The notes beneath the pieces are model-generated. The model did no database searches. It was not told the origin of the DNA and saw nothing but the letters and a program-made list of their open reading frames with translations. Below, in pieces: positions 1 to 59,656 of a stretch of DNA of 59,656 bases. The DNA is from Lachnospiraceae bacterium. Its GTDB lineage: Bacteria > Bacillota > Clostridia > Lachnospirales > Lachnospiraceae. The position numbers and the translations under genes are program-made. The stretch lies in the NCBI GenBank assembly GCA_017614155.1, contig JAGACK010000021.1, positions 1 through 59,656 of the forward strand, written 5' to 3'. Within the stretch, counting starts at the first letter, position 1, and each line of letters starts with the position of its first letter.

Positions 1-290
1 TGCACTGTTATGTTGTGATTGAAGTTAAGATTAGAGCCTTTGAACCTGGAGATATGGGGCAAATAGGTACGTACGTAGCTGCTGTCGATGATATTCTACG
101 CAAAGAAGGCGATGCGCCTACAGTAGGATTACTCGTATGCAAAAACAAGGATAACGTACTGGCACAATATGCGGTAAACAGTTCCAATGCCCCGGTAGGT
201 ATATCAGAGTATGAATTATCAGATCTCATGCCGGAGAATTTCAAAGGAACATTGCCGTCTATTGAAGAAATAGAACGCGAATTACAATAA
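1..290 (+). CDS. DUF1016/YhcG-type PDDEXK nuclease, C-terminal fragment (gene continues upstream of window)
   Basis: The reading frame is open to the left edge, so this is the end of a longer gene. The visible 95 or so residues read YVVIEVK, then an FEPGDMGQIGTYVAAVDD stretch, GLLVCKNK, and a final PENFKGTLPSIEEIERELQ. These are the hallmarks of the C-terminal nuclease half of DUF1016 (YhcG) proteins, where the E-x-K of the first strand belongs to a PD-(D/E)XK active site. Such proteins are often found beside restriction systems and on mobile DNA; their role is not settled. The GTG at 15 is internal, not a true start. Assignment to the family is confident; activity cannot be judged from the fragment. 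Confidence 0.8.
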   Translation, partial: HCYVVIEVKIRAFEPGDMGQIGTYVAAVDDILRKEGDAPTVGLLVCKNKDNVLAQYAVNSSNAPVGISEYELSDLMPENFKGTLPSIEEIERELQ

Positions 291-322
291 TGAGTGACGG
301 ATACATCGTTGAGTTTGTTTAG

Positions 323-454
323 AGCCGCCTTCAAATCGCAGATTCTACAGGAGAGGTAAAGAATAGTCTGAAAAATGCCGATATACATTTATACAAGGAT
401 GGCACATGGTTTCAACGGAATGAACGCGAAATCTTGTGCTATTCTTATTTGTAG
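323..454 (+). pseudogene. Possible remnant of a gene 3' end
   Basis: An open frame without its own start runs between a TAG at 320 and a TAG at 452-454. It reads protein-like (for example KNADIHLYKDGTWFQRN). It could be the tail of a decayed gene between the nuclease and the next coding region. I do not recognise the family. It may also be chance. Confidence 0.2.
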
Positions 455-465
455 GAGGATTGGCT

Positions 466-1263
466 ATGAGCATTAGCACCTTACAGGATATCAATTATTT
501 GATTTCCAATATAAACTCCACAGCGAATAAAAGAACATCGCAAGTTACAGAAGGCACGGGCGTTTCCACGTTTTCGGAAATATTGTCTGAAGTATGTGGG
601 AATAGTACTGATGTAAGCGGGATGTTTCAATCTGCATTTTCTAACTATAATGTTCAGACTAAGGTTGGCAATTGCAATGTTCCGTGGAAGTGCTGGGATC
701 GAAACGATTTTCCGATATGGGAATATTTTAAGCAGGATACATCGGCGGATTGCTTAAATAATTGGAGACCGACCGGACCTGAACCGCCGCAGACTGATAG
801 GAATGTTCAGAAAGGGCTAAGTCAGATTGATTACGGACAGATGGTTATTTTAATGCCGGAAAGCCTTCAAAGAAAGATGGAGGCAGATCCGGTATTTGCC
901 GAAGAGGTGTTAAAGAAAGTACAAAAGTGGAAAGATGATTACGACCGAGAAGATAATGCAATTGCCGCTTCCCTTGGTTATGATCTATACTTAAACCAAC
1001 TGTCAAAAAGTTACTGTATCCAATTAAACGAGGATGGAAATGTCGGGGATCATACAGTCACTGGTGGAGGCTTCGATGATCCACATGATTCTAGCGTTAC
1101 TGTAATAAGCAGTGATGATCATCTGATAATCAGAAAATCTGTAAGTAAGGAATCAAAAGTGACGGTGACGAATGCAATATCAACAATGAATTCCGAAATA
1201 AACTATGAAAGCGTCGCTCCGATATTAGCAGATATACGATTCAAGAAGAACCCGGAATCATGA
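466..1263 (+). CDS. Hypothetical protein, DUF6033-like
   Basis: The 265-residue protein starts at the ATG at 466, where AGGAGG at 453-458 lies 7 nt upstream; an upstream in-frame start at 436 lacks such a site. It has no signal peptide or membrane segment. The centre contains YGQMVILMPESLQRKMEADP followed by a charged helix (EEVLKKVQKWKDDYDRED) and a short NEDGNV turn. This pattern recalls DUF6033 proteins, which are common and uncharacterised in Lachnospiraceae; I make that link from memory with moderate confidence. An unusual Trp/Cys patch (VPWKCWDRNDFPIW) lies near residue 85. Low G+C and an isolated position suggest accessory DNA. Function unknown. Confidence 0.7.
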   Translation: MSISTLQDINYLISNINSTANKRTSQVTEGTGVSTFSEILSEVCGNSTDVSGMFQSAFSNYNVQTKVGNCNVPWKCWDRNDFPIWEYFKQDTSADCLNNWRPTGPEPPQTDRNVQKGLSQIDYGQMVILMPESLQRKMEADPVFAEEVLKKVQKWKDDYDREDNAIAASLGYDLYLNQLSKSYCIQLNEDGNVGDHTVTGGGFDDPHDSSVTVISSDDHLIIRKSVSKESKVTVTNAISTMNSEINYESVAPILADIRFKKNPES

Positions 1264-1343
1264 AAGGAAGGGCTCCGGATATCAGGTTTTGGCATTGACA
1301 TCATGTAAAAGATAGTGTTCATTTGTTACGGTAACATTTGCCG

Positions 1344-1405
1344 GTAGTAAAGAAAGCAGGAAAACAGTAGTAAAACACGGGTCGTTTTACTACGTTTTTA
1401 CTACT
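1344..1405. repeat. GTAGTAAA repeat cluster with a perfect 10-bp hairpin
   Basis: GTAGTAAAAC (1367-1376) and GTTTTACTAC (1384-1393) form a perfect 10-bp stem with a 7-nt loop. Another GTAGTAAAG lies just upstream (from 1344) and another TTTTACTAC just downstream (about 1396-1404), giving two forward and two reverse copies within about 60 bp. It sits between two same-strand genes, 150 bp before the phosphatase. It could be a terminator, as T-runs follow, or a regulator binding region. Confidence 0.5.
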
Positions 1406-1547
1406 TTTCGTGGCCGAGATATGCCGAGATTTGCCGAATTTTGCCGTTTTAGCACATTTTTCAATGGCAGGATACCGGCCGGAAGTCGATAGGCAAAATG
1501 TGGCAAAACACGGCATAAACCGGTCGTATTTGACGGAGGAACGTGAA

Positions 1548-2021
1548 ATGATAAAGGTTTTATTCATATGCCACGGCAATATATGCAGATCGCCGATGGG
1601 AATGTATATTTTGAGAAAAATGGTGGAGGAGGAAGGACTTTCCGGGCATTTTCAGATAGATTCCGCAGCCACTTCCACAGAAGAACTCGGAAATCCGGTT
1701 TATCCGCCTGCATTCAGAAAACTTGCAGAAATGGGGATAAATGCAAAAGGACACAGGGCTCATCAGATGTCCAGGCGCGAATATGATGAATATGACTATA
1801 TCATAGCCATGGACAAATGGAATCTGAGGAATCTTAAGTATATCACGGGAGAGGATGTCCAAAAAAAGATATCACTCTGCCTTGACTATACGGATGAACC
1901 CGGAGAAATAGATGATCCGTGGTATACACGGGATTTTGATACCGCGTATGATCAGATCTGCAGGGGGTGCAGGGGATTTCTTGAATATCTGAAGAGAGAA
2001 AATCCGGAATTAAATACATAA
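1548..2021 (+). CDS. Low-molecular-weight protein-tyrosine phosphatase
   Basis: This 157-residue cytosolic phosphatase hydrolyses phosphotyrosine through a cysteinyl-phosphate intermediate. The P-loop CHGNICRS (Cys8, Arg14; CX5R) follows the first strand IKVLFI. A C-terminal DDPWY supplies the general-acid Asp in the usual DP[WY] setting. Length is normal for the family. The ATG at 1548 is chosen because GGAGGA at 1535-1540 precedes it and because the family begins immediately before the P-loop strand; the frame stays open further upstream but without family similarity. It stands alone, with no tyrosine kinase or capsule genes nearby, so it may act on arginine or tyrosine phosphorylation in general. 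A terminator follows. Confidence 0.93.
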   Translation: MIKVLFICHGNICRSPMGMYILRKMVEEEGLSGHFQIDSAATSTEELGNPVYPPAFRKLAEMGINAKGHRAHQMSRREYDEYDYIIAMDKWNLRNLKYITGEDVQKKISLCLDYTDEPGEIDDPWYTRDFDTAYDQICRGCRGFLEYLKRENPELNT

Positions 2022-2095
2022 AAACGGTTGAAACGGATATTAAATATTACAAAAATAAGAATTAGATGGTTTTTATATGTTAATTGGAAGCATAA

Positions 2096-2130
2096 AAAGA
2101 GATCGGTTTCTGAAAAACTGATCTCTTTTC
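2096..2130 (+). terminator. Rho-independent terminator after the phosphatase gene
   Basis: A 14-bp stem (2096-2109 with 2115-2128, one G-T type mismatch) around CTGAA, ending in TCTTTTC. It is preceded by A-rich sequence and lies 75 bp after the phosphatase stop. Confidence 0.7.
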
Positions 2131-3864
2131 TCATTTAAAAATCTATTTGTGGCAATTATTCATTTTATTTTTAAATCTTAGCGGGATATTATACGAAACA
2201 AAGCTGCTTTTTAGCCGGCGGTGTGTTTAGTATCCGAATTTATTTCAAACCCCTGATCAGATAAAAAAGCAGAATAAAATCAATTTGCTGATCCAATGGT
2301 CATCAGATACGAAAAACCCGGTCTGGGAGAGAATATTTCCTACAAATGAAAAACAGGCCATTTTTAAATTAATCCAGGGTTTTTTGAGGCGCTGGGAGAG
2401 TATCATGTTCCGGCCAATATAATCGTCAGTATTTAAAATTCTGATTAAATTTTGAAGAAATCCTGCCCTGTTCCATAAAAATACGGGTTTGGACACATGA
2501 AAACATGTTTACATAATTCAAACAGAGCGGATGCGTGCAATTAATTTTTTGTACATTTTCCTATTTTTGAAATATTAAATATCATTTGTAAGATGAAATA
2601 ACGAATAATAATTTATGACGGACCGGATATATGACTGTAAATTGCATTATTACTGGATTGTATATTCAGTAATAATAAGAAGAAAACTGGGTTTTTATAT
2701 GTAAATACACCTACACCGGTAATCCATATGATTTCAGTTGAATTTACATCCGGCTGCAGATGACTGGGGCAAAAACCGAAATCTGACATTATGGAAACTT
2801 AAAATAATGAAAAAATCCCCCAAAAGGCCTCAAAAATAGTACTATTCTGAAATTGAATAAGTTTTTTCGGCGTTTTTATGATGATTTTCTTTTTTGGCAG
2901 CCTGGAGACCGCCACGTCGAAAATGTGGTCTGATACGGTAAATCTATACATGATAATTTTTTGTGTATAATATAACGCTGATTTTTCATATCAAATTGAA
3001 ATTATATAAAAAAATGGAAAAAGATTCCTGACATGGACTAAAATTGTAAGAGGTACGGAAGATATTTTTGTTATATACCAGGAATTAAAATAATAGACAT
3101 AATTACAATAAATGTTCGAGTTGAGGTGATTTGTCGTGGGAATTCATTTTTATGATAGGTTTTTAAACGGATTTTGGCATAGGATCCCTCTGGAGGGAAA
3201 ATCTGACACAAAATCCTGTTGACATAATACTAGTTATCATGTGCACTGAATAGCATATGATATTTTTTTTGAATATTTATTTCGAATTCATCTTATATAA
3301 GTAAGCTCATATAGATAAAATTGCATAAATGAATTACAGAATCATATTAGAAATATTGAAATAAGAGGGTATAATAATTAGAAGTATTTTTCATTTTTTA
3401 GCTGCTTCTGCCTACATGAGTAATCCGTTCCTTTTCACATCCGGGATCATCAGTGCGAATCTGACTGAAAAACGAGCATGTTTTGGCGAGTTATGTAAAT
3501 TATTATTTCCTCTTTTTGTCGGAAGAAAGCTATAGGGCCCTGCTATTCAGATATTGAATAAAATTTCGCGCTGGAATTACAGGCTGGCTCCGGGGAAAAG
3601 ATATTCACAGGAAGAAGAACGGAAGATACACGGAACAGAATCCGTTACTTCCGGGAACAGAAAATTGGACGATTTTATTATGGTTTTGATACTCTGTTTT
3701 CTTGCTGAATCAAAATGATGATATTGTTCAAAAATGCATAAATCCTGCATTTGTTCTGCATAGAAATATAGATATCTCACATCTGGGCGTGTTTCACGGC
3801 TGCATGATGCCGCTATAGCAGATAATTACTGAAGATTTCAGATCTAAAAAAATGTAAAAATATA
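2131..3864. other. 1.7-kb AT-rich region with no convincing gene
   Basis: Both strands hold only short frames lacking ribosome sites and recognisable protein character. It contains several -10-like elements (for example TATAAT at 2966-2971) and a short imperfect hairpin near 2906-2930. One tiny frame is worth noting: GTG at 3136 with a GAGGTGAT site just upstream, 28 codons, TGA at 3220-3222. I cannot support it as a gene. The stretch lies between two terminators and looks like degraded DNA or a regulatory/RNA region I cannot identify. Confidence 0.5.
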
Positions 3865-3897
3865 AAAAAGCCATGACCGCGAAGGTCACGGCTTTTT
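3865..3897 (-). terminator. Terminator of the degV gene
   Basis: A 14-bp stem with one mismatch (3865-3878 with 3884-3897) and a 5-nt loop lies 15 bp beyond the degV stop. On the minus strand it is followed by a T-run. Position and form fit an intrinsic terminator for degV. Confidence 0.85.
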
Positions 3898-3911
3898 CAT
3901 GGATAAACTGC

Positions 3912-4835
3912 TTAAAGAGCGTCCCAATAGCGTTTTTTGTCGTCCTCGTTGTACTGCATCCCGTCCGGCTGTACCTTTGTACAGGATACTGCAAGCGATC
4001 CGGGACCGATATGACAGGCTACACTGAGTGAAAGAGGGTCTAAAAACACTCTGTAGCCCGGAAATTCCTTTTTTACTTCATCCATGAATTCCTCGGCGAT
4101 ATCCCTGTTATATGTATAGGCCATTCCGATCCAGGCGTTGGGGTGCTCGCTGTCCTCGCCTCCGTATCCTTTTTCAAGCTCGTCTCTGATGGCTTTTATC
4201 ATGACCTGCTTTGCGTTTTTCATCCCGCGGGATTTTGCAAAGGCGTCAAGCTTTTCGCCGAATATCTTTAAAACAGGCTTAATATTCAGGATCCCGGCAA
4301 CGGTTGCCGCAGCAGGCGTGACCCTTCCTCCCTTCTTGAGGTATTTCATTGTATCAACTGTGATAAAGATGGCGGAATCAAACTTTGTTGCTTCAAGCCG
4401 TTCCTTGATCTGAGCCGCTGACATCCCGCTGTCGGCCATCTTTTTTGCTTCAAAGCAGGAGACCTTCTGTGTGACAGAGATGCGCTGATTATTTACGACA
4501 TGAACCTTTCCGTCATAGTTTTCCGCAAAGGTCATTGCGCTTTCGCATGAGCCGGACAATCCGCTTGACATGGGTATATGTACTATTTCGTCATATTCCC
4601 CGAGAAGACTGTCCCAAAGATCCATAACCTGTGCCGGAAGAGGCTGGGATGTATGGATCTCGGCATTTTCATCGGAAAGCAGTTCATAATACTGTTCCTG
4701 AGTAAGGTCGATGTCTTCAAAATAGTTCTTTTCATTTATGACAAAAGGCATGGGCAGCACGAAGAAACCGAGCTCTTTTGCGCGGCCCTGTGTGATGCCG
4801 CTGTTGCTGTCCGTTACGATCGCTATCTTTGACAT
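3912..4835 (-). CDS. DegV family fatty-acid-binding protein
   Basis: A 307-residue cytosolic DegV protein. The family binds fatty acids; the FakB members present them to the kinase FakA. The N-terminus KIAIVTDSNSGI matches the DegV opening strand, HTSQP is the conserved Ser-Gln-Pro, and IPMSSGLSGS is the lipid-head-group loop. Near the C-terminus, CHIGPGSLAVS corresponds to the conserved GPG turn. Length is typical. It is transcribed alone, away from the lipoprotein gene at 5038, with its own promoter (4871-4900) and terminator. No FakA (DAK-domain kinase) is in the window, so whether it is a true FakB is open. A second DegV domain is embedded in the hybrid kinase at 16627-20061. Confidence 0.93.
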   Translation of the reverse strand: MSKIAIVTDSNSGITQGRAKELGFFVLPMPFVINEKNYFEDIDLTQEQYYELLSDENAEIHTSQPLPAQVMDLWDSLLGEYDEIVHIPMSSGLSGSCESAMTFAENYDGKVHVVNNQRISVTQKVSCFEAKKMADSGMSAAQIKERLEATKFDSAIFITVDTMKYLKKGGRVTPAAATVAGILNIKPVLKIFGEKLDAFAKSRGMKNAKQVMIKAIRDELEKGYGGEDSEHPNAWIGMAYTYNRDIAEEFMDEVKKEFPGYRVFLDPLSLSVACHIGPGSLAVSCTKVQPDGMQYNEDDKKRYWDAL

Positions 4836-4870
4836 TTTGTATTTCCTCTTTCGTTACTTATTTTTATGCA

Positions 4871-4900
4871 ATTCTACCATATTGTTTTGTTCGGACGCAA
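4871..4900 (-). promoter_or_regulatory. Predicted sigma-A promoter of degV
   Basis: Read on the minus strand: -35 TTGCGT (4895-4900), 18-bp spacer, -10 TAGAAT (4871-4876). It lies 36 bp upstream of the degV start. Confidence 0.55.
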
Positions 4901-4905
4901 TGTAG

Positions 4906-4927
4906 TAGTGATGTCTACATCACACTA
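4906..4927. promoter_or_regulatory. Operator-like dyad between divergent degV and lipoprotein genes
   Basis: TAGTGATGT and ACATCACACTA face each other across a 2-bp centre, with a 2-nt bulge in one arm. The dyad sits just upstream of the degV -35 and 29 bp before the lipoprotein -35, a typical place for a shared regulator site. The regulator is unknown. Confidence 0.35.
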
Positions 4928-4955
4928 TTTTACATACGACATACATGGTAAAAGA

Positions 4956-4984
4956 TTGCAAATCTTATTTTTGTAATATATAAA
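4956..4984 (+). promoter_or_regulatory. Predicted sigma-A promoter of the SH3 lipoprotein gene
   Basis: TTGCAA (4956-4961), 17-bp spacer, TATAAA (4979-4984). It is 54 bp upstream of the ATG at 5038. Confidence 0.5.
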
Positions 4985-5037
4985 AACGAATAATAGTATT
5001 ATTGATTTATGATTTTTGTTGTGATAAATTATACGCT

Positions 5038-5910
5038 ATGCAAAAGAGAAGAATAATTATTTCATTATTGATTATGACCGGGCTTGCGATAGCAGCATGC
5101 GGTAAATCGGACAAGGCTTCAGAGACCGAGGCGGCAGAGGAGAACGCCGAACTTCAGACCATTGAGTTTGATACGGGAGCTGAGGAACCGGTTGAAACAG
5201 CGGTGGTAGAAGAACCGGTGGAAGAGGAACCTATAGTAATAGAAGAAACACCCACGCCTGAAGAGGATATTGAGATTACAGAGACGGTCGAAGAACCTGC
5301 CGCACAGCCTGAGACAGCTTCTTCCGATTACAGTGTGGAGGATATGGGCGAGACTGTGCTCTATACGACTGATACGGTTAATATGAGGATGGGTCCGAGT
5401 TCCACCGATTTTGATGTGGCCGAAAAACTTTCTGTCGGAACGAAGGTTACCGCAAACGGAAAGGTGAACGGATATAAAGGGGACGGAAAGACCTGGTACA
5501 GGATCAAAAGATCTGACGGTTCGACGGTATTTATCATAGCAGAGTATCTTTCCGACAAGAAACCGGAAGAAAAGGAAAAGACTGAGGATACGGCGCAGAA
5601 TAATAAGAGCGCTTCTGACGATGCCGCGAAGAAGGCTGCGGAGGATGCGGCAAAGAAGGCAGCAGAGGATGCAGCAAAGAAGGCAGCGGAGGAAAATCCC
5701 CAGACTGTTACGCCTGCAACGCCTGCGCCTGCCGCAACGCCTGTCGCAGATGCGCCCAAGAACGGGCACAAGTATCCGGATTCAAAGATAGCAGCAGACT
5801 GGGACAGGACCGGAGCAAACTCTGCAGGAAGAAAATGGGCAGAGCTTGACGAGGGAACCAAAGAGGCACTGAGGATACATTATGATGACCATGGCTGTGC
5901 CGGATGGTGA
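5038..5910 (+). CDS. Lipoprotein with bacterial SH3 domain
   Basis: A 290-residue exported lipoprotein. The signal peptide KRRIIISLLIMTGLAIAAC ends in a lipobox with the acylated Cys at residue 21. An acidic Glu/Pro/Thr-rich linker (about 25-100) follows. An SH3b domain (about 105-175: VNMRMGPSS, a YKGDGKTWYRIK strand, EYLSDK) should bind peptidoglycan. Three near-identical KKAAEDA heptads (about 200-220), an Ala/Pro/Thr linker and a conserved-looking C-terminus (DEGTKEALRIHYDDHG) complete it. The ATG at 5038 is used because the signal peptide begins there, although no strong ribosome site is visible; an in-frame TTG at 5002 is less likely. The gene is convergent with the M15 peptidase, 9 bp apart. 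Its exact role is unknown. Confidence 0.8.
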   Translation: MQKRRIIISLLIMTGLAIAACGKSDKASETEAAEENAELQTIEFDTGAEEPVETAVVEEPVEEEPIVIEETPTPEEDIEITETVEEPAAQPETASSDYSVEDMGETVLYTTDTVNMRMGPSSTDFDVAEKLSVGTKVTANGKVNGYKGDGKTWYRIKRSDGSTVFIIAEYLSDKKPEEKEKTEDTAQNNKSASDDAAKKAAEDAAKKAAEDAAKKAAEENPQTVTPATPAPAATPVADAPKNGHKYPDSKIAADWDRTGANSAGRKWAELDEGTKEALRIHYDDHGCAGW

Positions 5911-5919
5911 TCAAAGGCT

Positions 5920-6867
5920 TTACAGCGGTTTCTGGAAATGCTGATAGTCCTTCAGGGTCTTCCAGTGTCCGCCCCAGGTAAAACCGTGTTTGGTAAATAA
6001 TTTATAGGCAAGATCGTTTTCGTCGATCTTGTGTGGAAAATCAGCAGAACGGTCCGCATAGGCTTCCGATCCGACGGGAGATATGCGGATCTTTCCGTTT
6101 GGATAAGTTACATAGGGATTATAGAAGGGATTGATATCCACTGCCACACCCTGGGCGTGCTTTGACAGGTTTGCGCTCCCGGCCACGACCCTGTAGCAGA
6201 AGCAGGAGGTGTTGTCGTCATCACAGGAGGCATCATCATCCGCATTGTAATCATCGATCAGTCTGATTTTGTCTATCTGATAGCCGTTGTGATAAAGCTC
6301 GCTGAAGATATCGAGAAGATCGGCAGCTACGGCTTTGTTGCATATCATTTCGCCAAGCTTTGTTTCTCCGTTGAAATCAACATAGGAAAGCTGCAGGTAT
6401 CTGAGGTCTTCATACGGAATGGTACAGCCTTCGGCGTATGATTTTCCGGTTATGCGCATTTTGATCTCGTCTGAAAGCTCGTAAGAAGTGAAGATGCCGG
6501 CTGGATTGTCTTCATTTTCGGGATCGGCATTTTCTTCTTTTTTGGGATCTGAGTCGGGATCTGAAGCAGAAGAGTCATCGGAAGCGGCCTCTTTTGTGGA
6601 AATATCATCGGAAGAGATATCATCTGCTGTAATGATATCGGAAACGGTATTATCAGGAACAACATCTGACTGAATTGTGTCAGCGTCTCTTACAATTGTC
6701 ATAGCAGGGACGAGTGTCTCTTCTGAAGAAGTGCCTGAATCCGACTCGACACTCTCTGTGACCAAAAGCTCATCCTCGCCGTTTTTATTATGCGGAGCAC
6801 AGGCCGTGATAATGAGAGCGGGACATATCACAAAAAGGCAGGCTGCGGGGACAAGATGTTTTTTCAT
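5920..6867 (-). CDS. M15-family D-alanyl-D-alanine carboxypeptidase-like lipoprotein
   Basis: A 315-residue predicted zinc peptidase that would trim D-Ala-D-Ala or peptide cross-links of the wall outside the membrane. The signal peptide ends in LIITAC (Cys23), so it is a lipoprotein. A long Asp/Ser/Glu-rich spacer (about 30-120) separates it from the catalytic domain. Zinc-site motifs of the M15 family are present: SKHAQGVAVDIN (H-x6-D) and the terminal DYQHF, with GFTWGGHW just before it. An acidic insert (NADDDASCDDDNTSCFC) is unusual. It overlaps the upstream small membrane-protein gene by 4 bp (ATGA), indicating translational coupling. Confidence 0.88.
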   Translation of the reverse strand: MKKHLVPAACLFVICPALIITACAPHNKNGEDELLVTESVESDSGTSSEETLVPAMTIVRDADTIQSDVVPDNTVSDIITADDISSDDISTKEAASDDSSASDPDSDPKKEENADPENEDNPAGIFTSYELSDEIKMRITGKSYAEGCTIPYEDLRYLQLSYVDFNGETKLGEMICNKAVAADLLDIFSELYHNGYQIDKIRLIDDYNADDDASCDDDNTSCFCYRVVAGSANLSKHAQGVAVDINPFYNPYVTYPNGKIRISPVGSEAYADRSADFPHKIDENDLAYKLFTKHGFTWGGHWKTLKDYQHFQKPL

Positions 6868-7100
6868 GACTGATCGTCCCTGTTGGTCTCGCTGTACATC
6901 TTTGAGGGGTTCAGGACACCCCTTCCGCGCTCCGATACGCGCACGCCGTCAAGGGTGATGTTGCCGAAATCAGAGGGCTTTCGTTTAACGGTCTTTACCC
7001 TCCTTTTTGCCTCGTTTGCGGACCTTTTTATGGCAGGCATGCCTATGGACATGAAAGCTATCAAAAATGTGATGAGGATATTGAACAAGTATCCTGACAT
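6864..7100 (-). CDS. Small single-pass membrane protein
   Basis: A 78-residue protein with one hydrophobic helix at the N-terminus (YLFNILITFLIAFMSIGMPA) and a basic then mixed tail (RRVKTVKRKPSD). The start at 7100 has AGGAGA a few bases upstream on the minus strand. It overlaps the M15 lipoprotein gene by 4 bp and is probably its operon partner. No family recognised. The helix could be a membrane anchor placing the basic tail in the cytoplasm. Confidence 0.65.
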   Translation of the reverse strand: MSGYLFNILITFLIAFMSIGMPAIKRSANEAKRRVKTVKRKPSDFGNITLDGVRVSERGRGVLNPSKMYSETNRDDQS

Positions 7101-7163
7101 GGCGTTCTCCTGTTAAGTGCTCATTAACTGAATCGTTCTTATTATCTCCTAAAATTCTTTTCC

Positions 7164-7192
7164 TTGCAAGATTAAAGGAATGGTAATAAAAT
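7164..7192 (+). promoter_or_regulatory. Predicted sigma-A promoter for the 7233 operon
   Basis: TTGCAA (7164-7169), 17-bp spacer, TAAAAT (7187-7192), 40 bp before the ATG at 7233. Confidence 0.55.
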
Positions 7193-7232
7193 AATCGTTG
7201 TAGTTAAAAAGATCAGCAGGGATATATAAGAT

Positions 7233-7625
7233 ATGAAGTTTTACGATCCCAGGACGCGGAAGACATTTTCCGGTCAGGTCGAAGAGGAATACAGGTCAGC
7301 CAGACAGATTGGAGCTGTAAGGGTCGGAACAGGGCACCTTTTTTTCAGATCGGGGCTGAGGCGCTACTGCATGGCTTATGAAGAGATAAAGCGCTGTTTC
7401 AGGAGAGTGAACAGTGTTCCGGCAAAGATGTGCTGCGGCAAAGGAGAACTTCAGATAGAAAGCCTTGTGATCGCTGACAAAGAAGGAGAACTTGCGCAGA
7501 TCGGGCTTCCGGGCAGCAAGGCGGCAAGAGAGCTGATAAGTGAGCTTAAGGCAAAGATGCCCGGCGCGGATTTTTCGGCTCCGAAGAGGGACGAAAACGG
7601 AAATATTGTTCAAGAGGGCGCGTGA
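7233..7625 (+). CDS. Conserved-looking hypothetical protein
   Basis: A 130-residue soluble protein beginning MKFYDPRTRKTFSG, with a central GTGHLFFRSGLRRYCMAYEEI segment and a closing acidic tail. A Cys-Cys pair occurs in AKMCCGKGELQ. No signal peptide or membrane helix. I do not recognise the family. It is separated by one base from the next gene (7627), so the two are almost certainly co-translated. The ribosome site is weak (AGCAGGG about 15 bases upstream). Confidence 0.65.
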   Translation: MKFYDPRTRKTFSGQVEEEYRSARQIGAVRVGTGHLFFRSGLRRYCMAYEEIKRCFRRVNSVPAKMCCGKGELQIESLVIADKEGELAQIGLPGSKAARELISELKAKMPGADFSAPKRDENGNIVQEGA

Positions 7626-7626
7626 C

Positions 7627-8121
7627 ATGGAGGATATGCGGGAAACTCTTGAAAAGCTGCTGAAGTCTTATACAAGATATTACAAGATAAATACGGATTC
7701 TCCCGTTGATCCTTTTCTGGCTGAGGCAACCTTTGATATGCATGGTGAGGAGTTCTTCCTTATCAGGAGCGCAAAGATCTCCGAGGTGGATTCGCGGGAA
7801 TTTGTCTTTTTTGCAGGGGTCTCTGTTCTGGACGAAGGCGAACTTGCAAGACTTGATGAAAAAGCATGGATGACGGGACTTGGAAGGGTTGATGCGAAGG
7901 CGAACCACAGAAATTCGGATGTAGTCCTTATTATACTTGCGGAAAAATTCGCGGAAGGCATTGAAAAGGCGGTAAAAAAGACAAAGCATTACAAGAGCTA
8001 TCTGTGGGGGATCCACGGATGGAGCAATTACAGACTGGTTGCTTACGAGCTTTCTTCGGGGACGACTGTTTCCAACCGACTGGGAAACGACCTGAAAAAG
8101 CTCTTTGCAAAGCCGGAGTGA
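7627..8121 (+). CDS. Hypothetical protein, partner of the 7233 gene
   Basis: A 164-residue soluble protein starting at the ATG at 7627, one base after the previous stop. It has alternating strands and helices (HGEEFFLIRSAKISEV, DVVLIILAEKFAEGIEKAV), ending RLGNDLKKLFAKPE. An in-frame ATG at 7636 is possible but would sit too close to its GGAGG. No family recognised. The context (two-gene unit before cstA, 64 bp away) does not reveal a function. Confidence 0.65.
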   Translation: MEDMRETLEKLLKSYTRYYKINTDSPVDPFLAEATFDMHGEEFFLIRSAKISEVDSREFVFFAGVSVLDEGELARLDEKAWMTGLGRVDAKANHRNSDVVLIILAEKFAEGIEKAVKKTKHYKSYLWGIHGWSNYRLVAYELSSGTTVSNRLGNDLKKLFAKPE

Positions 8122-8185
8122 TGGGATACTCTTTCCCTGTCATTTGCGGTTCATAATAAAAAAGGGTAGAAAAGGAGAAAAAGAA

Positions 8186-9895
8186 ATGACAGCATTATTA
8201 ATCATCATCGCTGCTATCATCCTCCTTGTCGTAGGCTATGTGACTTACGGCAGCTGGCTTGCAAAGCAGTGGGGAGTAGATCCGACAAAGGAAACTCCCG
8301 CAAAGACAATGGAGGACGGAGTAGACTATGTTGCAGCTCCGCCTGCAGTTCTGATGGGACACCATTTCTCATCGATAGCAGGTGCCGGCCCCATTAACGG
8401 ACCTATCCAGGCAGCTGTATTCGGATGGCTTCCCGTGTTCCTGTGGTGTATCCTCGGAGGTATCTTCTTCGGAGGACTTCAGGATTATGGTTCACTCTTC
8501 GCATCCGTCAGGCACGGCGGAAAATCAGTCGGAGAGATCATCAAGGATTCCATGGGAGACAGGGCAAAGAAGCTCTTCATCATATTCGCTCTTCTCGTTC
8601 TGATCCTTGTCATTGCTTCCTTTGTAAATGTCGTTGCCGGAACCTTTATGACAAAGCCGGATGATGCCGGAAACATGGTTCTCGGATTTGTGACAAATCC
8701 TACAGGAAATCAGACAACAGCAATGATCTCGGCATGCTTCATCCTGCTTGCGATCCTTTACGGAATACTGACAAACCGTGTCGGAATGAAGACAGTGCCC
8801 GCAACGCTCATCGGTATCGCAGGTATCGTTCTTTCGATCATCCTCGGAATGAATGTTGGTCTGGCACTTTCCAGGACTGCATGGATCATCATAATAGGCG
8901 CTTATATCACAGTCGCTTCACTGATCCCGGTTTGGATCATGCTTCAGCCCCGTGATTACCTTTCAAGCTTCCTGCTCTATGCGATGATGGGTGTAGCTTT
9001 TGTCGGAATACTCGTATCCGCGTTCACCGGCAGCACAACATTCCAGCTTCCGGCATTCACAGGATGGACTACAAAAGTAGGAACACTGTTCCCTGCGCTT
9101 TTCATCACCGTTGCGTGCGGCGCCTGCTCGGGCTTCCATTCACTGATCTCGACAGGAACTTCATCAAAGCAGCTTGATAATGAAAAGAATGCAAAGGCGA
9201 TTGGATACGGCTCAATGCTTATTGAATCCGCTCTTGGAATCATCTCTCTTATTGCAGTCGGAATGGTATTTTCAGATTATGTGGCAGGCGAAAGATTCGG
9301 ATCTCCTTCGGCTGCATTTGCGGGCGGTATCGCAGCAATGTTCAGCCAGGATGAGAGCGGCGCTATCTACGCGCTTCTTACTCTTGCTGTTTCCGTATTC
9401 GCTCTTACATCACTTGATACAGGAACAAGGCTTTCACGTTTCATGTTCGGAGAGCTCTTCCTCAAGGATAATGAGGCCACCTACAAGGATGCGACGGGCA
9501 TCAGGAAGCTCCTTGCCCATCCTCTTTTCGGAACAACTTTTATGGTAGTTGTAGGCTGCGTGCTCGGCGGATTGAGCCTTTCACAGATCTGGGGTCTCTT
9601 CGGAGCAGCTAACCAGCTTCTTGCAGGTATCGCGCTCATGGCAGTAGCTGCATGGCTCGGACAGCAGCAGAAGAACAACAAGATGTTCTTCTTCCCCATG
9701 GCGTTCATGCTCTGCGCAACGCTTACAAGCCTGGTCCTCACCATCATCAAGAAGTTTGCCGCGATCGGCGCTGGCGAGGCTATGTGGGGTGATTACTTCC
9801 AGCTTATCTTTGCTCTTGCAATGGCTGTCCTTGCAGTCATACTTGTCATCCAGGGCATCCAGACCTTCGGAAAACAGTCAAAGAAGGCTGCATAG
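8186..9895 (+). CDS. cstA: CstA-family carbon starvation transporter (peptide/pyruvate)
   Basis: A 569-residue inner-membrane transporter with about 16 hydrophobic helices. The CstA signature is clear: YGSWLAKQWGVDP and the conserved GHHFSSIAGAGPINGPI near residue 60, then LGGIFFGGLQDYGSLFASVRHG. The family imports peptides or pyruvate, energised by cation gradients, and is induced by starvation in enterics. Start at 8186 with AAGGAG at 8172-8177; an upstream frame extension to 8105 overlaps the previous gene and is unlikely. It is the shorter clostridial type. Adjacent genes do not include a CstA-linked sensor kinase. A strong terminator follows at 9921. Confidence 0.93.
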   Translation: MTALLIIIAAIILLVVGYVTYGSWLAKQWGVDPTKETPAKTMEDGVDYVAAPPAVLMGHHFSSIAGAGPINGPIQAAVFGWLPVFLWCILGGIFFGGLQDYGSLFASVRHGGKSVGEIIKDSMGDRAKKLFIIFALLVLILVIASFVNVVAGTFMTKPDDAGNMVLGFVTNPTGNQTTAMISACFILLAILYGILTNRVGMKTVPATLIGIAGIVLSIILGMNVGLALSRTAWIIIIGAYITVASLIPVWIMLQPRDYLSSFLLYAMMGVAFVGILVSAFTGSTTFQLPAFTGWTTKVGTLFPALFITVACGACSGFHSLISTGTSSKQLDNEKNAKAIGYGSMLIESALGIISLIAVGMVFSDYVAGERFGSPSAAFAGGIAAMFSQDESGAIYALLTLAVSVFALTSLDTGTRLSRFMFGELFLKDNEATYKDATGIRKLLAHPLFGTTFMVVVGCVLGGLSLSQIWGLFGAANQLLAGIALMAVAAWLGQQQKNNKMFFFPMAFMLCATLTSLVLTIIKKFAAIGAGEAMWGDYFQLIFALAMAVLAVILVIQGIQTFGKQSKKAA

Positions 9896-9920
9896 TATTT
9901 TCGCATAATAAAAACATAAA

Positions 9921-9952
9921 GGGCTGCCGCGTTTTCGCGGCAGCTCTTTTTT
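9921..9952 (+). terminator. Intrinsic terminator after cstA
   Basis: GCTGCCGCG (9923-9931), TTTT loop, CGCGGCAGC (9936-9944), extended by G-T and G-C pairs and followed by TTTTTT. Confidence 0.92.
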
Positions 9953-9970
9953 GTGACGGGGACGGATAAA

Positions 9971-10273
9971 TTACAGTGATATCCCGGTCTGGGTTATGGA
10001 GCGGAATATGAGGAATCTTTTGAGACCGAAGGTGACGGTCTCTTCATAATGAAGCCTGTATGGCGGGAGGAGAACAAATCCTACATCTGTCTCCTTCAGG
10101 ATGTATCTTTTTTTGTCGCGAAGATAATAGGCGTAGTCCTCTTTGACAAAACGAAAATACAGCTCAGTGACCTCAAAATCGGAATGATTGCTTGAAGCCA
10201 CCTCGACTGCGATATGTTTTTTGCCCTTTTCATTCATGTATGAAAGAAGCTCGGGTGTGTATCTAAAACTCAT
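9971..10273 (-). CDS. Small hypothetical protein
   Basis: A 100-residue soluble protein starting at 10273 with AAGGGG immediately upstream on the minus strand. It has a helix-strand opening (YTPELLSYMNEKGKKHIAVEV), then paired strands (ELYFRFVKEDYAYYL, YRLHYEETVTFGLKRFLI). The overall order faintly recalls small HesB/IscA-like folds, but no Cys is present, so I do not assign that family. It is divergent from the double-glycine peptide gene at 10458, with a REP-like repeat between them. Confidence 0.6.
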   Translation of the reverse strand: MSFRYTPELLSYMNEKGKKHIAVEVASSNHSDFEVTELYFRFVKEDYAYYLRDKKRYILKETDVGFVLLPPYRLHYEETVTFGLKRFLIFRSITQTGISL

Positions 10274-10303
10274 ATATACCCCTTTATTTTGTGAAACTTC
10301 CGA

Positions 10304-10358
10304 GGAGACAATAGGACCGTCCCCCTGTCTCTCCCCTGTCTCCTTGAGACAACAGGAT
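10304..10358. repeat. REP-like palindromic repeat, copy 1
   Basis: Contains GACAATAGGACCGTCCCCCT, nearly identical to the repeat at 25130-25161, followed by a partial second unit ending GAGACAACAGGA. It lies between divergent genes. The same motif recurs at 25064-25161, 30298-30328 and in degenerate form at 41891-41924. Confidence 0.7.
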
Positions 10359-10380
10359 CCGAAAAAAATTATAACATTTT

Positions 10381-10410
10381 TTAGACCGTTTTTTGGGTTT
10401 TTCGTATACA
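10381..10410 (+). promoter_or_regulatory. Predicted promoter of the double-glycine peptide gene
   Basis: TTAGAC (10381-10386), 18-bp spacer, TATACA (10405-10410), 47 bp before the start at 10458. Confidence 0.4.
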
Positions 10411-10457
10411 ATGATATCAAGGGAAACACAAAGACAAAACAAAAGGAGGAAACAAAC

Positions 10458-10718
10458 ATGAGTACTGAGAAAATAAATGATGATGATCTTCAGAATGTGA
10501 GCGGAGGGCTGATATTTAATGCAAGCAACATACAGGGCGCAGATCCGGACAAGCCCTGGGAGGTGCTTGACGATCATACCGGAAACAATATCTGGATAAA
10601 CGGTGAGAAGCAGGTGTTTGCGACCCAGAAGGAAGCGGAAGATGCAGCAAAGAGGATCGGCGCGAATACGCTGGAGATCAGCTGGGACGAGGTGCAGAGA
10701 CTGAGAGGACAGAAGTGA
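10458..10718 (+). CDS. Peptide with double-glycine-type leader
   Basis: An 86-residue protein. The first 17 residues (STEKINDDDLQNVSGG after Met) match a double-glycine leader: an acidic helix with Leu and Val at the usual positions before GG, the cut site of C39-peptidase ABC exporters. The core of 69 residues is charged, with no Cys and few Ser/Thr, so it does not look like a lanthipeptide. Many Clostridia encode proteins with such leaders whose function is unknown. Start at 10458 has AAGGAGGA upstream. It has its own promoter and terminator and sits 180 bp before the signalling operon. No peptidase, exporter or modification enzyme is in the window. Confidence 0.75.
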   Translation: MSTEKINDDDLQNVSGGLIFNASNIQGADPDKPWEVLDDHTGNNIWINGEKQVFATQKEAEDAAKRIGANTLEISWDEVQRLRGQK

Positions 10719-10733
10719 TCATATCATCCATGA

Positions 10734-10764
10734 AACAGGGCGGCCGGGGCCGCCCTGTTTTTTT
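10734..10764 (+). terminator. Intrinsic terminator after the leader-peptide gene
   Basis: Perfect 11-bp stem (10734-10744 with 10749-10759) around CGGG, followed by a run of seven T. It separates this gene from the signalling operon. Confidence 0.92.
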
Positions 10765-10894
10765 GCCCCAAAATCCCCGAAATCCCACAAAAATCCCACA
10801 AAAAACTATACAAAATCATTAAAAAATCTGATAAAATATATCAGTGTGACCATTTTTTGACCGCAGGGGGACAGAGGGGGTTATTATCCGGAAA

Positions 10895-13201
10895 ATGAGC
10901 GCATCAGACAGAACCGCGTATGAAAAAAAACTCATAATGAGAAATACCGTGATGACGATAGTGGTCATCGCATTCTTCACAGGCATTATCCTGCTCTACT
11001 ACAGCATGCTCATAAATGAGAAGAGGAGCAATATCATAAAGAGCGGGGAGATGACAGCCAAGGAGTCAGCTGAAAAGATAGATCAGTATCTTTCCACCAA
11101 TATAGATTCGGTGGATCTGGCAGCATATACGCTTGATGAGATGATCACGGATCACTGCTCGGACGATGAGATGAGGGATTATATAGTGGAGCTTTCCACG
11201 GCCGTCAGGAGCGCCGTATGGGAAAATTCCACAGGACTGTACGGCTATATCAACGGAAAGTTCATCAGCGGCACAAACTGGGAGCCACCGGAGGGATATG
11301 ATGCCACCGTACGGCCCTGGTATATAAAGCCGATGGAACATCCGGGTGAAATGACGGTACTTGACCCCTATCATGATATTCAGTCGGGACATACCATGCT
11401 TGCGCTCGGGAAAACCCTGTGTGACGGTGTAAGTGTCATCTCGGTCGATGTATCGCTTGACAGGATACAGGAGCTTGCCGAAGATGCCGTGAAAAACGGC
11501 GACTCGGATATTGAGATGGTGCTCAACGACAAGGGGGTCGTGATCGCGCATTCCGACAAAAGTGAGATCGGCAAGGACTATAAAGAAGAAAAAAAGACCC
11601 TGGGAGCCGAGGTGATAAAGAGGCTTGATAAGACAGAGGAGCATTCGTTTGAGTTTTCCTTCAAAGGCGCGCGGTACATAGTTTATGAAGCGTTCCTGCA
11701 GAACGGATGGTCGTGCATATCGGTAAAGGATGCCACAACCATATTCGGATCCATCAACTGGATCTTCCTGATAACCATTGCGGCTGTCACGGCGATCGTC
11801 CTTATTATAAGCATCATCATGACGCGGTCGAACAGTTACCTGCAGATGTCGGCAAAGGCAAGGGCGTCCAGCGATGCCAAATCGGCGTTTCTGTCGCAGA
11901 TGTCGCATGAGATCAGGACTCCGATCAATGCGATGCTCGGGATGAACGAGATGATCCTGCGCGAAAGCGATGACCCGGCGATACGTTCCTATTCGGAAAA
12001 AGCAAGGACTGCCGGCAGGCATCTGCTGGACATGGTAAATGACATTCTCGATTTCTCAACGAGTGAGGACGGGGGGATCGATACCGGCGAGACGGATTTT
12101 GAGACCTTCTTCAATGAGGAGGTCGTGGTGCCTGAAGAATACAGGGGAAAGTTCACGGCGGAGGATGCCCGTATCCTTGTGGTCGATGATAATGCCATGA
12201 ACATTGTGGTCTTTAAAAGCCTTGTCGGACCGACCCGGGTAAATATCGATACGGCGGAGAGCGGAAAAGAAGCGATAGCGCTCACTCTGGATAATAAATA
12301 CGACATGATATTTCTCGATCACATGATGCCGGAAAAAGACGGGATCGAGACTCTGCATGAGATCAGGGGTGATTTGGGCAATCCCAATCAAGGCACTCCT
12401 GCGATCTGCCTGACGGCAAATGCCATATCAGGCGCCAGGGAACAGTACCTGTCAGCCGGCTTTGATGATTATCTGACAAAGCCCGTCGATCCCGGCAGGC
12501 TGGAGGATCTGATGCTGAAATATCTGGCAGATGAAAAGATCAGGGCAGGACAGGAAAGCGGAGAGGAAGGCAGGAAAGAAGAGGACGAAAATGCCCCTGA
12601 TGACATGCCGGAACTTGAGTCCCTGGTAAATGCAGGCGTCGACACAAAAAAAGGGCTGAAGAACAGCGGCTCAAAAGAGGCGTACCTGCTGCTTCTGAAG
12701 ATGTTTTACGAGACAATTGACGAAAGGACAGATGAACTGAACGGCTTCTGTTCCGAAGATGATGTCAAAAATTATACGATAAAGATACATGCCCTGAAAA
12801 GCTCTGCAAGGATCATCGGGGCAGCGGGTCTTGGAGAAAGGGCACAGAAGCTTGAAAACGCCGGGAAAGCCGGAGATATGGACTATATCAGAAGGGAAAA
12901 CGATGGCTTCATAGAGGAGTTTCAGGCCTTAAGGGAACCCCTTTCCGTCCTGTTTGCGTCTTCTTATAATAAAGACGACAGGCCTGAAGCGGATGAGACG
13001 GTTGTAAAGGATATGCTTGGCAGGCTTCTCCAGGCAGCGCATGACATGGACTGTGACCGGCTTGACGACATCATCCTTGTGCTCGAGGATTACCGCATGC
13101 CGGAAAGCTATGCCGGTCTGTACGCAAAGGTAAAGGAATCCGTGGGAAGATATGATTATAAAACACTGGTCGCTCTGCTGTCACATGAAGCGGAAGGATA
13201 A
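10895..13201 (+). CDS. Hybrid sensor histidine kinase lacking the ATPase domain: dCache, HisKA, REC, HPt
   Basis: A 768-residue membrane sensor. Helices at about 17-39 and 284-308 bracket an extracellular dCache domain. The dCache domain has Y135-x4-R140-P-W142-Y143, D157 and D185, the pattern of amino-acid-binding dCache_1 domains known from chemoreceptors such as PctA. A HisKA helix with SHEIRTP (His338) follows. About 40 residues after that helix the protein passes straight into a receiver (D431, D432, D475, K529); the N, G1 and G2 boxes of an ATP-binding domain are absent. An HPt with HALKSSAR (His632) and an extra helical tail end it. It cannot autophosphorylate alone and probably takes phosphate from the kinases at 14579 and 16627. 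No strong ribosome site is seen at 10895. Confidence 0.9.
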   Translation: MSASDRTAYEKKLIMRNTVMTIVVIAFFTGIILLYYSMLINEKRSNIIKSGEMTAKESAEKIDQYLSTNIDSVDLAAYTLDEMITDHCSDDEMRDYIVELSTAVRSAVWENSTGLYGYINGKFISGTNWEPPEGYDATVRPWYIKPMEHPGEMTVLDPYHDIQSGHTMLALGKTLCDGVSVISVDVSLDRIQELAEDAVKNGDSDIEMVLNDKGVVIAHSDKSEIGKDYKEEKKTLGAEVIKRLDKTEEHSFEFSFKGARYIVYEAFLQNGWSCISVKDATTIFGSINWIFLITIAAVTAIVLIISIIMTRSNSYLQMSAKARASSDAKSAFLSQMSHEIRTPINAMLGMNEMILRESDDPAIRSYSEKARTAGRHLLDMVNDILDFSTSEDGGIDTGETDFETFFNEEVVVPEEYRGKFTAEDARILVVDDNAMNIVVFKSLVGPTRVNIDTAESGKEAIALTLDNKYDMIFLDHMMPEKDGIETLHEIRGDLGNPNQGTPAICLTANAISGAREQYLSAGFDDYLTKPVDPGRLEDLMLKYLADEKIRAGQESGEEGRKEEDENAPDDMPELESLVNAGVDTKKGLKNSGSKEAYLLLLKMFYETIDERTDELNGFCSEDDVKNYTIKIHALKSSARIIGAAGLGERAQKLENAGKAGDMDYIRRENDGFIEEFQALREPLSVLFASSYNKDDRPEADETVVKDMLGRLLQAAHDMDCDRLDDIILVLEDYRMPESYAGLYAKVKESVGRYDYKTLVALLSHEAEG

Positions 13202-13212
13202 GGAAGAAAGAT

Positions 13213-14598
13213 ATGAGTTACTGGATAGCTGTGGTTGATGATGAACCGTTGAGCCTCACGAATGCAAGGGTGCTGCTGCGTTCGAGAAACATGCGCGTCA
13301 GCTGCCTTAGTTCCGGAAAAGACCTGCTTGAATTCATGGAAAAGAATTCGCCGGATCTGATCCTGCTTGACATACTCATGCCTGAAATGGACGGGTTTGA
13401 GACATACCGCGCACTCAGGCAGTATGAAGAAAGCAGCGGCAGGACGCCGATACCCGTGATATTCCTGACAGGTGAGGATAATAAGGAAACGGAGCGCAGG
13501 GGCCTGAAGGCCGGAGCTTCTGATTTCATCCACAAGCCCTTTGACGAAGATATACTGATCAAAAGGATCTACAATACCATCACGAACAGCAAAACAATAG
13601 AAACGCTCACCGAAGAAGCGACCATTGACCGGCTGACGGGATTTTTGAACAAGGCAAGCGGCACTGAAAAGATATCGGCAATGTGCAAGACTCAGACCGG
13701 TTCGCTCATGATCATCGACATGGATAATTTCAAGCTTGTCAACGATCTTTTCGGGCATGATATGGGAGACAGGATACTGGTCGCGTTTGCCGGCGTCGTA
13801 AGACACAACATCAGGAACGAGGATGTCATAAGCCGCATCGGCGGCGATGAGTTCATGGGCTTTTTTTCAGGCATGACAAAGGAAGAGGAAGTATCCTCGC
13901 TTGTGTCAAGGCTTAATGATCAGTTTGATGTCCAGGCTGAGAAGCTGATGGGAAAGGATCACGGGATACCGCTGGGGATATCGGCCGGCTGCGTGTTTGT
14001 TCCAAACAGGTATGATGATTACCAGATCCTTTTTCAGTACGCTGACAGCGCGCTCTACAAGGTAAAGCAGAGCGGCCGTCAGGGTTATGAGATCTATTCG
14101 GAGGATTCTTTTGAGGGTGAAGAAACCGAAGACATGAGCAGGGAACTGTCACGCGTCCTCAAGATAGTCTCGGAGAGGACCGAAGGAAAGGGAGCGCTTC
14201 TTTTGGGACAGGAAGCCTTTTCCTGGAACTACCGGTTTATCGTCAGGTTCCTGAAAAGGTACAGCGGTCAGGCAAACAGGATACTTTTCAGGGTGACCGC
14301 AAAGGAGTCGGGGGTCATTTATTCGGAGATAGTTGCTTCTTTTGGGAATACGCTCAAGGGAGCGCTCAGAAAAAGCGATATCATCTTCCAGTGCAGGCCG
14401 AACCAGTTTTTTGTCGTGCTGCCGCTGCTTACGGAGAGGGATACGCCGGCTGTTATAGAACGTATCATAAAGTCATGGAAATCTACGGGCTACATGGACC
14501 GGGCAAAGATAGAATATGAAGCATCTCCGATGAAATTTGAGAATGCTGACAGTTCGGTCAGAAAAAAAGAGGGTTCGGATGAATCAGAAAAAAAATGA
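13213..14598 (+). CDS. Response regulator diguanylate cyclase (REC-GGDEF-degenerate GGDEF)
   Basis: A 461-residue cytosolic protein that should make c-di-GMP when phosphorylated. The receiver has the D9/D10 pair, phospho-acceptor Asp53 and Lys108. The cyclase domain has an intact GGDEF at 210-214 and the allosteric I-site RxxD (RNED, 201-204) five residues before it, so product inhibition is likely. A third segment (about 315-440) has GGDEF-fold spacing (LRKSDIIFQCRPNQFFVVLP) with RPNQF in place of the catalytic motif, i.e. a second, dead GGDEF-like domain. AGGAAG precedes the ATG at 13213, 11 bp after the previous stop. The end overlaps the next gene by 20 bp. Confidence 0.92.
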   Translation: MSYWIAVVDDEPLSLTNARVLLRSRNMRVSCLSSGKDLLEFMEKNSPDLILLDILMPEMDGFETYRALRQYEESSGRTPIPVIFLTGEDNKETERRGLKAGASDFIHKPFDEDILIKRIYNTITNSKTIETLTEEATIDRLTGFLNKASGTEKISAMCKTQTGSLMIIDMDNFKLVNDLFGHDMGDRILVAFAGVVRHNIRNEDVISRIGGDEFMGFFSGMTKEEEVSSLVSRLNDQFDVQAEKLMGKDHGIPLGISAGCVFVPNRYDDYQILFQYADSALYKVKQSGRQGYEIYSEDSFEGEETEDMSRELSRVLKIVSERTEGKGALLLGQEAFSWNYRFIVRFLKRYSGQANRILFRVTAKESGVIYSEIVASFGNTLKGALRKSDIIFQCRPNQFFVVLPLLTERDTPAVIERIIKSWKSTGYMDRAKIEYEASPMKFENADSSVRKKEGSDESEKK

Positions 14599-16630
14599 AA
14601 AATTCATAGTTGCTTTAGCGACAATAGCTTCCGTGGGTCTTGTCGTAGAGAACTACCTTATGGGATGGGAGTTCTGGGTGCCTGTCGTTGTCCTTGCGGG
14701 TATGATCCTGATCTGGATGATAAGCCTGACGGACAGGATCGATCAGGATCTGAGGATATTATTCCATTTCGGCTTTGCTGCCCTGCTGGTTTTTTATCAC
14801 GGGATACACAGGACAAGCCTGTTTGACTCTGCCCTGATAGTCGTGCTGGTGATGGCGACATATTCGGTTCTCAGAAAAGTGTACATGATGCACTTCATGC
14901 TGGCAGAGTTTTTTGCTATTCTTTTTATCCAGCTCATCAATCTCCCGGAAGGCGAGCCGGTGGTATATGACAGACTGACTGTGTCGAGGCTCCTCCTTCA
15001 GATAGTCGTGGTGCTGTTTGTCTACAATGTGAGCGTGAGGTCGATCAATGACCGGATCGATGACGATGAAGAAAAGAAGGTAATGGATCGGCTCATAGCT
15101 TCAAATAATGAGAGCATGGAGGATTTTCTGTCAAATATCTCCCATGAACTCCGCACACCGGTAAATGTAGTAAACGGCATGTCGGACCTTCTGATAAAGA
15201 AGGGAGCTGGATCTGAAGCCATGTCCATCAAAGGTGCGGGAGTGAGGCTTGCCTGTCAGATAGAGGATATCCAGGATTACACGGAATGCAAGAAAGAAGA
15301 TGTGTATCTGGACGAGGAAAACTACATGAGCACATCGCTGATAAACGATGTGGTCACAAGCTTTCGCATGAATGACAATGCAAAGGATCTGGAGCTTGTG
15401 GTTGACCTCGATCCGCTTGTTCCCACTATGATGTATGGTGATATCAAAAAACTGCACAAGATATACAGACATCTGCTCGAAAATGCCGTAAAGTTCACGA
15501 GGCGCGGCGGAATACTGGTAAGAATGTACAGCGAGAACACGGATTACGGCGTGAACCTGACAATAGAGATGACTGATACCGGCATAGGGATGAGCAGGAA
15601 TGATCTGCATTCCGTCACCGAGGGGATGTATCAGGCAAACAAAAAAAGAAACCGCAGCTCCGGAGGCATCGGACTGGGCCTTTTCATAGTATACGGTTTT
15701 GCTCACAGCATGGGAGGCTTTGTCAGGATCGAAAGCGAAAAGAGAAACGGTACTACCATCAGGGTTACGGTTCCACAAAAGGTGGTAGATGGAACGCCCT
15801 GCCTGGCGCTTCGTGATTCCTTTGACGGAGCTGTGCTTTTCCATGTCAGGCCGGACAAATACAAGGTTCCCGGACTGCGTGATTTCTACAGGGAGATGGC
15901 TTCAAATCTTGCAAAGGGGATCCGTGTACCGCTTTATGCAGCAGAGACTGTCTATGAGGTTGAGCGTCTGAAGGAAAAGCTCAAAGTGAGCCATGTGTTC
16001 ATGGGACAGGAAGAATATGAGGAAAACAAAGGATATTTCGAGGAACTTGCAAAGGAGGATATAGTTGTTGCGGTATCTGCGGATAAGGACATCCAGATGC
16101 CGGCAGAAAGCCGTATCCTGCTGATGCCAAAGCCTCTGTATGCATACCCTGTCATCAGGATACTAAATGACGGATCGTCCGCGCAGATCGCGGATCTGGA
16201 GGAGAAAGCCGAAAGACCGTCGTTTGAAGGCGTCAGTGCACTGATCGTTGATGATGAGCCCATGAACCTTGTAGTGGCCTCATCCCTGTTCAGGGAATAC
16301 GGGATGAGCATAGATACGGCCGGAAGCGGAAAAGAAGCTATCCGGAAATATCATGATAATGACTATGATGTCATCTTCATGGATCATATGATGCCGGAGA
16401 TGGACGGCGTGGAAACGATGAAACAGATCAGAACTCTGGCGGGAGATCTCGGACGCGAGATTATAATAGTCGCTCTGACCGCAAATGCAGTATCGGGCGC
16501 CAGAGAAATGTTCATAAGGGAAGGCTTTGACGGATTTATAGCAAAACCCATCGATACGAAGGATTATGAAAGAGTTATGCTCCGGGTGTTGTCGGGCTCT
16601 CAGACAGCAAAGGGAGGTGAAAAGAAATGA
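14579..16630 (+). CDS. Hybrid sensor histidine kinase (6TM, HisKA, HATPase, pseudo-REC, REC)
   Basis: A 683-residue membrane kinase. Six hydrophobic helices occupy about 9-152, with no large extracellular domain, so it likely senses within the membrane. HisKA has SHELRTP (His189). The ATPase has the N box with Asn302, G1 DTGIGM (Asp333) and G2 SGGIGLGL (361-368). A diverged receiver-like segment (about 410-530) lacks a phospho-Asp, then a full receiver (VDDE at 557-560, Asp602, Lys656) ends the protein. There is no HPt; the neighbouring kinases each have one. Start at the ATG at 14579 inside the previous gene, preceded by AGAGGG. Stop overlaps the next ATG by 4 bp. It is a candidate phosphodonor for the ATPase-less kinase. 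Confidence 0.92.
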   Translation: MNQKKNEKFIVALATIASVGLVVENYLMGWEFWVPVVVLAGMILIWMISLTDRIDQDLRILFHFGFAALLVFYHGIHRTSLFDSALIVVLVMATYSVLRKVYMMHFMLAEFFAILFIQLINLPEGEPVVYDRLTVSRLLLQIVVVLFVYNVSVRSINDRIDDDEEKKVMDRLIASNNESMEDFLSNISHELRTPVNVVNGMSDLLIKKGAGSEAMSIKGAGVRLACQIEDIQDYTECKKEDVYLDEENYMSTSLINDVVTSFRMNDNAKDLELVVDLDPLVPTMMYGDIKKLHKIYRHLLENAVKFTRRGGILVRMYSENTDYGVNLTIEMTDTGIGMSRNDLHSVTEGMYQANKKRNRSSGGIGLGLFIVYGFAHSMGGFVRIESEKRNGTTIRVTVPQKVVDGTPCLALRDSFDGAVLFHVRPDKYKVPGLRDFYREMASNLAKGIRVPLYAAETVYEVERLKEKLKVSHVFMGQEEYEENKGYFEELAKEDIVVAVSADKDIQMPAESRILLMPKPLYAYPVIRILNDGSSAQIADLEEKAERPSFEGVSALIVDDEPMNLVVASSLFREYGMSIDTAGSGKEAIRKYHDNDYDVIFMDHMMPEMDGVETMKQIRTLAGDLGREIIIVALTANAVSGAREMFIREGFDGFIAKPIDTKDYERVMLRVLSGSQTAKGGEKK

Positions 16631-19600
16631 ATCCTGTCAGGCTGATCAAAAAATACATTGATTTCGTAAAGAATCCCCAAAAGGAGTTTGCCGAAAGGAT
16701 CTTTCTGCTCCTTGCCGTCACATCGGAGATAGCAGTAGGCATCGCGCTCATAGGGGACATTGTCACGGGCGATTCATACATGGAATGTATCGTCATAGGG
16801 GCTGAGATCATAGCTGTTGTTGTCCTGACACTGGTCTGTCTTTATTATGACAAGATCAGATTTGCCATAAGGATAACGGTGGTCGCGCTTGTGTTCATCA
16901 TCATCCCGGCGCTGTTCTTCTTCGGAGGAGGACTTTACGGCGGAGGCGTCATATGGATCATCTTTGCATATATGTATGCCGGGCTTGTTCTGAAGGACAG
17001 ATGGAGAACGATGATGTTCATTCTGATAACCATCGTATCTCTTTCATGCTATGTCATCGGTTATTATCATCCTGAGCTGGTCTATCCTCATTCACGAAGC
17101 CTGTTCTTTGTGGATTCCTTTATCTCGGTTGTGCTCGTGGGAATCCTCTGCTATTACATGACGAGGTTCCAGGGACGCCTTTTTGCCGAGGAAAACGAGC
17201 GGGCAAGGAAGGAAGCGGAAAGAGCGGAGGAACTGACGCGTTCCCAGAACCGCTTCTTTTCAAGCATGAGCCATGAGATCCGTACCCCCATAAATTCGAT
17301 ACTGGGCTTAAATGAGCTGATACTGCGTGATCAGGAGGCAACGGATGATATCGTGAAGGATGCTTCCGGCATCCAGGGATCCGGCAAGATGCTCCTGGCG
17401 CTCATCAACGATATACTTGATTTTTCAAAGATTGAAGCAGGAAGCATGGATATAGTTCCCGTGGATTACCATGTCGGGGATATGCTTTCGGAGATCGTCA
17501 ACATGCTGTGGCTTCGCGCGCAGGACAAAGGACTCGGTTTTGAGGTTGAAGTCGATCCCGAGGTCCCGAAGGTGCTTTACGGTGATGAGGTGCGCATAAA
17601 GCAGATCATCATCAACCTCCTGAACAATGCGGTCAAATACACAAAGGAAGGCCATGTGGGACTGCGTGTCGAGAGCAGGGATGAGGATAAAGATGCGGTT
17701 GAGCTTGTGATCTCCATTTCTGATACCGGAATGGGCATCAGAAAAGAGGATATGCCATATCTGTTTGATGCCTTCAAGCGTGTGGATGAAGGAAAGAACA
17801 GGCATATAGAAGGAACAGGACTGGGACTGAGCATAGTCAGACAGCTCGTGGAGCTGATGGACGGAACCATATCCGTGAACAGTATTTACGGAGAAGGCTC
17901 GACCTTTACTGTTACCGTAAAACAGCTCGTAACGGATCATACAAAGATAGGCGAGCTTGACATCCATAACCAGCAGATGGTAAGAAGAAGCGCGTACGAA
18001 AGCAGCTTCTGGGCGCCGGAAGCAAAGATCCTCATAGTTGATGACAACGAGATGAATCTCGAGGTTGAACGAAGACTCCTTGAGGATACGGATATGGGCA
18101 TAGATGTGGCATTGAGCGGAAAAGAGGCCCTGGAGATGTGCCTGACAACGCATTATGATGTCATTTTCATGGATCATCTGATGCCCGGAATGGATGGGAT
18201 AGAGTGCCGTGAGGCGCTTCGCGAACAGTACGGGGGAATGAACAGGAGCACGCCTGTCATAGTACTGACAGCCAACGCCGGAAGCGAGAACAGGGAACTG
18301 TATAATAAAGCCGGTTTTGACGGATATCTGGTAAAGCCCGTTTCTGGGGCAGCCATGGAGGAGGTGCTGATACGCCACATATCCCGGGAAAAAGTCGTGC
18401 TTCGTTCCGTGATGATGGGCGATGATGAGGAGATAAATGTATCGGACAAATATACGGACAAACTGCCTGTTATCGTGACATCTTCAAGCATGTGCGATCT
18501 GCCGAGATCGGTGATAAAAAAGCTTCACATTCCGATCATTCCTTTTGTGGTAAAAACGGACAGGGGTGTCTTCAAAGACGGCGTGCATATGGATGCCAAT
18601 GAGCTCATCAGGCATATCAATGAAGGAAAAGATGCGGTCTCTTCGCCTCCCGACGAGGCGGCCTATACGGAGTTTTTTGCGGAAATGCTCAAAAAAGCGC
18701 ATCATCTCATACATATTTCGATCACCACGAGCATGAGTTCCGAATACAAGACAGCCTGTGAAGCGGCCAGGTCTTTTGACAATGTCTCGATCGTCAATTC
18801 GGAGTGTGTTTCAAGCGCTACGGGTATACTCGTGCTCATAGCGTACAAGCTGGTGCAGCAGGGTCTGGCTCCCGAGGAGATCGTATCAGAGCTGAACAGC
18901 GTAAAGCAGCGTCTCAAATGCAGCTTTGTGATAAATACAACATCGTTTATGGCAAAGAAAGGACTGGTAAGCCAGAGGCTTCACCGGATCGCCGACAGCC
19001 TCAATATACATCCTGCGCTGACGATAAAGAACGACAAAGCAGCTATAGGCGGTCTGTGGACAGGGAGAACAAAGAGTTTTTACAAGAGGTATATAAGCAG
19101 CGCTCTTCCGCCGGATACCATACCGGATTCGGATGTGGTCTTTGTCACCTATGTTGACATTGCCCCGGACATGCTTGAATGGATCGGAGAAGAGATCAAA
19201 AAGGCCGCGTATTTCGAGCATGTGATATTTAAGCAGGCATCTGCTGCGATCTCGTCAAACTGCGGACCGGGAACCTTTGGAATACTGTATTTCCTGAAAT
19301 CAAACAAGTCATACAATATAGCGTCATTTATCCATGATGTTGCCGCGGATGCGGAGTATGATACGGAAGATGAGCAGTCTGACATGCCCGACGGGGATAC
19401 GACCGGGAAAATGCCCGATGATCAGCCGGAAGATAAGACGGCAGAAGAAACGCCTGAAAGCTCACAGCCTGCAGAGAAAAACTGGTATGAGAAGCTTTCG
19501 GGCATAGACGGAGAGACTGCCATAAAGAACAGCGGATCCGAGGAGGCTTTCAGGACGGTATTAAAGATCTTTTTTGAGTCCATCGGAGAAAAGAAAGATG

Positions 19601-20061
19601 TACTCGAACAATGCTTTTCTTCCGAAGACTGGGAAAACTATACGATAAAGATCCACGCTCTGAAAAGCTCAGCCAGACTGGTCGGGGCTTTAGGACTCGG
19701 GGAGAAGGCAGAGCGTCTCGAGATGGCAGGAAAGGAAGGAGACATCGGCTATATCAGGGATAATCACGCATCTGTCATGGAGGAATATCAGGGATACAGA
19801 CAGATATTGGGAGAGATATATGATGAGGCAGACAGCGAAGATGAAGATGCCGGAAAGCCCGTGGCGGACGCTTTTATTATGCAGAGCATCTATGATGAGA
19901 TAAGAAACGCTGCCGAATCATATGACAGCAACATGATAGAGAGCATCATGAAGGAAGCTGCGGAATATGCCATACCGGAAGAGGAAAAAGAAAGATTTAA
20001 GCTTGTTTCCGCGAAGGCAGACATACTGGATTATGATGGTATTTTGGAAGTATTGGGATAA
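16627..20061 (+). CDS. Hybrid histidine kinase with embedded DegV domain (6TM, HisKA, HATPase, REC, DegV, HPt)
   Basis: A 1144-residue membrane kinase. Six hydrophobic helices (about 22-178) lead to HisKA with SHEIRTP (His216), an ATPase (Asn334, DTGMG at 366-370, GTGLG at 396-400) and a receiver (Asp516, Lys570). Residues about 612-895 form a whole DegV-like domain: VIVTSSSMCDLP opening, SSPPDEAAYTEFF in place of the SQPS loop, ISITTSMSSEYKTA as the lipid-head loop, and CGPGTFGILYF at the end. An acidic linker, an HPt (HALKSSAR, His1010) and a helical tail close it. DegV proteins bind fatty acids, so this domain may let lipid ligands modulate receiver-to-HPt transfer. GGAGGTG precedes the start, which overlaps the previous stop. 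Confidence 0.92.
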   Translation: MNPVRLIKKYIDFVKNPQKEFAERIFLLLAVTSEIAVGIALIGDIVTGDSYMECIVIGAEIIAVVVLTLVCLYYDKIRFAIRITVVALVFIIIPALFFFGGGLYGGGVIWIIFAYMYAGLVLKDRWRTMMFILITIVSLSCYVIGYYHPELVYPHSRSLFFVDSFISVVLVGILCYYMTRFQGRLFAEENERARKEAERAEELTRSQNRFFSSMSHEIRTPINSILGLNELILRDQEATDDIVKDASGIQGSGKMLLALINDILDFSKIEAGSMDIVPVDYHVGDMLSEIVNMLWLRAQDKGLGFEVEVDPEVPKVLYGDEVRIKQIIINLLNNAVKYTKEGHVGLRVESRDEDKDAVELVISISDTGMGIRKEDMPYLFDAFKRVDEGKNRHIEGTGLGLSIVRQLVELMDGTISVNSIYGEGSTFTVTVKQLVTDHTKIGELDIHNQQMVRRSAYESSFWAPEAKILIVDDNEMNLEVERRLLEDTDMGIDVALSGKEALEMCLTTHYDVIFMDHLMPGMDGIECREALREQYGGMNRSTPVIVLTANAGSENRELYNKAGFDGYLVKPVSGAAMEEVLIRHISREKVVLRSVMMGDDEEINVSDKYTDKLPVIVTSSSMCDLPRSVIKKLHIPIIPFVVKTDRGVFKDGVHMDANELIRHINEGKDAVSSPPDEAAYTEFFAEMLKKAHHLIHISITTSMSSEYKTACEAARSFDNVSIVNSECVSSATGILVLIAYKLVQQGLAPEEIVSELNSVKQRLKCSFVINTTSFMAKKGLVSQRLHRIADSLNIHPALTIKNDKAAIGGLWTGRTKSFYKRYISSALPPDTIPDSDVVFVTYVDIAPDMLEWIGEEIKKAAYFEHVIFKQASAAISSNCGPGTFGILYFLKSNKSYNIASFIHDVAADAEYDTEDEQSDMPDGDTTGKMPDDQPEDKTAEETPESSQPAEKNWYEKLSGIDGETAIKNSGSEEAFRTVLKIFFESIGEKKDVLEQCFSSEDWENYTIKIHALKSSARLVGALGLGEKAERLEMAGKEGDIGYIRDNHASVMEEYQGYRQILGEIYDEADSEDEDAGKPVADAFIMQSIYDEIRNAAESYDSNMIESIMKEAAEYAIPEEEKERFKLVSAKADILDYDGILEVLG

Positions 20062-20079
20062 AAGACGGGAGGAAACGGA

Positions 20080-20298
20080 ATGGAAGCAGTTGTACAGGAA
20101 AAGATCGAACTGATCCTGCAAAGGAAACTCAGATACACATCTGCCAATCTTGCATTCAATATGCTGATCTCAAAAATGCAGAAAAGGCTGGATTCGGATC
20201 CGTCATGCATGAAAGACTGCATAGCGGAGCTGGAGAGTTTTCTGGTGAAATATCCGATTGTTGCAAAGGTGGATCTTGCCAATATCGCGGCACTCTGA
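20080..20298 (+). CDS. Small helical protein of the signalling operon
   Basis: A 72-residue, probably all-helical soluble protein with two Cys (PSCMKDC). Start at 20080 with GGGAGGA upstream, 18 bp after the DegV-kinase stop. No family recognised. Size and position suggest a small adaptor or regulator of the kinases, but that is a guess. Confidence 0.65.
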   Translation: MEAVVQEKIELILQRKLRYTSANLAFNMLISKMQKRLDSDPSCMKDCIAELESFLVKYPIVAKVDLANIAAL

Positions 20299-20333
20299 CT
20301 GATGGCTGAATGATACTTAAGGGAGGTGTAAAA

Positions 20334-21299
20334 ATGTTAAGGACTTTGGAAGAGACGGTTTCGTTGATCGAAGAGGGGAGGATCCTCCATATCGCGGCGG
20401 ATGAATCGCTGCTTTGCAGGCTCCCGAAAGGAAAGTGGATAGGCGGTACCACACCGTATTTTATCAGTGAAGAGGGGGGGATCTTTACCAAAGAAAGACT
20501 ATTTGTAAACGAGATCGATTACGCAGAAGATATAAAGATCTGTTCCTATGGGAAATATAATGTTTTTCAGATAGTTGAGGAATGCTTTGATAACGGCCTG
20601 ACCATGATCATCATGCCGTACGGTTCCGAGGTCGCAGCCAAATATTCCAGGGAGGCGCCGGAGGTTGAGGAACTGCTCATGCATCCGGTCGTAGGCTGGA
20701 TATCAGGTTTCGATCTGTCCGAAGCCGCCGAGGCAAAGGTGTACGACGGATCGACGCTAAAGGCGTATACCGACAGGGCAGTGGCAATGTACATCCGTCT
20801 TTCCGGGGAAAAGAGCGCCATGGTAAATATGATAAACATATTTTCAGATGACAAAACAGATCCTGTCATCCGTTTTCCGGAAAATGATCTGAAGGCAAAA
20901 AAATGCAGCGTGAACGGGCAGGAGGTAGATTTTGCCGAACATATCAAAAAGAAAGGCATTGACCCAGGGATGCCGCTGGTAGCCGATCACAACGGATCCT
21001 ATATCAACACATCCATCAAGGGCATGGAAGACGGGGAGGTCAGTTTTTTTGCACCGGTATTCAGAAACATAGAATACCGTTTTGCAACACCCGTTTCGGA
21101 CTATGCCGCTGAATTTGAAAAAAGGATAACCGAGAAAAAGAACTGTGAACCGGTATTTGCTTGCAACTGTATACTGAATTATCAGAAGGGAAATCTTGAG
21201 GGAAAAAAGATAGCGCCTTTTGAGGGACCGGTCACCTTTGGTGAAGTCGCATACCAGCTCTTAAACCAGACGCTGGTCTATTGTGAGATTTTGGGATGA
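20334..21299 (+). CDS. Conserved hypothetical protein of the signalling operon (DUF6976-like?)
   Basis: A 321-residue soluble protein starting at 20334 with a strong GGGAGGT. It opens with an Ile/Leu-rich helix-strand unit (SLIEEGRILHIAADESLLCRLPKGKWIGG divided over two elements), has a Gly-Trp turn (VVGWISGFDL) near residue 120, and ends with a Cys pair in FACNCILNYQKG followed by EGPVTFGEVAYQLLNQT. The C-terminal order resembles FIST-like sensory proteins and, from memory, DUF6976; neither is certain. It lies 4 bp before the symporter gene. FIST domains bind small ligands and occur in signalling proteins, which would suit this operon. Confidence 0.7.
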   Translation: MLRTLEETVSLIEEGRILHIAADESLLCRLPKGKWIGGTTPYFISEEGGIFTKERLFVNEIDYAEDIKICSYGKYNVFQIVEECFDNGLTMIIMPYGSEVAAKYSREAPEVEELLMHPVVGWISGFDLSEAAEAKVYDGSTLKAYTDRAVAMYIRLSGEKSAMVNMINIFSDDKTDPVIRFPENDLKAKKCSVNGQEVDFAEHIKKKGIDPGMPLVADHNGSYINTSIKGMEDGEVSFFAPVFRNIEYRFATPVSDYAAEFEKRITEKKNCEPVFACNCILNYQKGNLEGKKIAPFEGPVTFGEVAYQLLNQTLVYCEILG

Positions 21300-21303
21300 T
21301 AAG

Positions 21304-22827
21304 ATGGAAACTGTCATAAGGGTTAATGATGCGATAAACGGATTTGCCTGGGGAACCTTCGGACTGGTCCTCCTGCTTGGGACGGGGCTCATATGCTCGG
21401 TGATCACCGGTTTTTTCCAGGTATCCCACATAAGGCACTGGTTTCGGGGAACCTTCGGGATCATAAACAAAGAGGGCCGTATAATAAATGATGCCGGCGC
21501 TCTGTCGCAGTACCGCGCCTTCTGTACGGCGCTCTGCGCTACGATAGGTACGGGAAACATTGCCGGCGTATCCACCGCCATATGCATGGGCGGACCCGGA
21601 GCGGTATTCTGGATGTGGGTCGCCGCGTTCTTTGGAATGATGGTCAAGTATTCCGAAAATGTCCTCGGCCTGTATTACAGGAGACGCAATTCCGAGGGGG
21701 CATGGTCGGGAGGTCCCATGTATTACCTCCAGGACGGACTTGGCTCGATAAAGCACTGCAGATGGCTGGGGAGAGGGCTGGGAATACTGTTCTGTATCTT
21801 TACGGTACTGGCATCCTTCGGTATCGGGAACATGGGGCAGATCAACAAGATAACCATTAATTTTGAATCGACCTTTCTGACCGGTATAGATCTGGGTCTT
21901 TTCATGGGCGCGCCAAAGGTCAACTGGCTCATAGGAGTGACACTGATGGTCACGGCTGCAGCCATCATCCTTGGCGGCTTCAGGCGCCTTGCGGCAGTTT
22001 CCGAAAAACTCATACCCTTCATGTCGGTAGCATATATAACAGGGTGTGTTATCATGATACTGATAAATATATCCAGGTTTCCGGATGTGTTCTCGTCGAT
22101 ATTCAGGTTTGCCATGGGGCCTGCAGCCATAAAGGGCGGAGCTGCGGGAACGGCTGTTCAGATTGCATTCAATACCATAAAGAACGGATGCAAGAGAGGA
22201 GTTTTTTCCAATGAAGCAGGGCTTGGCTCGTCTGTCATGGTCCACAGCAACAGCTGTGCCAGGGAACCGGTCAGACAGGGAATGTGGGGCATAGCGGAGG
22301 TTTTCCTCGATACCTTGATAATCTGTACGCTGACGGCCCTGGTGGTCCTGGGGTCGGGCGCCATAGATCTTTCCACAGGCCTGGTAAATGAGGGCGTCAA
22401 TGATGCGACTCTTGTAGCGAGCGCCTTCGGCGCCGTCATGGGAAAGCCGGGAGAGTGGTTTGTGGTCCTTGCGATCACGCTGTTTGCCTTTACGACAGTC
22501 CTTGGATGGTCTTATTATGGGGCAAAGGTTACGGAATATCTGCTCGGTGTTACCTGGGCCAGGATATACAGGATCTTCTTTATCTTCCTGATAGTGCTGG
22601 GCGCGGTTATGGAATCAAATCTGGCATGGGATATCTCGGATACCTTCAATGGCCTGATGATGATACCAAACCTGATCGGCATTATAGTACATGTACCGCT
22701 GCTTATCAGGCTGACCCGCAATTATGCGGACCGCAGGATCAGGGGAAAGGACATAAAGCCGCTGCTTTCCTATGACCCGGACATAGCAAAAGACGCCGAA
22801 GAGGCGGTGGCAAAGGGAATGGATTGA
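21304..22827 (+). CDS. Sodium:alanine/glycine symporter, AGCS family
   Basis: A 507-residue inner-membrane symporter that imports alanine or glycine with Na+. It has about ten hydrophobic helices and the AGCS signatures: TALCATIGTGNIAGVSTAI near residue 75, GGPGAVFWMWVAAFFGM, EGAWSGGPMYYLQDGL and GVFSNEAGLGSS near residue 300. Length is normal. The ATG at 21304 is five bases after the previous stop; a GTG at 21283 overlapping that gene is possible. Its place within a phosphorelay operon whose first sensor has an amino-acid-binding motif suggests the transport substrate and the sensed ligand may be related. Confidence 0.93.
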   Translation: METVIRVNDAINGFAWGTFGLVLLLGTGLICSVITGFFQVSHIRHWFRGTFGIINKEGRIINDAGALSQYRAFCTALCATIGTGNIAGVSTAICMGGPGAVFWMWVAAFFGMMVKYSENVLGLYYRRRNSEGAWSGGPMYYLQDGLGSIKHCRWLGRGLGILFCIFTVLASFGIGNMGQINKITINFESTFLTGIDLGLFMGAPKVNWLIGVTLMVTAAAIILGGFRRLAAVSEKLIPFMSVAYITGCVIMILINISRFPDVFSSIFRFAMGPAAIKGGAAGTAVQIAFNTIKNGCKRGVFSNEAGLGSSVMVHSNSCAREPVRQGMWGIAEVFLDTLIICTLTALVVLGSGAIDLSTGLVNEGVNDATLVASAFGAVMGKPGEWFVVLAITLFAFTTVLGWSYYGAKVTEYLLGVTWARIYRIFFIFLIVLGAVMESNLAWDISDTFNGLMMIPNLIGIIVHVPLLIRLTRNYADRRIRGKDIKPLLSYDPDIAKDAEEAVAKGMD

Positions 22828-22847
22828 TTTTCGGAGGAATTTGAGTA

Positions 22848-23624
22848 ATGGGAGTCGTTGTCAGAAAACTGGTCATAGCTGTTATGCAGTACAGCGTTGT
22901 GGTAAAAGGCGTTGAGAGAAAACTGACCGAAGCCGGATATGATGTCATGATGCTTACGGAGGATTTTGGCAGGATAGGGGATCTTTCGGGAACTACCGAT
23001 CTGTTCATTCTCTATCTTCCAAACGAGGCTGCCGACAAGAGTGACACGGAAAAGGTCCTGAAAATGATCTGTGAAGAGATCGGACAGAACAGAGACAGGG
23101 TCCTTGCCATCGGCGAGGAAAAGGACCGTGCGCGTCTGTATGACAGGATCCCATCCATGAGTGAGTATGGGTGGATCAGCAGGCCGTTTGAAATGGATGC
23201 GCTGAGTTCTGCGATAGAAGGCATCATTTCCGGAGAGAAAAAGGCAGGCGCAAAGAAAAGGATACTGATAGTTGATGATGATCCCACCTATGCAAAGATG
23301 GTAAAGGAATGGATCAAGGACAGCTACAGGGTTGATATCGTGACAGCCGGTATGCAGGCGATCACCTTTCTGCTGAAGGCGCAGAAGGAAGAACAGGTCG
23401 ATATGATCCTCCTTGATTATGAGATGCCGGTGGTGGACGGGCCGCAGGTTCTGCAGATGCTGCGGCAGGAAACGGAAACGGCGCATATTCCGGTTATCTT
23501 TCTGACAGGCATCGGGACAAAGGAGGCGGTAGCGCGCGTCATGAGCCTGAAGCCGGACGGATATCTGCTGAAATCCACATCAAGAGATAATCTGCTGAAA
23601 TTCCTGAAGGATAAGCTTCACTAA
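22848..23624 (+). CDS. Response regulator with pseudo-receiver and receiver
   Basis: A 258-residue cytosolic protein. The first half (1-125) has a receiver-like pattern without acidic pocket or phospho-Asp (FILYLPN at the usual site). The second half is a full receiver: DDD at 143-145, phospho-acceptor Asp190 in LLDYEMP, Thr in LTG, Lys in YLLKST. There is no output domain, so it may be a phosphate sink, a shuttle to an HPt or a protein-interaction switch. GGAGGA precedes the start, 20 bp after the symporter stop. It is most simply the terminal acceptor of the kinases upstream. Confidence 0.88.
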   Translation: MGVVVRKLVIAVMQYSVVVKGVERKLTEAGYDVMMLTEDFGRIGDLSGTTDLFILYLPNEAADKSDTEKVLKMICEEIGQNRDRVLAIGEEKDRARLYDRIPSMSEYGWISRPFEMDALSSAIEGIISGEKKAGAKKRILIVDDDPTYAKMVKEWIKDSYRVDIVTAGMQAITFLLKAQKEEQVDMILLDYEMPVVDGPQVLQMLRQETETAHIPVIFLTGIGTKEAVARVMSLKPDGYLLKSTSRDNLLKFLKDKLH

Positions 23625-23637
23625 AAGGGGAATATCT

Positions 23638-24804
23638 ATGGCAAAAAAGATAGTTGAGGGCCTGTGGGACTGCCAGTTCTGCGATACGAAGGGCATCAGG
23701 GGAAGCATCAGGGAATGCCCGGGCTGCGGAAAGCCCAGAGGAGACGGTGTAAAGTTTTATCTGCCGTCCGATTACAGAACCCGGGCCGGTGTACAGCTTA
23801 CTTCAGAAGAGAAGCTGCCTGACTGGCAGTGTGAATTCTGCGGTTCGTATAATAAAGGCACGGACTTAAAATGCACACGCTGCGAGGCTCCCAAGGAGGG
23901 TCAGAATTATTTTGAGCTCCATAAGGAGGTAAAGGAGAGCACCTACAGCGCGACTCATGTCAATACAAACTGGAAGTGTCATTACTGCGGAGCCGAGAAC
24001 CCGAAGGAAGTGAATATCTGCAAAAACTGCGGTGCGGAAAAAGGCTCGGAAAAAAAGAAGGCGGCGCCCAAAAAGAAGGATAACAGGCCCTGGCCATTAA
24101 GGCATCCGGTGCTCACGGCGCTGGCCGCTGTCTTCATACTGATCGTCATCATCAGCATTCTCAACAATAAAAAACATGACTTTGTGGCTGAAAGCTTCAG
24201 ATGGGAGACCACGGTCGAGGTCGAGGAGTACAAGACTGTCAGGGAATCCGGCTGGTCGGTGCCAAGCGGCGGCAGAGTGGTATATACCAGGCAGGAAGTC
24301 CATCATTATACTAAAAATACCCACGAGACCGAAACGATCACAGATGATGCTTCATATACGGCAAAGGGTTCGGGCAGCCTTGAAAAGACCAACCCCACGG
24401 CATATGAAAGCTCGTATGATCCGTTTCTGCTGAAGGTTTACGCCGATGATCTCGGAAACGGCTATTTTGAGGTGGATGACGGAGGTGGATCCTACGACAG
24501 CGGCGGAGATACAAAAAAATCAGAACCGGTATATGCCACAAAATACTATTATGATATCGAGCGCTGGGTGGTGACAAGAAAAGAGACCGCAGCCGGGGAA
24601 GATCAGGCGCCTTACGAGCCTGAGGTGTCCCTTGGTGAAAATGAGAGAAAGGGCGATGTGAAGGTCATCTACAGCGTCTATGCGTCAAAGGACGGCAAAG
24701 AGCCGAAGTTCTATTATCTGAGCGAGGAGGATTTCTTTTCTCTTTCGCCCGGAGAGAGCTTTCAGGCAAGCGGCCTGGGCTCGCAGATAACCGTGAAAAG
24801 GTAG
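23638..24804 (+). CDS. Membrane protein with three RanBP2-type zinc fingers
   Basis: A 388-residue protein. Three cytoplasmic zinc fingers (WDCQFC with CPGCG, WQCEFCGS with CTRCEAPK, WKCHYCGA with CKNCGAEK; about 7-130) each show W-x-C-x2-C...C-x2-C, the RanBP2-type form more usual in eukaryotes, where it binds RNA or proteins. A basic segment and one transmembrane helix (about 158-178) follow. The outer 200 residues are beta-rich, with a Gly/Ser-rich spot, and carry no known domain. Start at 23638 with AAGGGG. It is 13 bp after the response-regulator gene and 10 bp before a ferredoxin. Function unknown. Confidence 0.8.
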   Translation: MAKKIVEGLWDCQFCDTKGIRGSIRECPGCGKPRGDGVKFYLPSDYRTRAGVQLTSEEKLPDWQCEFCGSYNKGTDLKCTRCEAPKEGQNYFELHKEVKESTYSATHVNTNWKCHYCGAENPKEVNICKNCGAEKGSEKKKAAPKKKDNRPWPLRHPVLTALAAVFILIVIISILNNKKHDFVAESFRWETTVEVEEYKTVRESGWSVPSGGRVVYTRQEVHHYTKNTHETETITDDASYTAKGSGSLEKTNPTAYESSYDPFLLKVYADDLGNGYFEVDDGGGSYDSGGDTKKSEPVYATKYYYDIERWVVTRKETAAGEDQAPYEPEVSLGENERKGDVKVIYSVYASKDGKEPKFYYLSEEDFFSLSPGESFQASGLGSQITVKR

Positions 24805-24814
24805 GGGGCTCCAT

Positions 24815-25063
24815 ATGTCTTTCAGGCAGGCGCTAAAGGATTTCTTTGATCCGAAAAAAAAGATTCGTGTCCCGGGGATGTCAGAAAACTTCTATGCCAC
24901 GCCGGACTGTGACGGCTGCGGCATATGCGTGAAAAAGTGTCCCACGGGGCATATAAAAATGATCGACGGACGCCCTGACTGGGGCAAGCCGTGCCTTATG
25001 TGCGCCCAGTGCGGGGATGTGTGCCCGAAAGGCGCCATAAGATTCGGCTTCAAACCTGATTAA
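24815..25063 (+). CDS. Small 2[4Fe-4S] ferredoxin
   Basis: An 82-residue electron carrier with two complete cluster motifs, CDGCGICVKKCP and CLMCAQCGDVCP. A 30-residue basic N-terminal extension (FRQALKDFFDPKKKIRVPG) precedes them. GGGGG lies at the right distance before the ATG at 24815. It closes the long operon, just before an inverted pair of REP-like repeats that can terminate transcription. The redox partner is not evident. Confidence 0.9.
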   Translation: MSFRQALKDFFDPKKKIRVPGMSENFYATPDCDGCGICVKKCPTGHIKMIDGRPDWGKPCLMCAQCGDVCPKGAIRFGFKPD

Positions 25064-25161
25064 GGAGACAGGGGGACGGTCCTGTTGTCTCCTTTTTTGT
25101 TTTTTGTGATCGGTTATCTGAAACATATAGGGAGACAACAGGACCGTCCCCCTGTCCCCCT
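25064..25161. repeat. Inverted pair of REP-like repeats (copies 2 and 3), terminator for the signalling operon
   Basis: GGAGACAGGGGGACGGTCCT starts at 25064 and its reverse complement form, containing GACAACAGGACCGTCCCCCT, lies at 25130-25161. The two units face each other and can fold into one long hairpin. The first alone can form a stem ending in CTCC then TTTTTT, directly after the ferredoxin stop, so it doubles as a terminator. Confidence 0.8.
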
Positions 25162-25226
25162 ATGAAAATGATAGATGATGTATCAGGTAAGAAACAGTTC
25201 TGCTAAGAAGGAGGGTCAGGAAGATC

Positions 25227-28200
25227 ATGGGGAAGAATAATAAGGAAAAGTACAGGGCTGGCATGAGCGTTTTCCTGGCGCTGCTTGTGAGCACAGTACA
25301 ACTTCAGACGGCGGTAATACCTGCATGGGCTTCCGAACCGGTGCCGGCCGGAGAGGCAGTATGTGAATCCGAACCTGCCGCGGCCGAAGATACGATATCC
25401 GGGTCTGAGGAGACTGCAGCGGAAGCTGAGGACATTGCGGTTTCGGAGAACCTGACCGGAGAAGAGGAAGCGGTTTCGGAGCCGGAAACAGCCGAAGAGC
25501 CCGCAGGCGATGCAGAAAACATCGAAGGCCTGTCATACAATGAAGCGGGCGGGTACTACGAGATCCCCGATGTCACAGCATTTAAAGCCTTTGTCGAGTA
25601 CCTGAATTACAATGTAGGAGACGGCAGCGGCAAGATCTTCAAGCTGACCGGAGATATCATCTACACCTACGGTGACAGTGACACGTATAACAACTTCACT
25701 CCAATTGGCAGTAACGGTGAGGCTTTCAAAGGAACCCTTGACGGACAGGGGCATGTCATCAGCGGCATACGCATATATAAAAAAACCGGTACCGACGTGG
25801 GATTATTCAGATGGATTCAAGACTGTACCGTAAAGAACATAGTCTTAAGCGATGCCCGCATTACCGGCAAGGAATATGTCGGGGGTATCGCCGGCGAAAT
25901 AAACGGAGGTGCCGTTGTCCAAAATTGCCTTGTGCTTAGCTCTGACATCATATGTACAAATACCTCAAGCAATTATAGGGATAAGGGTGTTATCGCCGGA
26001 GAGGAGAGCGGTACCAACGATCTGGCATGCAATCTCTATCGCGACTGCACCGTAGACGGTAAAAACTATAGTGTCGGTGCATATAGCACTGACCAAACAT
26101 GGGCATGCAGCGGCCATATCATCACTCTGCCCGAAGGCGTGAGCGCTTCAAGCGGCATAACACTGTCACATAACGGCATCACCTACCACGGCAGTTACGA
26201 AAACACCGTCACTCTGACCTGTGATGATCTGCCTTCGGGCAAGATACCGGTGTTTACCGTCAAAAAAACGGAGGATCAAAGCCTTGTTGCGGAGACCACC
26301 GGCACCTTTAAGATGCCCAAAGCAGATGTCAGCGTCAGTGTAGAAATTAAAGATGTTTATTCGCTTACCCTGCCGGATGGCGTTAGCGCCGCCGGTACCA
26401 GCTTTACCATAGGAGATGTTACATATTATCCGAAGGGCACCTCCGTTTCTTTAAGCTATACCGGCTTAAGCGAAGGCTATGCCGCGGTCTACAGCATTAA
26501 CGGCACGCCGATTACCGGCAATACCTTTAATATATCCGCTGATACGGCCGTAAGTGTCGCTGCAAACGATGTCTGGGGCATAGCGGGAGGCGCTGACGGC
26601 AGCGAGAAACATCCCTGGGTCATTAAAACCAGGGCAGGTCTTGACCTGCTGTCAAATAAGGTGAACGGCACGGGCGGCTACATCAAAAACGAAAACAGTT
26701 ACAGCAACAGGTATTTCAGACTCGGCGCGGACATCAGCTACAGCCACACCACCGACTGGAACGACAATACAAGTACAGAGAATAACTACAGGCCCATTCG
26801 TAACGGTATTAATGGTTTCGCCGGTACCTTTGACGGTCAGGGGCACACCATCAGCGGTATCCGTATCTACAGGGGCGGCAGCGACATAGATGATGTCTGC
26901 TATCTTGGGCTCTTCGGTAAGGTCGATAGTTATGGCACGGTGAAAAATGTCACCGTCAGCGATTCACGGATCACCGGTTGGCAGGATGTCGGCGGCATTG
27001 CGGGCCGTAATGAGGGCGGCACTGTTCAAAACTGCCATGCCGCCGATAAGGTTGCGATCTATGCAGTAAGCGACTACTCATCTGACCATGGCGGCATCGT
27101 TGGCTATAATGACGGTGGGACCATAAGGGGCTGCACAAGTTCCGCTGTCCTTACCTATGCGGAAGGCCTTGCACATTGTGTTCGCATCGGAGGCATCGCG
27201 GGCCAAGGCCATGACGGTTTCATCATAAACTGTCTTGCCGTCAAAGCTACGGTCAGCGGTAACAATGCCGAAGGCTATAAAAGTAATCCCGGTGCCATAG
27301 CGGGCTATATAAGCCATGGGGACGAAGATGCCCTGAACCACAACTACTATTGCGGCTGCACTGTAACAGATAACGACAACACCGCCACAAGCAACATAGG
27401 CTGCGGGTACTACAATTACGGATCCTGGTCTGATGGTTATGGCGATGCCACCTATAACGACGGAGCCGTACCCGGCTGCCTTATAACCTGCGGTAAGGGA
27501 GTTTCCTCCAATGCGCTTACCATCGGCGCATATGATGTTGCTTTGAAAAATACTGAGGTCACATTAAGCCGCTGTGATGCTCCCGCAGGCTATGTCTTCG
27601 GTGGTTATCACGTAACTGTGGACGGAACTGATCCTGTGCAGGAGGTTGATGTAAATGACGGTAAATTTACCCTTGCTTACGATAAAGTGACCGCAGCAGC
27701 ATTGTGGACAGTGATCCCCGCGGATGCACCGGCAATCACCAAACAGCCGGAAGATCTGAACCTGACCTACGGCTATACGACGGGCAATACGCTTACTGTT
27801 TCGGCGGGCGCGGAGGACGGTCATACCATCACATATCAATGGTATTCCTGTGAGGATACGGGCAGGGCGAATCCGCGGGAAATCACCGGCGCGACATCGG
27901 AAAGCTATTCCGTTCCTGCGGGAAAGAACGCCGGCAGCTATTACTATTACTGCGCCGTCACTGCCACACGGACGGACAATAAAGAAACGGCAACAGCAAG
28001 CTCGAATGCGGCGAAGGTTTCGATCTCCAAAGCGGCGCATGAAAATGAAACGGCTTCGGTAAAGAAGAAAAGCGGACAAAGCGGAAGCGTTGAGCTTGGT
28101 TCCCTTGTTGAAGCGGGAGCGGTTCTGGAGCTTGGAGCTATAACGGATGAAGCCTTGATTCTGAATGGGACCCCGTCTCTTTCGGGAAATGTCCTTGAGT

Positions 28201-30296
28201 ATGCTTTCAAGGCAGATGCCGCAGAAGGAAAGACGGCGAATGTAACGGTGCATGCAAAAAATGCGGACAACTATCAGGATTATGATATTGTGATCACGCT
28301 TACTGTCTTTGACTGCCCCCATGAACATACCGAAATCAGGAACGCAAGGACTGCCACCTGCACGGAACAGGGATATACCGGTGATACATGGTGTACGGAC
28401 TGCAATAATAAGATCGCGCAGGGAAAAACAATACCCATCGATCCGGACAATCACGATTTTGACTTTGACCATGGTGTGGTCACAAGGAAGGCCACGCTTC
28501 TCCGTAAAGGCGAGACGACCTATACCTGCAAAAGATGCGGTAAAACCATGACAAGGGACGACATACCCTGCCCGGAGGAGGAGGGCAGGGATCTGGATGA
28601 CCTGAGGGAGGATACGGAGACTCTGAGCGGAAATGCGGCGCCAAAGGTGGAGAAAAAGGAACTGGAGGATGGAAGCAGACAGGAAACGGTGATCATAGGC
28701 GGGGAGGAGCTTTCAAAAACTATAACCGACCCGGACGGCAAAGAGACCGTGGAATCAAAGATGTGGATCGGAGGTCTTGCAGCCTCCTATACTTACACCG
28801 GCTCTGCGATCAAGCCTTCATTCCGCGTGTATGACGGGACAAGGAAGCTGAAGGAAAAGACGGATTACACGGTAAAGTATTCAAAAAACAAGGAGGCCGG
28901 AACAGCATTCATAACTCTGAAATTCAGGGGGAATTACAGCGATACGAAGGAGGAGACCGCGGAATTTACGATAGCGCCGGCAGTCCTGGGAGTTGATATC
29001 ATAGCGCATGAAACCGCAGCTGGGGTAAAGAAGGACGCGCAGAAGCCCGTGCCCGTGCTTACCTGGGCAAAGACCGGAAAGAGGGTTTCCGGCAAATATT
29101 TTGATATCTCCTATGATCCCGCAGCCGTGAAGGAGGAGGGAACCTACACAGCGACGATCACGCCGAAAAATGCCGGCGGAAACTTTGCGGGAAGCACGAC
29201 TGCGCTTATAAAGATCGCAGAAAAGAGCAGGCTGCTTTCAAACGCGAAGGTGACTTTTGATAAGAAATCATATGCATATACCGGAAATGCTGTCATCCCG
29301 GGATACAAGGTGACTGTCGGAAATGTTTCCTTGACCGAAAATGTTGATTACAGGAGGGTGAGCCTTACAAACAATACCGATCCGGGAACAGCAACTGTCA
29401 TCTTTGAAGCTGTAAGCGGAAACGCAGCCGGCTATGTCGGATGCAAAACAGCGACCTTTAAGATCGGCGGAAAGAAGCAACTGAAGGAAGCCGGAGCCGG
29501 GTCATCGTTTACCTATAGCTTTTCGGAAAGTGTGCCCTTCGCAAAGGGCGGAGCAAAGCCGGCTGTAGTCATAAAGGATAACGGTATCACGCTGAAGGAG
29601 GGGAAGGATTACACCGTATCCTACGCAAAGAACAGGGCTGTCACAAATGGCTCGGCAACGGCCGAGATCAAGGTTAAGGGCAAGGGGAATTATAAGAATA
29701 CGGTCACGCTGAATTTTGCCATAACAAAGCAGAGCCTGAAGGCATCCGGCATCTGCATCACATCTTCCGATCAGTTTGTGACAAAGGCAAGGCTTAAGAA
29801 GCCGTCGATTACTGTCATTGATGCGGACGGAAAGAAGCTTTCGGCAGGTACTGATTATACGATAAGTGATATGGATACATCCGATCCGGCAAATACGGAT
29901 GAAAGCGGAGTTGTTCATATCATGCTGACAGGAAAGAACAATTACAGGGATGATGAATCGGTGAAGACATCCTTCAGGTATATGAAAGCTTCTTCGGATC
30001 TGGCAAAGACGAAGGCGCTTATTATAAAGGATCAGACCTATACCGGCGGCGCAGTACGGCTCGGAGCGGATGACCTGAAGGAAATCCTGTACACGGGATC
30101 AAAATCTTCCTCCGCATATCTTGTTTACGGAAAGGATTTTGTTGTGACGGGATATTCGGACAATGTGAAGACCGGGACCGCAAAGGCTGTATTATCCGGC
30201 AGAGGCAGCTATGCCGGCACAAAGACCCTGACCTTCAAGATAGTCCGGAAAAAAGTAGACTACAAAGGAGCCCTGACAGGCGAAGGGTGGAAGTGA
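25227..30296 (+). CDS. Large secreted repeat protein with GLUG and immunoglobulin/MBG-like domains
   Basis: A 1689-residue exported protein. The signal peptide (1-35) ends AWA before Ser36. An acidic linker (36-100) precedes two blocks of GLUG-type beta-helix repeats (about 105-300 and 465-720), recognisable by LDGQGHVISGIRIY, VGGIAGE and LDGQ/FDGQGHTISGI units. A region of Ig-like folds (about 790-960), a Cys/His segment with C-x2-C pairs (TWCTDC, YTCKRC; about 1020-1100) and five or so repeats beginning YTGSAIKP or YTGNAVIPG (about 1160-1689) follow. No LPxTG, SLH or choline-binding anchor is seen, so it may be released. AAGGAGGG precedes the ATG at 25227. Likely role: surface or extracellular adhesion. 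Confidence 0.88.
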   Translation: MGKNNKEKYRAGMSVFLALLVSTVQLQTAVIPAWASEPVPAGEAVCESEPAAAEDTISGSEETAAEAEDIAVSENLTGEEEAVSEPETAEEPAGDAENIEGLSYNEAGGYYEIPDVTAFKAFVEYLNYNVGDGSGKIFKLTGDIIYTYGDSDTYNNFTPIGSNGEAFKGTLDGQGHVISGIRIYKKTGTDVGLFRWIQDCTVKNIVLSDARITGKEYVGGIAGEINGGAVVQNCLVLSSDIICTNTSSNYRDKGVIAGEESGTNDLACNLYRDCTVDGKNYSVGAYSTDQTWACSGHIITLPEGVSASSGITLSHNGITYHGSYENTVTLTCDDLPSGKIPVFTVKKTEDQSLVAETTGTFKMPKADVSVSVEIKDVYSLTLPDGVSAAGTSFTIGDVTYYPKGTSVSLSYTGLSEGYAAVYSINGTPITGNTFNISADTAVSVAANDVWGIAGGADGSEKHPWVIKTRAGLDLLSNKVNGTGGYIKNENSYSNRYFRLGADISYSHTTDWNDNTSTENNYRPIRNGINGFAGTFDGQGHTISGIRIYRGGSDIDDVCYLGLFGKVDSYGTVKNVTVSDSRITGWQDVGGIAGRNEGGTVQNCHAADKVAIYAVSDYSSDHGGIVGYNDGGTIRGCTSSAVLTYAEGLAHCVRIGGIAGQGHDGFIINCLAVKATVSGNNAEGYKSNPGAIAGYISHGDEDALNHNYYCGCTVTDNDNTATSNIGCGYYNYGSWSDGYGDATYNDGAVPGCLITCGKGVSSNALTIGAYDVALKNTEVTLSRCDAPAGYVFGGYHVTVDGTDPVQEVDVNDGKFTLAYDKVTAAALWTVIPADAPAITKQPEDLNLTYGYTTGNTLTVSAGAEDGHTITYQWYSCEDTGRANPREITGATSESYSVPAGKNAGSYYYYCAVTATRTDNKETATASSNAAKVSISKAAHENETASVKKKSGQSGSVELGSLVEAGAVLELGAITDEALILNGTPSLSGNVLEYAFKADAAEGKTANVTVHAKNADNYQDYDIVITLTVFDCPHEHTEIRNARTATCTEQGYTGDTWCTDCNNKIAQGKTIPIDPDNHDFDFDHGVVTRKATLLRKGETTYTCKRCGKTMTRDDIPCPEEEGRDLDDLREDTETLSGNAAPKVEKKELEDGSRQETVIIGGEELSKTITDPDGKETVESKMWIGGLAASYTYTGSAIKPSFRVYDGTRKLKEKTDYTVKYSKNKEAGTAFITLKFRGNYSDTKEETAEFTIAPAVLGVDIIAHETAAGVKKDAQKPVPVLTWAKTGKRVSGKYFDISYDPAAVKEEGTYTATITPKNAGGNFAGSTTALIKIAEKSRLLSNAKVTFDKKSYAYTGNAVIPGYKVTVGNVSLTENVDYRRVSLTNNTDPGTATVIFEAVSGNAAGYVGCKTATFKIGGKKQLKEAGAGSSFTYSFSESVPFAKGGAKPAVVIKDNGITLKEGKDYTVSYAKNRAVTNGSATAEIKVKGKGNYKNTVTLNFAITKQSLKASGICITSSDQFVTKARLKKPSITVIDADGKKLSAGTDYTISDMDTSDPANTDESGVVHIMLTGKNNYRDDESVKTSFRYMKASSDLAKTKALIIKDQTYTGGAVRLGADDLKEILYTGSKSSSAYLVYGKDFVVTGYSDNVKTGTAKAVLSGRGSYAGTKTLTFKIVRKKVDYKGALTGEGWK

Positions 30297-30297
30297 A

Positions 30298-30328
30298 GGA
30301 GACAGGAGACCGGTCCTGTTGTCTCCCG
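30298..30328. repeat. REP-like repeat, copy 4
   Basis: GGAGACAGGAGACCGGTCCT followed by GTTGTCTCC. It begins two bases after the surface-protein stop and reaches to within 12 bases of the yigZ start, so it could both terminate the first gene and sequester the second gene's ribosome site. Confidence 0.65.
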
Positions 30329-30339
30329 GGGAGCTGTGA

Positions 30340-30984
30340 ATGGAGCCTTTCATACAGGTAATAAAGCCCGGCGATGCCGTCATAGAGGTCAAAAGATCGA
30401 AATTCATAGGAGCAGTGCGCCATGTGACAAGCGTGGAGGAGGCGCTGCTCTTTCTTGATTCCGAAAGGAAAAAATACCACGACGCAAAGCACCACTGCAG
30501 TGCTTATATAATAAGATCGGGCAGCGGCCAGCCTGATGTCATCCACAGCAGCGATGACGGAGAGCCCTCGGGGACAGCGGGAAAGCCTATCTTAGAAGTG
30601 ATCGAAAAGGCGGGACTAAAGGATGTCGTCTGTGTCGTTACCAGATACTTCGGGGGGATCCTCCTTGGCACCGGAGGACTCGTCAGAGCCTATACCGATG
30701 CGGCAAAGGCGGCTGTGGAGGCTGCAGAGAAAGCCGAGATGCACCTTGTTCAGGAAATGGAGCTTATCTTTGATTATACGCACACCGGCAGGGTGGACAA
30801 CATCATAAACGGGGAAGGGTGCAGCAGGACGGATGCTGCCTATACGGATGTCGTAAGATACGTCATAACCTGCGATCCCGGCAGGGCTGACCGGCTGATA
30901 CAGACTCTGAACGAAGCGACCGCCGGCTCGGTAAAAACCGAAAAGACCCGTCAGATATATTCCTTCTCCCGGGAGATGAGATAA
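30340..30984 (+). CDS. yigZ: YigZ/IMPACT family protein
   Basis: A 214-residue cytosolic protein of the UPF0029 (IMPACT) family. Conserved motifs include EVKRSKFIGAV, the HHCSAYIIRSG strand, SDDGEPSGTAGKPILEV and the Gly-rich VTRYFGGILLGTGGLVRAY. A C-terminal ferredoxin-like half (about 140-210) completes the usual architecture. Eukaryotic IMPACT relieves Gcn2 activation; the bacterial role is unclear. Start at 30340 with GGGGAG upstream. Its last 34 bp overlap the 3' end of the convergent LysR gene. Confidence 0.93.
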   Translation: MEPFIQVIKPGDAVIEVKRSKFIGAVRHVTSVEEALLFLDSERKKYHDAKHHCSAYIIRSGSGQPDVIHSSDDGEPSGTAGKPILEVIEKAGLKDVVCVVTRYFGGILLGTGGLVRAYTDAAKAAVEAAEKAEMHLVQEMELIFDYTHTGRVDNIINGEGCSRTDAAYTDVVRYVITCDPGRADRLIQTLNEATAGSVKTEKTRQIYSFSREMR

Positions 30985-31769
30985 TAAGTGATCGCGGAGC
31001 CCTCTCCCGTGACCGGCAGGGTGATGCGCTCCCGGAAGATGTCGTCTGACCAGGTGTTGCGGTCTGTGGCAAAGAAGGGGATCGGTGAACCTTTCGCCTC
31101 TTTTTCAAAGTCGGAGCCTTTTTTCGGAAACTTCAGGACGCTCCCTGGCAGCTTTTCATAGCACAGATCCGTCCATATGCCTCTTTCGGAATCTATCAGG
31201 CAGTCGGTGCCGTCTATCTCCTCAAAAGAAAGGCTCTGTGTGCTTTCCTTTATCAGCTCATGTCCCTTCGGAAGGCTGATGTAGAGCTTTTCTGTCGCAA
31301 GCTCCCTGCAGAAGATATCCTCCTCGCTTATATTCTTTGTTACTATTCCGATATTGCATATATTATGACGCACGCTGTCGATGATGAGATCCTCGGGAGA
31401 CAGCTCTGATGACAGGGGTCTGTCAGGATACTTTGTCACAAGCTTCGGCATAATAAGGGCGAGCGGGGATACAGCGCAGCTTTTTACCTTGAATATGCGA
31501 AGGGAACTGTCATAGGAGCGGACCATCTTGAGGGCGTCATCGGCTGCTGTGATTATCTTTCTTGAATACTCGACGGCAAGACGTCCCGTATCGTTGAACT
31601 CTATCCTGTTCTTTGACCTGGTAAAAAGACTGACCCCGAAATCCTCCTCCATGCTCTGCATGGTACGGGTGATCGTAGGCTGTGAGACATGCAGGACATC
31701 AGCGGTTTTTGAAAGCGTCCCCATCTCCGCGAAGGTCACAAACTGTTTCAGTTCATCCAGATTCAGCAT
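30951..31769 (-). CDS. LysR-type transcriptional regulator
   Basis: A 272-residue regulator. The N-terminal winged helix-turn-helix is clear: LDELKQFVTFAEMGTLSKTA then VLHVSQPTITRTMQSMEEDFG, with LFTRSKNRIEFNDTG in the wing. The effector-binding half is shorter than usual (about 185 residues). It is divergent from mgtE, with both promoters in 166 bp, so it may control that gene as well as itself; no ligand can be inferred. AAGGAG lies before its ATG. Confidence 0.9.
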   Translation of the reverse strand: MLNLDELKQFVTFAEMGTLSKTADVLHVSQPTITRTMQSMEEDFGVSLFTRSKNRIEFNDTGRLAVEYSRKIITAADDALKMVRSYDSSLRIFKVKSCAVSPLALIMPKLVTKYPDRPLSSELSPEDLIIDSVRHNICNIGIVTKNISEEDIFCRELATEKLYISLPKGHELIKESTQSLSFEEIDGTDCLIDSERGIWTDLCYEKLPGSVLKFPKKGSDFEKEAKGSPIPFFATDRNTWSDDIFRERITLPVTGEGSAITYYLISREKEYI

Positions 31770-31828
31770 AGCTTTTCGCTCCTTTTTACTATATTTTCAT
31801 AAAATATTATTCAATATACGCATACTGT

Positions 31829-31857
31829 ATTTTACCCATAATATAAGAAGATGTAAA
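31829..31857 (-). promoter_or_regulatory. Predicted promoter of the LysR gene
   Basis: Minus strand: TTTACA (31852-31857), 17-bp spacer, TAAAAT (31829-31834), 60 bp upstream of the start. Confidence 0.5.
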
Positions 31858-31868
31858 GCGGTTTTTTA

Positions 31869-31897
31869 TTGTTTTTATTATGCAATAATGCTACAAT
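31869..31897 (+). promoter_or_regulatory. Predicted promoter of mgtE
   Basis: TTGTTT (31869-31874), 17-bp spacer, TACAAT (31892-31897), 38 bp before the ATG. The short leader leaves no room for an M-box magnesium riboswitch. Confidence 0.5.
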
Positions 31898-31935
31898 ACT
31901 TAAGTTGCGGACAGCATTCTTGAGAGGTGGCGCCT

Positions 31936-33273
31936 ATGGAAGAGATCAGGGAACTTATCGAATCCAAACAGTATAATGAGCTTCGAAAAAGACTTTCGGG
32001 GATGAACGAGGCGGATATCGCAGCCGTCATGGAGGAGCTTCCGAAAGAGGAACTTCCGAGGGTGCTGCGTCTCCTGTCAAAGGATATGGCGGCGGATGTT
32101 TTCTCCTTCCTGCCGACGGACATACAGCAGGAGCTGATCACGGCCCTGACTGATGCCGAGGCTGCGGTCATTATCAATAACCTCATGGCCGACGATGCCG
32201 CGGACCTGATGGAGGAGATGCCTGCAAATGTGGTTAAAAGGCTTCTTGCCAATACCAGCGCCGAGACGAGACGTGACATCAACCACCTTTTGAAGTTCCC
32301 GGACAATTCGGCAGGTTCGATCATGACTGTCGAGTACATGGATCTGAAGGAAAACTGGACCATAAGCGAATGCATGGACAGGATCCGCAAAAAAGGCCTT
32401 GATTCCGAGACCATATATACCTGCTATGTCCTGGATAAGCAGAGGCGCCTGGTAGGCACTGCGGCCCTGAGATACCTGCTCATCAGTGACCCGGATGTGA
32501 CCATCGGGAGCATAATGAATGAGAATGTCATCTCGGTAAAGACCCTTGACGACCAGGAAGAGGTCGCAAAGCTTTTCCAGAAATACGATTTCAACTCCAT
32601 GCCCGTGGTAGATGCCGAAAACAGGCTTGTGGGCATTATCACCGTCGATGACATCGTCGATATCATCCAGCAGGAGGCTACGGAGGATATCGAAAAGATG
32701 GCAGCTATCATGCCGACGGACAACAAGCCGTATCTCAAGATGGGCGTGTTTGAGATTTGGAAGAAGCGTATAGTGTGGCTGCTTTTCCTCATGATCTCGG
32801 CTACCTTTACCGGAAAGATAATAACCCACTACGAATCGGCGCTGGGAGCATATATCGTGCTGACGGCCTTCATCCCGATGCTGATGGATACGAGCGGAAA
32901 TGCCGGCTCTCAGACCTCGGTTACCATCATCAGAAGCCTGTCGCTTGATGACATAGAGTTTTCGGATCTGTTCAGGGTGCTCTGGAAGGAAATGAGGACT
33001 TCGCTTCTTACGGGACTGGCGCTTGCTGCCGCGAATTTTGTGAAGCTTCAGATCGTTGACAGGGTTTCGCCGCTGGTCGCGCTGGTCGTATGCTCGACGC
33101 TTATTGCGACCGTGTTTGTGGCAAATGTAATCGGAGCGACGCTGCCCATGCTTGCAAAGAAGCTCGGGTTTGACCCGGCTGTCATGGCAAGCCCGCTGAT
33201 CACGACCATCGTGGATGCGGTCGCGCTGCTGGTGTACTTCGAATTCGCCACGACCATGCTTCACATTGCGTGA
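31936..33273 (+). CDS. mgtE: MgtE magnesium channel/transporter
   Basis: A 445-residue Mg2+ channel. The cytosolic N domain (1-130, helical repeats such as EELPKEELPRVLRLL and DDAADLMEEMP) and two CBS domains (about 130-255) gate the pore when Mg2+ is abundant. Five transmembrane helices follow, with the family's pore motif region PMLMDTSGNAGSQTSV near residue 315 and the last helix ending ATTMLHIA. Start at 31936 with GAGGTGG upstream. The gene ends 14 bp before the first of two giant hairpin elements. Confidence 0.95.
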   Translation: MEEIRELIESKQYNELRKRLSGMNEADIAAVMEELPKEELPRVLRLLSKDMAADVFSFLPTDIQQELITALTDAEAAVIINNLMADDAADLMEEMPANVVKRLLANTSAETRRDINHLLKFPDNSAGSIMTVEYMDLKENWTISECMDRIRKKGLDSETIYTCYVLDKQRRLVGTAALRYLLISDPDVTIGSIMNENVISVKTLDDQEEVAKLFQKYDFNSMPVVDAENRLVGIITVDDIVDIIQQEATEDIEKMAAIMPTDNKPYLKMGVFEIWKKRIVWLLFLMISATFTGKIITHYESALGAYIVLTAFIPMLMDTSGNAGSQTSVTIIRSLSLDDIEFSDLFRVLWKEMRTSLLTGLALAAANFVKLQIVDRVSPLVALVVCSTLIATVFVANVIGATLPMLAKKLGFDPAVMASPLITTIVDAVALLVYFEFATTMLHIA

Positions 33274-33287
33274 ATGCGTTTGGGATC

Positions 33288-33544
33288 GGGCATCAGATAC
33301 ATATATTTTGTTCACGGCTCGTCCAGTTCTAAGCTCACCGTTCGTCTGATGGACAAAATTTCGCTCTGCGCCGTTCCGCGCCTGAAAAGCGGCGCGGCCT
33401 ACCGATGCCAGATACGCCAAGCGCATCTGAACGGCATTCAAAACATGCCAAAGGGCATGTTTTGCGCACCCGCGAAATTTATCAGCCTCCGGTTCGCTAA
33501 GAACTGACGGCTGGGTGTTCACAAAACATATGTATCTGATGCCC
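33288..33544. repeat. Giant imperfect inverted repeat, element 1 (257 bp)
   Basis: Outer arms GGGCATCAGATACATAT (from 33288) and ATATGTATCTGATGCCC (to 33544) are perfect inverse complements. Pairing then continues inward through TTTTGTTCAC/GTTCACAAAA-like, CAGTTCTAAGC/GCTAAGAACTG and AAATTTCGC/GCGAAATTT segments, so each arm is about 75 nt. The centre is G+C-rich with its own small stems (GCGCCG..CGGCGC, AACATGCC..GGCATGTT). It lies 14 bp after mgtE. A 77-codon frame inside it follows the arms and is not credible as a gene. It could be a structured RNA, a strong terminator or a miniature mobile element. Confidence 0.85.
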
Positions 33545-33561
33545 TGTCAAAGACTTCGACT

Positions 33562-33777
33562 GGACGCATGTTTCTGTTTTGCGACGCCCTTTTTCACGAC
33601 GTTATGATACTTGAAAGTGCTCAAAGCACAGGGACACGCGTACATGGATGTACGCGTGAGGTCGAGATAAGCATGGATGCGATTGGAGACCGGTCCCGTG
33701 ACCAGCCAGTATGCTACAGGCACTTTCTTAGTATCATAGGCGTGAAAAAATAGGCGAGCAAAACAGAACATGTGTCC
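33562..33777. repeat. Giant imperfect inverted repeat, element 2 (216 bp)
   Basis: Outer arms beginning GGACGCATGTTTCTGTTTTG pair with CAAAACAGAACATGTGTCC at the right end. Pairing goes on through CGCC/GGCG, TTTTTCACG/CGTGAAAAA and TATGATACTTGAAAGTGC against GCACTTTCTTAGTATCATA. The interior includes a perfect CACGCGTACAT/ATGTACGCGTG hairpin with a GG loop, and GGAGACCGGTCC. The sequence is unrelated to element 1 but the architecture is the same, and only 17 bp separate them. It ends 41 bp before typA. Confidence 0.85.
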
Positions 33778-33817
33778 GTGATAGTAATATACAGATCTAT
33801 GAGGAGAATATGAAAAA

Positions 33818-35650
33818 ATGATCACGACAAGAGATGACATCAGGAACGTGGCGATAATCGCGCACGTCGATCACGGCAAGACCACGCTTGTGGACTGCCT
33901 CCTAAAACAGAGCGGCGTATTCCGCGAAAACCAGGAAGTTGCGGAGCGCGTCATGGACTCAAACGATCTCGAAAGAGAGCGCGGCATCACCATACTTTCC
34001 AAGAATACATCGGTACTCTATAAATACACCAGGATAAACATCATCGACACCCCGGGGCATGCGGATTTCGGCGGGGAAGTCGAGCGTATACTCAAGATGG
34101 TAAACGGAGTGGTGCTCTTAGTCGATGCATTTGAAGGCGTCATGCCCCAGACAAAGTTCGTCCTCATGAAGGCACTGGCGCTGAAGCTTCCGGTGATCGC
34201 ATGCATCAACAAGATAGACCGCGACGGCGCAAGGCCTGCAGAGGTGGTGGATGAGGTGCTTGAGCTGCTGATGGATCTGGGGGCAAGCGATGAGCAGCTG
34301 GACTGCCCGTTCGTATACGCCTCTGCAAAGCAGGGCATTTCAGGCCTTGATCCGGACGATCTCGGAAAAGACATGACCGCGCTTTTTGATACCATAGTAG
34401 ACTATATCCCGGCGCCATCCGGAGACCCCGACGCTCCGCTGCAGGTACTCATATCGACCATAGATTACAACGAATATGTCGGAAGGATCGGTGTTGGAAA
34501 AGTTGATAACGGCGTGATACGGGTAAACCAGGAGGCCCTGATCGTAAATCATCACGATCCGGAACTTAAAGAGAAGGTAAAGATCAGCAAGCTTTACGAA
34601 TTCGAAGGCCTTGACAAGGTTGATGTAAAGGAGGCAGGGATAGGCTCGATAGTGGCCATATCGGGTATCGCGGATCTCAAGATCGGCGATACGGTCTGCT
34701 CGGTTGACAGCCCCGAGGCCATACCCTTCCAAAAGATATCCGAACCGACCATATCCATGAACTTCATGGTCAACGATTCGCCTCTTGCGGGAAAAGAAGG
34801 AAAATATGTCACATCCCGCCACATCAAGGACAGGCTGTACAAGGAGCTGAATACCGATGTGTCTCTCCGTGTTGAACCCACCGATTCCACGGATACATTC
34901 AAGGTCTCAGGCCGCGGAGAGCTCCATCTTTCGGTTCTCATCGAGAACATGAGAAGGGAAGGCTACGAATTTGCCGTCAGCAAAGCCGAGGTCATAAACA
35001 AAAAGGATGAAAACGGAAAGACCCTCGAGCCGGTGGAGATCGCCTATGTAGATGTGCCGGATGAATTCTCCGGAACGGTCATATCCTCGCTTTCGGAAAG
35101 AAAGGGCGAACTTCTGAACATGGGCTCGATAGCGGGAGGCTACACCAGGCTGGAGTTTCGGATCCCCTCCAGAGGCCTCATAGGTTTCAGGGGACCTTTC
35201 ATGACGGACACGCGCGGGAACGGCATAATAAATACGATCTTTGACGGCTATGCGCCTTATAAGGGAGACATAGCCTACAGGAACACAGGCTCCCTCATCG
35301 CATTTGAAGCAGGAGAGGCCGTGCCCTACGGACTCTTCAATGCGCAGGAGAGGGGAGCGCTTTTCATCGGCCCCGGAACCCCGGTATATTCGGGGATGGT
35401 CATAGGCTCCAATCCGAAGAGCGACGACATAGAGGTCAATGTCTGCAAGACAAAGCACCTGACAAATACCCGTACATCCTCATCGGATGAGGCCTTAAGG
35501 CTTACTCCGCCTGTTGTGATGTCATTGGAACAGTGCCTTGACTTCATAGATTCCGACGAACTTCTGGAGGTCACTCCCAAGTCGCTGCGCATCAGGAAGA
35601 GGATACTTGACCCGACTCTCAGGAAGAGAGCGGGCTTTGCGAAAAAATAG
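33818..35650 (+). CDS. typA: Ribosome-binding GTPase TypA/BipA
   Basis: A 610-residue translational GTPase that aids 50S assembly and stress or cold growth. G1 AHVDHGKTT is near residue 15, then switch I (ERERGITI), G3 DTPGHADFGGEV and G4 NKID. Domain II, III and V signatures (GRGELHLSVL, SRGLIGFRG) follow, with the BipA-specific C-terminal domain. Start at 33818 with GAGGAG at 33801-33806; an ATG at 33810 would stop at once. The gene sits right after the two giant hairpins, so readthrough from mgtE is unlikely. Confidence 0.96.
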   Translation: MITTRDDIRNVAIIAHVDHGKTTLVDCLLKQSGVFRENQEVAERVMDSNDLERERGITILSKNTSVLYKYTRINIIDTPGHADFGGEVERILKMVNGVVLLVDAFEGVMPQTKFVLMKALALKLPVIACINKIDRDGARPAEVVDEVLELLMDLGASDEQLDCPFVYASAKQGISGLDPDDLGKDMTALFDTIVDYIPAPSGDPDAPLQVLISTIDYNEYVGRIGVGKVDNGVIRVNQEALIVNHHDPELKEKVKISKLYEFEGLDKVDVKEAGIGSIVAISGIADLKIGDTVCSVDSPEAIPFQKISEPTISMNFMVNDSPLAGKEGKYVTSRHIKDRLYKELNTDVSLRVEPTDSTDTFKVSGRGELHLSVLIENMRREGYEFAVSKAEVINKKDENGKTLEPVEIAYVDVPDEFSGTVISSLSERKGELLNMGSIAGGYTRLEFRIPSRGLIGFRGPFMTDTRGNGIINTIFDGYAPYKGDIAYRNTGSLIAFEAGEAVPYGLFNAQERGALFIGPGTPVYSGMVIGSNPKSDDIEVNVCKTKHLTNTRTSSSDEALRLTPPVVMSLEQCLDFIDSDELLEVTPKSLRIRKRILDPTLRKRAGFAKK

Positions 35651-35740
35651 TGATTTTGGAACATGTTTGTGTTATGATACTCAGATAGGATGTGTTCAGT
35701 CTGATGCAAATGAGCTGTCAGATTAAAGGAGGAAAAAGAT

Positions 35741-36628
35741 ATGGCGATTTTTAAGGGAGCCGGAGTGGCTATAGTGACACCGTTCAAAGCAGATGGTGAA
35801 GTGAACTACGATGAATTTGCCAAACAGATCGATTTCCAGATAGCAAACGGCACTGATGCGATCATCGTGTGCGGAACGACGGGAGAGTCTGCCTGCCTTT
35901 CCCACGAAGAGCATCTGGCTGTCATAGATTTCTGCATCAGGCATGTTGATCACAGGGTGCCGGTCGTGGCAGGGACGGGATCAAACTGCACGGACACCGC
36001 GGTCTATCTGTCTGTAGAGGCAGAGAAGCTCGGGGCGGATGCGCTCCTTATCGTGACACCTTATTACAACAAGGCGACACAGAGAGGGCTGATAGATCAT
36101 TACAGGATCATAGCGGATTCGGTTAAGCTCCCGATCATACTTTACAGCGTAAAGAGCCGTACCGGTACGAATATAGAGCCGAAGACGGCAGCGGAGCTGA
36201 TAAATAATGTCCCGAACATAGTGGGCATCAAGGAAGCAAGCGGAGATATCGGACAGATAGCCCGCATCATGGCGCTCACAGACGGAAAGGCAGAGCTTTA
36301 TTCGGGAAATGACGATCAGGTCGTGCCGATCATGTCGCTTGGCGGACTGGGCGTCATCTCGGTCGTTTCAAACATCGCTCCGACCTTCATGCATGATATG
36401 GTCATGAATTATCACAACGGGGCACTTGAAGATGCCAGAAAGATGCAGCTGAAGGTGCTGGATCTGGTCGGCGCTCTTTTCTGCGAGGTCAATCCCATAC
36501 CCGTAAAACATGCAATGAACCTCATGGGCATGAACGCGGGACCGATGAGAAGGCCGCTTTCACCCATGGAACCGGAAAATCTTGAAAGGTTAAAGAAGGC
36601 CATGCGCGACTTCGGGATAAGCATATGA
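35741..36628 (+). CDS. dapA: 4-hydroxy-tetrahydrodipicolinate synthase
   Basis: A 295-residue aldolase-type enzyme joining pyruvate and aspartate semialdehyde, the first committed step of lysine and diaminopimelate synthesis. Seen motifs: GTTGESACLS near residue 45, VTPYYNKATQRG with the catalytic Tyr near 135, and the Schiff-base Lys in VGIKEASGD near 163. Length is standard. AAAGGAGG precedes the ATG. It overlaps dapB by 4 bp. Confidence 0.96.
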   Translation: MAIFKGAGVAIVTPFKADGEVNYDEFAKQIDFQIANGTDAIIVCGTTGESACLSHEEHLAVIDFCIRHVDHRVPVVAGTGSNCTDTAVYLSVEAEKLGADALLIVTPYYNKATQRGLIDHYRIIADSVKLPIILYSVKSRTGTNIEPKTAAELINNVPNIVGIKEASGDIGQIARIMALTDGKAELYSGNDDQVVPIMSLGGLGVISVVSNIAPTFMHDMVMNYHNGALEDARKMQLKVLDLVGALFCEVNPIPVKHAMNLMGMNAGPMRRPLSPMEPENLERLKKAMRDFGISI

Positions 36629-37380
36629 CGGATATCATTCTTTCAGGCTGCAACGGACATATGGGGCAGAATGTGTCAGCTGTGGCAGATGAGCAGGCAG
36701 ATGTGCGGATCGTTGCCGGCATAGATGTGAACACGGATAATAAAAACGGATATCCTGTTTTTTCTTCGATCCATGACTGCGATATCAAGGCGGATGTGAT
36801 CATAGATTTTTCATCGCCTGCAGTTCTTGATGATATCCTGGCTTTTGGAAAGGAAAAAAGGATCCCGCTTGTCCTGTGCACAACGGGATATGACAAAGAC
36901 CAGATAGGAAAGATAGAGGAAGCCTCGAAGGAGACGGCGATCCTGCGTTCGGCAAACATGTCGATCGGGATAAACATCCTGTCGGCAATCCTGAAGGAGA
37001 CGGCAGAAAAGCTCATAGGAGCGGGCTTCGACTGCGAGATAGTTGAAAAGCACCACAGACGAAAAAAGGATGCCCCCTCAGGGACAGCGCTCCTGCTTGC
37101 CGATGCGGTAAATGAGGGTCTGGAAAAAAAGCTTGATTATGTGTATGACAGAAGTGAAAGAGATGAGAAAAGACCCGATAATGAGATAGGGATATCGGCG
37201 GTCAGGGGAGGAACGATCCCGGGTGACCATGATGTGATATTTGCGGGAACGGATGAGGTCATCACTTTCTCGCACAGGGCATATTCAAGGGCAGTATTCG
37301 CAAAAGGCGCCGTTACGGCAGCGTCTTTTCTCAAGGATAAGCCCGCCGGTATGTACAGCATGAAGGATGTTCTCGGATAG
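36625..37380 (+). CDS. dapB: 4-hydroxy-tetrahydrodipicolinate reductase
   Basis: A 251-residue reductase that acts on the DapA product with NAD(P)H. The nucleotide loop GCNGHMGQNV is at the N-terminus, and the catalytic EKHHRRKKDAPSGTA stretch near 135-150 carries the His and Lys of the active site. The start overlaps the dapA stop (ATGA), so the two are translationally coupled. Lysine genes beyond dapA-dapB are not in the window. Confidence 0.96.
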   Translation: MTDIILSGCNGHMGQNVSAVADEQADVRIVAGIDVNTDNKNGYPVFSSIHDCDIKADVIIDFSSPAVLDDILAFGKEKRIPLVLCTTGYDKDQIGKIEEASKETAILRSANMSIGINILSAILKETAEKLIGAGFDCEIVEKHHRRKKDAPSGTALLLADAVNEGLEKKLDYVYDRSERDEKRPDNEIGISAVRGGTIPGDHDVIFAGTDEVITFSHRAYSRAVFAKGAVTAASFLKDKPAGMYSMKDVLG

Positions 37381-37386
37381 GGAAAC

Positions 37387-38148
37387 ATGGAATTCAGGCC
37401 CTGCATAGATATACACAGCGGAAAAGTAAAGCAGATTGTGGGTGGCAGCCTTAAGGACGGAAGCGTTCAGGAAAATTTCGTTTCCGAAAACGGCGCCGCG
37501 TATTTTGCAAGGATGTACAAAGAATACGGCCTGCCGGGCGGTCATGTGATCATCCTTGACAGGCAGGGCACCACAGAGCATGAAGCCTCGGAAAAGGAAG
37601 CAATTTCGGCGCTGAAGGCATTTGAGGGCGGCATGATGGCCGGCGGAGGCATAAATGATAAAAATGCCGCGCGGTTCATCGATGCGGGAGCGAGCCATGT
37701 CATAGTCACATCCTTTATCTTTCCCGACGGGGAACTGGATGATGACAGGCTTTTGAGGATGAAAAAAGCAGTCGGAAAGAAAAGGCTCTGCATAGACTTA
37801 AGCTGCAGAAAAAAGGACGGCAGGTATTATGTAGTGACTGACAGATGGCAGAGGTTTTCAAAGTCCGTGCTTGACGAAAAACTGCTGCATACGCTGTCGG
37901 AAAGCTGTGATGAGTTTCTGGTCCACGCCTCTGATGTCGAGGGAAAACGGGCCGGCATAGATGAAGAGGTCATAGGCATAATAAAAAACAGTCCCATAAC
38001 CGTAACCTACGCGGGCGGCGTCAGGGATACGGATGACCTTGAAAGAGTGAAAAGAGCGGGAGACGGAAAGGTCAATGTGACCGTCGGGAGCGCGCTGGAT
38101 ATATTCGGAGGCAGTATCAGTCTGAAAAGTATTGCCGAAATGACATGA
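37387..38148 (+). CDS. hisA: HisA isomerase, eukaryotic (HIS6) type
   Basis: A 253-residue TIM-barrel enzyme for the fourth step of histidine synthesis (ProFAR to PRFAR). The start MEFRPCIDIHSGKVKQIVGG is characteristic of the eukaryotic/HIS6 branch rather than ordinary bacterial HisA, as is the insert around SENGAAYFARMYKEYGL. The barrel continues with GGGIND and, near residue 210, AGGVRDTDDL. It stands alone beside dapB (6 bp gap) without other his genes. That linkage probably reflects shared expression of amino-acid synthesis. Start at 37387 fits, though the ribosome site (GGGAA) is weak. Confidence 0.88.
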   Translation: MEFRPCIDIHSGKVKQIVGGSLKDGSVQENFVSENGAAYFARMYKEYGLPGGHVIILDRQGTTEHEASEKEAISALKAFEGGMMAGGGINDKNAARFIDAGASHVIVTSFIFPDGELDDDRLLRMKKAVGKKRLCIDLSCRKKDGRYYVVTDRWQRFSKSVLDEKLLHTLSESCDEFLVHASDVEGKRAGIDEEVIGIIKNSPITVTYAGGVRDTDDLERVKRAGDGKVNVTVGSALDIFGGSISLKSIAEMT

Positions 38149-38163
38149 AAGGAGATCGGTTTT

Positions 38164-39273
38164 TTGCATTCTGTAATGGTTATCGATGACAGCATGACCG
38201 AGCTTGTCGTTGCTGAAAAAGCCCTTGAGGGTTCATACAGGGTCATGCTCGAGCAGAACGGCAAGCATGCGCTTGAATACCTGAAGAAACAGGCGAGGCT
38301 TCCGTCCCTGGTGCTGCTTGATATCGACATGCCCACGATCAACGGTTTTGAGATATTCTCCCAGATGAAGTCGATAGAAAAGCTCAGGGAAATCCCTGTG
38401 ATCTTTGTGTCGGGCGCAAACGATACGGCTACCGAGCTTGAGGCATATCAGCTTGGAGCAGTTGATTATGTGGTAAAGCCGTTTGTGTCGGAGATCCTGA
38501 AAAGAAAGGTGAATCTCCATATCGGCATCCTTGAGGACAAGAGAAAGCTCAGCAGCGTAAATACCACGCTCCAGGATTACAATGAGCAGCTGCAGGATTA
38601 CAATGACGAGCTTCAGACCAGAGCCTCGGATGCGACGCAGAATGTTCATCAGCTCGAATTGTTCATAGTCGGGATCCTCGGCGATCTTATTACAAAAAAA
38701 GACGGCTATACGGGTATTCACTGCAGAAGGGTGTCAAAATTCATGGAGATCCTGCTGCGGCAGATGATGAAGGACGGGACAGCCCGTTTCCCCATCAAGG
38801 ACATAGAAATGATCATTATGTCCGCACAGCTTTTCGACATGGGCAAGATTGGCATCCCGGATGCCCTGCTTGAAAAGGTCGGCAAGTACTCGCCCGAGGA
38901 ATTTGAAGCCATGAAGAAGCACACCGTACTCTCTGCTGATTCCATAGAAAAGTTTGCATATCTGTTGCCGAACAACAGCTTCATAACCTATACCTACCAG
39001 ATGGCGCGGAGCCATCACGAGCAGTGGTGCGGCAGAGGTTATCCCGATGGACTTGCAGGGACGAATATCCCGCAGCTTGCGAGGATCATCGCGGTCTGTG
39101 ATGTGTATGACGCGCTGGTTTCGCAGAGGACCTACAAAAAAGCCATGTCTCATGACCAGGCATATTCGATCATTAACCAGGGCGCAGGCATCCAGTTTGA
39201 CCCTCAGGTGGTTGCGGCCTTCAACAAGGTTCATTCCGATTTCTATGACGCGTCCATGATGGATGGAATGTGA
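38164..39273 (+). CDS. Response regulator with HD-GYP domain lacking the HD histidine
   Basis: A 369-residue protein. The receiver has Asp8/Asp9, phospho-acceptor Asp53 and Lys105. A coiled linker with a NEQLQDYNDEL repeat leads to an HD-GYP domain, a c-di-GMP phosphodiesterase fold. His186, His253, HHE (284-286) and GYP (292-294) are present. The signature HD reads Phe224-Asp225 (AQLFDMGKIG), so one metal ligand is lost and activity is doubtful. The TTG at 38164 is taken as start because AAAGGAGA lies 7 nt upstream, which the ATG at 38176 lacks. It follows hisA by 15 bp; a terminator lies downstream. Confidence 0.9.
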   Translation: MHSVMVIDDSMTELVVAEKALEGSYRVMLEQNGKHALEYLKKQARLPSLVLLDIDMPTINGFEIFSQMKSIEKLREIPVIFVSGANDTATELEAYQLGAVDYVVKPFVSEILKRKVNLHIGILEDKRKLSSVNTTLQDYNEQLQDYNDELQTRASDATQNVHQLELFIVGILGDLITKKDGYTGIHCRRVSKFMEILLRQMMKDGTARFPIKDIEMIIMSAQLFDMGKIGIPDALLEKVGKYSPEEFEAMKKHTVLSADSIEKFAYLLPNNSFITYTYQMARSHHEQWCGRGYPDGLAGTNIPQLARIIAVCDVYDALVSQRTYKKAMSHDQAYSIINQGAGIQFDPQVVAAFNKVHSDFYDASMMDGM

Positions 39274-39310
39274 TCTGTCTGAGCCGGAAGTTCAGATACT
39301 GATAATAAAA

Positions 39311-39342
39311 ACACCCCGCATCATCTGCGGGGTGTCCTTTTT
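39311..39342. terminator. Bidirectional terminator between the HD-GYP gene and csp
   Basis: Perfect 10-bp stem (39311-39320 with 39326-39335), 5-nt loop, T-rich on the plus side and A-run (T-run on the minus strand) at the other. It serves both convergent genes. Confidence 0.93.
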
Positions 39343-39359
39343 TGAATCCCATATATACA

Positions 39360-39557
39360 TCAAAGCTTGGTGACGTTTGTTGCCTGGGGTCCCTTCTCGC
39401 CGTCCACAACGTCGAATTCAACTTCCTGGCCTTCGTCGAGAGACTTGAAGCCTTCCATATTGAGTCCTGAGTAGTGCACGAAGACATCTTTGCCTGTCTC
39501 GTCTGAAATAAATCCGTAGCCCTTCTGGTTGTTGAACCACTTTACTGTACCTTTCAT
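39360..39557 (-). CDS. Cold-shock protein (CspA family)
   Basis: A 65-residue single-strand RNA/DNA-binding protein. RNP1 (KGYGFI) and RNP2 (DVFVHY) are intact, and length is standard for one cold-shock domain. GGAGGT lies before the ATG on the minus strand. The predicted start of transcription leaves a leader of about 65 nt. It may act as an RNA chaperone in cold or in stationary phase. Confidence 0.96.
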
Positions 39558-39628
39558 TGCTTACCTCCAAATTTCTATGTTACAAACAAGTGCTCTGCCA
39601 CGCCCTCTGATGAAGACGCAACATGCTA

Positions 39629-39657
39629 ATGATAGCACAGAGGAAAATAATTGTAAA
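39629..39657 (-). promoter_or_regulatory. Predicted csp promoter
   Basis: Minus strand: TTTACA (39652-39657), 17-bp spacer, TATCAT (39629-39634). Confidence 0.55.
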
Positions 39658-39691
39658 CTGCATATTTGTATAAAATTCTTTCCGAATTCTT

Positions 39692-39720
39692 TTGACCCTG
39701 TTATATAAATTTGCTATACT
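39692..39720 (+). promoter_or_regulatory. Predicted promoter of the M23-like gene
   Basis: TTGACC (39692-39697), 17-bp spacer, TATACT (39715-39720), 25 bp before the ATG. One of the best sigma-A matches in the window. Confidence 0.65.
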
Positions 39721-39745
39721 GTTTTAGTTAAGGAAGTGAGTAATA

Positions 39746-40480
39746 ATGGATAATGACAGGAGACAAAACGGACACAGAAAGGCCGGTGTCAGATTCAATG
39801 TCCTGATGGTGCCCGAGGGAGGCGGAAATGTCAGGACCTTTCGGACATCGAAGGATTTTTTGGTAATAGTGGTTCTGCTCATGCTGGCTCTGATAGGGGC
39901 AGCAGTGATGTATGTGATAAACAATGCGGAAAGGGACGAGGAATACCAGGCAAAGATAGGAGCGCTTGAGCAGAGGATCAGCACTCTGTCCGAGGATATT
40001 ATCGTCCTTGAGGCGGACAATGAAAATCTTCAGAATCAGCTTCGCTCCGCCAATGCCCTGCTCGAATCAAAAAGCGTCGAAGAGGAGATCGAACAGGAGA
40101 CTGAGGAAGTGGACCTAAGCTATGTCCCGACATTTCTCCCGGTTTTCGGAACGGTTTCTATACCGAGTCCCTATACTCAGGAGAACCAGTATATCACATT
40201 TACCACAGGGGACGGTTCAAAGGTTGTATCGGCAGCCGACGGGATAGTGGTCTATGCCGGCGAGAGCGTGGAGAACGGGTACTGTGTCAAAGTAAATCAC
40301 GGCAACGGATATGAGACAGTCTATTACGAGGACAACACCCCCTATGTTGCCGAGGGAATGAAGGTAAAAAGGGGAGACACCCTTTACGAGATACACGGTG
40401 AAAGCAAAGTGCTAAAGTATCAGATATCATATGAGGGACAGTTCATCGACCCATATACCATCATGGATATCGACGGATAA
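39746..40480 (+). CDS. Degenerate M23/LytM-domain membrane protein
   Basis: A 244-residue protein with a cytosolic basic N-terminus, one membrane helix (about 37-60), a coiled coil (about 65-115) and an outer LytM fold. The fold is recognisable from GDGSKVVSAADGIVVYAG, KVNHGNGYETVYYED and VKRGDTLYEI. The zinc-site residues of active M23 enzymes (H-x3-D, the Tyr-x-His and H-x-H) are replaced: TTGDG, YYED and LKYQISYEG. It should therefore not cut peptidoglycan but may recruit or activate other hydrolases, as inactive LytM proteins (EnvC, SpoIIQ) do. AAGGAAG precedes the ATG at 39746. Confidence 0.85.
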   Translation: MDNDRRQNGHRKAGVRFNVLMVPEGGGNVRTFRTSKDFLVIVVLLMLALIGAAVMYVINNAERDEEYQAKIGALEQRISTLSEDIIVLEADNENLQNQLRSANALLESKSVEEEIEQETEEVDLSYVPTFLPVFGTVSIPSPYTQENQYITFTTGDGSKVVSAADGIVVYAGESVENGYCVKVNHGNGYETVYYEDNTPYVAEGMKVKRGDTLYEIHGESKVLKYQISYEGQFIDPYTIMDIDG

Positions 40481-40502
40481 TAGATTTTTTACGGAGGAAG
40501 GT

Positions 40503-41885
40503 ATGTTACTGGAGAACAAAGACAATGCATGGCTTTTGTACAGCAAATCCGACAGGGAGGAGCTGAATGAGCTGTGCGACGGTTATATGGATTTCCTTGA
40601 CAAGGGAAAGACGGAAAGGGAATGCTTTATTCTTGCAGAAGCCATGGCGAAAAAAGCGGGATACAGGGATCTGGATGAGATCATCAGAAAGGATTCCAGG
40701 ATCCATCCCGGTGACAAGGTCTATGCGACCTGCATGGGAAAGACTATAGCGCTTTTCAATATCGGAAATGAGCCGCTTGAAAACGGGCTTCAGATTCTGG
40801 GAGCCCATATAGACAGCCCGAGGCTTGATGTCAAGCAGAAGCCGGTCATAGAAGACGGCGGGATGGTCTATCTCAATACACATTATTACGGCGGCATCAA
40901 GAAGTATCAGTGGGTCACAACGCCTCTTGCCATTCACGGTGTCATATCAAAGACCGACGGGAGCCAGGTGAACATCAATATAGGTGAAAAGGATGATGAC
41001 CCCGTATTCTGCATCACGGATCTTTTGCCCCATCTGGCATCGGAACAGCAGGAGAAGAAACTTTCAAAAGCCATAGAGGGTGAAAACCTGGATGTGCTCT
41101 TCGGGAGCATGCCGGTAAAGACCAAGGACAAGCAGGCTGTCAAGTCCGCTGTGCTCAAGCTTCTGAAGTCCAAATACGATATAGAAGAAGATGATTTCAT
41201 GTCCGCGGAACTTGAGGTTGTTCCCGCCGGAAAGGCAAGGAGCCTTGGCATAGATGAATCAATGGTGCTTGCTTACGGACAGGATGACAGGGTCTGTGCC
41301 TACACATCTCTGGCAGCGTTCTTTTCGGTTCCGGAGGTTGACCGAACGGCAGTGTGCCTGCTTGTTGACAAGGAAGAGATAGGAAGCGTCGGAGCAACCG
41401 GCATGAGGTCAAAGTTTTTTGAAAACGCGCTGGCGGAGATCATGAATGCGGCAGGAGTATACAGCGAGCTGTCACTGCGCAGATGCCTGGCTCACAGCAA
41501 GATGCTTTCAAGCGATGTTTCTGCTGCCTTTGATCCCCTGTACGCATCAGTATTTGACAAGATGAACTCAGCGTATTTCGGGAAGGGCGTCGTATTCAAC
41601 AAGTATACGGGATCGCGCGGAAAGAGCGGCTCAAATGACTGCAATGCTGAGTTTTTTGCAGAGATAAGGGGCATACTTGAAAGTCATAATGTTTCATACC
41701 AGACCTGCGAGCTGGGCAAGGTAGATGCCGGCGGCGGCGGGACCATAGCCTATATCATGTCTCTCTACGGCATGGAAGTGGTGGATTGCGGAGTGGCGGT
41801 TCTTTCAATGCACGCTCCGTGGGAAGTTACGAGCAAATCGGATATATATGAGGCCTGCAAGGCGTACAGAGCCTTTATTTCATAA
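40503..41885 (+). CDS. M18 family aminopeptidase
   Basis: A 460-residue cytosolic zinc aminopeptidase. Zinc and catalytic motifs of M18 are present: GAHIDSPRLD near residue 105, KEEIGSVGATG near residue 290, DVSAAFDP near residue 340, and the final MHAPWEVTSKSD. The enzyme removes N-terminal residues, usually acidic or neutral, from peptides and may work with peptide uptake. Start at 40503 with GGAGGAAG, 22 bp after the LytM-like gene, so the two may be co-transcribed. Confidence 0.93.
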   Translation: MLLENKDNAWLLYSKSDREELNELCDGYMDFLDKGKTERECFILAEAMAKKAGYRDLDEIIRKDSRIHPGDKVYATCMGKTIALFNIGNEPLENGLQILGAHIDSPRLDVKQKPVIEDGGMVYLNTHYYGGIKKYQWVTTPLAIHGVISKTDGSQVNINIGEKDDDPVFCITDLLPHLASEQQEKKLSKAIEGENLDVLFGSMPVKTKDKQAVKSAVLKLLKSKYDIEEDDFMSAELEVVPAGKARSLGIDESMVLAYGQDDRVCAYTSLAAFFSVPEVDRTAVCLLVDKEEIGSVGATGMRSKFFENALAEIMNAAGVYSELSLRRCLAHSKMLSSDVSAAFDPLYASVFDKMNSAYFGKGVVFNKYTGSRGKSGSNDCNAEFFAEIRGILESHNVSYQTCELGKVDAGGGGTIAYIMSLYGMEVVDCGVAVLSMHAPWEVTSKSDIYEACKAYRAFIS

Positions 41886-41890
41886 CATTC

Positions 41891-41924
41891 AGGGAGACAG
41901 AAGGACCGATCCCGCGCCTTCTGT
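41891..41924. repeat. Degenerate REP-like repeat (copy 5)
   Basis: GGGAGACAGAAGGACCGATC resembles the REP-like family at its left end. ACAGAAGG (41897-41904) and CCTTCTGT (41917-41924) form a perfect 8-bp stem. It lies between the aminopeptidase stop and the next ATG and may act as a weak terminator. Confidence 0.45.
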
Positions 41925-41936
41925 AATCGGGGTACT

Positions 41937-44189
41937 ATGAACAGAAAGAAAAACATAGCCATTATCATTGAACAGCTGGATAACTTTTTCTACGGACCTA
42001 TCACAAAGGGTGCGCAGATGGCAGCGCAGGAGCTGGGCATCAATCTGATAGTCATAGAATCCGGCAGGGTCTTTTCAAAGGAATACTATTCCAAGGAGAA
42101 GAGATACAGAGACCGCATGCATGTGGATTTCGAAAGGAATCCGCTGATTTCCTATGCCGCAACGGACGGTATCGATCTGGTCATTTTAGGTTCGGGGTAT
42201 TTCTGCAACGGCAGCGAGGTATCAAGAAAGCTGATGGCAAGGCTCGCGGACAAGAAAAAGCTCGTGGTCGCCGACACCTTCCCCGGTGTTCCAAGCATAC
42301 AGTATGACAACAGCAAAGGTATAAAGGATGCAATAAGTTACCTCATCAACGAGCAGAACTGCAAGGAGATACTGATGTTCTCCGGCCCCGAGGGCAATAC
42401 GGATGCAGAGGAGAGGCTGACGGCCTACAGGGAGATCATGGAGGAAAACGGTCTGGAAGTGGACGATGGCATGATCGGGTACGGTGATTTCAGTTCGGGC
42501 TGTATCAACGAGGCAAGGAAGCTTTTAGAGTCAAATCCAGGCGCCGATGCCGTGGTGTGCGCAAACGATGCCATGGCGCAGGCGATATACAGGGTCCTCG
42601 ACGAGATGGAGATGGTCATAGGCAGGGATATATTCGTGACCGGTTTTGACAACAATTCCGACTGTACCAGGATGGAACCGCAGCTGGCAACGGTCTATGC
42701 GGATGCCGTGACCCTCGGATATGAATCGGTCGTGGTAGGGTCGAGGATGATAGACGGCGAGGAGTTTGAAAGGGAAAGGGTAGATACGCAGTTCATACCC
42801 AGAGCCTCCTGCGGACACGAGCCTTACAGGGATCTTCTGAAGCTTGAAAAGAGAAAGGATATAGGAGTCAATTCCTACTTTGACATAAACGCCTTAAGCG
42901 AGCTGATTGTAAGCTATGTATTTACAGGCATTATCCATGATTACCAGTCTGAATGCCAGAAGAAGCTCATAGAGGATTCCATCCAGAGGATAGTTGCCAG
43001 ATATTTCGGGAATGTGGTAAAAAGGAACACCTCAGAGGATATCTATACGGAAGTTGCAAATGTCATCGAAAGGGGAGGCCTTGATTATATAGAGCCCAGC
43101 AGGCTTTTCAGGGCATTTGATCTTCTGTACAAGGTGTACTGCGCAAGGGATCTGACCATGACCGGGCGTACGGAGATGGAACTGCTGCTTTCGAGGATAA
43201 AAAAGAAGGTCGTGGAGCTTCTCACAAACAAAGCCGAGAATGTCAGAAAGATTGACTGGGATGTGAACAGGAAGGTCACTGATTTCTGCGTTGCCCTGAT
43301 GGAGATGAACGGAAGCCTGGAGAAGGGATGCTTTAGGATAATAGAAGCGCTTGAAAGGCTCGATGTGATGAGCGCTTATCTGTATCTTTACGATGAGCCG
43401 GTCAAGTTTAAATACGGGGACGAGTGGAGGACGCCCGAAGTCCTTTATCTGAAAGCGTACAGGAATCAGCAGGACGGTGTGGTCAGTGTTCCAAGGAGCA
43501 AACAGAGGATCAGAAAGGATGAGATAACGGGAAATATGTACTATACCGGAAGGATCCCGTCCTCACACGAGATGATATCCATCTTTTTTGACACATGGCA
43601 GTTCGGCATTCTTATGCTTGATATACCGGAAGAGTATCAGAGCGTGTTCGACATAGCCGGTTATTACATCTCAAATGTTGTGAACGGTCTTATTATGAAG
43701 AGCAGAGAGACCAATGAGAGACTGATCGAGGATGTGAGAGAAGAAGCCAATATCGGATATATCGAGGAGGCCAAGGAAAAGGCCGGCTTCCTGCGCAGAA
43801 GGGAATTTATCGGCATGGCTGAATCCATGATGCTCAAAGAGGATGTGGGAGTCATGGTTATAACGATCCTGGATGTTGGGACGCTTGTCGCCATGAACAG
43901 CAGGTACGGACAGACGGTGGTCTGTGAGGCCATATCCAACTGCCAGAGGATCTTTAATGAGCTTTATCCCGAGGAATCCGTTACGGGCTATATCGGCAAC
44001 GGTGTTTTTGCTGCTTTTTCGATTTTGAAGCAGATAGAGGAAGTTCCCAAAAAGAGAAACCAGCTTGAAAAACTGACAAGGGATATCTTCCCTGAGACGG
44101 AAATGTTCATGAATGCATACAGATACCATGAGGATCTGAACATGAACGATCTGCTGTATGAGCCGATAGAGAAGCTGAGGGATATTTAG
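41937..44189 (+). CDS. Cytosolic sugar-binding-like (LacI-type) domain fused to degenerate GGDEF
   Basis: A 750-residue soluble protein. Residues 1-315 are a LacI/ribose-binding-type domain (KNIAIIIEQLDNFFYGPI, GPITKGAQMAA, CANDAMAQAIYRVLD, VTGFDNN) without a helix-turn-helix or signal peptide, so it senses inside the cell. A helical and possibly GAF-like middle (about 330-600) follows, then a GGDEF-fold segment (about 620-740: RRREFIGMAESMM, VITILDVGTLVAMNSRYG) where the signature reads GNGVF. The cyclase is therefore probably dead. Related intact proteins are sugar-responsive diguanylate cyclases; here the output may be GTP or c-di-GMP binding. Start at 41937, weak GGGG ribosome site. Confidence 0.85.
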   Translation: MNRKKNIAIIIEQLDNFFYGPITKGAQMAAQELGINLIVIESGRVFSKEYYSKEKRYRDRMHVDFERNPLISYAATDGIDLVILGSGYFCNGSEVSRKLMARLADKKKLVVADTFPGVPSIQYDNSKGIKDAISYLINEQNCKEILMFSGPEGNTDAEERLTAYREIMEENGLEVDDGMIGYGDFSSGCINEARKLLESNPGADAVVCANDAMAQAIYRVLDEMEMVIGRDIFVTGFDNNSDCTRMEPQLATVYADAVTLGYESVVVGSRMIDGEEFERERVDTQFIPRASCGHEPYRDLLKLEKRKDIGVNSYFDINALSELIVSYVFTGIIHDYQSECQKKLIEDSIQRIVARYFGNVVKRNTSEDIYTEVANVIERGGLDYIEPSRLFRAFDLLYKVYCARDLTMTGRTEMELLLSRIKKKVVELLTNKAENVRKIDWDVNRKVTDFCVALMEMNGSLEKGCFRIIEALERLDVMSAYLYLYDEPVKFKYGDEWRTPEVLYLKAYRNQQDGVVSVPRSKQRIRKDEITGNMYYTGRIPSSHEMISIFFDTWQFGILMLDIPEEYQSVFDIAGYYISNVVNGLIMKSRETNERLIEDVREEANIGYIEEAKEKAGFLRRREFIGMAESMMLKEDVGVMVITILDVGTLVAMNSRYGQTVVCEAISNCQRIFNELYPEESVTGYIGNGVFAAFSILKQIEEVPKKRNQLEKLTRDIFPETEMFMNAYRYHEDLNMNDLLYEPIEKLRDI

Positions 44190-44198
44190 AACAGATCT

Positions 44199-44795
44199 TT
44201 ATTCATCGGGATCCGGCATCAGGTCTATGAGCCGTTCCATCATCTGCTTTTTGATGTATATGTCGGTCCCGAGCATGCAGACCATCCCGAGATAATCAAG
44301 ATACTTTGAATCCTGCGGGAAATCCTTTGAAAACCTCTCGGATCTCCGGGCATAGGTGTCTATGTCCTTCAGGAGCCGCGGAAACATCCTTTCAGATTCG
44401 GAAAAGATCGAACTGTAGATCTTTTCTATGGACACGCCGTTCTTTGCGGTGCCGAAATAATCATCCCGCAGCGGCTTTATCAGTCTGTCTATGTCGCTTA
44501 TCGACAGGATGTTCTTCAGATAATAAATGAAGATCAGAAGCATTATGTGTTCTTTGTTGTATTTCTTTTTTTCGGGAGCAGGCAGCAGGTTGTTCTTTGC
44601 GTAATTGTTGATCATGGTCTTTGTCATGATCTTGTCGTCATTATGGCGTCTTGTGGAGCCTAAATGCTCCTCCATAAAGGTGGTGACCTGATCCATATAA
44701 AGATCTATGTCGGGTATGTCTTCAGCCTTTATATAATCTGCCCTGTTCAGATATGAAAGAAGCTCTTTTATTATGGTTTCGGTATTGTATTCCAT
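44199..44795 (-). CDS. DUF1836 protein, probably translated from a leaderless mRNA
   Basis: A 198-residue soluble protein of the DUF1836 family, common in Firmicutes and of unknown role. It contains KIMTKTMINNYAKNNLLPAPEKK, which looks like a MerR/HTH-type DNA-contact segment, and a C-terminal helical half. The ATG at 44795 is chosen because a near-perfect promoter ends 7 bp before it, so the transcript would begin at or next to the start codon; no ribosome site exists. An upstream TTG (44831) lies inside the -35 and is rejected. It is divergent from pcrA. Confidence 0.85.
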   Translation of the reverse strand: MEYNTETIIKELLSYLNRADYIKAEDIPDIDLYMDQVTTFMEEHLGSTRRHNDDKIMTKTMINNYAKNNLLPAPEKKKYNKEHIMLLIFIYYLKNILSISDIDRLIKPLRDDYFGTAKNGVSIEKIYSSIFSESERMFPRLLKDIDTYARRSERFSKDFPQDSKYLDYLGMVCMLGTDIYIKKQMMERLIDLMPDPDE

Positions 44796-44802
44796 GAGGA
44801 TG

Positions 44803-44831
44803 ATTATACACCCCGTTTCAGGGCGTTTCAA
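44803..44831 (-). promoter_or_regulatory. Consensus promoter giving a leaderless DUF1836 transcript
   Basis: Minus strand: TTGAAA (44826-44831), 17-bp spacer, TATAAT (44803-44808), then CATCCTC and ATG. Transcription normally begins about 7 bases after the -10, i.e. at the ATG. The -35 abuts the ribosome site of the divergent pcrA gene. Confidence 0.75.
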
Positions 44832-44843
44832 TAAGGAGAGAAC

Positions 44844-47117
44844 ATGACGGATTTTGAAAATGAACTAAATGACAGGCAGCTTGAGGCCGTAAAGACCACC
44901 GACGGTCCGGTCCTCATCCTGGCGGGGGCAGGCAGCGGCAAAACCAGGGTTCTGACCTACAGGACAGCCTATCTCATCGAGGCTGAAGATGTAAGGCCGT
45001 GGAATATCATTGCGCTCACTTTTACGAACAAGGCTGCCCGTGAGATGAAGGAAAGGATCGGGAAAATGACGGGAGATGCCGCAAAGGATATCTGGGTATC
45101 CACCTTTCATTCCACCTGCCTGAAGATAATGTTCTCGCATGCGGAAAAACTGGGCTATCGTCCGGGCTTTGAGATAGCCGATGCCGCCGATCAGAAAAGC
45201 GTTCTGAAGGAAGTCTGCAAAAGGCTGAATGTCGATACGAAGATGTACAAGGAAAAGACCCTGATGAATGCGATCTCCGCCGCAAAGGACGAGCTGATAG
45301 ATCCGCAGGAATATGAGTCGAGGCATTATGAGGAGTTCTACAGAAAGGTCCATATAGAGGTCTACAAGGCCTATCAGGAGCAGCTTTTCAGGAATAACGC
45401 GATGGACTTTGACGACCTGATCATGAACACGGTCAAGCTGTTCAAAAAGTATCCGGAAGTGCTTGATTCCTATCAGGAAAGGTTCAGGTACATAATGGTC
45501 GACGAGTATCAGGATACGAACAGCGCGCAGTTCGAGCTGATAAGGCTACTTGCTTCCAAATACAGGAATCTGTGCGTTGTGGGTGACGACGATCAGTCGA
45601 TCTACAGGTTCAGGGGCGCAAATATCAGGAACATCCTTGATTTTGAAAAGATATACAAAGATGCGGCGGTCATAAGGCTCGAGGAGAACTACAGATCCAC
45701 GGCAAACATACTGAATGTCGCAAATCAGGTGATTGCGCATAATAAGGGCAGAAAGGGCAAAAAGCTCTGGACCAAAAGCGAAGACGGAAGGAAGATCAGA
45801 TACAAGCAGCTTGATTCGGCAGCGGGCGAAGCGGCCTTTATAGCAGACGAGATAGAAAGGAAGACGGCAGAAGAGGGCTTCTGCCTGAATGATTTTGCCA
45901 TACTGATAAGGACCAATGTGCAGTCAAAGGAATTTGAAGATGCCTTCCGTGTCAGGCGTATTAATTATGAGCTGGTAAAGGGCCTCCGATTCTGGGACAA
46001 AAAAGTGATAAAAGATGTGACGTCATATCTGCTGACAGCCGTGAGCGGTCAAAATGACATGAGGACCGCAAGGATAATTAATATCCCCAAAAGGGGGATA
46101 GGAAATACGAGCATCGAAAAGCTGTCAGCCTATGCGGCGGCAAAAGGGATCACGCTGCTTGAAGCCTGCGGGGAGCCCGCATCAGCAAGTATTGGAGGAA
46201 AAGCCGCCGATGCGATGAAGGATTTTGCAGCCTGCATGTCTGACCTGCACGAAAGGTCCGCAGGAATGAGACTGTCTGATTTTACGGATCTGGTCATCAG
46301 ACAGACAGGTTATCTGGGATATCTTGATGAGACATCGGAAACACCGGAGGATTACCTTGAGACCATGGAGTATATAGACAAGCTCAAAGAGTCTCTTGAT
46401 GAATACGAGGACGAGATGGAAGAGCCGGATCTGGTGGATTTCATGAGGCAGAACGGCGTCGAGGGCAATAATGTCGATACAGCCCTTGATGAAAAGGACA
46501 AGGACAGGGTCCGCGTCATGACGATGCATAACGCCAAAGGACTGGAGTTTCCCTGTGTTTTTGTGGCCGGGATGGAGGAAGGCCTGTTTCCCGGATATAT
46601 GGCGATAAATGCTGATGATGAAGCAGAGATAGAAGAGGAAAGAAGGCTCTGCTATGTCGCGCTGACAAGGGCCATGAAGGAACTGACACTGACGTCTGCG
46701 GCATCGCGGGTCGTAAACGGGGAAAGGCGCTATCAGTCTACCAGCCGGTTTGTAAGGGAAATGCCCCTCGGGCTCCTGGACATGAACATACCTGAGACGA
46801 AATTTGAAAGGCCGGTAAGGTTTTCTGACGGGAGCACGGTGAGGCCGTCTTCCGGGGCGTCCCTGCCTGATGGTGTGTTTGTTCCGGAAAAGAGAAAGTC
46901 AAAAGGCTTTATCGGAGAAAAGATAAAGCTCGGAAGCAGCATAGAGGTGACGGAACCTGACTATAAACCCGGAGACAGGGTCAGGAGCTTCAAGTGGGGA
47001 GAAGGGACTGTCCTTGAGATCATACGGGGTGAAAGGGACTACGAGGTGACCGTTGATTTCGACTCGACGGGACAAAGGAAAATCTATGCAGGGTTTGCGA
47101 AACTAAAAAAGGTGTAG
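44844..47117 (+). CDS. pcrA: UvrD/PcrA-type ATP-dependent DNA helicase
   Basis: A 757-residue superfamily-1 3'-5' helicase for DNA repair and removal of replication blocks. Motifs in order: Q-motif LNDRQLEAV, Walker A AGAGSGKTR, ALTFTNKAAREMKERI (Ia), DEYQDTN (II), VGDDDQSIYRFRGA (III), EENYRS (IV), MTMHNAKGLEF (V) and YVALTRA (VI). The C-terminus carries the GDRVRSFKWGEGTV Tudor-like RNA-polymerase contact typical of PcrA. AAGGAG precedes the ATG at 44844. Confidence 0.95.
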   Translation: MTDFENELNDRQLEAVKTTDGPVLILAGAGSGKTRVLTYRTAYLIEAEDVRPWNIIALTFTNKAAREMKERIGKMTGDAAKDIWVSTFHSTCLKIMFSHAEKLGYRPGFEIADAADQKSVLKEVCKRLNVDTKMYKEKTLMNAISAAKDELIDPQEYESRHYEEFYRKVHIEVYKAYQEQLFRNNAMDFDDLIMNTVKLFKKYPEVLDSYQERFRYIMVDEYQDTNSAQFELIRLLASKYRNLCVVGDDDQSIYRFRGANIRNILDFEKIYKDAAVIRLEENYRSTANILNVANQVIAHNKGRKGKKLWTKSEDGRKIRYKQLDSAAGEAAFIADEIERKTAEEGFCLNDFAILIRTNVQSKEFEDAFRVRRINYELVKGLRFWDKKVIKDVTSYLLTAVSGQNDMRTARIINIPKRGIGNTSIEKLSAYAAAKGITLLEACGEPASASIGGKAADAMKDFAACMSDLHERSAGMRLSDFTDLVIRQTGYLGYLDETSETPEDYLETMEYIDKLKESLDEYEDEMEEPDLVDFMRQNGVEGNNVDTALDEKDKDRVRVMTMHNAKGLEFPCVFVAGMEEGLFPGYMAINADDEAEIEEERRLCYVALTRAMKELTLTSAASRVVNGERRYQSTSRFVREMPLGLLDMNIPETKFERPVRFSDGSTVRPSSGASLPDGVFVPEKRKSKGFIGEKIKLGSSIEVTEPDYKPGDRVRSFKWGEGTVLEIIRGERDYEVTVDFDSTGQRKIYAGFAKLKKV

Positions 47118-47207
47118 TATACTTATTTAAGTATCGCAGGTGCGGTCCGTATAGAAAAGCATTAGTTCTGATCAAAATAAATATCGACATGAAAGGTGGG
47201 GTATATC

Positions 47208-47591
47208 ATGAAGTGTTGCGGTGGAAGAGACAGGCTTGACGAGATCATCTCGCTGGCAAAAAGCGGAACTGAAGGATTCATAGGAAATATAGCGCTTAAA
47301 AGGGAAGAACTTATGAAGAACGCAAAGGATCTGAAAGACATGAAAGCAAATGACATACTGGCAGCGGTAAAGCTGAACGAGCTTGTGAAAAAAGAAGAGG
47401 AACCCAAAAAGAAGAGCCCTGTTGTGACCATACTTGCGATAATAGGCGCCGTAGCAGCAGTGGCAGCCATAGCTTTTGCGGTATACAAGTATTTCACTCC
47501 CGATTATCTCGAGGACTTCGATGATGATCCGGATTTTGACGACGATGATGATCTTTTTGAAGATGAGGATCTCGAGGATTCGTCAAAGTAA
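47208..47591 (+). CDS. Small membrane protein with acidic tail
   Basis: A 127-residue protein: a cytosolic helical N-terminus with MKCCGG, one membrane helix (about 75-95), and a tail of about 25 mostly Asp/Glu residues. Start at 47208 with AAAGGTGGGG upstream; an in-frame GTG at 47196 lies within that site and is unlikely. It shares its stop with the start of rlmD (TAATG). No family assigned beyond resemblance to small clostridial YtxH-like anchors. Confidence 0.7.
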   Translation: MKCCGGRDRLDEIISLAKSGTEGFIGNIALKREELMKNAKDLKDMKANDILAAVKLNELVKKEEEPKKKSPVVTILAIIGAVAAVAAIAFAVYKYFTPDYLEDFDDDPDFDDDDDLFEDEDLEDSSK

Positions 47592-49279
47592 TGAAAAAAG
47601 GAAATTTATATGAGGGAAAGGTTGTAATGTCGGCCTTTCCCAACAAAGGAATCGTCCATGTCGACGGAGAAAAGGTGATCGTAAAGAACGCGCTCCCGGG
47701 ACAGACGGTTTCTTTTATTTTGTCAAAAAACAAGACAGGTTCAAAGGAAGGCCGGCTGGTCGAAGTACTTGAAAGATCAGACATTGAAGATATGTCATCA
47801 GCCTGTTCTGTCTTTGGAAAATGCGGCGGATGCATATATCAGACTCTTCCTTACGAAGAGGAGCTGAAGATCAAGGAAAGCCAGATACGGACGCTGTTTG
47901 AGAATTTTCTCAGGTCAGAGCCTGAATATGCGGGGGTTTCATCAGACAGCTTTCTTGAAGAGATCAGGCCGTCTCCCGTATATGCAGGATACAGGAACAA
48001 GATGGAATATTCCTTCGGTGATGAGGTGAAGGGCGGGGATATGACCCTCGGGATGCATGTGGCGGGACATTTCAATGACATAGTAAATACCGACGAATGT
48101 AATATTTCTGACCCTGACTTTGAGATCATAAGAAAGATCACGCTTTCTTTTTTCAGGACAGAGGGTATGCCTTTTTATCACAAAAATACCGGCGAAGGAT
48201 TCCTGAGGCATCTTCTTTTGAGAAAAGGGATAAATACGGGAGAGATACTGGTCTGTATCGTGACGACATCCGCTTTTGAGGCTGCTGATATCATGAAAAG
48301 ATTCTGTGAGCAGCTACTTTCGATGCATACTTCTGGAAATATTACAGGTGTGGTACATATAATAAATGACAGTCCGGCCGATGCGGTAAAGGCTGACAGG
48401 ACGGTTTTATTATACGGAAAGGACTGCTTCTATGATGAAGTCTGCGGCCTGAGGTTTCGGATCACGCCCTTTTCTTTCTTTCAGACAAATACCCTGGGAG
48501 CGCAGGTCCTGTATTCCGTGGTACGGCGGTATGTGGAGGAAGCGCTTGGAGGCGGCGACGGGCGCACGGGAACCGTTTTTGATCTGTACTGCGGCACGGG
48601 GACGATAACCCAGATCCTTTCGGGGGTGGCAAAAAGGGCTGTCGGGATAGAGATAGTAGAGGAGGCAGTGGCCGCAGCCCGGGAAAACGCGCAAATAAAC
48701 GGCATCACAAATACTGAGTTTATCGCGGGGGATGTACTGAAGGTACTTGAAGGCCTTGATGAAAAGCCGGACCTCATCATCATGGATCCGCCCAGAGAAG
48801 GCGCCACGCCAAAGGCGCTTGCAAAGATCCTGGATTACGGGGTGGACAGCATCATCTATGTATCATGCAAGCCGACTTCCCTGATGCGTGACCTTGCTCT
48901 TTGCACGGATGCCGGTTACCGCATAATAAAAGCGGCGCCCGTGGACATGTTCCCGAGAACAGGGAATGTCGAGACGGTTGTATGCCTTTCCAAGGGAGAT
49001 GTCAAGTCGAAGAAAATCCGTGTGGAGTTCAGTCTGGAGGATATGGATACGGATGGGTTTAAGAAAGGTGCAACCTATAATGCCATACGGGACTGGATTA
49101 AGGAGAAGTACGGGTATCGGGTGACTAATCTCAATATCGCGCAGGTTAAGCAGAAGCACGGGATCATTGAGCGGGAGAATTATAATAAGCCGAAGTCACC
49201 GGACAGCAAGCAACCGGGGTGTCCCGAGGAAAAGATTAAGGCAATAGAGGATGCTATGAGGCATTTTCAGATGATATAG
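47591..49279 (+). CDS. rlmD: 23S rRNA (uracil-5-)-methyltransferase, RlmD/TrmA family, with C-terminal extension
   Basis: A 562-residue SAM-dependent enzyme that methylates a uracil in 23S rRNA (or tRNA). An N-terminal TRAM-like domain (about 1-58), four Cys (CSVFGKCGGCIYQ) for a possible Fe-S cluster, the SAM site VFDLYCGTGTI, MDPPREGATPKAL and the catalytic YVSCKPTSLMRDL are all visible. About 90 extra residues follow the fold (KKGATYNAIRDWIKEKYG to the end), a tail I recall from clostridial homologues and which looks like an added nucleic-acid-binding unit. The ATG overlaps the previous stop by one base. Confidence 0.92.
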   Translation: MKKGNLYEGKVVMSAFPNKGIVHVDGEKVIVKNALPGQTVSFILSKNKTGSKEGRLVEVLERSDIEDMSSACSVFGKCGGCIYQTLPYEEELKIKESQIRTLFENFLRSEPEYAGVSSDSFLEEIRPSPVYAGYRNKMEYSFGDEVKGGDMTLGMHVAGHFNDIVNTDECNISDPDFEIIRKITLSFFRTEGMPFYHKNTGEGFLRHLLLRKGINTGEILVCIVTTSAFEAADIMKRFCEQLLSMHTSGNITGVVHIINDSPADAVKADRTVLLYGKDCFYDEVCGLRFRITPFSFFQTNTLGAQVLYSVVRRYVEEALGGGDGRTGTVFDLYCGTGTITQILSGVAKRAVGIEIVEEAVAAARENAQINGITNTEFIAGDVLKVLEGLDEKPDLIIMDPPREGATPKALAKILDYGVDSIIYVSCKPTSLMRDLALCTDAGYRIIKAAPVDMFPRTGNVETVVCLSKGDVKSKKIRVEFSLEDMDTDGFKKGATYNAIRDWIKEKYGYRVTNLNIAQVKQKHGIIERENYNKPKSPDSKQPGCPEEKIKAIEDAMRHFQMI

Positions 49280-49294
49280 CGGAGTGCTCATTTC

Positions 49295-49332
49295 AAAAAG
49301 AACCACACCAAATTAATGTGGTTCTTTTTTTA
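49295..49332. terminator. Bidirectional terminator between rlmD and the ASCH gene
   Basis: Perfect 13-bp stem (49295-49307 with 49317-49329), 9-nt loop, T-rich on both strands. The ASCH stop codon lies in its loop, so the last codons of that gene form one arm. Confidence 0.92.
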
Positions 49333-49696
49333 GATATATGAATGATTGAGGTACATGATTGATGTCGTAGTCTTCAAGAGACTTAGGTTCATCATAGGCA
49401 ATCACGTTCTTTAATTTGTAGGCAACCGCTAGACGGCGACCTTTATAGTATTTGCGAAAGAACTTACGTGGGATACCCGCAGCATGCTTTGTGAGTTCCC
49501 ATACAGTTGATGGGGCTCCGGATATTATTTCTTCAATCTCCGCCTCACCGACAACCTTGCTTTCCGGTGCAGTGGAGTAGAAGATGATTTTATTAATATC
49601 CTCGCGGCATCGCCTGGTTCGGAATTCAAATTCTTTTGTGCCGTCTATAATACGCTGTGCATATTCAGGCTTAATCGATAATAACATTGCTGGCAT
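49313..49696 (-). CDS. ASCH-domain protein
   Basis: A 127-residue PUA-fold protein: MLLSIKPEYAQRIIDGTKEFEFRTRRC is the ASCH opening with the conserved KPEYA and KEFEFR, and KIIFYSTAPESKVVGEAEIEEI the next strands. ASCH proteins bind RNA or act as small amidohydrolases (YqfB type); which applies here is unknown. It starts 26 bp inside the preceding GNAT gene, so it is probably translationally coupled. The stop falls in a terminator hairpin. Confidence 0.85.
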   Translation of the reverse strand: MPAMLLSIKPEYAQRIIDGTKEFEFRTRRCREDINKIIFYSTAPESKVVGEAEIEEIISGAPSTVWELTKHAAGIPRKFFRKYYKGRRLAVAYKLKNVIAYDEPKSLEDYDINHVPQSFIYLKKEPH

Positions 49697-50759
49697 CTAT
49701 ATTGCCCTCCTTCAGTATTTTGTTGAATTGCTCATGGGAGAGCTTCTGAGAAGTAGGATATCCATCTCCCCAGCATCCGTGGTTCTTTAGCCATACCCAG
49801 TTAATGTTGTTTCCGCCGCCGAAGAAACCGTAATAAACCAGTTCAATAATAACGAGGGACTTTTTATTATTATATTGGTTCTGAAGTTCAAGAGAATCAT
49901 AAACCGATTTGTTACCGATTCTGGACATGTATTCTTCATAGGTCATCGAAGCTTGACCATTTTTCTTAACCCAAACGATGTCCTTTACCATGCAATAGGT
50001 TGTTACGCAGGAATTATAGCCTGGGCTACCTGGTCCAGTATGCTTGCGATATACAAAAACGGGATCGCCGGCCTGAAAACCTAACTGAGAGATGGGTGAT
50101 CCAAGGTATGTTTTGGACAAGCCATTGCTTACATCGAGAATGACCTTGTCAGTGGTGTTCCGTTTTAATTCTGAGTATGGAAATAGAGTGTCATGGAAAT
50201 AGTCATCTACAACAAGGTACCCAGCCTCGTCAAAGTCTGGGTCAATAAACGGGAAAGATTTATAGGGATCAGAATAATCAATGTTGTTCCGATTTTTAAC
50301 ATAAACACTTTCGCCATCACGATGTCCAGCCAAAGTGAAACCAAACTTTGTAAGTTGTCCTATCAGATCCTGATGGGAATCATACACAGTCACATAGACT
50401 TCATCATATCCAAATTCCTGCCACTTCCACAGAACAAGTCCGAGTACGCCTTCGCCAAGATGTTGACCTCGGAAGCGTGGTGCGATGAGAAATGTTGAGA
50501 TCTTGAGGCGTTGTATTGCCGGAAAAGTTCCCTCGTCTAATTCTATCTCTTCGGCCTCGGGCTTAATTGCAATAAAAGCACCCAAGCCTTCATCGTCATC
50601 GAATACCAAGGCTGTTCGGCCTTCACGAGCTTTGTTATTGAACCATGTATTAAATTCTGCGGTCTTTTCGGATCCCTGATAGTCTGATTTCAGAGATTCA
50701 AAAAAAGGATCAGACAGATTGATGTCTGAAAATCTACGCAATGAAAAGATACCAGCCAT
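49671..50759 (-). CDS. GNAT acetyltransferase fused to PUA/EVE-like C-terminal domain
   Basis: A 362-residue protein. The first 155 residues are a GNAT fold: ALVFDDDEGLGAFIAIK, then LKISTFLIAPRFRGQHLGEGV (the acetyl-CoA loop R-x2-G-x-G form), YDEVYVTVYDSHQDLIGQL and FGFTLAGHRDG. The C-terminal half (about 185-360) has PUA/EVE-like strands (GDPVFVYRKH, YCMVKDIVWV) and a Gly/Asn-rich stretch. A GNAT joined to an RNA-binding-type fold suggests acetylation of RNA or a nucleotide-linked substrate. It lies in an operon after a small ATPase and before ASCH, in lower-G+C accessory DNA next to a restriction locus. Confidence 0.82.
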   Translation of the reverse strand: MAGIFSLRRFSDINLSDPFFESLKSDYQGSEKTAEFNTWFNNKAREGRTALVFDDDEGLGAFIAIKPEAEEIELDEGTFPAIQRLKISTFLIAPRFRGQHLGEGVLGLVLWKWQEFGYDEVYVTVYDSHQDLIGQLTKFGFTLAGHRDGESVYVKNRNNIDYSDPYKSFPFIDPDFDEAGYLVVDDYFHDTLFPYSELKRNTTDKVILDVSNGLSKTYLGSPISQLGFQAGDPVFVYRKHTGPGSPGYNSCVTTYCMVKDIVWVKKNGQASMTYEEYMSRIGNKSVYDSLELQNQYNNKKSLVIIELVYYGFFGGGNNINWVWLKNHGCWGDGYPTSQKLSHEQFNKILKEGNIDASNVIID

Positions 50760-50774
50760 GTGATCAGATCCCTC

Positions 50775-51290
50775 CTACAGTGTTTTTATAAATGATATAG
50801 CATTCTTAAGGTCACTAGTGCCTTTGGAAATGAAGAGCTTTGAACCGATGCCTTGCGCTAGCTCAAGTGCATATTCCTTTTCTTTGTCCTGAAACTCTTT
50901 TATCCCTTCAGGAGAGACATCTCTGCCGTCACGTTCTTTTCTGCGGGAAGCGATGACTTCAGGATCTTCCGTCAATAATATGATAGCGTCCGGCTTCAGC
51001 GTAGTGAAAGTTTCTGGAGGGATACGTGTAACTGCACCTTCTGCATTCAGGAGGCAGAAGTGCCCATCCAGGATAAAGTTTTGTTCAGACGAACGCAGTT
51101 CATTTACTGCGTCAAGCAGGTACTGCTGGTTATCATCTATGTCCGGAATAAGTTTATCGCTGGAGAAACCGGATTTTTTCTTCTCTGTTATCAAAGCACT
51201 TGCCGAGTAGGTGTTTATTGATACTTCGCGTTTAACCATGTCACAGAAGTAGGATTTCCCAACACCGTGGACTCCACTAATAAATATCAT
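50775..51290 (-). CDS. P-loop ATP/nucleotide-binding kinase-like protein
   Basis: A 171-residue cytosolic protein. FISGVHGVGKSYFC gives Walker A, LDGHFCLL the Walker B-like strand, and ILLTEDPEVIASRRKERDGRD resembles the LID/adenine region of adenylate-kinase-like enzymes. This suits a small nucleoside or RNA-end kinase rather than a AAA+ machine. Start at 51290 with AGAGG upstream; a frame extension to 51470 precedes the promoter and is rejected. It is first in the ATPase-GNAT-ASCH operon. Confidence 0.82.
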   Translation of the reverse strand: MIFISGVHGVGKSYFCDMVKREVSINTYSASALITEKKKSGFSSDKLIPDIDDNQQYLLDAVNELRSSEQNFILDGHFCLLNAEGAVTRIPPETFTTLKPDAIILLTEDPEVIASRRKERDGRDVSPEGIKEFQDKEKEYALELAQGIGSKLFISKGTSDLKNAISFIKTL

Positions 51291-51344
51291 GCCAAATACC
51301 TCTTGTATCGTGGTTAGAATGCACCATGAACAGTTCACTATGAC

Positions 51345-51373
51345 ATAATACCAGAAAACGGAGATTAATTCAA
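51345..51373 (-). promoter_or_regulatory. Predicted promoter of the ATPase-GNAT-ASCH operon
   Basis: Minus strand: TTGAAT (51368-51373), 17-bp spacer, TATTAT (51345-51350). It is back to back with the XRE promoter at 51413. Confidence 0.65.
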
Positions 51374-51412
51374 GTGAAAACCATATTTTTCGTGCGATTG
51401 CAAGATTGATCC

Positions 51413-51441
51413 TTGAATTTTCGAGATTTTGATGGTATATT
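51413..51441 (+). promoter_or_regulatory. Predicted promoter of the XRE gene
   Basis: TTGAAT (51413-51418), 17-bp spacer, TATATT (51436-51441). Its -35 is the same hexamer as the divergent promoter, 40 bp away. Confidence 0.6.
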
Positions 51442-51496
51442 AAAAGAGATGTAGTATAGGTGTGATTCATGAAAATGAAGATGGAGGTTTACATAC

Positions 51497-51748
51497 ATGG
51501 CTATCAGTTACAAAAATCTTTGGAAATTATTGATTGACAGAGATATGAAAAAGAAGGATCTTCAGCAATTAGCCGGTATTAGCGCTGCTTCCATAACCAA
51601 GCTTGGTAAGAATGAAAACGTTAATACAGAGATCATTGCGAAGATTTGTACGGCGCTGAAATGTGATGTCAGTGACATCATGGAAGTGATCCCGGATACA
51701 GAGGATTGTTACTATTCACAGCCGATGAAGGAGAAAGAAGAACTATGA
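51497..51748 (+). CDS. XRE/Cro-type regulator of a type I restriction locus, 3' end altered by IS66
   Basis: An 83-residue helix-turn-helix protein (KKDLQQLAGISAASITKLGKN). Such small regulators often precede type I modification genes, and an hsdM fragment lies 2.3 kb downstream. The native protein ended after VIPDTED: joining the sequence before the IS66 (to 51707) with that after it (from 54030) gives GAT then TAA. The insertion therefore removed the stop, and the last 13 residues (CYYSQPMKEKEEL) are encoded by the IS end. GGAGG lies before the ATG at 51497. DNA binding may be intact. Confidence 0.9.
   Translation: MAISYKNLWKLLIDRDMKKKDLQQLAGISAASITKLGKNENVNTEIIAKICTALKCDVSDIMEVIPDTEDCYYSQPMKEKEEL
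51700..51707. repeat. Left copy of IS66 target-site duplication
   Basis: AGAGGATT immediately before the left inverted repeat; an identical octamer stands at 54022-54029. IS66 elements make 8-bp duplications. Confidence 0.92.
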
Positions 51749-51757
51749 TTTTTGGGG

Positions 51758-53521
51758 TCAGGAAATAAGACGGGATTGACTGCCCGACATCAATTCCGTA
51801 AGAGTGTATGGGACTCCGCATGTAAGACGTGATAAGGCATCTGCTTCCAAAATATTGTAGATCCGACAGGTCTGCAGATATGTTCGTATTCTGGCAAAGT
51901 ACTTTGCACTTGTGATACTTATGTATTGACCAGAAACTTTTTGCTTTATTTTTGCTGGGCGCAGGTTTCTTTCGCTGAGGTTATTTGTTACGGGAATGGA
52001 GAAATCTGTCACCCATAGGAAGTAGTTATTCCGAAACTTCCTGATCCTTTTTATGAGGTTTCGATCATCTGCTTCAAAATAATGTCTGACTGTTTTCTTG
52101 TGTTCAATGTCAGCATTGGCAAGTATCTGATCAAGCTTTTTGTTGAACTCGTTTATATACTCTTTTTCGAATTCGGATCGTCCCTGTTCGATCAGGAGTT
52201 TGCGATCATGTATCGTTGAAGAAATCAGGTCCTTGAGGGCTAAAGCCCATGATAGACGGGATATATCATACAACTTTTGCAGGTCGCGCTGTAAGTGCTG
52301 GTTACATTCAACATTTGTAAAGTGGAAATCCTCGTTATAATTCATGACTACATGATCATGCATTACAACTGTTTCTTCCGGCAGGGCGGCGAGAATGGAG
52401 TCATCATCTATACTGGCCCGATCTTTCTTTTCGTGGGCTACAAACAGGGCGACATGCTCATTGCCATAGAAACGCAGACAGGCGCGCATTGTGTTGATGA
52501 AAATAACAGTGTCATCCCAGCATAGAAGTTTTGAGGTGATGCAGAACATGCGGACTTCCCGTTCAAAGCGATCAAGAGCGTCGTAAGCACGCTGCTGAAG
52601 TTTGCAGATAAAACCTTCAGATAAACTTATGGATCCATCGGTAATTCCTTCAATGATCCGCTTTGTCCGGCTGACGCTGACAAACCCGATATTGGTAAGT
52701 GAAAGAGCAAGTGCCTGGACATGACTGCCGTATTGGATGCTCTCTTTCAGGTTCAATGGTATTGGAGAGTGTACGATGTGTCCGCAGTCATCACACTGGT
52801 AGACATAGAAGAAGTTCCTCTTTTTTATGATACGGACCTCGTAATCCAGGACATCTTTTTCTCTTTTTTCAAGAAAGGTAAGAGAACTGCTTCCGCAGTC
52901 AGGACAGTTGTCGAGCCTAAACTCCTCGGTCTCATTTACCTCATCATCGGGGAAAGAGGAAAGGGAATGCTTTTTGTGTCCGGCCTGAGCACCACGCTTT
53001 TTCCCGGATTTTTCACGAGAGTTAGGGATGTGCTTTTTCTTTCCTATAGGAGTTTTACTTGTCGGGAGAGAACTGTTTGTGCTGTCCGTATCAGCTTTGG
53101 CTTTTTCTTTAAGAAGGGCTTCCTTCAGGGCATCGACCTGGGCAATGAGTTCGGCGTTTTCGCTTGCAGTGTTCTTTAATATGGCATTTAGCCGGGTTTC
53201 CAGATCCTCGCATTTGTCTTTGTAATACTGCAGCTCGTCTTTGAATGAGTCGAGTTCGATGACAGCGTCAGATGCGCTGGCATTAAAGGTTTCGCGGACT
53301 ATGACCTGCTGGCGGTAAAGATCTTTGTATCGTTTGAGTTCATTTTTCAGGTGCTGATTTTCCTGTGTCAGGCGGTTTATCGTCCGGATATGGCCAGCCT
53401 TTTCGGAATTTACGTATGTACCGCTGCTTAATTTCTCTACGGTCGATTTGAGCTGCCTGTTTTCACGCTGAAGGATAATCATTTCCTGGCGGCGTTTTTC
53501 ATAAGCTTCGTTGAGTGTCAT
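51758..53521 (-). CDS. IS66 family transposase (TnpC)
   Basis: A 587-residue transposase. An N-terminal coiled coil (about 1-150) is followed by a basic linker (TPIGKKKHIPN), a zinc finger (CPDCGS with CDDCGH), and the catalytic core. Likely acidic triad: Asp in CWDDTVIF, Asp in VVMHDHVVMNY, Glu in NNLSERNLRPAKIKQKVSG. That last motif is the IS66 hallmark. The frame is intact. Confidence 0.94.
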   Translation of the reverse strand: MTLNEAYEKRRQEMIILQRENRQLKSTVEKLSSGTYVNSEKAGHIRTINRLTQENQHLKNELKRYKDLYRQQVIVRETFNASASDAVIELDSFKDELQYYKDKCEDLETRLNAILKNTASENAELIAQVDALKEALLKEKAKADTDSTNSSLPTSKTPIGKKKHIPNSREKSGKKRGAQAGHKKHSLSSFPDDEVNETEEFRLDNCPDCGSSSLTFLEKREKDVLDYEVRIIKKRNFFYVYQCDDCGHIVHSPIPLNLKESIQYGSHVQALALSLTNIGFVSVSRTKRIIEGITDGSISLSEGFICKLQQRAYDALDRFEREVRMFCITSKLLCWDDTVIFINTMRACLRFYGNEHVALFVAHEKKDRASIDDDSILAALPEETVVMHDHVVMNYNEDFHFTNVECNQHLQRDLQKLYDISRLSWALALKDLISSTIHDRKLLIEQGRSEFEKEYINEFNKKLDQILANADIEHKKTVRHYFEADDRNLIKRIRKFRNNYFLWVTDFSIPVTNNLSERNLRPAKIKQKVSGQYISITSAKYFARIRTYLQTCRIYNILEADALSRLTCGVPYTLTELMSGSQSRLIS

Positions 53522-53527
53522 TGGAGA

Positions 53528-53842
53528 TCAAAGGTTCCTTTTGGATTTAAGTTTCTGGATCTCTTTGCGCAGGACAGAGTTTTCTTCTAAAAGACGCAGT
53601 ACTTCTGCCCTGAGCTCCTTGATGGTTTTAGGCATGACATACTCGCCCTCTTCGGGAACATAGCTGGGACTGCGTTTACGTCCGCGCCCGTCGGTCGGAA
53701 CAATTTCGCCGGTTGTTTCATCGACACGACCTATGAGTGTACGTTTGGAACGGGACTGTTTTTTCTCTTTGTCCCAGACATAAGTGGTTTCATAGGCGTA
53801 AGTTAATCCGGATCGTTTATCTTTGTTATACGTGATGGCCAT
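53528..53842 (-). CDS. IS66-associated accessory protein
   Basis: A 104-residue basic protein starting at 53842 with a perfect AAGGAGGTG. It begins with strands ending in DKEKKQSRSKRTLIGRVDE, similar to the N-terminal segment of several transposases, and closes with a Leu-zipper-like coil (LRAEVLRLLEENSVLRKEI). It is seven bases upstream of the transposase gene and probably assists it. It is not TnpA or TnpB. Confidence 0.75.
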   Translation of the reverse strand: MAITYNKDKRSGLTYAYETTYVWDKEKKQSRSKRTLIGRVDETTGEIVPTDGRGRKRSPSYVPEEGEYVMPKTIKELRAEVLRLLEENSVLRKEIQKLKSKRNL

Positions 53843-54021
53843 GTGGACACCTCCTTTCAAATCGTCATGTATAGTATAACACATGACGATATAAAAAGCA
53901 ATAGAAAAATGCCAAAAAACGCAGAAAAAATCTGACTTTTTAGCACTTTGCTCAAAGCAAAAAATCGTCACGTGATAAGAAGAATGATTTCAGAAAAGGC
54001 TGAAAGACTGTGAATAGTAAC

Positions 54022-54029
54022 AGAGGATT
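54022..54029. repeat. Right copy of IS66 target-site duplication
   Basis: AGAGGATT directly after the right inverted repeat, matching 51700-51707. Confidence 0.92.
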
Positions 54030-54125
54030 AAAAGGGATCGAATAAGTCCTGATTATGGGACATATAAAAGAATATGATTATGATGTCGGAGTATATCCGG
54101 CAGACAAACTTTGGAGGAAATATTA

Positions 54126-54959
54126 ATGACAGATGCAGAATTGAAACAGTTAAAAGACAACCTGTGGCATTCGGCGGATGTGCTTCGTGCCGGAGCTCAT
54201 CTTGCTGCAAATAAATATGGTCAACCGATACTTGGACTGATCTTCCTTCGCTATGCAGACATTCTGTTTAAGCAGCATAAAGATGAAATAGAAGCAGAGT
54301 ATAACAAGTTTAAGGGCGGACGTATGGAGAAATCCATCAAAGAGATCGCTATAGAGAAGTGTGGCTTCTTCCTGCCGGAATGTGCATATTACGATTATAT
54401 CAATGACGCTCCGGATGATGCTAATAAGGCAACCATAGTAAAGAAGGCAATGGAAGCTATAGAGGATGAGAATCCGAAGATGCTTGGCGTTCTTCCGAAG
54501 GAAGTGTATGCACAGCTGGTACCGGAAGAAGAGCCGGAGTTGTTATCCAACATCGTCAGGATATTCAAGGACATCCCGGAAAACTGCACGGTGGATATTT
54601 TCGGAGAAATCTATGAATACTTCCTTGGAAACTTTGCATTGGCAGAGGGTAAGGACGGCGGAACATTCTATACGCCTGCAACGGTCGTACGTTACATGGT
54701 AGAAGTACTTAATCCGGAACCGGGCGATAAAAAGTTCCTGGATCCTGCCTGTGGTTCGGGCGGCATGTTTGTCCAAGCGGCACGTTACATGCACAATCAT
54801 AATGCCAGTGAATCGGAACAGATGAAGTTCCGCTGCTATGGCGTGGAGAAAGAACCTGACACTGTAAAGCTGGCGAAGATGAATCTGCTATCCGTCTTCT
54901 ACAGACTGAGCAAAGTTATACTCGGATACATAATCGCCGAACCACTGATTGCTATTTAG
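54126..54959 (+). pseudogene. hsdM: Truncated type I restriction-modification methyltransferase (hsdM)
   Basis: The first 256 or so residues match HsdM: LKDNLWHSADVLRAGAH at the start, GTFYTPATVVRYMVE and the SAM-binding LDPACGSGGMFVQAARYM. After VEKEPDTVKLAKMNLL the family similarity stops and about 22 unrelated residues (SVFYRLSKVILG to the end) lead to a TAG. The catalytic NPPF motif and everything after it are missing, so no methylation is possible. The break at about 54897 marks the edge of the mobilizable element. Start at 54126 with GGAGG upstream. The rest of the gene may lie beyond the window. Confidence 0.88.
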
Positions 54960-55416
54960 TTTTATCAAGTATTTTTTTGCGTTTAGGATCCGTATGACTT
55001 CTTTTCATAATATTGATATATTCAAAAAGGTCGTTCCGTGCTGTATCATTTAACACAAAAAAGTCGGCTATGAGCTGGTCTATATGAGGTAATTCGGTGT
55101 AGTCAAAAATCTCTACAAGCTTTAAAGTTCGGTCAGAAAAATATGCCTTCTTCTGAAGGTTGATCATGAGCTTTTCATTATCCGATGGAAGTATCGGGAG
55201 AGTTTCTCCGGGTTCGTAAGGATTATCCTTGCATATCGAGTTGATCGGTATGTTGAGGATGTGAGATATTTTCAATGCCGTGTCGAATCTGACTGCGGTA
55301 TCCCTCTGAATAATTGAGTAAAGAGTAGTCGGCGCAATGCCGACTTTTTTTGCGAGTTCTTTTACGGTCATACCCTTTTCATCAAGTATATTCTTAAGAT
55401 TCTGTCCATATCCCAT
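54952..55416 (-). CDS. XRE-family repressor of the mobilizable element
   Basis: A 154-residue regulator: helix-turn-helix at the N-terminus (MTVKELAKKVGIAPTTLYSIIQRD) and a helical C-terminal part likely for dimerisation. GCAGG precedes the ATG. Its promoter and the divergent promoter carry three copies of a TACG-N5-CGTA type dyad, so I infer autorepression and control of the mobilization genes. Its stop overlaps the hsdM fragment by 8 bp. Confidence 0.88.
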   Translation of the reverse strand: MGYGQNLKNILDEKGMTVKELAKKVGIAPTTLYSIIQRDTAVRFDTALKISHILNIPINSICKDNPYEPGETLPILPSDNEKLMINLQKKAYFSDRTLKLVEIFDYTELPHIDQLIADFFVLNDTARNDLFEYINIMKRSHTDPKRKKILDKTK

Positions 55417-55440
55417 GATCGATACCTGCCTTTCGTAAAC

Positions 55441-55469
55441 AGTATATCATGATGCGCATCGATACGCAA
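55441..55469 (-). promoter_or_regulatory. Predicted promoter of the element repressor
   Basis: Minus strand: TTGCGT (55464-55469), 17-bp spacer, TATACT (55441-55446). Operator 1 covers its -35. Confidence 0.6.
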
Positions 55470-55561
55470 ACCGTAAAATTAAACAGATATTAAAATTATC
55501 GTATTGACATATTACGAAATGCGTACTATTATCAAAACGCGCCGGTACGAAATGAGTACTA
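55463..55561. promoter_or_regulatory. Three operator dyads of the element repressor
   Basis: Operator 1 TACGCAAACCGTA (55463-55475), operator 2 TACGAAATGCGTACTA (55513-55528), operator 3 TACGAAATGAGTACTA (55546-55561). Copies 2 and 3 differ at one of 16 bases. Operator 1 shares the TACG-N5-CGTA frame with 2. They overlap the -35 of one promoter, fill the spacer of the other, and lie downstream of it, which suits repression of both directions. Confidence 0.7.
55504..55532 (+). promoter_or_regulatory. Strong promoter of the mobilization genes
   Basis: TTGACA (55504-55509), 17-bp spacer, TATTAT (55527-55532). The spacer is occupied by operator 2. Confidence 0.75.
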
Positions 55562-55602
55562 CAAAATTATAGAGCACGAAAACGAGAAAGGAGGAGTCGG
55601 AT

Positions 55603-55701
55603 ATGTATCAGACTATCAGAAAAGGCGGTATCGGAGAACGAGCAGTGCCCATCTATTACCGTAATGTAATAGCGCACTTCTATATTCACCCGGGAGGGTG
55701 A
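55603..55701 (+). CDS. Predicted 32-residue peptide
   Basis: ATG at 55603 follows a perfect AAAGGAGGAG and the strongest promoter of the element; the frame ends with TGA at 55699-55701. The peptide is basic at its start (MYQTIRKGGIGERAVP) and aromatic later (YYRNVIAHFYIHPGG). A second GGGAGG and an ATG at 55704 follow at once. It could be a real small protein or a leader peptide that governs the structured region after it. Confidence 0.5.
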   Translation: MYQTIRKGGIGERAVPIYYRNVIAHFYIHPGG

Positions 55702-55709
55702 ATATGAAT

Positions 55710-55870
55710 CGCGGTCTCCGCTTCGCTCCGGTACGTCCAGAACCGAGGTCCACCGGACCTCGTGGACCGTGCCGGGAGCAGCTTATCCGACGCCCGAGCA
55801 TGGATAAGCATTCGGTGCTACGCGCCGTCAAGGGGCAAGCCCCTTGCGCTGCCTCCGGCAGCTATCCCCA
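55710..55870. other. G+C-rich structured region with three successive hairpins; oriT or leader-RNA candidate
   Basis: Three perfect stems follow each other: GGTCCAC/GTGGACC (55747-55753, 55762-55768), GCTTATCC/GGATAAGC (55781-55788, 55802-55809) and CAAGGGGC/GCCCCTTG (55829-55836, 55839-55846). G+C is much higher than around it. It lies 35 to 195 bp before the DUF3847-relaxase genes, the common place for an origin of transfer. A frame crosses it but the codons look unnatural. Confidence 0.55.
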
Positions 55871-55904
55871 GTGTAAACAATCATTTTTTGAAAGGAGCAC
55901 ATCA

Positions 55905-56237
55905 ATGGAAGAAAAAAGAAAGATTGACAAAGCAAAACAGGAGTATCGGCAGGGAGAGGAGAAACTGGATCAGGAACGGCACAGGCTTTCCAGACTGGAA
56001 CTGCGGGCAAAGTATCAGAAATCCCGGCATCGTGCCGACTATGATCCGGAATATGCTGCCCGTACTCACAGGCTATGTACCAAGGGCGGAGTGATTGAGC
56101 ATTTTTATCCGGAGACAAAGGATATGACTGAGCCGGAGTTTTATCAGATGATGGATAACCTCAATGCAAACGTCCTTGTGAGGAATCAGATTCTGGCGCA
56201 GATCACAACAGTACATTCGGAAAGGGGGAGCACATGA
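55905..56237 (+). CDS. DUF3847 mobilization-accessory protein
   Basis: A 110-residue, highly charged helical protein starting at 55905 after AAAGGAG. The first half is a coiled coil (DKAKQEYRQGEEKLDQERHR), the second has AARTHRLCTKGGVIEHFYPE, typical of DUF3847 proteins that stand before MobA/MobL relaxases. It may serve in relaxosome assembly. Its stop overlaps the relaxase ATG by 4 bp. Confidence 0.85.
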   Translation: MEEKRKIDKAKQEYRQGEEKLDQERHRLSRLELRAKYQKSRHRADYDPEYAARTHRLCTKGGVIEHFYPETKDMTEPEFYQMMDNLNANVLVRNQILAQITTVHSERGST

Positions 56238-57985
56238 ATATGGCACTTTATCATTTCAGTCTCGGACATATCAAGCGTACCACGGGACATACGGCGATAG
56301 CCGCTGCGGCGTATCGCTCGGGTGAAAAGCTGTATGACGCTTTTTATGGAGAGACGCAGGACTACAGCAGGAAAAAGGGAGTTATCACATCCATGATATA
56401 CGCTCCGGACTATGTGCCGGAAAGACTCCATGACCGTCAGACGCTGTGGACAGAGGTTGAGTATAACGAGAACCGTAAGGATGCCCAGCTTGCCTACAGC
56501 TTTGATATTGCCCTTCAGAACGAACTCACTATGAAAGAGAACATCGAATTGCTGGATACATTTGTCCGCGAGGAAATGGTGCCGCTTGGCATGATCGTTG
56601 ATGTGGCGATCCATGATCCGGACAAGGGTAAGCACGGAATCCCGAATCCACATGGTCATCTTACATCTCCTATCCGTCCGTTTTTAGAGAGCGGCATGTG
56701 GGGAGATAAGCAGCATCAGGAGTATGTTCTTGATGAGAACGGTGAGAAAATCCGTAAAACAAACGGAAAATATAAGACCATGGCTGTATCGAGTACCGGG
56801 TGGAACGATCCCGCGCTTTTGGAACACTGGCGCAGGCGCTGGGCGGAACTGGTCAATGCAAAATTTGAGGAGAAAGGTCTGTCCTGTCGTGTCGATCATC
56901 GGTCAAATGAGAAGCGAGGTATCGATGAGATCCCGCAGGTGCATGAGGGCAGTGCTGTCCGCCGGATGGAAGCCAGAGGGATTGTTACGGAGAAAGGAAG
57001 CTGGAACCGCTGGGTTAAGAAAACCAATGACGCGATCCGTCGTATCTTATCCGTCATCCGTGAGATATCCGATTGGATGAAGGAAATGCGCGAGGAAATC
57101 AGGCGGTTGGAAGAGCCTACCGTTGCGGATATGGTCATGAAGTATTATGACCATCGTAACGAGGTCGCACTCACCTATGATCACGGTATTCATACGGCAC
57201 AGAAAACGAACCTTAAACAGATGAATAAGGATTGCAACTACCTCATGAGTAACGGCATCACAACATCGGATGAACTGGAGGAACTGATAAAGAAAAAGAA
57301 AGATGCGGTATCCCAAAAAGAGGGCGTGATAAAAGATAAACGCGCGAAGGTAAAGGAATACCGGGATCGTCTTAAGTCGCTGGATAATTACGAGAAATAC
57401 AAGCCTGTATTTGAAGAGTCGCAGAGGAATTTTTTTAAGAGTAAAAATGCTGAATTCCAGAAGGCTCACCGCAATGAACTGAACCAGTACCACAAGGCGA
57501 AACGTGAGCTTGATCCTTATCTTGTAGACGGCAGTATGGAAGCTGCGAGAGAGTTATGGAATGAGAAAATCGATACTCTTAAGGCAGAGATAACGGAGGA
57601 TTTGAAGGACGAGGATCTTACACTGCTTAAGGATGAGATCGCGATTCTTAAAGACATCAAAAAAGCAATCGAATTCTGCGTTAATCCAAACGGCAGCTCC
57701 GGTGAAGGCAGTAACGATGGCGGAGAAGAGCCGGCGATGCTTGATAATAATTCGGAAGCAGAACAACAAAAAAAGCAGGCAGAAGAACAGGCACAGGCAG
57801 CCGCCAGACAGATGCAGTCAGAACAGCTTGCACGGCAGAACCATCAGAGTGCGCAGAAGAAACCGACCCGAGAACGTGCGTCAATACATGGGAAAATGGA
57901 TCATTATCAGAAACAGGTCGATGCTTATAAGGCGGAGCATTATAACACGCCCGGACATAAGCGCGAAGAGACAAATTTATCATAA
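56234..57985 (+). CDS. MobA/MobL-family relaxase (MOBQ)
   Basis: A 583-residue nicking enzyme for conjugal mobilization. The relaxase domain (1-235) begins MALYHFSLGHIKRTTGHTAIAAAAYRSGEKL, split here as LYHFSLGHIKR and TAIAAAAYRSGE, with the catalytic Tyr/His region and the metal-binding NPHGHLT (the MobA NPHxH motif). A long coiled coil (about 335-490) and a Gln/Ala-rich charged tail follow. It would cut at oriT, probably the structured region upstream, and rely on another element's secretion system, as no type IV genes are in view. Confidence 0.93.
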   Translation: MNMALYHFSLGHIKRTTGHTAIAAAAYRSGEKLYDAFYGETQDYSRKKGVITSMIYAPDYVPERLHDRQTLWTEVEYNENRKDAQLAYSFDIALQNELTMKENIELLDTFVREEMVPLGMIVDVAIHDPDKGKHGIPNPHGHLTSPIRPFLESGMWGDKQHQEYVLDENGEKIRKTNGKYKTMAVSSTGWNDPALLEHWRRRWAELVNAKFEEKGLSCRVDHRSNEKRGIDEIPQVHEGSAVRRMEARGIVTEKGSWNRWVKKTNDAIRRILSVIREISDWMKEMREEIRRLEEPTVADMVMKYYDHRNEVALTYDHGIHTAQKTNLKQMNKDCNYLMSNGITTSDELEELIKKKKDAVSQKEGVIKDKRAKVKEYRDRLKSLDNYEKYKPVFEESQRNFFKSKNAEFQKAHRNELNQYHKAKRELDPYLVDGSMEAARELWNEKIDTLKAEITEDLKDEDLTLLKDEIAILKDIKKAIEFCVNPNGSSGEGSNDGGEEPAMLDNNSEAEQQKKQAEEQAQAAARQMQSEQLARQNHQSAQKKPTRERASIHGKMDHYQKQVDAYKAEHYNTPGHKREETNLS

Positions 57986-58004
57986 GTGAAGGAGGAAATA
58001 TATC

Positions 58005-58490
58005 ATGTTGAAAGAACAAAACAGTAAGAGTAAGGAACGCTTAAGGCTTGAGGAACAGAGAGCCAAATATGAGCAGAAGCTTCGTGAACAGATCAAGAAG
58101 GACGAGAAGCGTCAGCGGGAACGCGAGAGGGCGTTAAAGTTGCTCATCGGGGAACTTTTTGTAAAGCATCTCCCCGATTACATGCTTTATGAGGAAGCAG
58201 AACTGGAGAGAATCGTTGCCGCAGCTATGGAGTCTGAGGATTGCAGGAGCATGATCGAACTGATCAGAGCAGAAGCGGAAGGTGCGACCGCCACAACCGA
58301 GCCTCAGTCGTTGAAGGATAAGCAGAAAGCAGAGGAGATCACCGAACCGGAAGATATGGGAAATGATGATGAATCGGATGAGGATGATCCCGCTTCTGAA
58401 GAAGATTTTGGAGAGGACGAAGGGGACGAAGAATCTGAAGAAGATGAGGATTCTTCTGATGAGCCTGACGACGAGGACGGCGAAGAGTAA
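58005..58490 (+). CDS. Charged accessory protein of the mobilizable element
   Basis: A 161-residue protein: basic coiled coil (KSKERLRLEEQRAKYEQK) in the first third, a short folded part (LLIGELFVKHLPDYMLYEEAEL), then about 60 mostly Asp/Glu/Ser residues. AGGAGG lies before the ATG, 19 bp after the relaxase. Function unknown; the acidic tail may mimic DNA. Confidence 0.7.
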   Translation: MLKEQNSKSKERLRLEEQRAKYEQKLREQIKKDEKRQRERERALKLLIGELFVKHLPDYMLYEEAELERIVAAAMESEDCRSMIELIRAEAEGATATTEPQSLKDKQKAEEITEPEDMGNDDESDEDDPASEEDFGEDEGDEESEEDEDSSDEPDDEDGEE

Positions 58491-58569
58491 TAGAATTTAC
58501 TACCAAAATGCTATCGGCGGCACAGACACCGAAATATAACAGCGACAGTGCAGGAAGGAGAGGAAATAT

Positions 58570-58806
58570 GTGGAACCTACGACAACATTCAATTATTATG
58601 ATGATCCCAAGGATAATCTTGCCTTCGAGCGCTGTGTTGAGGTCATGAGCAGACTGATGATGAAATACGGTCCGGCGCTGCTTGAAAAGATGGAAAGAGA
58701 AAAACTGGATGCTTTTATTCGGGCGGAGATAGAACCCGCTGCGGATAGTGTCAGACTTTCCAAGCGGTTACTCGGATACTGTCAGCTCATGAAGGACAGA
58801 AAGTAA
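58570..58806 (+). CDS. Small accessory protein with GTG start
   Basis: A 78-residue helical protein (FERCVEVMSRLMMKYGPALLEKM). The GTG at 58570 follows AGGAGAGG; an ATG at 58568 overlaps it in another frame and would give only a 26-codon peptide. No family recognised. Positioned with the mobilization genes. Confidence 0.65.
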   Translation: MEPTTTFNYYDDPKDNLAFERCVEVMSRLMMKYGPALLEKMEREKLDAFIRAEIEPAADSVRLSKRLLGYCQLMKDRK

Positions 58807-58860
58807 AGAGGCATATGATCCGATTATCACAAAAAAATGCAGATTTTCATACTTCACGCA

Positions 58861-58889
58861 TTGCCGTAAGAAGAGAAATATGTTATATT
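58861..58889 (+). promoter_or_regulatory. Predicted promoter of the 58923 XRE gene
   Basis: TTGCCG (58861-58866), 17-bp spacer, TATATT (58884-58889). The transcript should begin near 58896. Confidence 0.5.
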
Positions 58890-58922
58890 ATCCCTATGGC
58901 ATTGCGTGGAGGTGAAAGTAGC

Positions 58923-59129
58923 GTGAATATAGCAAAAAAGATCAGGGAACTTCGTGAAAGTGTCGGTGAGAATAGAACAGAGTTTTCAAAACATACCGGT
59001 ATCCCGGTCCGCACAATAGAGGACTGGGAATCGGGGCGGCGCACCCCACCGGAATACATACCGCGGCTGATCGCATATCAGCTTGAGTATGAGAAACTGA
59101 CGAAGAAGGGAAAAACGGAAAAGAAGTGA
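58923..59129 (+). CDS. Short XRE-family DNA-binding protein
   Basis: A 68-residue helix-turn-helix protein (KKIRELRESVGENRTEFSKH, then GIPVRTIEDWESGRRTPP). The GTG at 58923 is used because GGAGGTG lies just before it; an in-frame ATG at 58896 coincides with the predicted transcript start and has no ribosome site. Proteins of this size control plasmid or element genes. A cluster of palindromes begins directly at its stop and may be its target or terminator. Confidence 0.8.
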   Translation: MNIAKKIRELRESVGENRTEFSKHTGIPVRTIEDWESGRRTPPEYIPRLIAYQLEYEKLTKKGKTEKK

Positions 59130-59293
59130 TTTGCGGTGCAATTATTGCACCGCAAACCTAAACCCCTCGAATTCGAGGGGTTATACTTCAAAGTTATCGA
59201 ATTCGATAAGGTTAACCGTGTGTAATTCGAGGCGGTTTAATCTGATAGATCAAAATGTTGAGCAAATTTGCGGACGAAATTTTCGACCGCAAA
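59130..59293. repeat. Cluster of four palindromes of two paired designs
   Basis: Palindrome A 59130-59156 (27 nt, 13-bp arms, outer TTTGCGG/CCGCAAA); B 59161-59182 (22 nt perfect, core TCGAATTCGA); C 59194-59209 (16 nt perfect, same core); D 59267-59293 (27 nt, 12 of 13 pairs, outer TTTGCGG/CCGCAAA). A and D bracket B and C. They lie between an XRE gene and an ORF6N gene. Confidence 0.85.
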
Positions 59294-59310
59294 AGTATGA
59301 AAGGATAGTT

Positions 59311-59559
59311 ATGACACAAAAGAAAAAAATAGAAGTAGAAAATACAGAGATAGCGGTAATTGAGGTTACTGAGCAATATCTGAAGGAACGGTTATATGAT
59401 ATCAGAGGTCGCAAGGTGATGCTTGACACAGATTTGGCTGAAATATACGGGTACAGCAATAAAAGATTTAATGAACAGGTACGCAACAATATCGTCAAAT
59501 TTGATTCGGACTTTATGTTGTTAGGGTCGGGAGATATTAACCACCCAGAGTCGCACTAA
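59311..59559 (+). pseudogene. ORF6N-domain (KilA-N-related) protein, interrupted
   Basis: Starts at 59311 after AAAGGA. Residues 1-69 match the ORF6N domain: LKERLYDIRGRKVMLDTDLAEIY in two strands, GYSNKRFNEQVRNN and FDSDFM. In the family DFM is followed by FxL; here the text changes to LLGSGDINHPESH and a stop. The break at about 59519 coincides with repeated sequence typical of an insertion end, so the gene is broken. ORF6N proteins are phage- and element-linked DNA-binding proteins. Confidence 0.78.
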
Positions 59560-59656
59560 ATCGACCAATACGGGTCGGAAAGAAATGACCAATGAAAGTC
59601 GGGTTAAAATAGCCATTGCCTTTCCCTCCATTTTGATTGAAACTGATGTAAGCCAA
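59519..59656. mobile_element. End of an unidentified insertion element (runs off the window)
   Basis: Starts where ORF6N similarity stops. It carries two tandem copies of a GACCAAT-N3/4-GTCGG unit (GACCAATACGGGTCGG and GACCAATGAAAGTCGG) plus further GGGTCGGG. Multiple terminal repeats are seen at IS21-type ends, but the transposase is outside the window and the family is not certain. Confidence 0.5.

Follow-up and report, generated by a model that had tools for sequence, protein, structure and literature searches.

Does a domain of a fatty-acid-binding type, built into a membrane histidine kinase, give that kinase a lipid input? The question arises from one gene in the window, by which we mean the whole stretch of 59,656 nucleotides analysed here (contig JAGACK010000021.1 of the Lachnospiraceae bacterium assembly GCA_017614155.1). 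A first-pass annotation had described a hybrid kinase with a complete DegV domain between its receiver and HPt domains and had suggested that lipid binding gates the phosphorelay. With such a built-in domain in a membrane sensor, the cell may be able to monitor its own lipids, provided that the domain binds them, as we infer.

A Hybrid Histidine Kinase with an Internal DegV Domain

The gene, referred to here as the DegV kinase, is an uninterrupted forward-strand ORF with an ATG start and AGGGAGGTG upstream of the ATG. A minus-strand frame read across 16627–20061 contains stops, and the shorter minus-strand ORFs overlapping the gene (up to 317 aa) are taken as shadows of the coding strand. The following features were assigned:

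16627–20061, forward strand: DegV kinase, a hybrid histidine kinase of 1144 aa (membrane region-HisKA-HATPase-REC-DegV-HPt)
16684–17181, forward strand: N-terminal hydrophobic region, modelled as six long helices whose starts fall within aa 20–185
17245–17442, forward strand: HisKA, phospho-acceptor His216 at 17272–17274 (Pfam, alignment)
17581–17922, forward strand: HATPase_c, aa 319–432 (Pfam, 1.2e-28)
18028–18363, forward strand: receiver, Asp516 at 18172–18174 (Pfam, alignment)
18460–19302, forward strand: DegV/FakB-type domain, aa 612–892 (Pfam, fold model, FakB1 residue mapping)
19339–19476, forward strand: acidic linker from DegV to HPt, aa 905–950 (pLDDT below 50, length variable among relatives)
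19510–19821, forward strand: HPt helical domain, His1010 at 19654–19656 (Pfam, alignment, model)
19858–20055, forward strand: small conserved helical tail after HPt, aa 1078–1143 (alignment, model)

All five Pfam parts scored above their cut-offs within this single 1144-aa ORF, which bears out the first-pass description of a hybrid kinase and a DegV domain in one protein. HisKA was matched over aa 207–272 (2.7e-17), Response_reg over aa 468–579 (2.2e-23), and Hpt over aa 978–1037 (5.1e-6; 27.1 bits against a cut-off of 24.6). The DegV match (PF02645) spans aa 616–889 and profile positions 4–278 of 280 (4.2e-37; 128.4 bits against a cut-off of 27), and the NCBIfam DegV model TIGR00762 reached 144.1 bits against a cut-off of 99.7. 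The residues expected of a hybrid kinase with HPt are all in place alongside the HATPase: H216, D516, and H1010, the last two already named as phosphotransfer residues by the first-pass annotation, are invariant in 65 aligned full-length sequences. The membrane assignment for aa 20–185 was made by eye, and no Pfam family scored above cut-off in this N-terminal region.

Tripartite kinases of the ArcB, BarA, and TorS kind follow the order HisKA, HATPase, REC, HPt. The DegV kinase has this order in common with them but differs in the DegV domain inserted after REC and in an HPt that alternates with an upstream partner (see below); it did not reach the NCBIfam equivalog cut-offs for ArcB, BarA, or TorS.

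The full-length model has a pLDDT of 80.2 and a pTM of 0.43, and because this pTM is low, domain orientation is unreadable from it. Residues 595–609, at the joint between REC and DegV, and residues 905–950, in the linker between DegV and HPt, fall below pLDDT 50. Measured between HMM edges in loci from the best 80 of at least 568 relatives, the REC-DegV spacing is 24–28 (78 loci), and the DegV-HPt spacing is 60–115, with 35% Asp+Glu (77 loci). A linker that is variable, acidic, and predicted with low confidence suggests that the HPt is mobile, and it probably sits on a flexible tether. Docking of a basic lid on the acidic linker was considered and set aside, because lid charge gave no clear contrast (+3.35 in HPt-type and +2.49 in HPt-less relatives, +3 in FakB1, and +5 in FakB2).

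The DegV Pocket Compared with FakB

Unlike FakB/DegV proteins (PF02645, TIGR00762; Staphylococcus aureus FakB1, 5uto, and FakB2, 4x9x), the window DegV domain is fused to a hybrid kinase. The model of the domain is full and confident, and comparison with FakB, a check that the first-pass annotation had proposed, confirmed a true FakB/DegV-type fold in the predicted structure. The DegV motifs quoted in that annotation (TSSSMCDLP, SSPP, ISITTSMSS, and CGPGTFGI) are all present in the sequence.

According to passages of PMC8892158, the carboxylate in FakB1 is held by a Ser171-His270-Thr62-carboxylate-Ser95 network with Arg173 as the latch, mutations in this network destabilize FakB, and a bulkier side chain at position 121 disturbs fatty-acid packing. 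Passages of PMC9136124 describe Arg173 as conserved across FakBs and report that the R173A variant remains able to exchange fatty acid but shows no activity with FakA. Mapped onto FakB1, S672 of the window domain occupies the position of Thr62, S704 that of Ser95, K778 that of Ser171, L780 that of Arg173, and N878 that of His270. The domain called complete by the first-pass annotation is thus complete in fold and keeps both carboxylate-contact hydroxyls (S672 and S704), but it has Lys, Leu, and Asn in place of Ser171, Arg173, and His270.

The same comparison was made for 136 distinct fused rows, 85 with a C-terminal HPt (HPt type) and 51 without one (HPt-less). The position of Thr62 is Ser or Thr in 84/85 HPt-type and 40/51 HPt-less rows, Ser95 is retained in 83/85 and 25/51, and Arg173 in 5/85 and 23/51. 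Asn stands at the His270 position in 84/85 and 46/51 rows, respectively, and His in 1/136; because the named rows were drawn by a pair of patterns that includes NCGPG[TS]FG, Asn is found there partly by selection, and among 34 rows gathered without Asn-favouring patterns it was present in 30, with His in 2. Of the named rows from the best 80 of at least 568 relatives, 71/80 carry Lys or Arg at the position of Ser171, and 79/80 have an aliphatic residue at position 121. The two stand-alone DegV proteins of the same genome carry Thr, Ser, Arg, and His at positions 62, 95, 173, and 270. The conservation of S672 is modest evidence, since ~30% of DegV columns are equally conserved among HPt-type relatives (65 sequences).

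The residue pattern suggests that the window DegV domain is a binder or sensor rather than a carrier serving FakA. A FakA-type match, a 617-aa ORF, does occur in the genome, so one could imagine that the domain still acts as a FakB, offers fatty acid to FakA, and ties acyl-phosphate supply to signalling. We find that idea scarcely credible: the arginine needed for the FakA reaction is L780 here and is retained in so few HPt-type rows that we reject the role, and the change of His270 to N878 adds to the case against it.

Distribution and Ancestry of the Fused Domain

A scan of named genomes returned at least 568 confirmed relatives, and matches running into DegV occurred in no fewer than 45 of the 299 Lachnospiraceae genomes sampled (two candidates were scored per genome, and many of the listed matches cover the kinase-receiver part only). 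These numbers rule out a unique oddity. The search of other genomes for the same architecture, also suggested in the first-pass annotation, found the five parts in the same order in 69 of the 80 best named loci (of at least 568), including L063, which is cut within its membrane part; such recurrence argues that the combination is not due to chance. Another eight of these 80 loci are truncated on the 5′ side, with DegV-HPt retained. No HPt is seen in the remaining three: the C-terminal ends of L066 and L125 look altered, and L117 is cut at its 3′ end. The titles of the 80 name Lachnospiraceae or Butyrivibrio, save two Eubacterium, one uncultured bacterium, and one uncultured Clostridia.

The genome of the window itself holds six DegV domains, two stand-alone and four in large ORFs, which gives it four DegV-carrying hybrid kinases. 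One stand-alone DegV gene lies in the window at 3981–4829 on the minus strand. In a tree of 109 DegV domains, built by a quick method without bootstrap, the fused domains formed one group (SH-aLRT 100), apart from the stand-alone DegV proteins sampled. In a class sample (291 genomes, E 1e-45), the fusion was found beyond Lachnospiraceae only in two genomes of one other family (G430 and G355), and a phylum sample (299 genomes, E 1e-60) gave no fused DegV outside Lachnospiraceae; both samples are thin, with at most 8 candidates scored per genome. From these sequences, DegV-carrying hybrid kinases are one clade, almost confined to Lachnospiraceae.

Two members loosen the link between DegV and its position in the chain. 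In L212, DegV lies at the N-terminus, before the membrane region of a TM-HK-REC protein with a separate HPt gene nearby; in L213, DegV is a separate overlapping ORF that nonetheless falls inside the fused group of the tree. Among the matches listed in a search for further DegV-first kinases (299 genomes, E 1e-110, two candidates per genome), only L212 spanned the query end to end, and five regions around similar kinases contained no DegV gene.

A Partner Kinase and the Placement of HPt

Two further sensor genes bear on the phosphorelay:

14537–16630, forward strand: partner hybrid kinase, HisKA-HATPase-REC, without an HPt match (Pfam)
10895–13201, forward strand: membrane sensor, HisKA-REC-HPt, without a HATPase match (Pfam)

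The stop codon of the partner gene and the ATG of the DegV kinase overlap by 4 bases (ATGA). A partner homologue lies upstream in 69 of the 70 named loci with enough flank (from the best 80 of at least 568), and in 52 of them the overlap is exactly 4 bases.

HPt-less members end at or shortly after DegV; a few of the 51 rows are cut or altered, e.g., L117, L212, L066, and L125. Upstream DNA was fetched for many HPt-less relatives in order to locate the HPt, and in 44 of the 48 with a visible upstream partner it was found on that partner (37 fit a HALKS-like pattern and 7 have other HxxK[SG] motifs). Of the 136 DegV kinases, 124 had a visible partner. The HPt belonged to the DegV kinase alone in 76 of these pairs and to the partner alone in 44; no pair carried it in both kinases, and 4 carried it in neither. 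Two of the last four look broken (L066 and L125), L212 is permuted and cut, and L187 is a plain exception with its HPt in the next ORF downstream. The first-pass view of DegV as seated between two phosphotransfer modules therefore fails as a general design, and because the HPt of 44/48 HPt-less kinases is on the partner, DegV cannot in general act as an in-line gate inside one chain; the chain positions in L212 and L213 also count against such a gate.

A Fisher test on HPt placement gave 2e-29, uncorrected and on rows related by descent. The HPt label needs 4 changes on the DegV tree, two of which are L117 (cut) and L125 (altered), leaving the main clade and L049. With two HPt switches on the tree rather than dozens, the 76 pairs and the 44 pairs do not count as independent observations. 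HPt is absent in the partner of L049 and in the visible partners of other HPt-type members. Among other sensors, the best match to the window HPt is the HPt of gene 10895–13201 (102 bits, 55%), and the best partner HPt reaches 77.8 bits and 45%. A direct move of the HPt from partner to DegV kinase is not supported by this comparison and a weak HPt tree (only 90 columns, support of 93 for the group, and a ‘D’ label that also takes in several other sensor kinases). The pattern looks like replacement, not simple transfer: the DegV kinase would have gained a different HPt, and the partner would have lost its own. The near-exclusive placement turns into a testable question whether neighbouring hybrid kinases work as one relay unit in trans.

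Neighbouring Genes and Candidate Outputs

The surrounding genes include candidate outputs of the relay:

13213–14598, forward strand: REC-GGDEF protein, candidate c-di-GMP output (Pfam)
20310–21299, forward strand: DUF6976 protein, downstream of the DegV kinase (profile match)
21283–22827, forward strand: sodium:alanine symporter family protein (PF01235), downstream (profile match)
22848–23624, forward strand: receiver protein, downstream, candidate phospho-acceptor (Pfam)

Counted in named loci with enough flank (from the best 80 of at least 568), homologues were found of REC-GGDEF in 26/58, the 10895–13201 sensor in 22/53, DUF6976 in 33/76, the symporter in 50/68, and the 22848–23624 receiver protein in 45/59. 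Of 45 HPt-less loci, 8 had a REC-GGDEF type nearby, 11 a REC protein with an HD domain, and 8 a CheA-like kinase; these are counts of protein clusters with one representative of each scanned, and the downstream counts are not comparable with those above, most regions holding ~1 kb downstream. By gene association only, these neighbours point to outputs of the c-di-GMP and motility type. A scan for promoters and terminators found 34 promoter-like sites (17.7 in shuffled sequence) and 18 terminator-like sites (11.9 in shuffled sequence), and none of our readings draws on it.

Discussion

The best reading of the locus, which we judge about evenly poised between right and wrong, is that a lipid receptor derived from FakB modulates a relay in which two kinases share one HPt and which probably feeds receiver and c-di-GMP proteins. 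The partner and DegV kinases, encoded by overlapping genes, would be two halves of one phosphorelay with a single HPt in common, which in this lineage is carried by the DegV kinase, close to its C-terminus, on a flexible acidic tether. The FakB-derived pocket would most likely hold a fatty acid or similar acyl lipid from the membrane in which the kinase is anchored. A filled or empty pocket would bias the kinase/receiver core and, through it, the phosphate reaching the shared HPt; from there, phosphate would pass to receiver proteins, among them REC-GGDEF (c-di-GMP) and the REC protein. The lipid would not be handed to FakA, because the Arg required by FakB for that step is replaced. Control of phosphate flow by lipid occupancy, the core of the first-pass proposal, is plausible. 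Several observations sit uneasily with the lipid-receptor relay: nearly all fused domains have Asn in place of His270, a member of the carboxylate network of FakB1, the retention of Ser95 in only 25/51 HPt-less relatives means that binding may not be general, DegV is placed after the receiver, the usual seat of output domains, and in four pairs neither kinase has an HPt, although two look broken, one is cut, and only L187 is a plain exception. A more specific version, in which two co-made hybrid kinases own one HPt and the acyl lipid bound by DegV determines whose phosphate arrives, thereby steering c-di-GMP, is rather doubtful.

The position after the receiver also suits a different idea, that DegV is an output module whose lipid pocket opens or closes upon phosphorylation of Asp516, so that fatty acids are captured or released at the membrane on command. 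Response regulators usually have the order REC then effector, the REC-DegV spacing is almost constant beside the variable DegV-HPt spacing, and HPt-less members end with or shortly after DegV. Against this, the low pLDDT of the REC-DegV joint gives no sign of tight coupling, L212 and L213 place DegV elsewhere, and the loss of the FakA-step Arg in 80/85 HPt-type rows means that the lipid would not reach FakA; we regard an output role as unlikely. The same substitutions would suit a scaffold or docking domain that binds no lipid, e.g., for the partner kinase: His270 is Asn in most rows of both types (most HPt-type ones from the Asn-favouring search), Arg173 is lost in 80/85 HPt-type rows, Ser95 is lost in 26/51 HPt-less rows, and mutation of the carboxylate network makes FakB unstable in the passages of PMC8892158. 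The full and confident fold, the near-invariant hydroxyls at both carboxylate-contact positions in the HPt type, and the aliphatic position 121 in nearly all named rows of the best 80 argue against such a domain, and a pure scaffold seems to us improbable. A strict in-line gate, with lipid in DegV controlling Asp516-to-His1010 transfer within one chain, has in its favour the domain order of the DegV kinase and of the 69 named loci that share it; the 44 pairs of the same family with HPt on another polypeptide, together with the long low-confidence linker before HPt, make it very hard to maintain.

Fatty acids are known to reach two-component systems by other routes. The histidine kinase RpfC detects the fatty acid DSF via a 22-residue N-terminal region, as reported in PMC5391125. 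It resembles the DegV kinase in being a membrane kinase with a fatty acid ligand, shown for RpfC and proposed here, and differs in sensing that ligand through its N-terminal region rather than a DegV domain. RpfC also contains REC and HPt. The SaeRS two-component system is likewise a case, from a Gram-positive bacterium, of lipid state feeding such a system: as PMC5539427 describes, it is repressed by cellular fatty acids, and fatty acid kinase acts on it indirectly, lowering the fatty-acid pool. To our knowledge, the SaeRS kinase has no DegV domain. If the lipid-receptor relay is correct, a FakB fatty-acid carrier fold has been turned into a signalling receptor and provides direct lipid input to a Gram-positive phosphorelay. 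No DegV-histidine kinase fusion was found among the titles and abstracts listed for open-licence PMC papers, some of which contain both terms, in line with the first-pass remark of knowing no characterised example, and the DegV passages of PMC3146951 mention no kinase; domain-architecture databases and subscription papers may list the fusion without having studied it. A family of shared-HPt two-kinase relays with a captured FakB domain would be, within the open-licence literature searched, undescribed.

Ruminant-gut bacteria such as Butyrivibrio are known to be stressed by unsaturated fatty acids from the diet. Among the best 80 loci (of at least 568), 18 titles name an animal site, all 18 of them the ruminant gut, and some of the records are Butyrivibrio.

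Conserved Cysteines of the Fused DegV Domain

Two cysteines in the DegV domain of the DegV kinase were nearly invariant across the 65 aligned full-length sequences:

18919-18921, + strand, Cys765 codon
19261-19263, + strand, Cys879 codon

Cys765 occupies position 158 of FakB1, a fatty-acid-binding DegV protein of Staphylococcus aureus; this is one of the two positions at which substitutions were introduced to perturb the packing of the fatty acid (PMC8892158). Cys879 adjoins Asn878, the counterpart of FakB1 His270. The window also contains a separate DegV gene, located ~12 kb from the kinase:

3981-4829, - strand, gene for a stand-alone DegV/FakB-type protein whose pocket residues are canonical

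A Neighboring Sensor without a Detectable ATPase Domain

A further phosphorelay gene was identified by Pfam matches:

10895-13201, + strand, membrane sensor carrying HisKA, REC, and HPt domains

The Pfam profile search returned no HATPase_c match in this sensor at E 0.001, and a kinase lacking its own ATPase domain would need to be phosphorylated by another kinase. Nine of its 17 homologues from the named loci (the 80 best-scoring relatives of the DegV kinase) are comparably short (<810 aa); the accompanying ATPase motif test was unreliable. Judged by eye, the C-terminal stretch following its HPt resembles the small, conserved helical tail after the HPt of the DegV kinase (19858-20055, + strand). 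Downstream of the latter, DUF6976 and a sodium:alanine symporter (20310-22827, + strand) are both recurrent 3′ of HPt-type DegV kinases.

Permuted and Split Relatives

In one relative (L212:5431-8304; G240:C24), cut at its 3′ end by the contig, an N-terminal DegV domain precedes TM-HK-REC and the cluster encodes HPt as a separate gene (123 aa). In another (L213:6684-9363; G274:C14), HK-REC is followed by DegV as a separate ORF of 285 aa, which overlaps the HK-REC ORF by 74 bases and represents either a true split or a frameshift.
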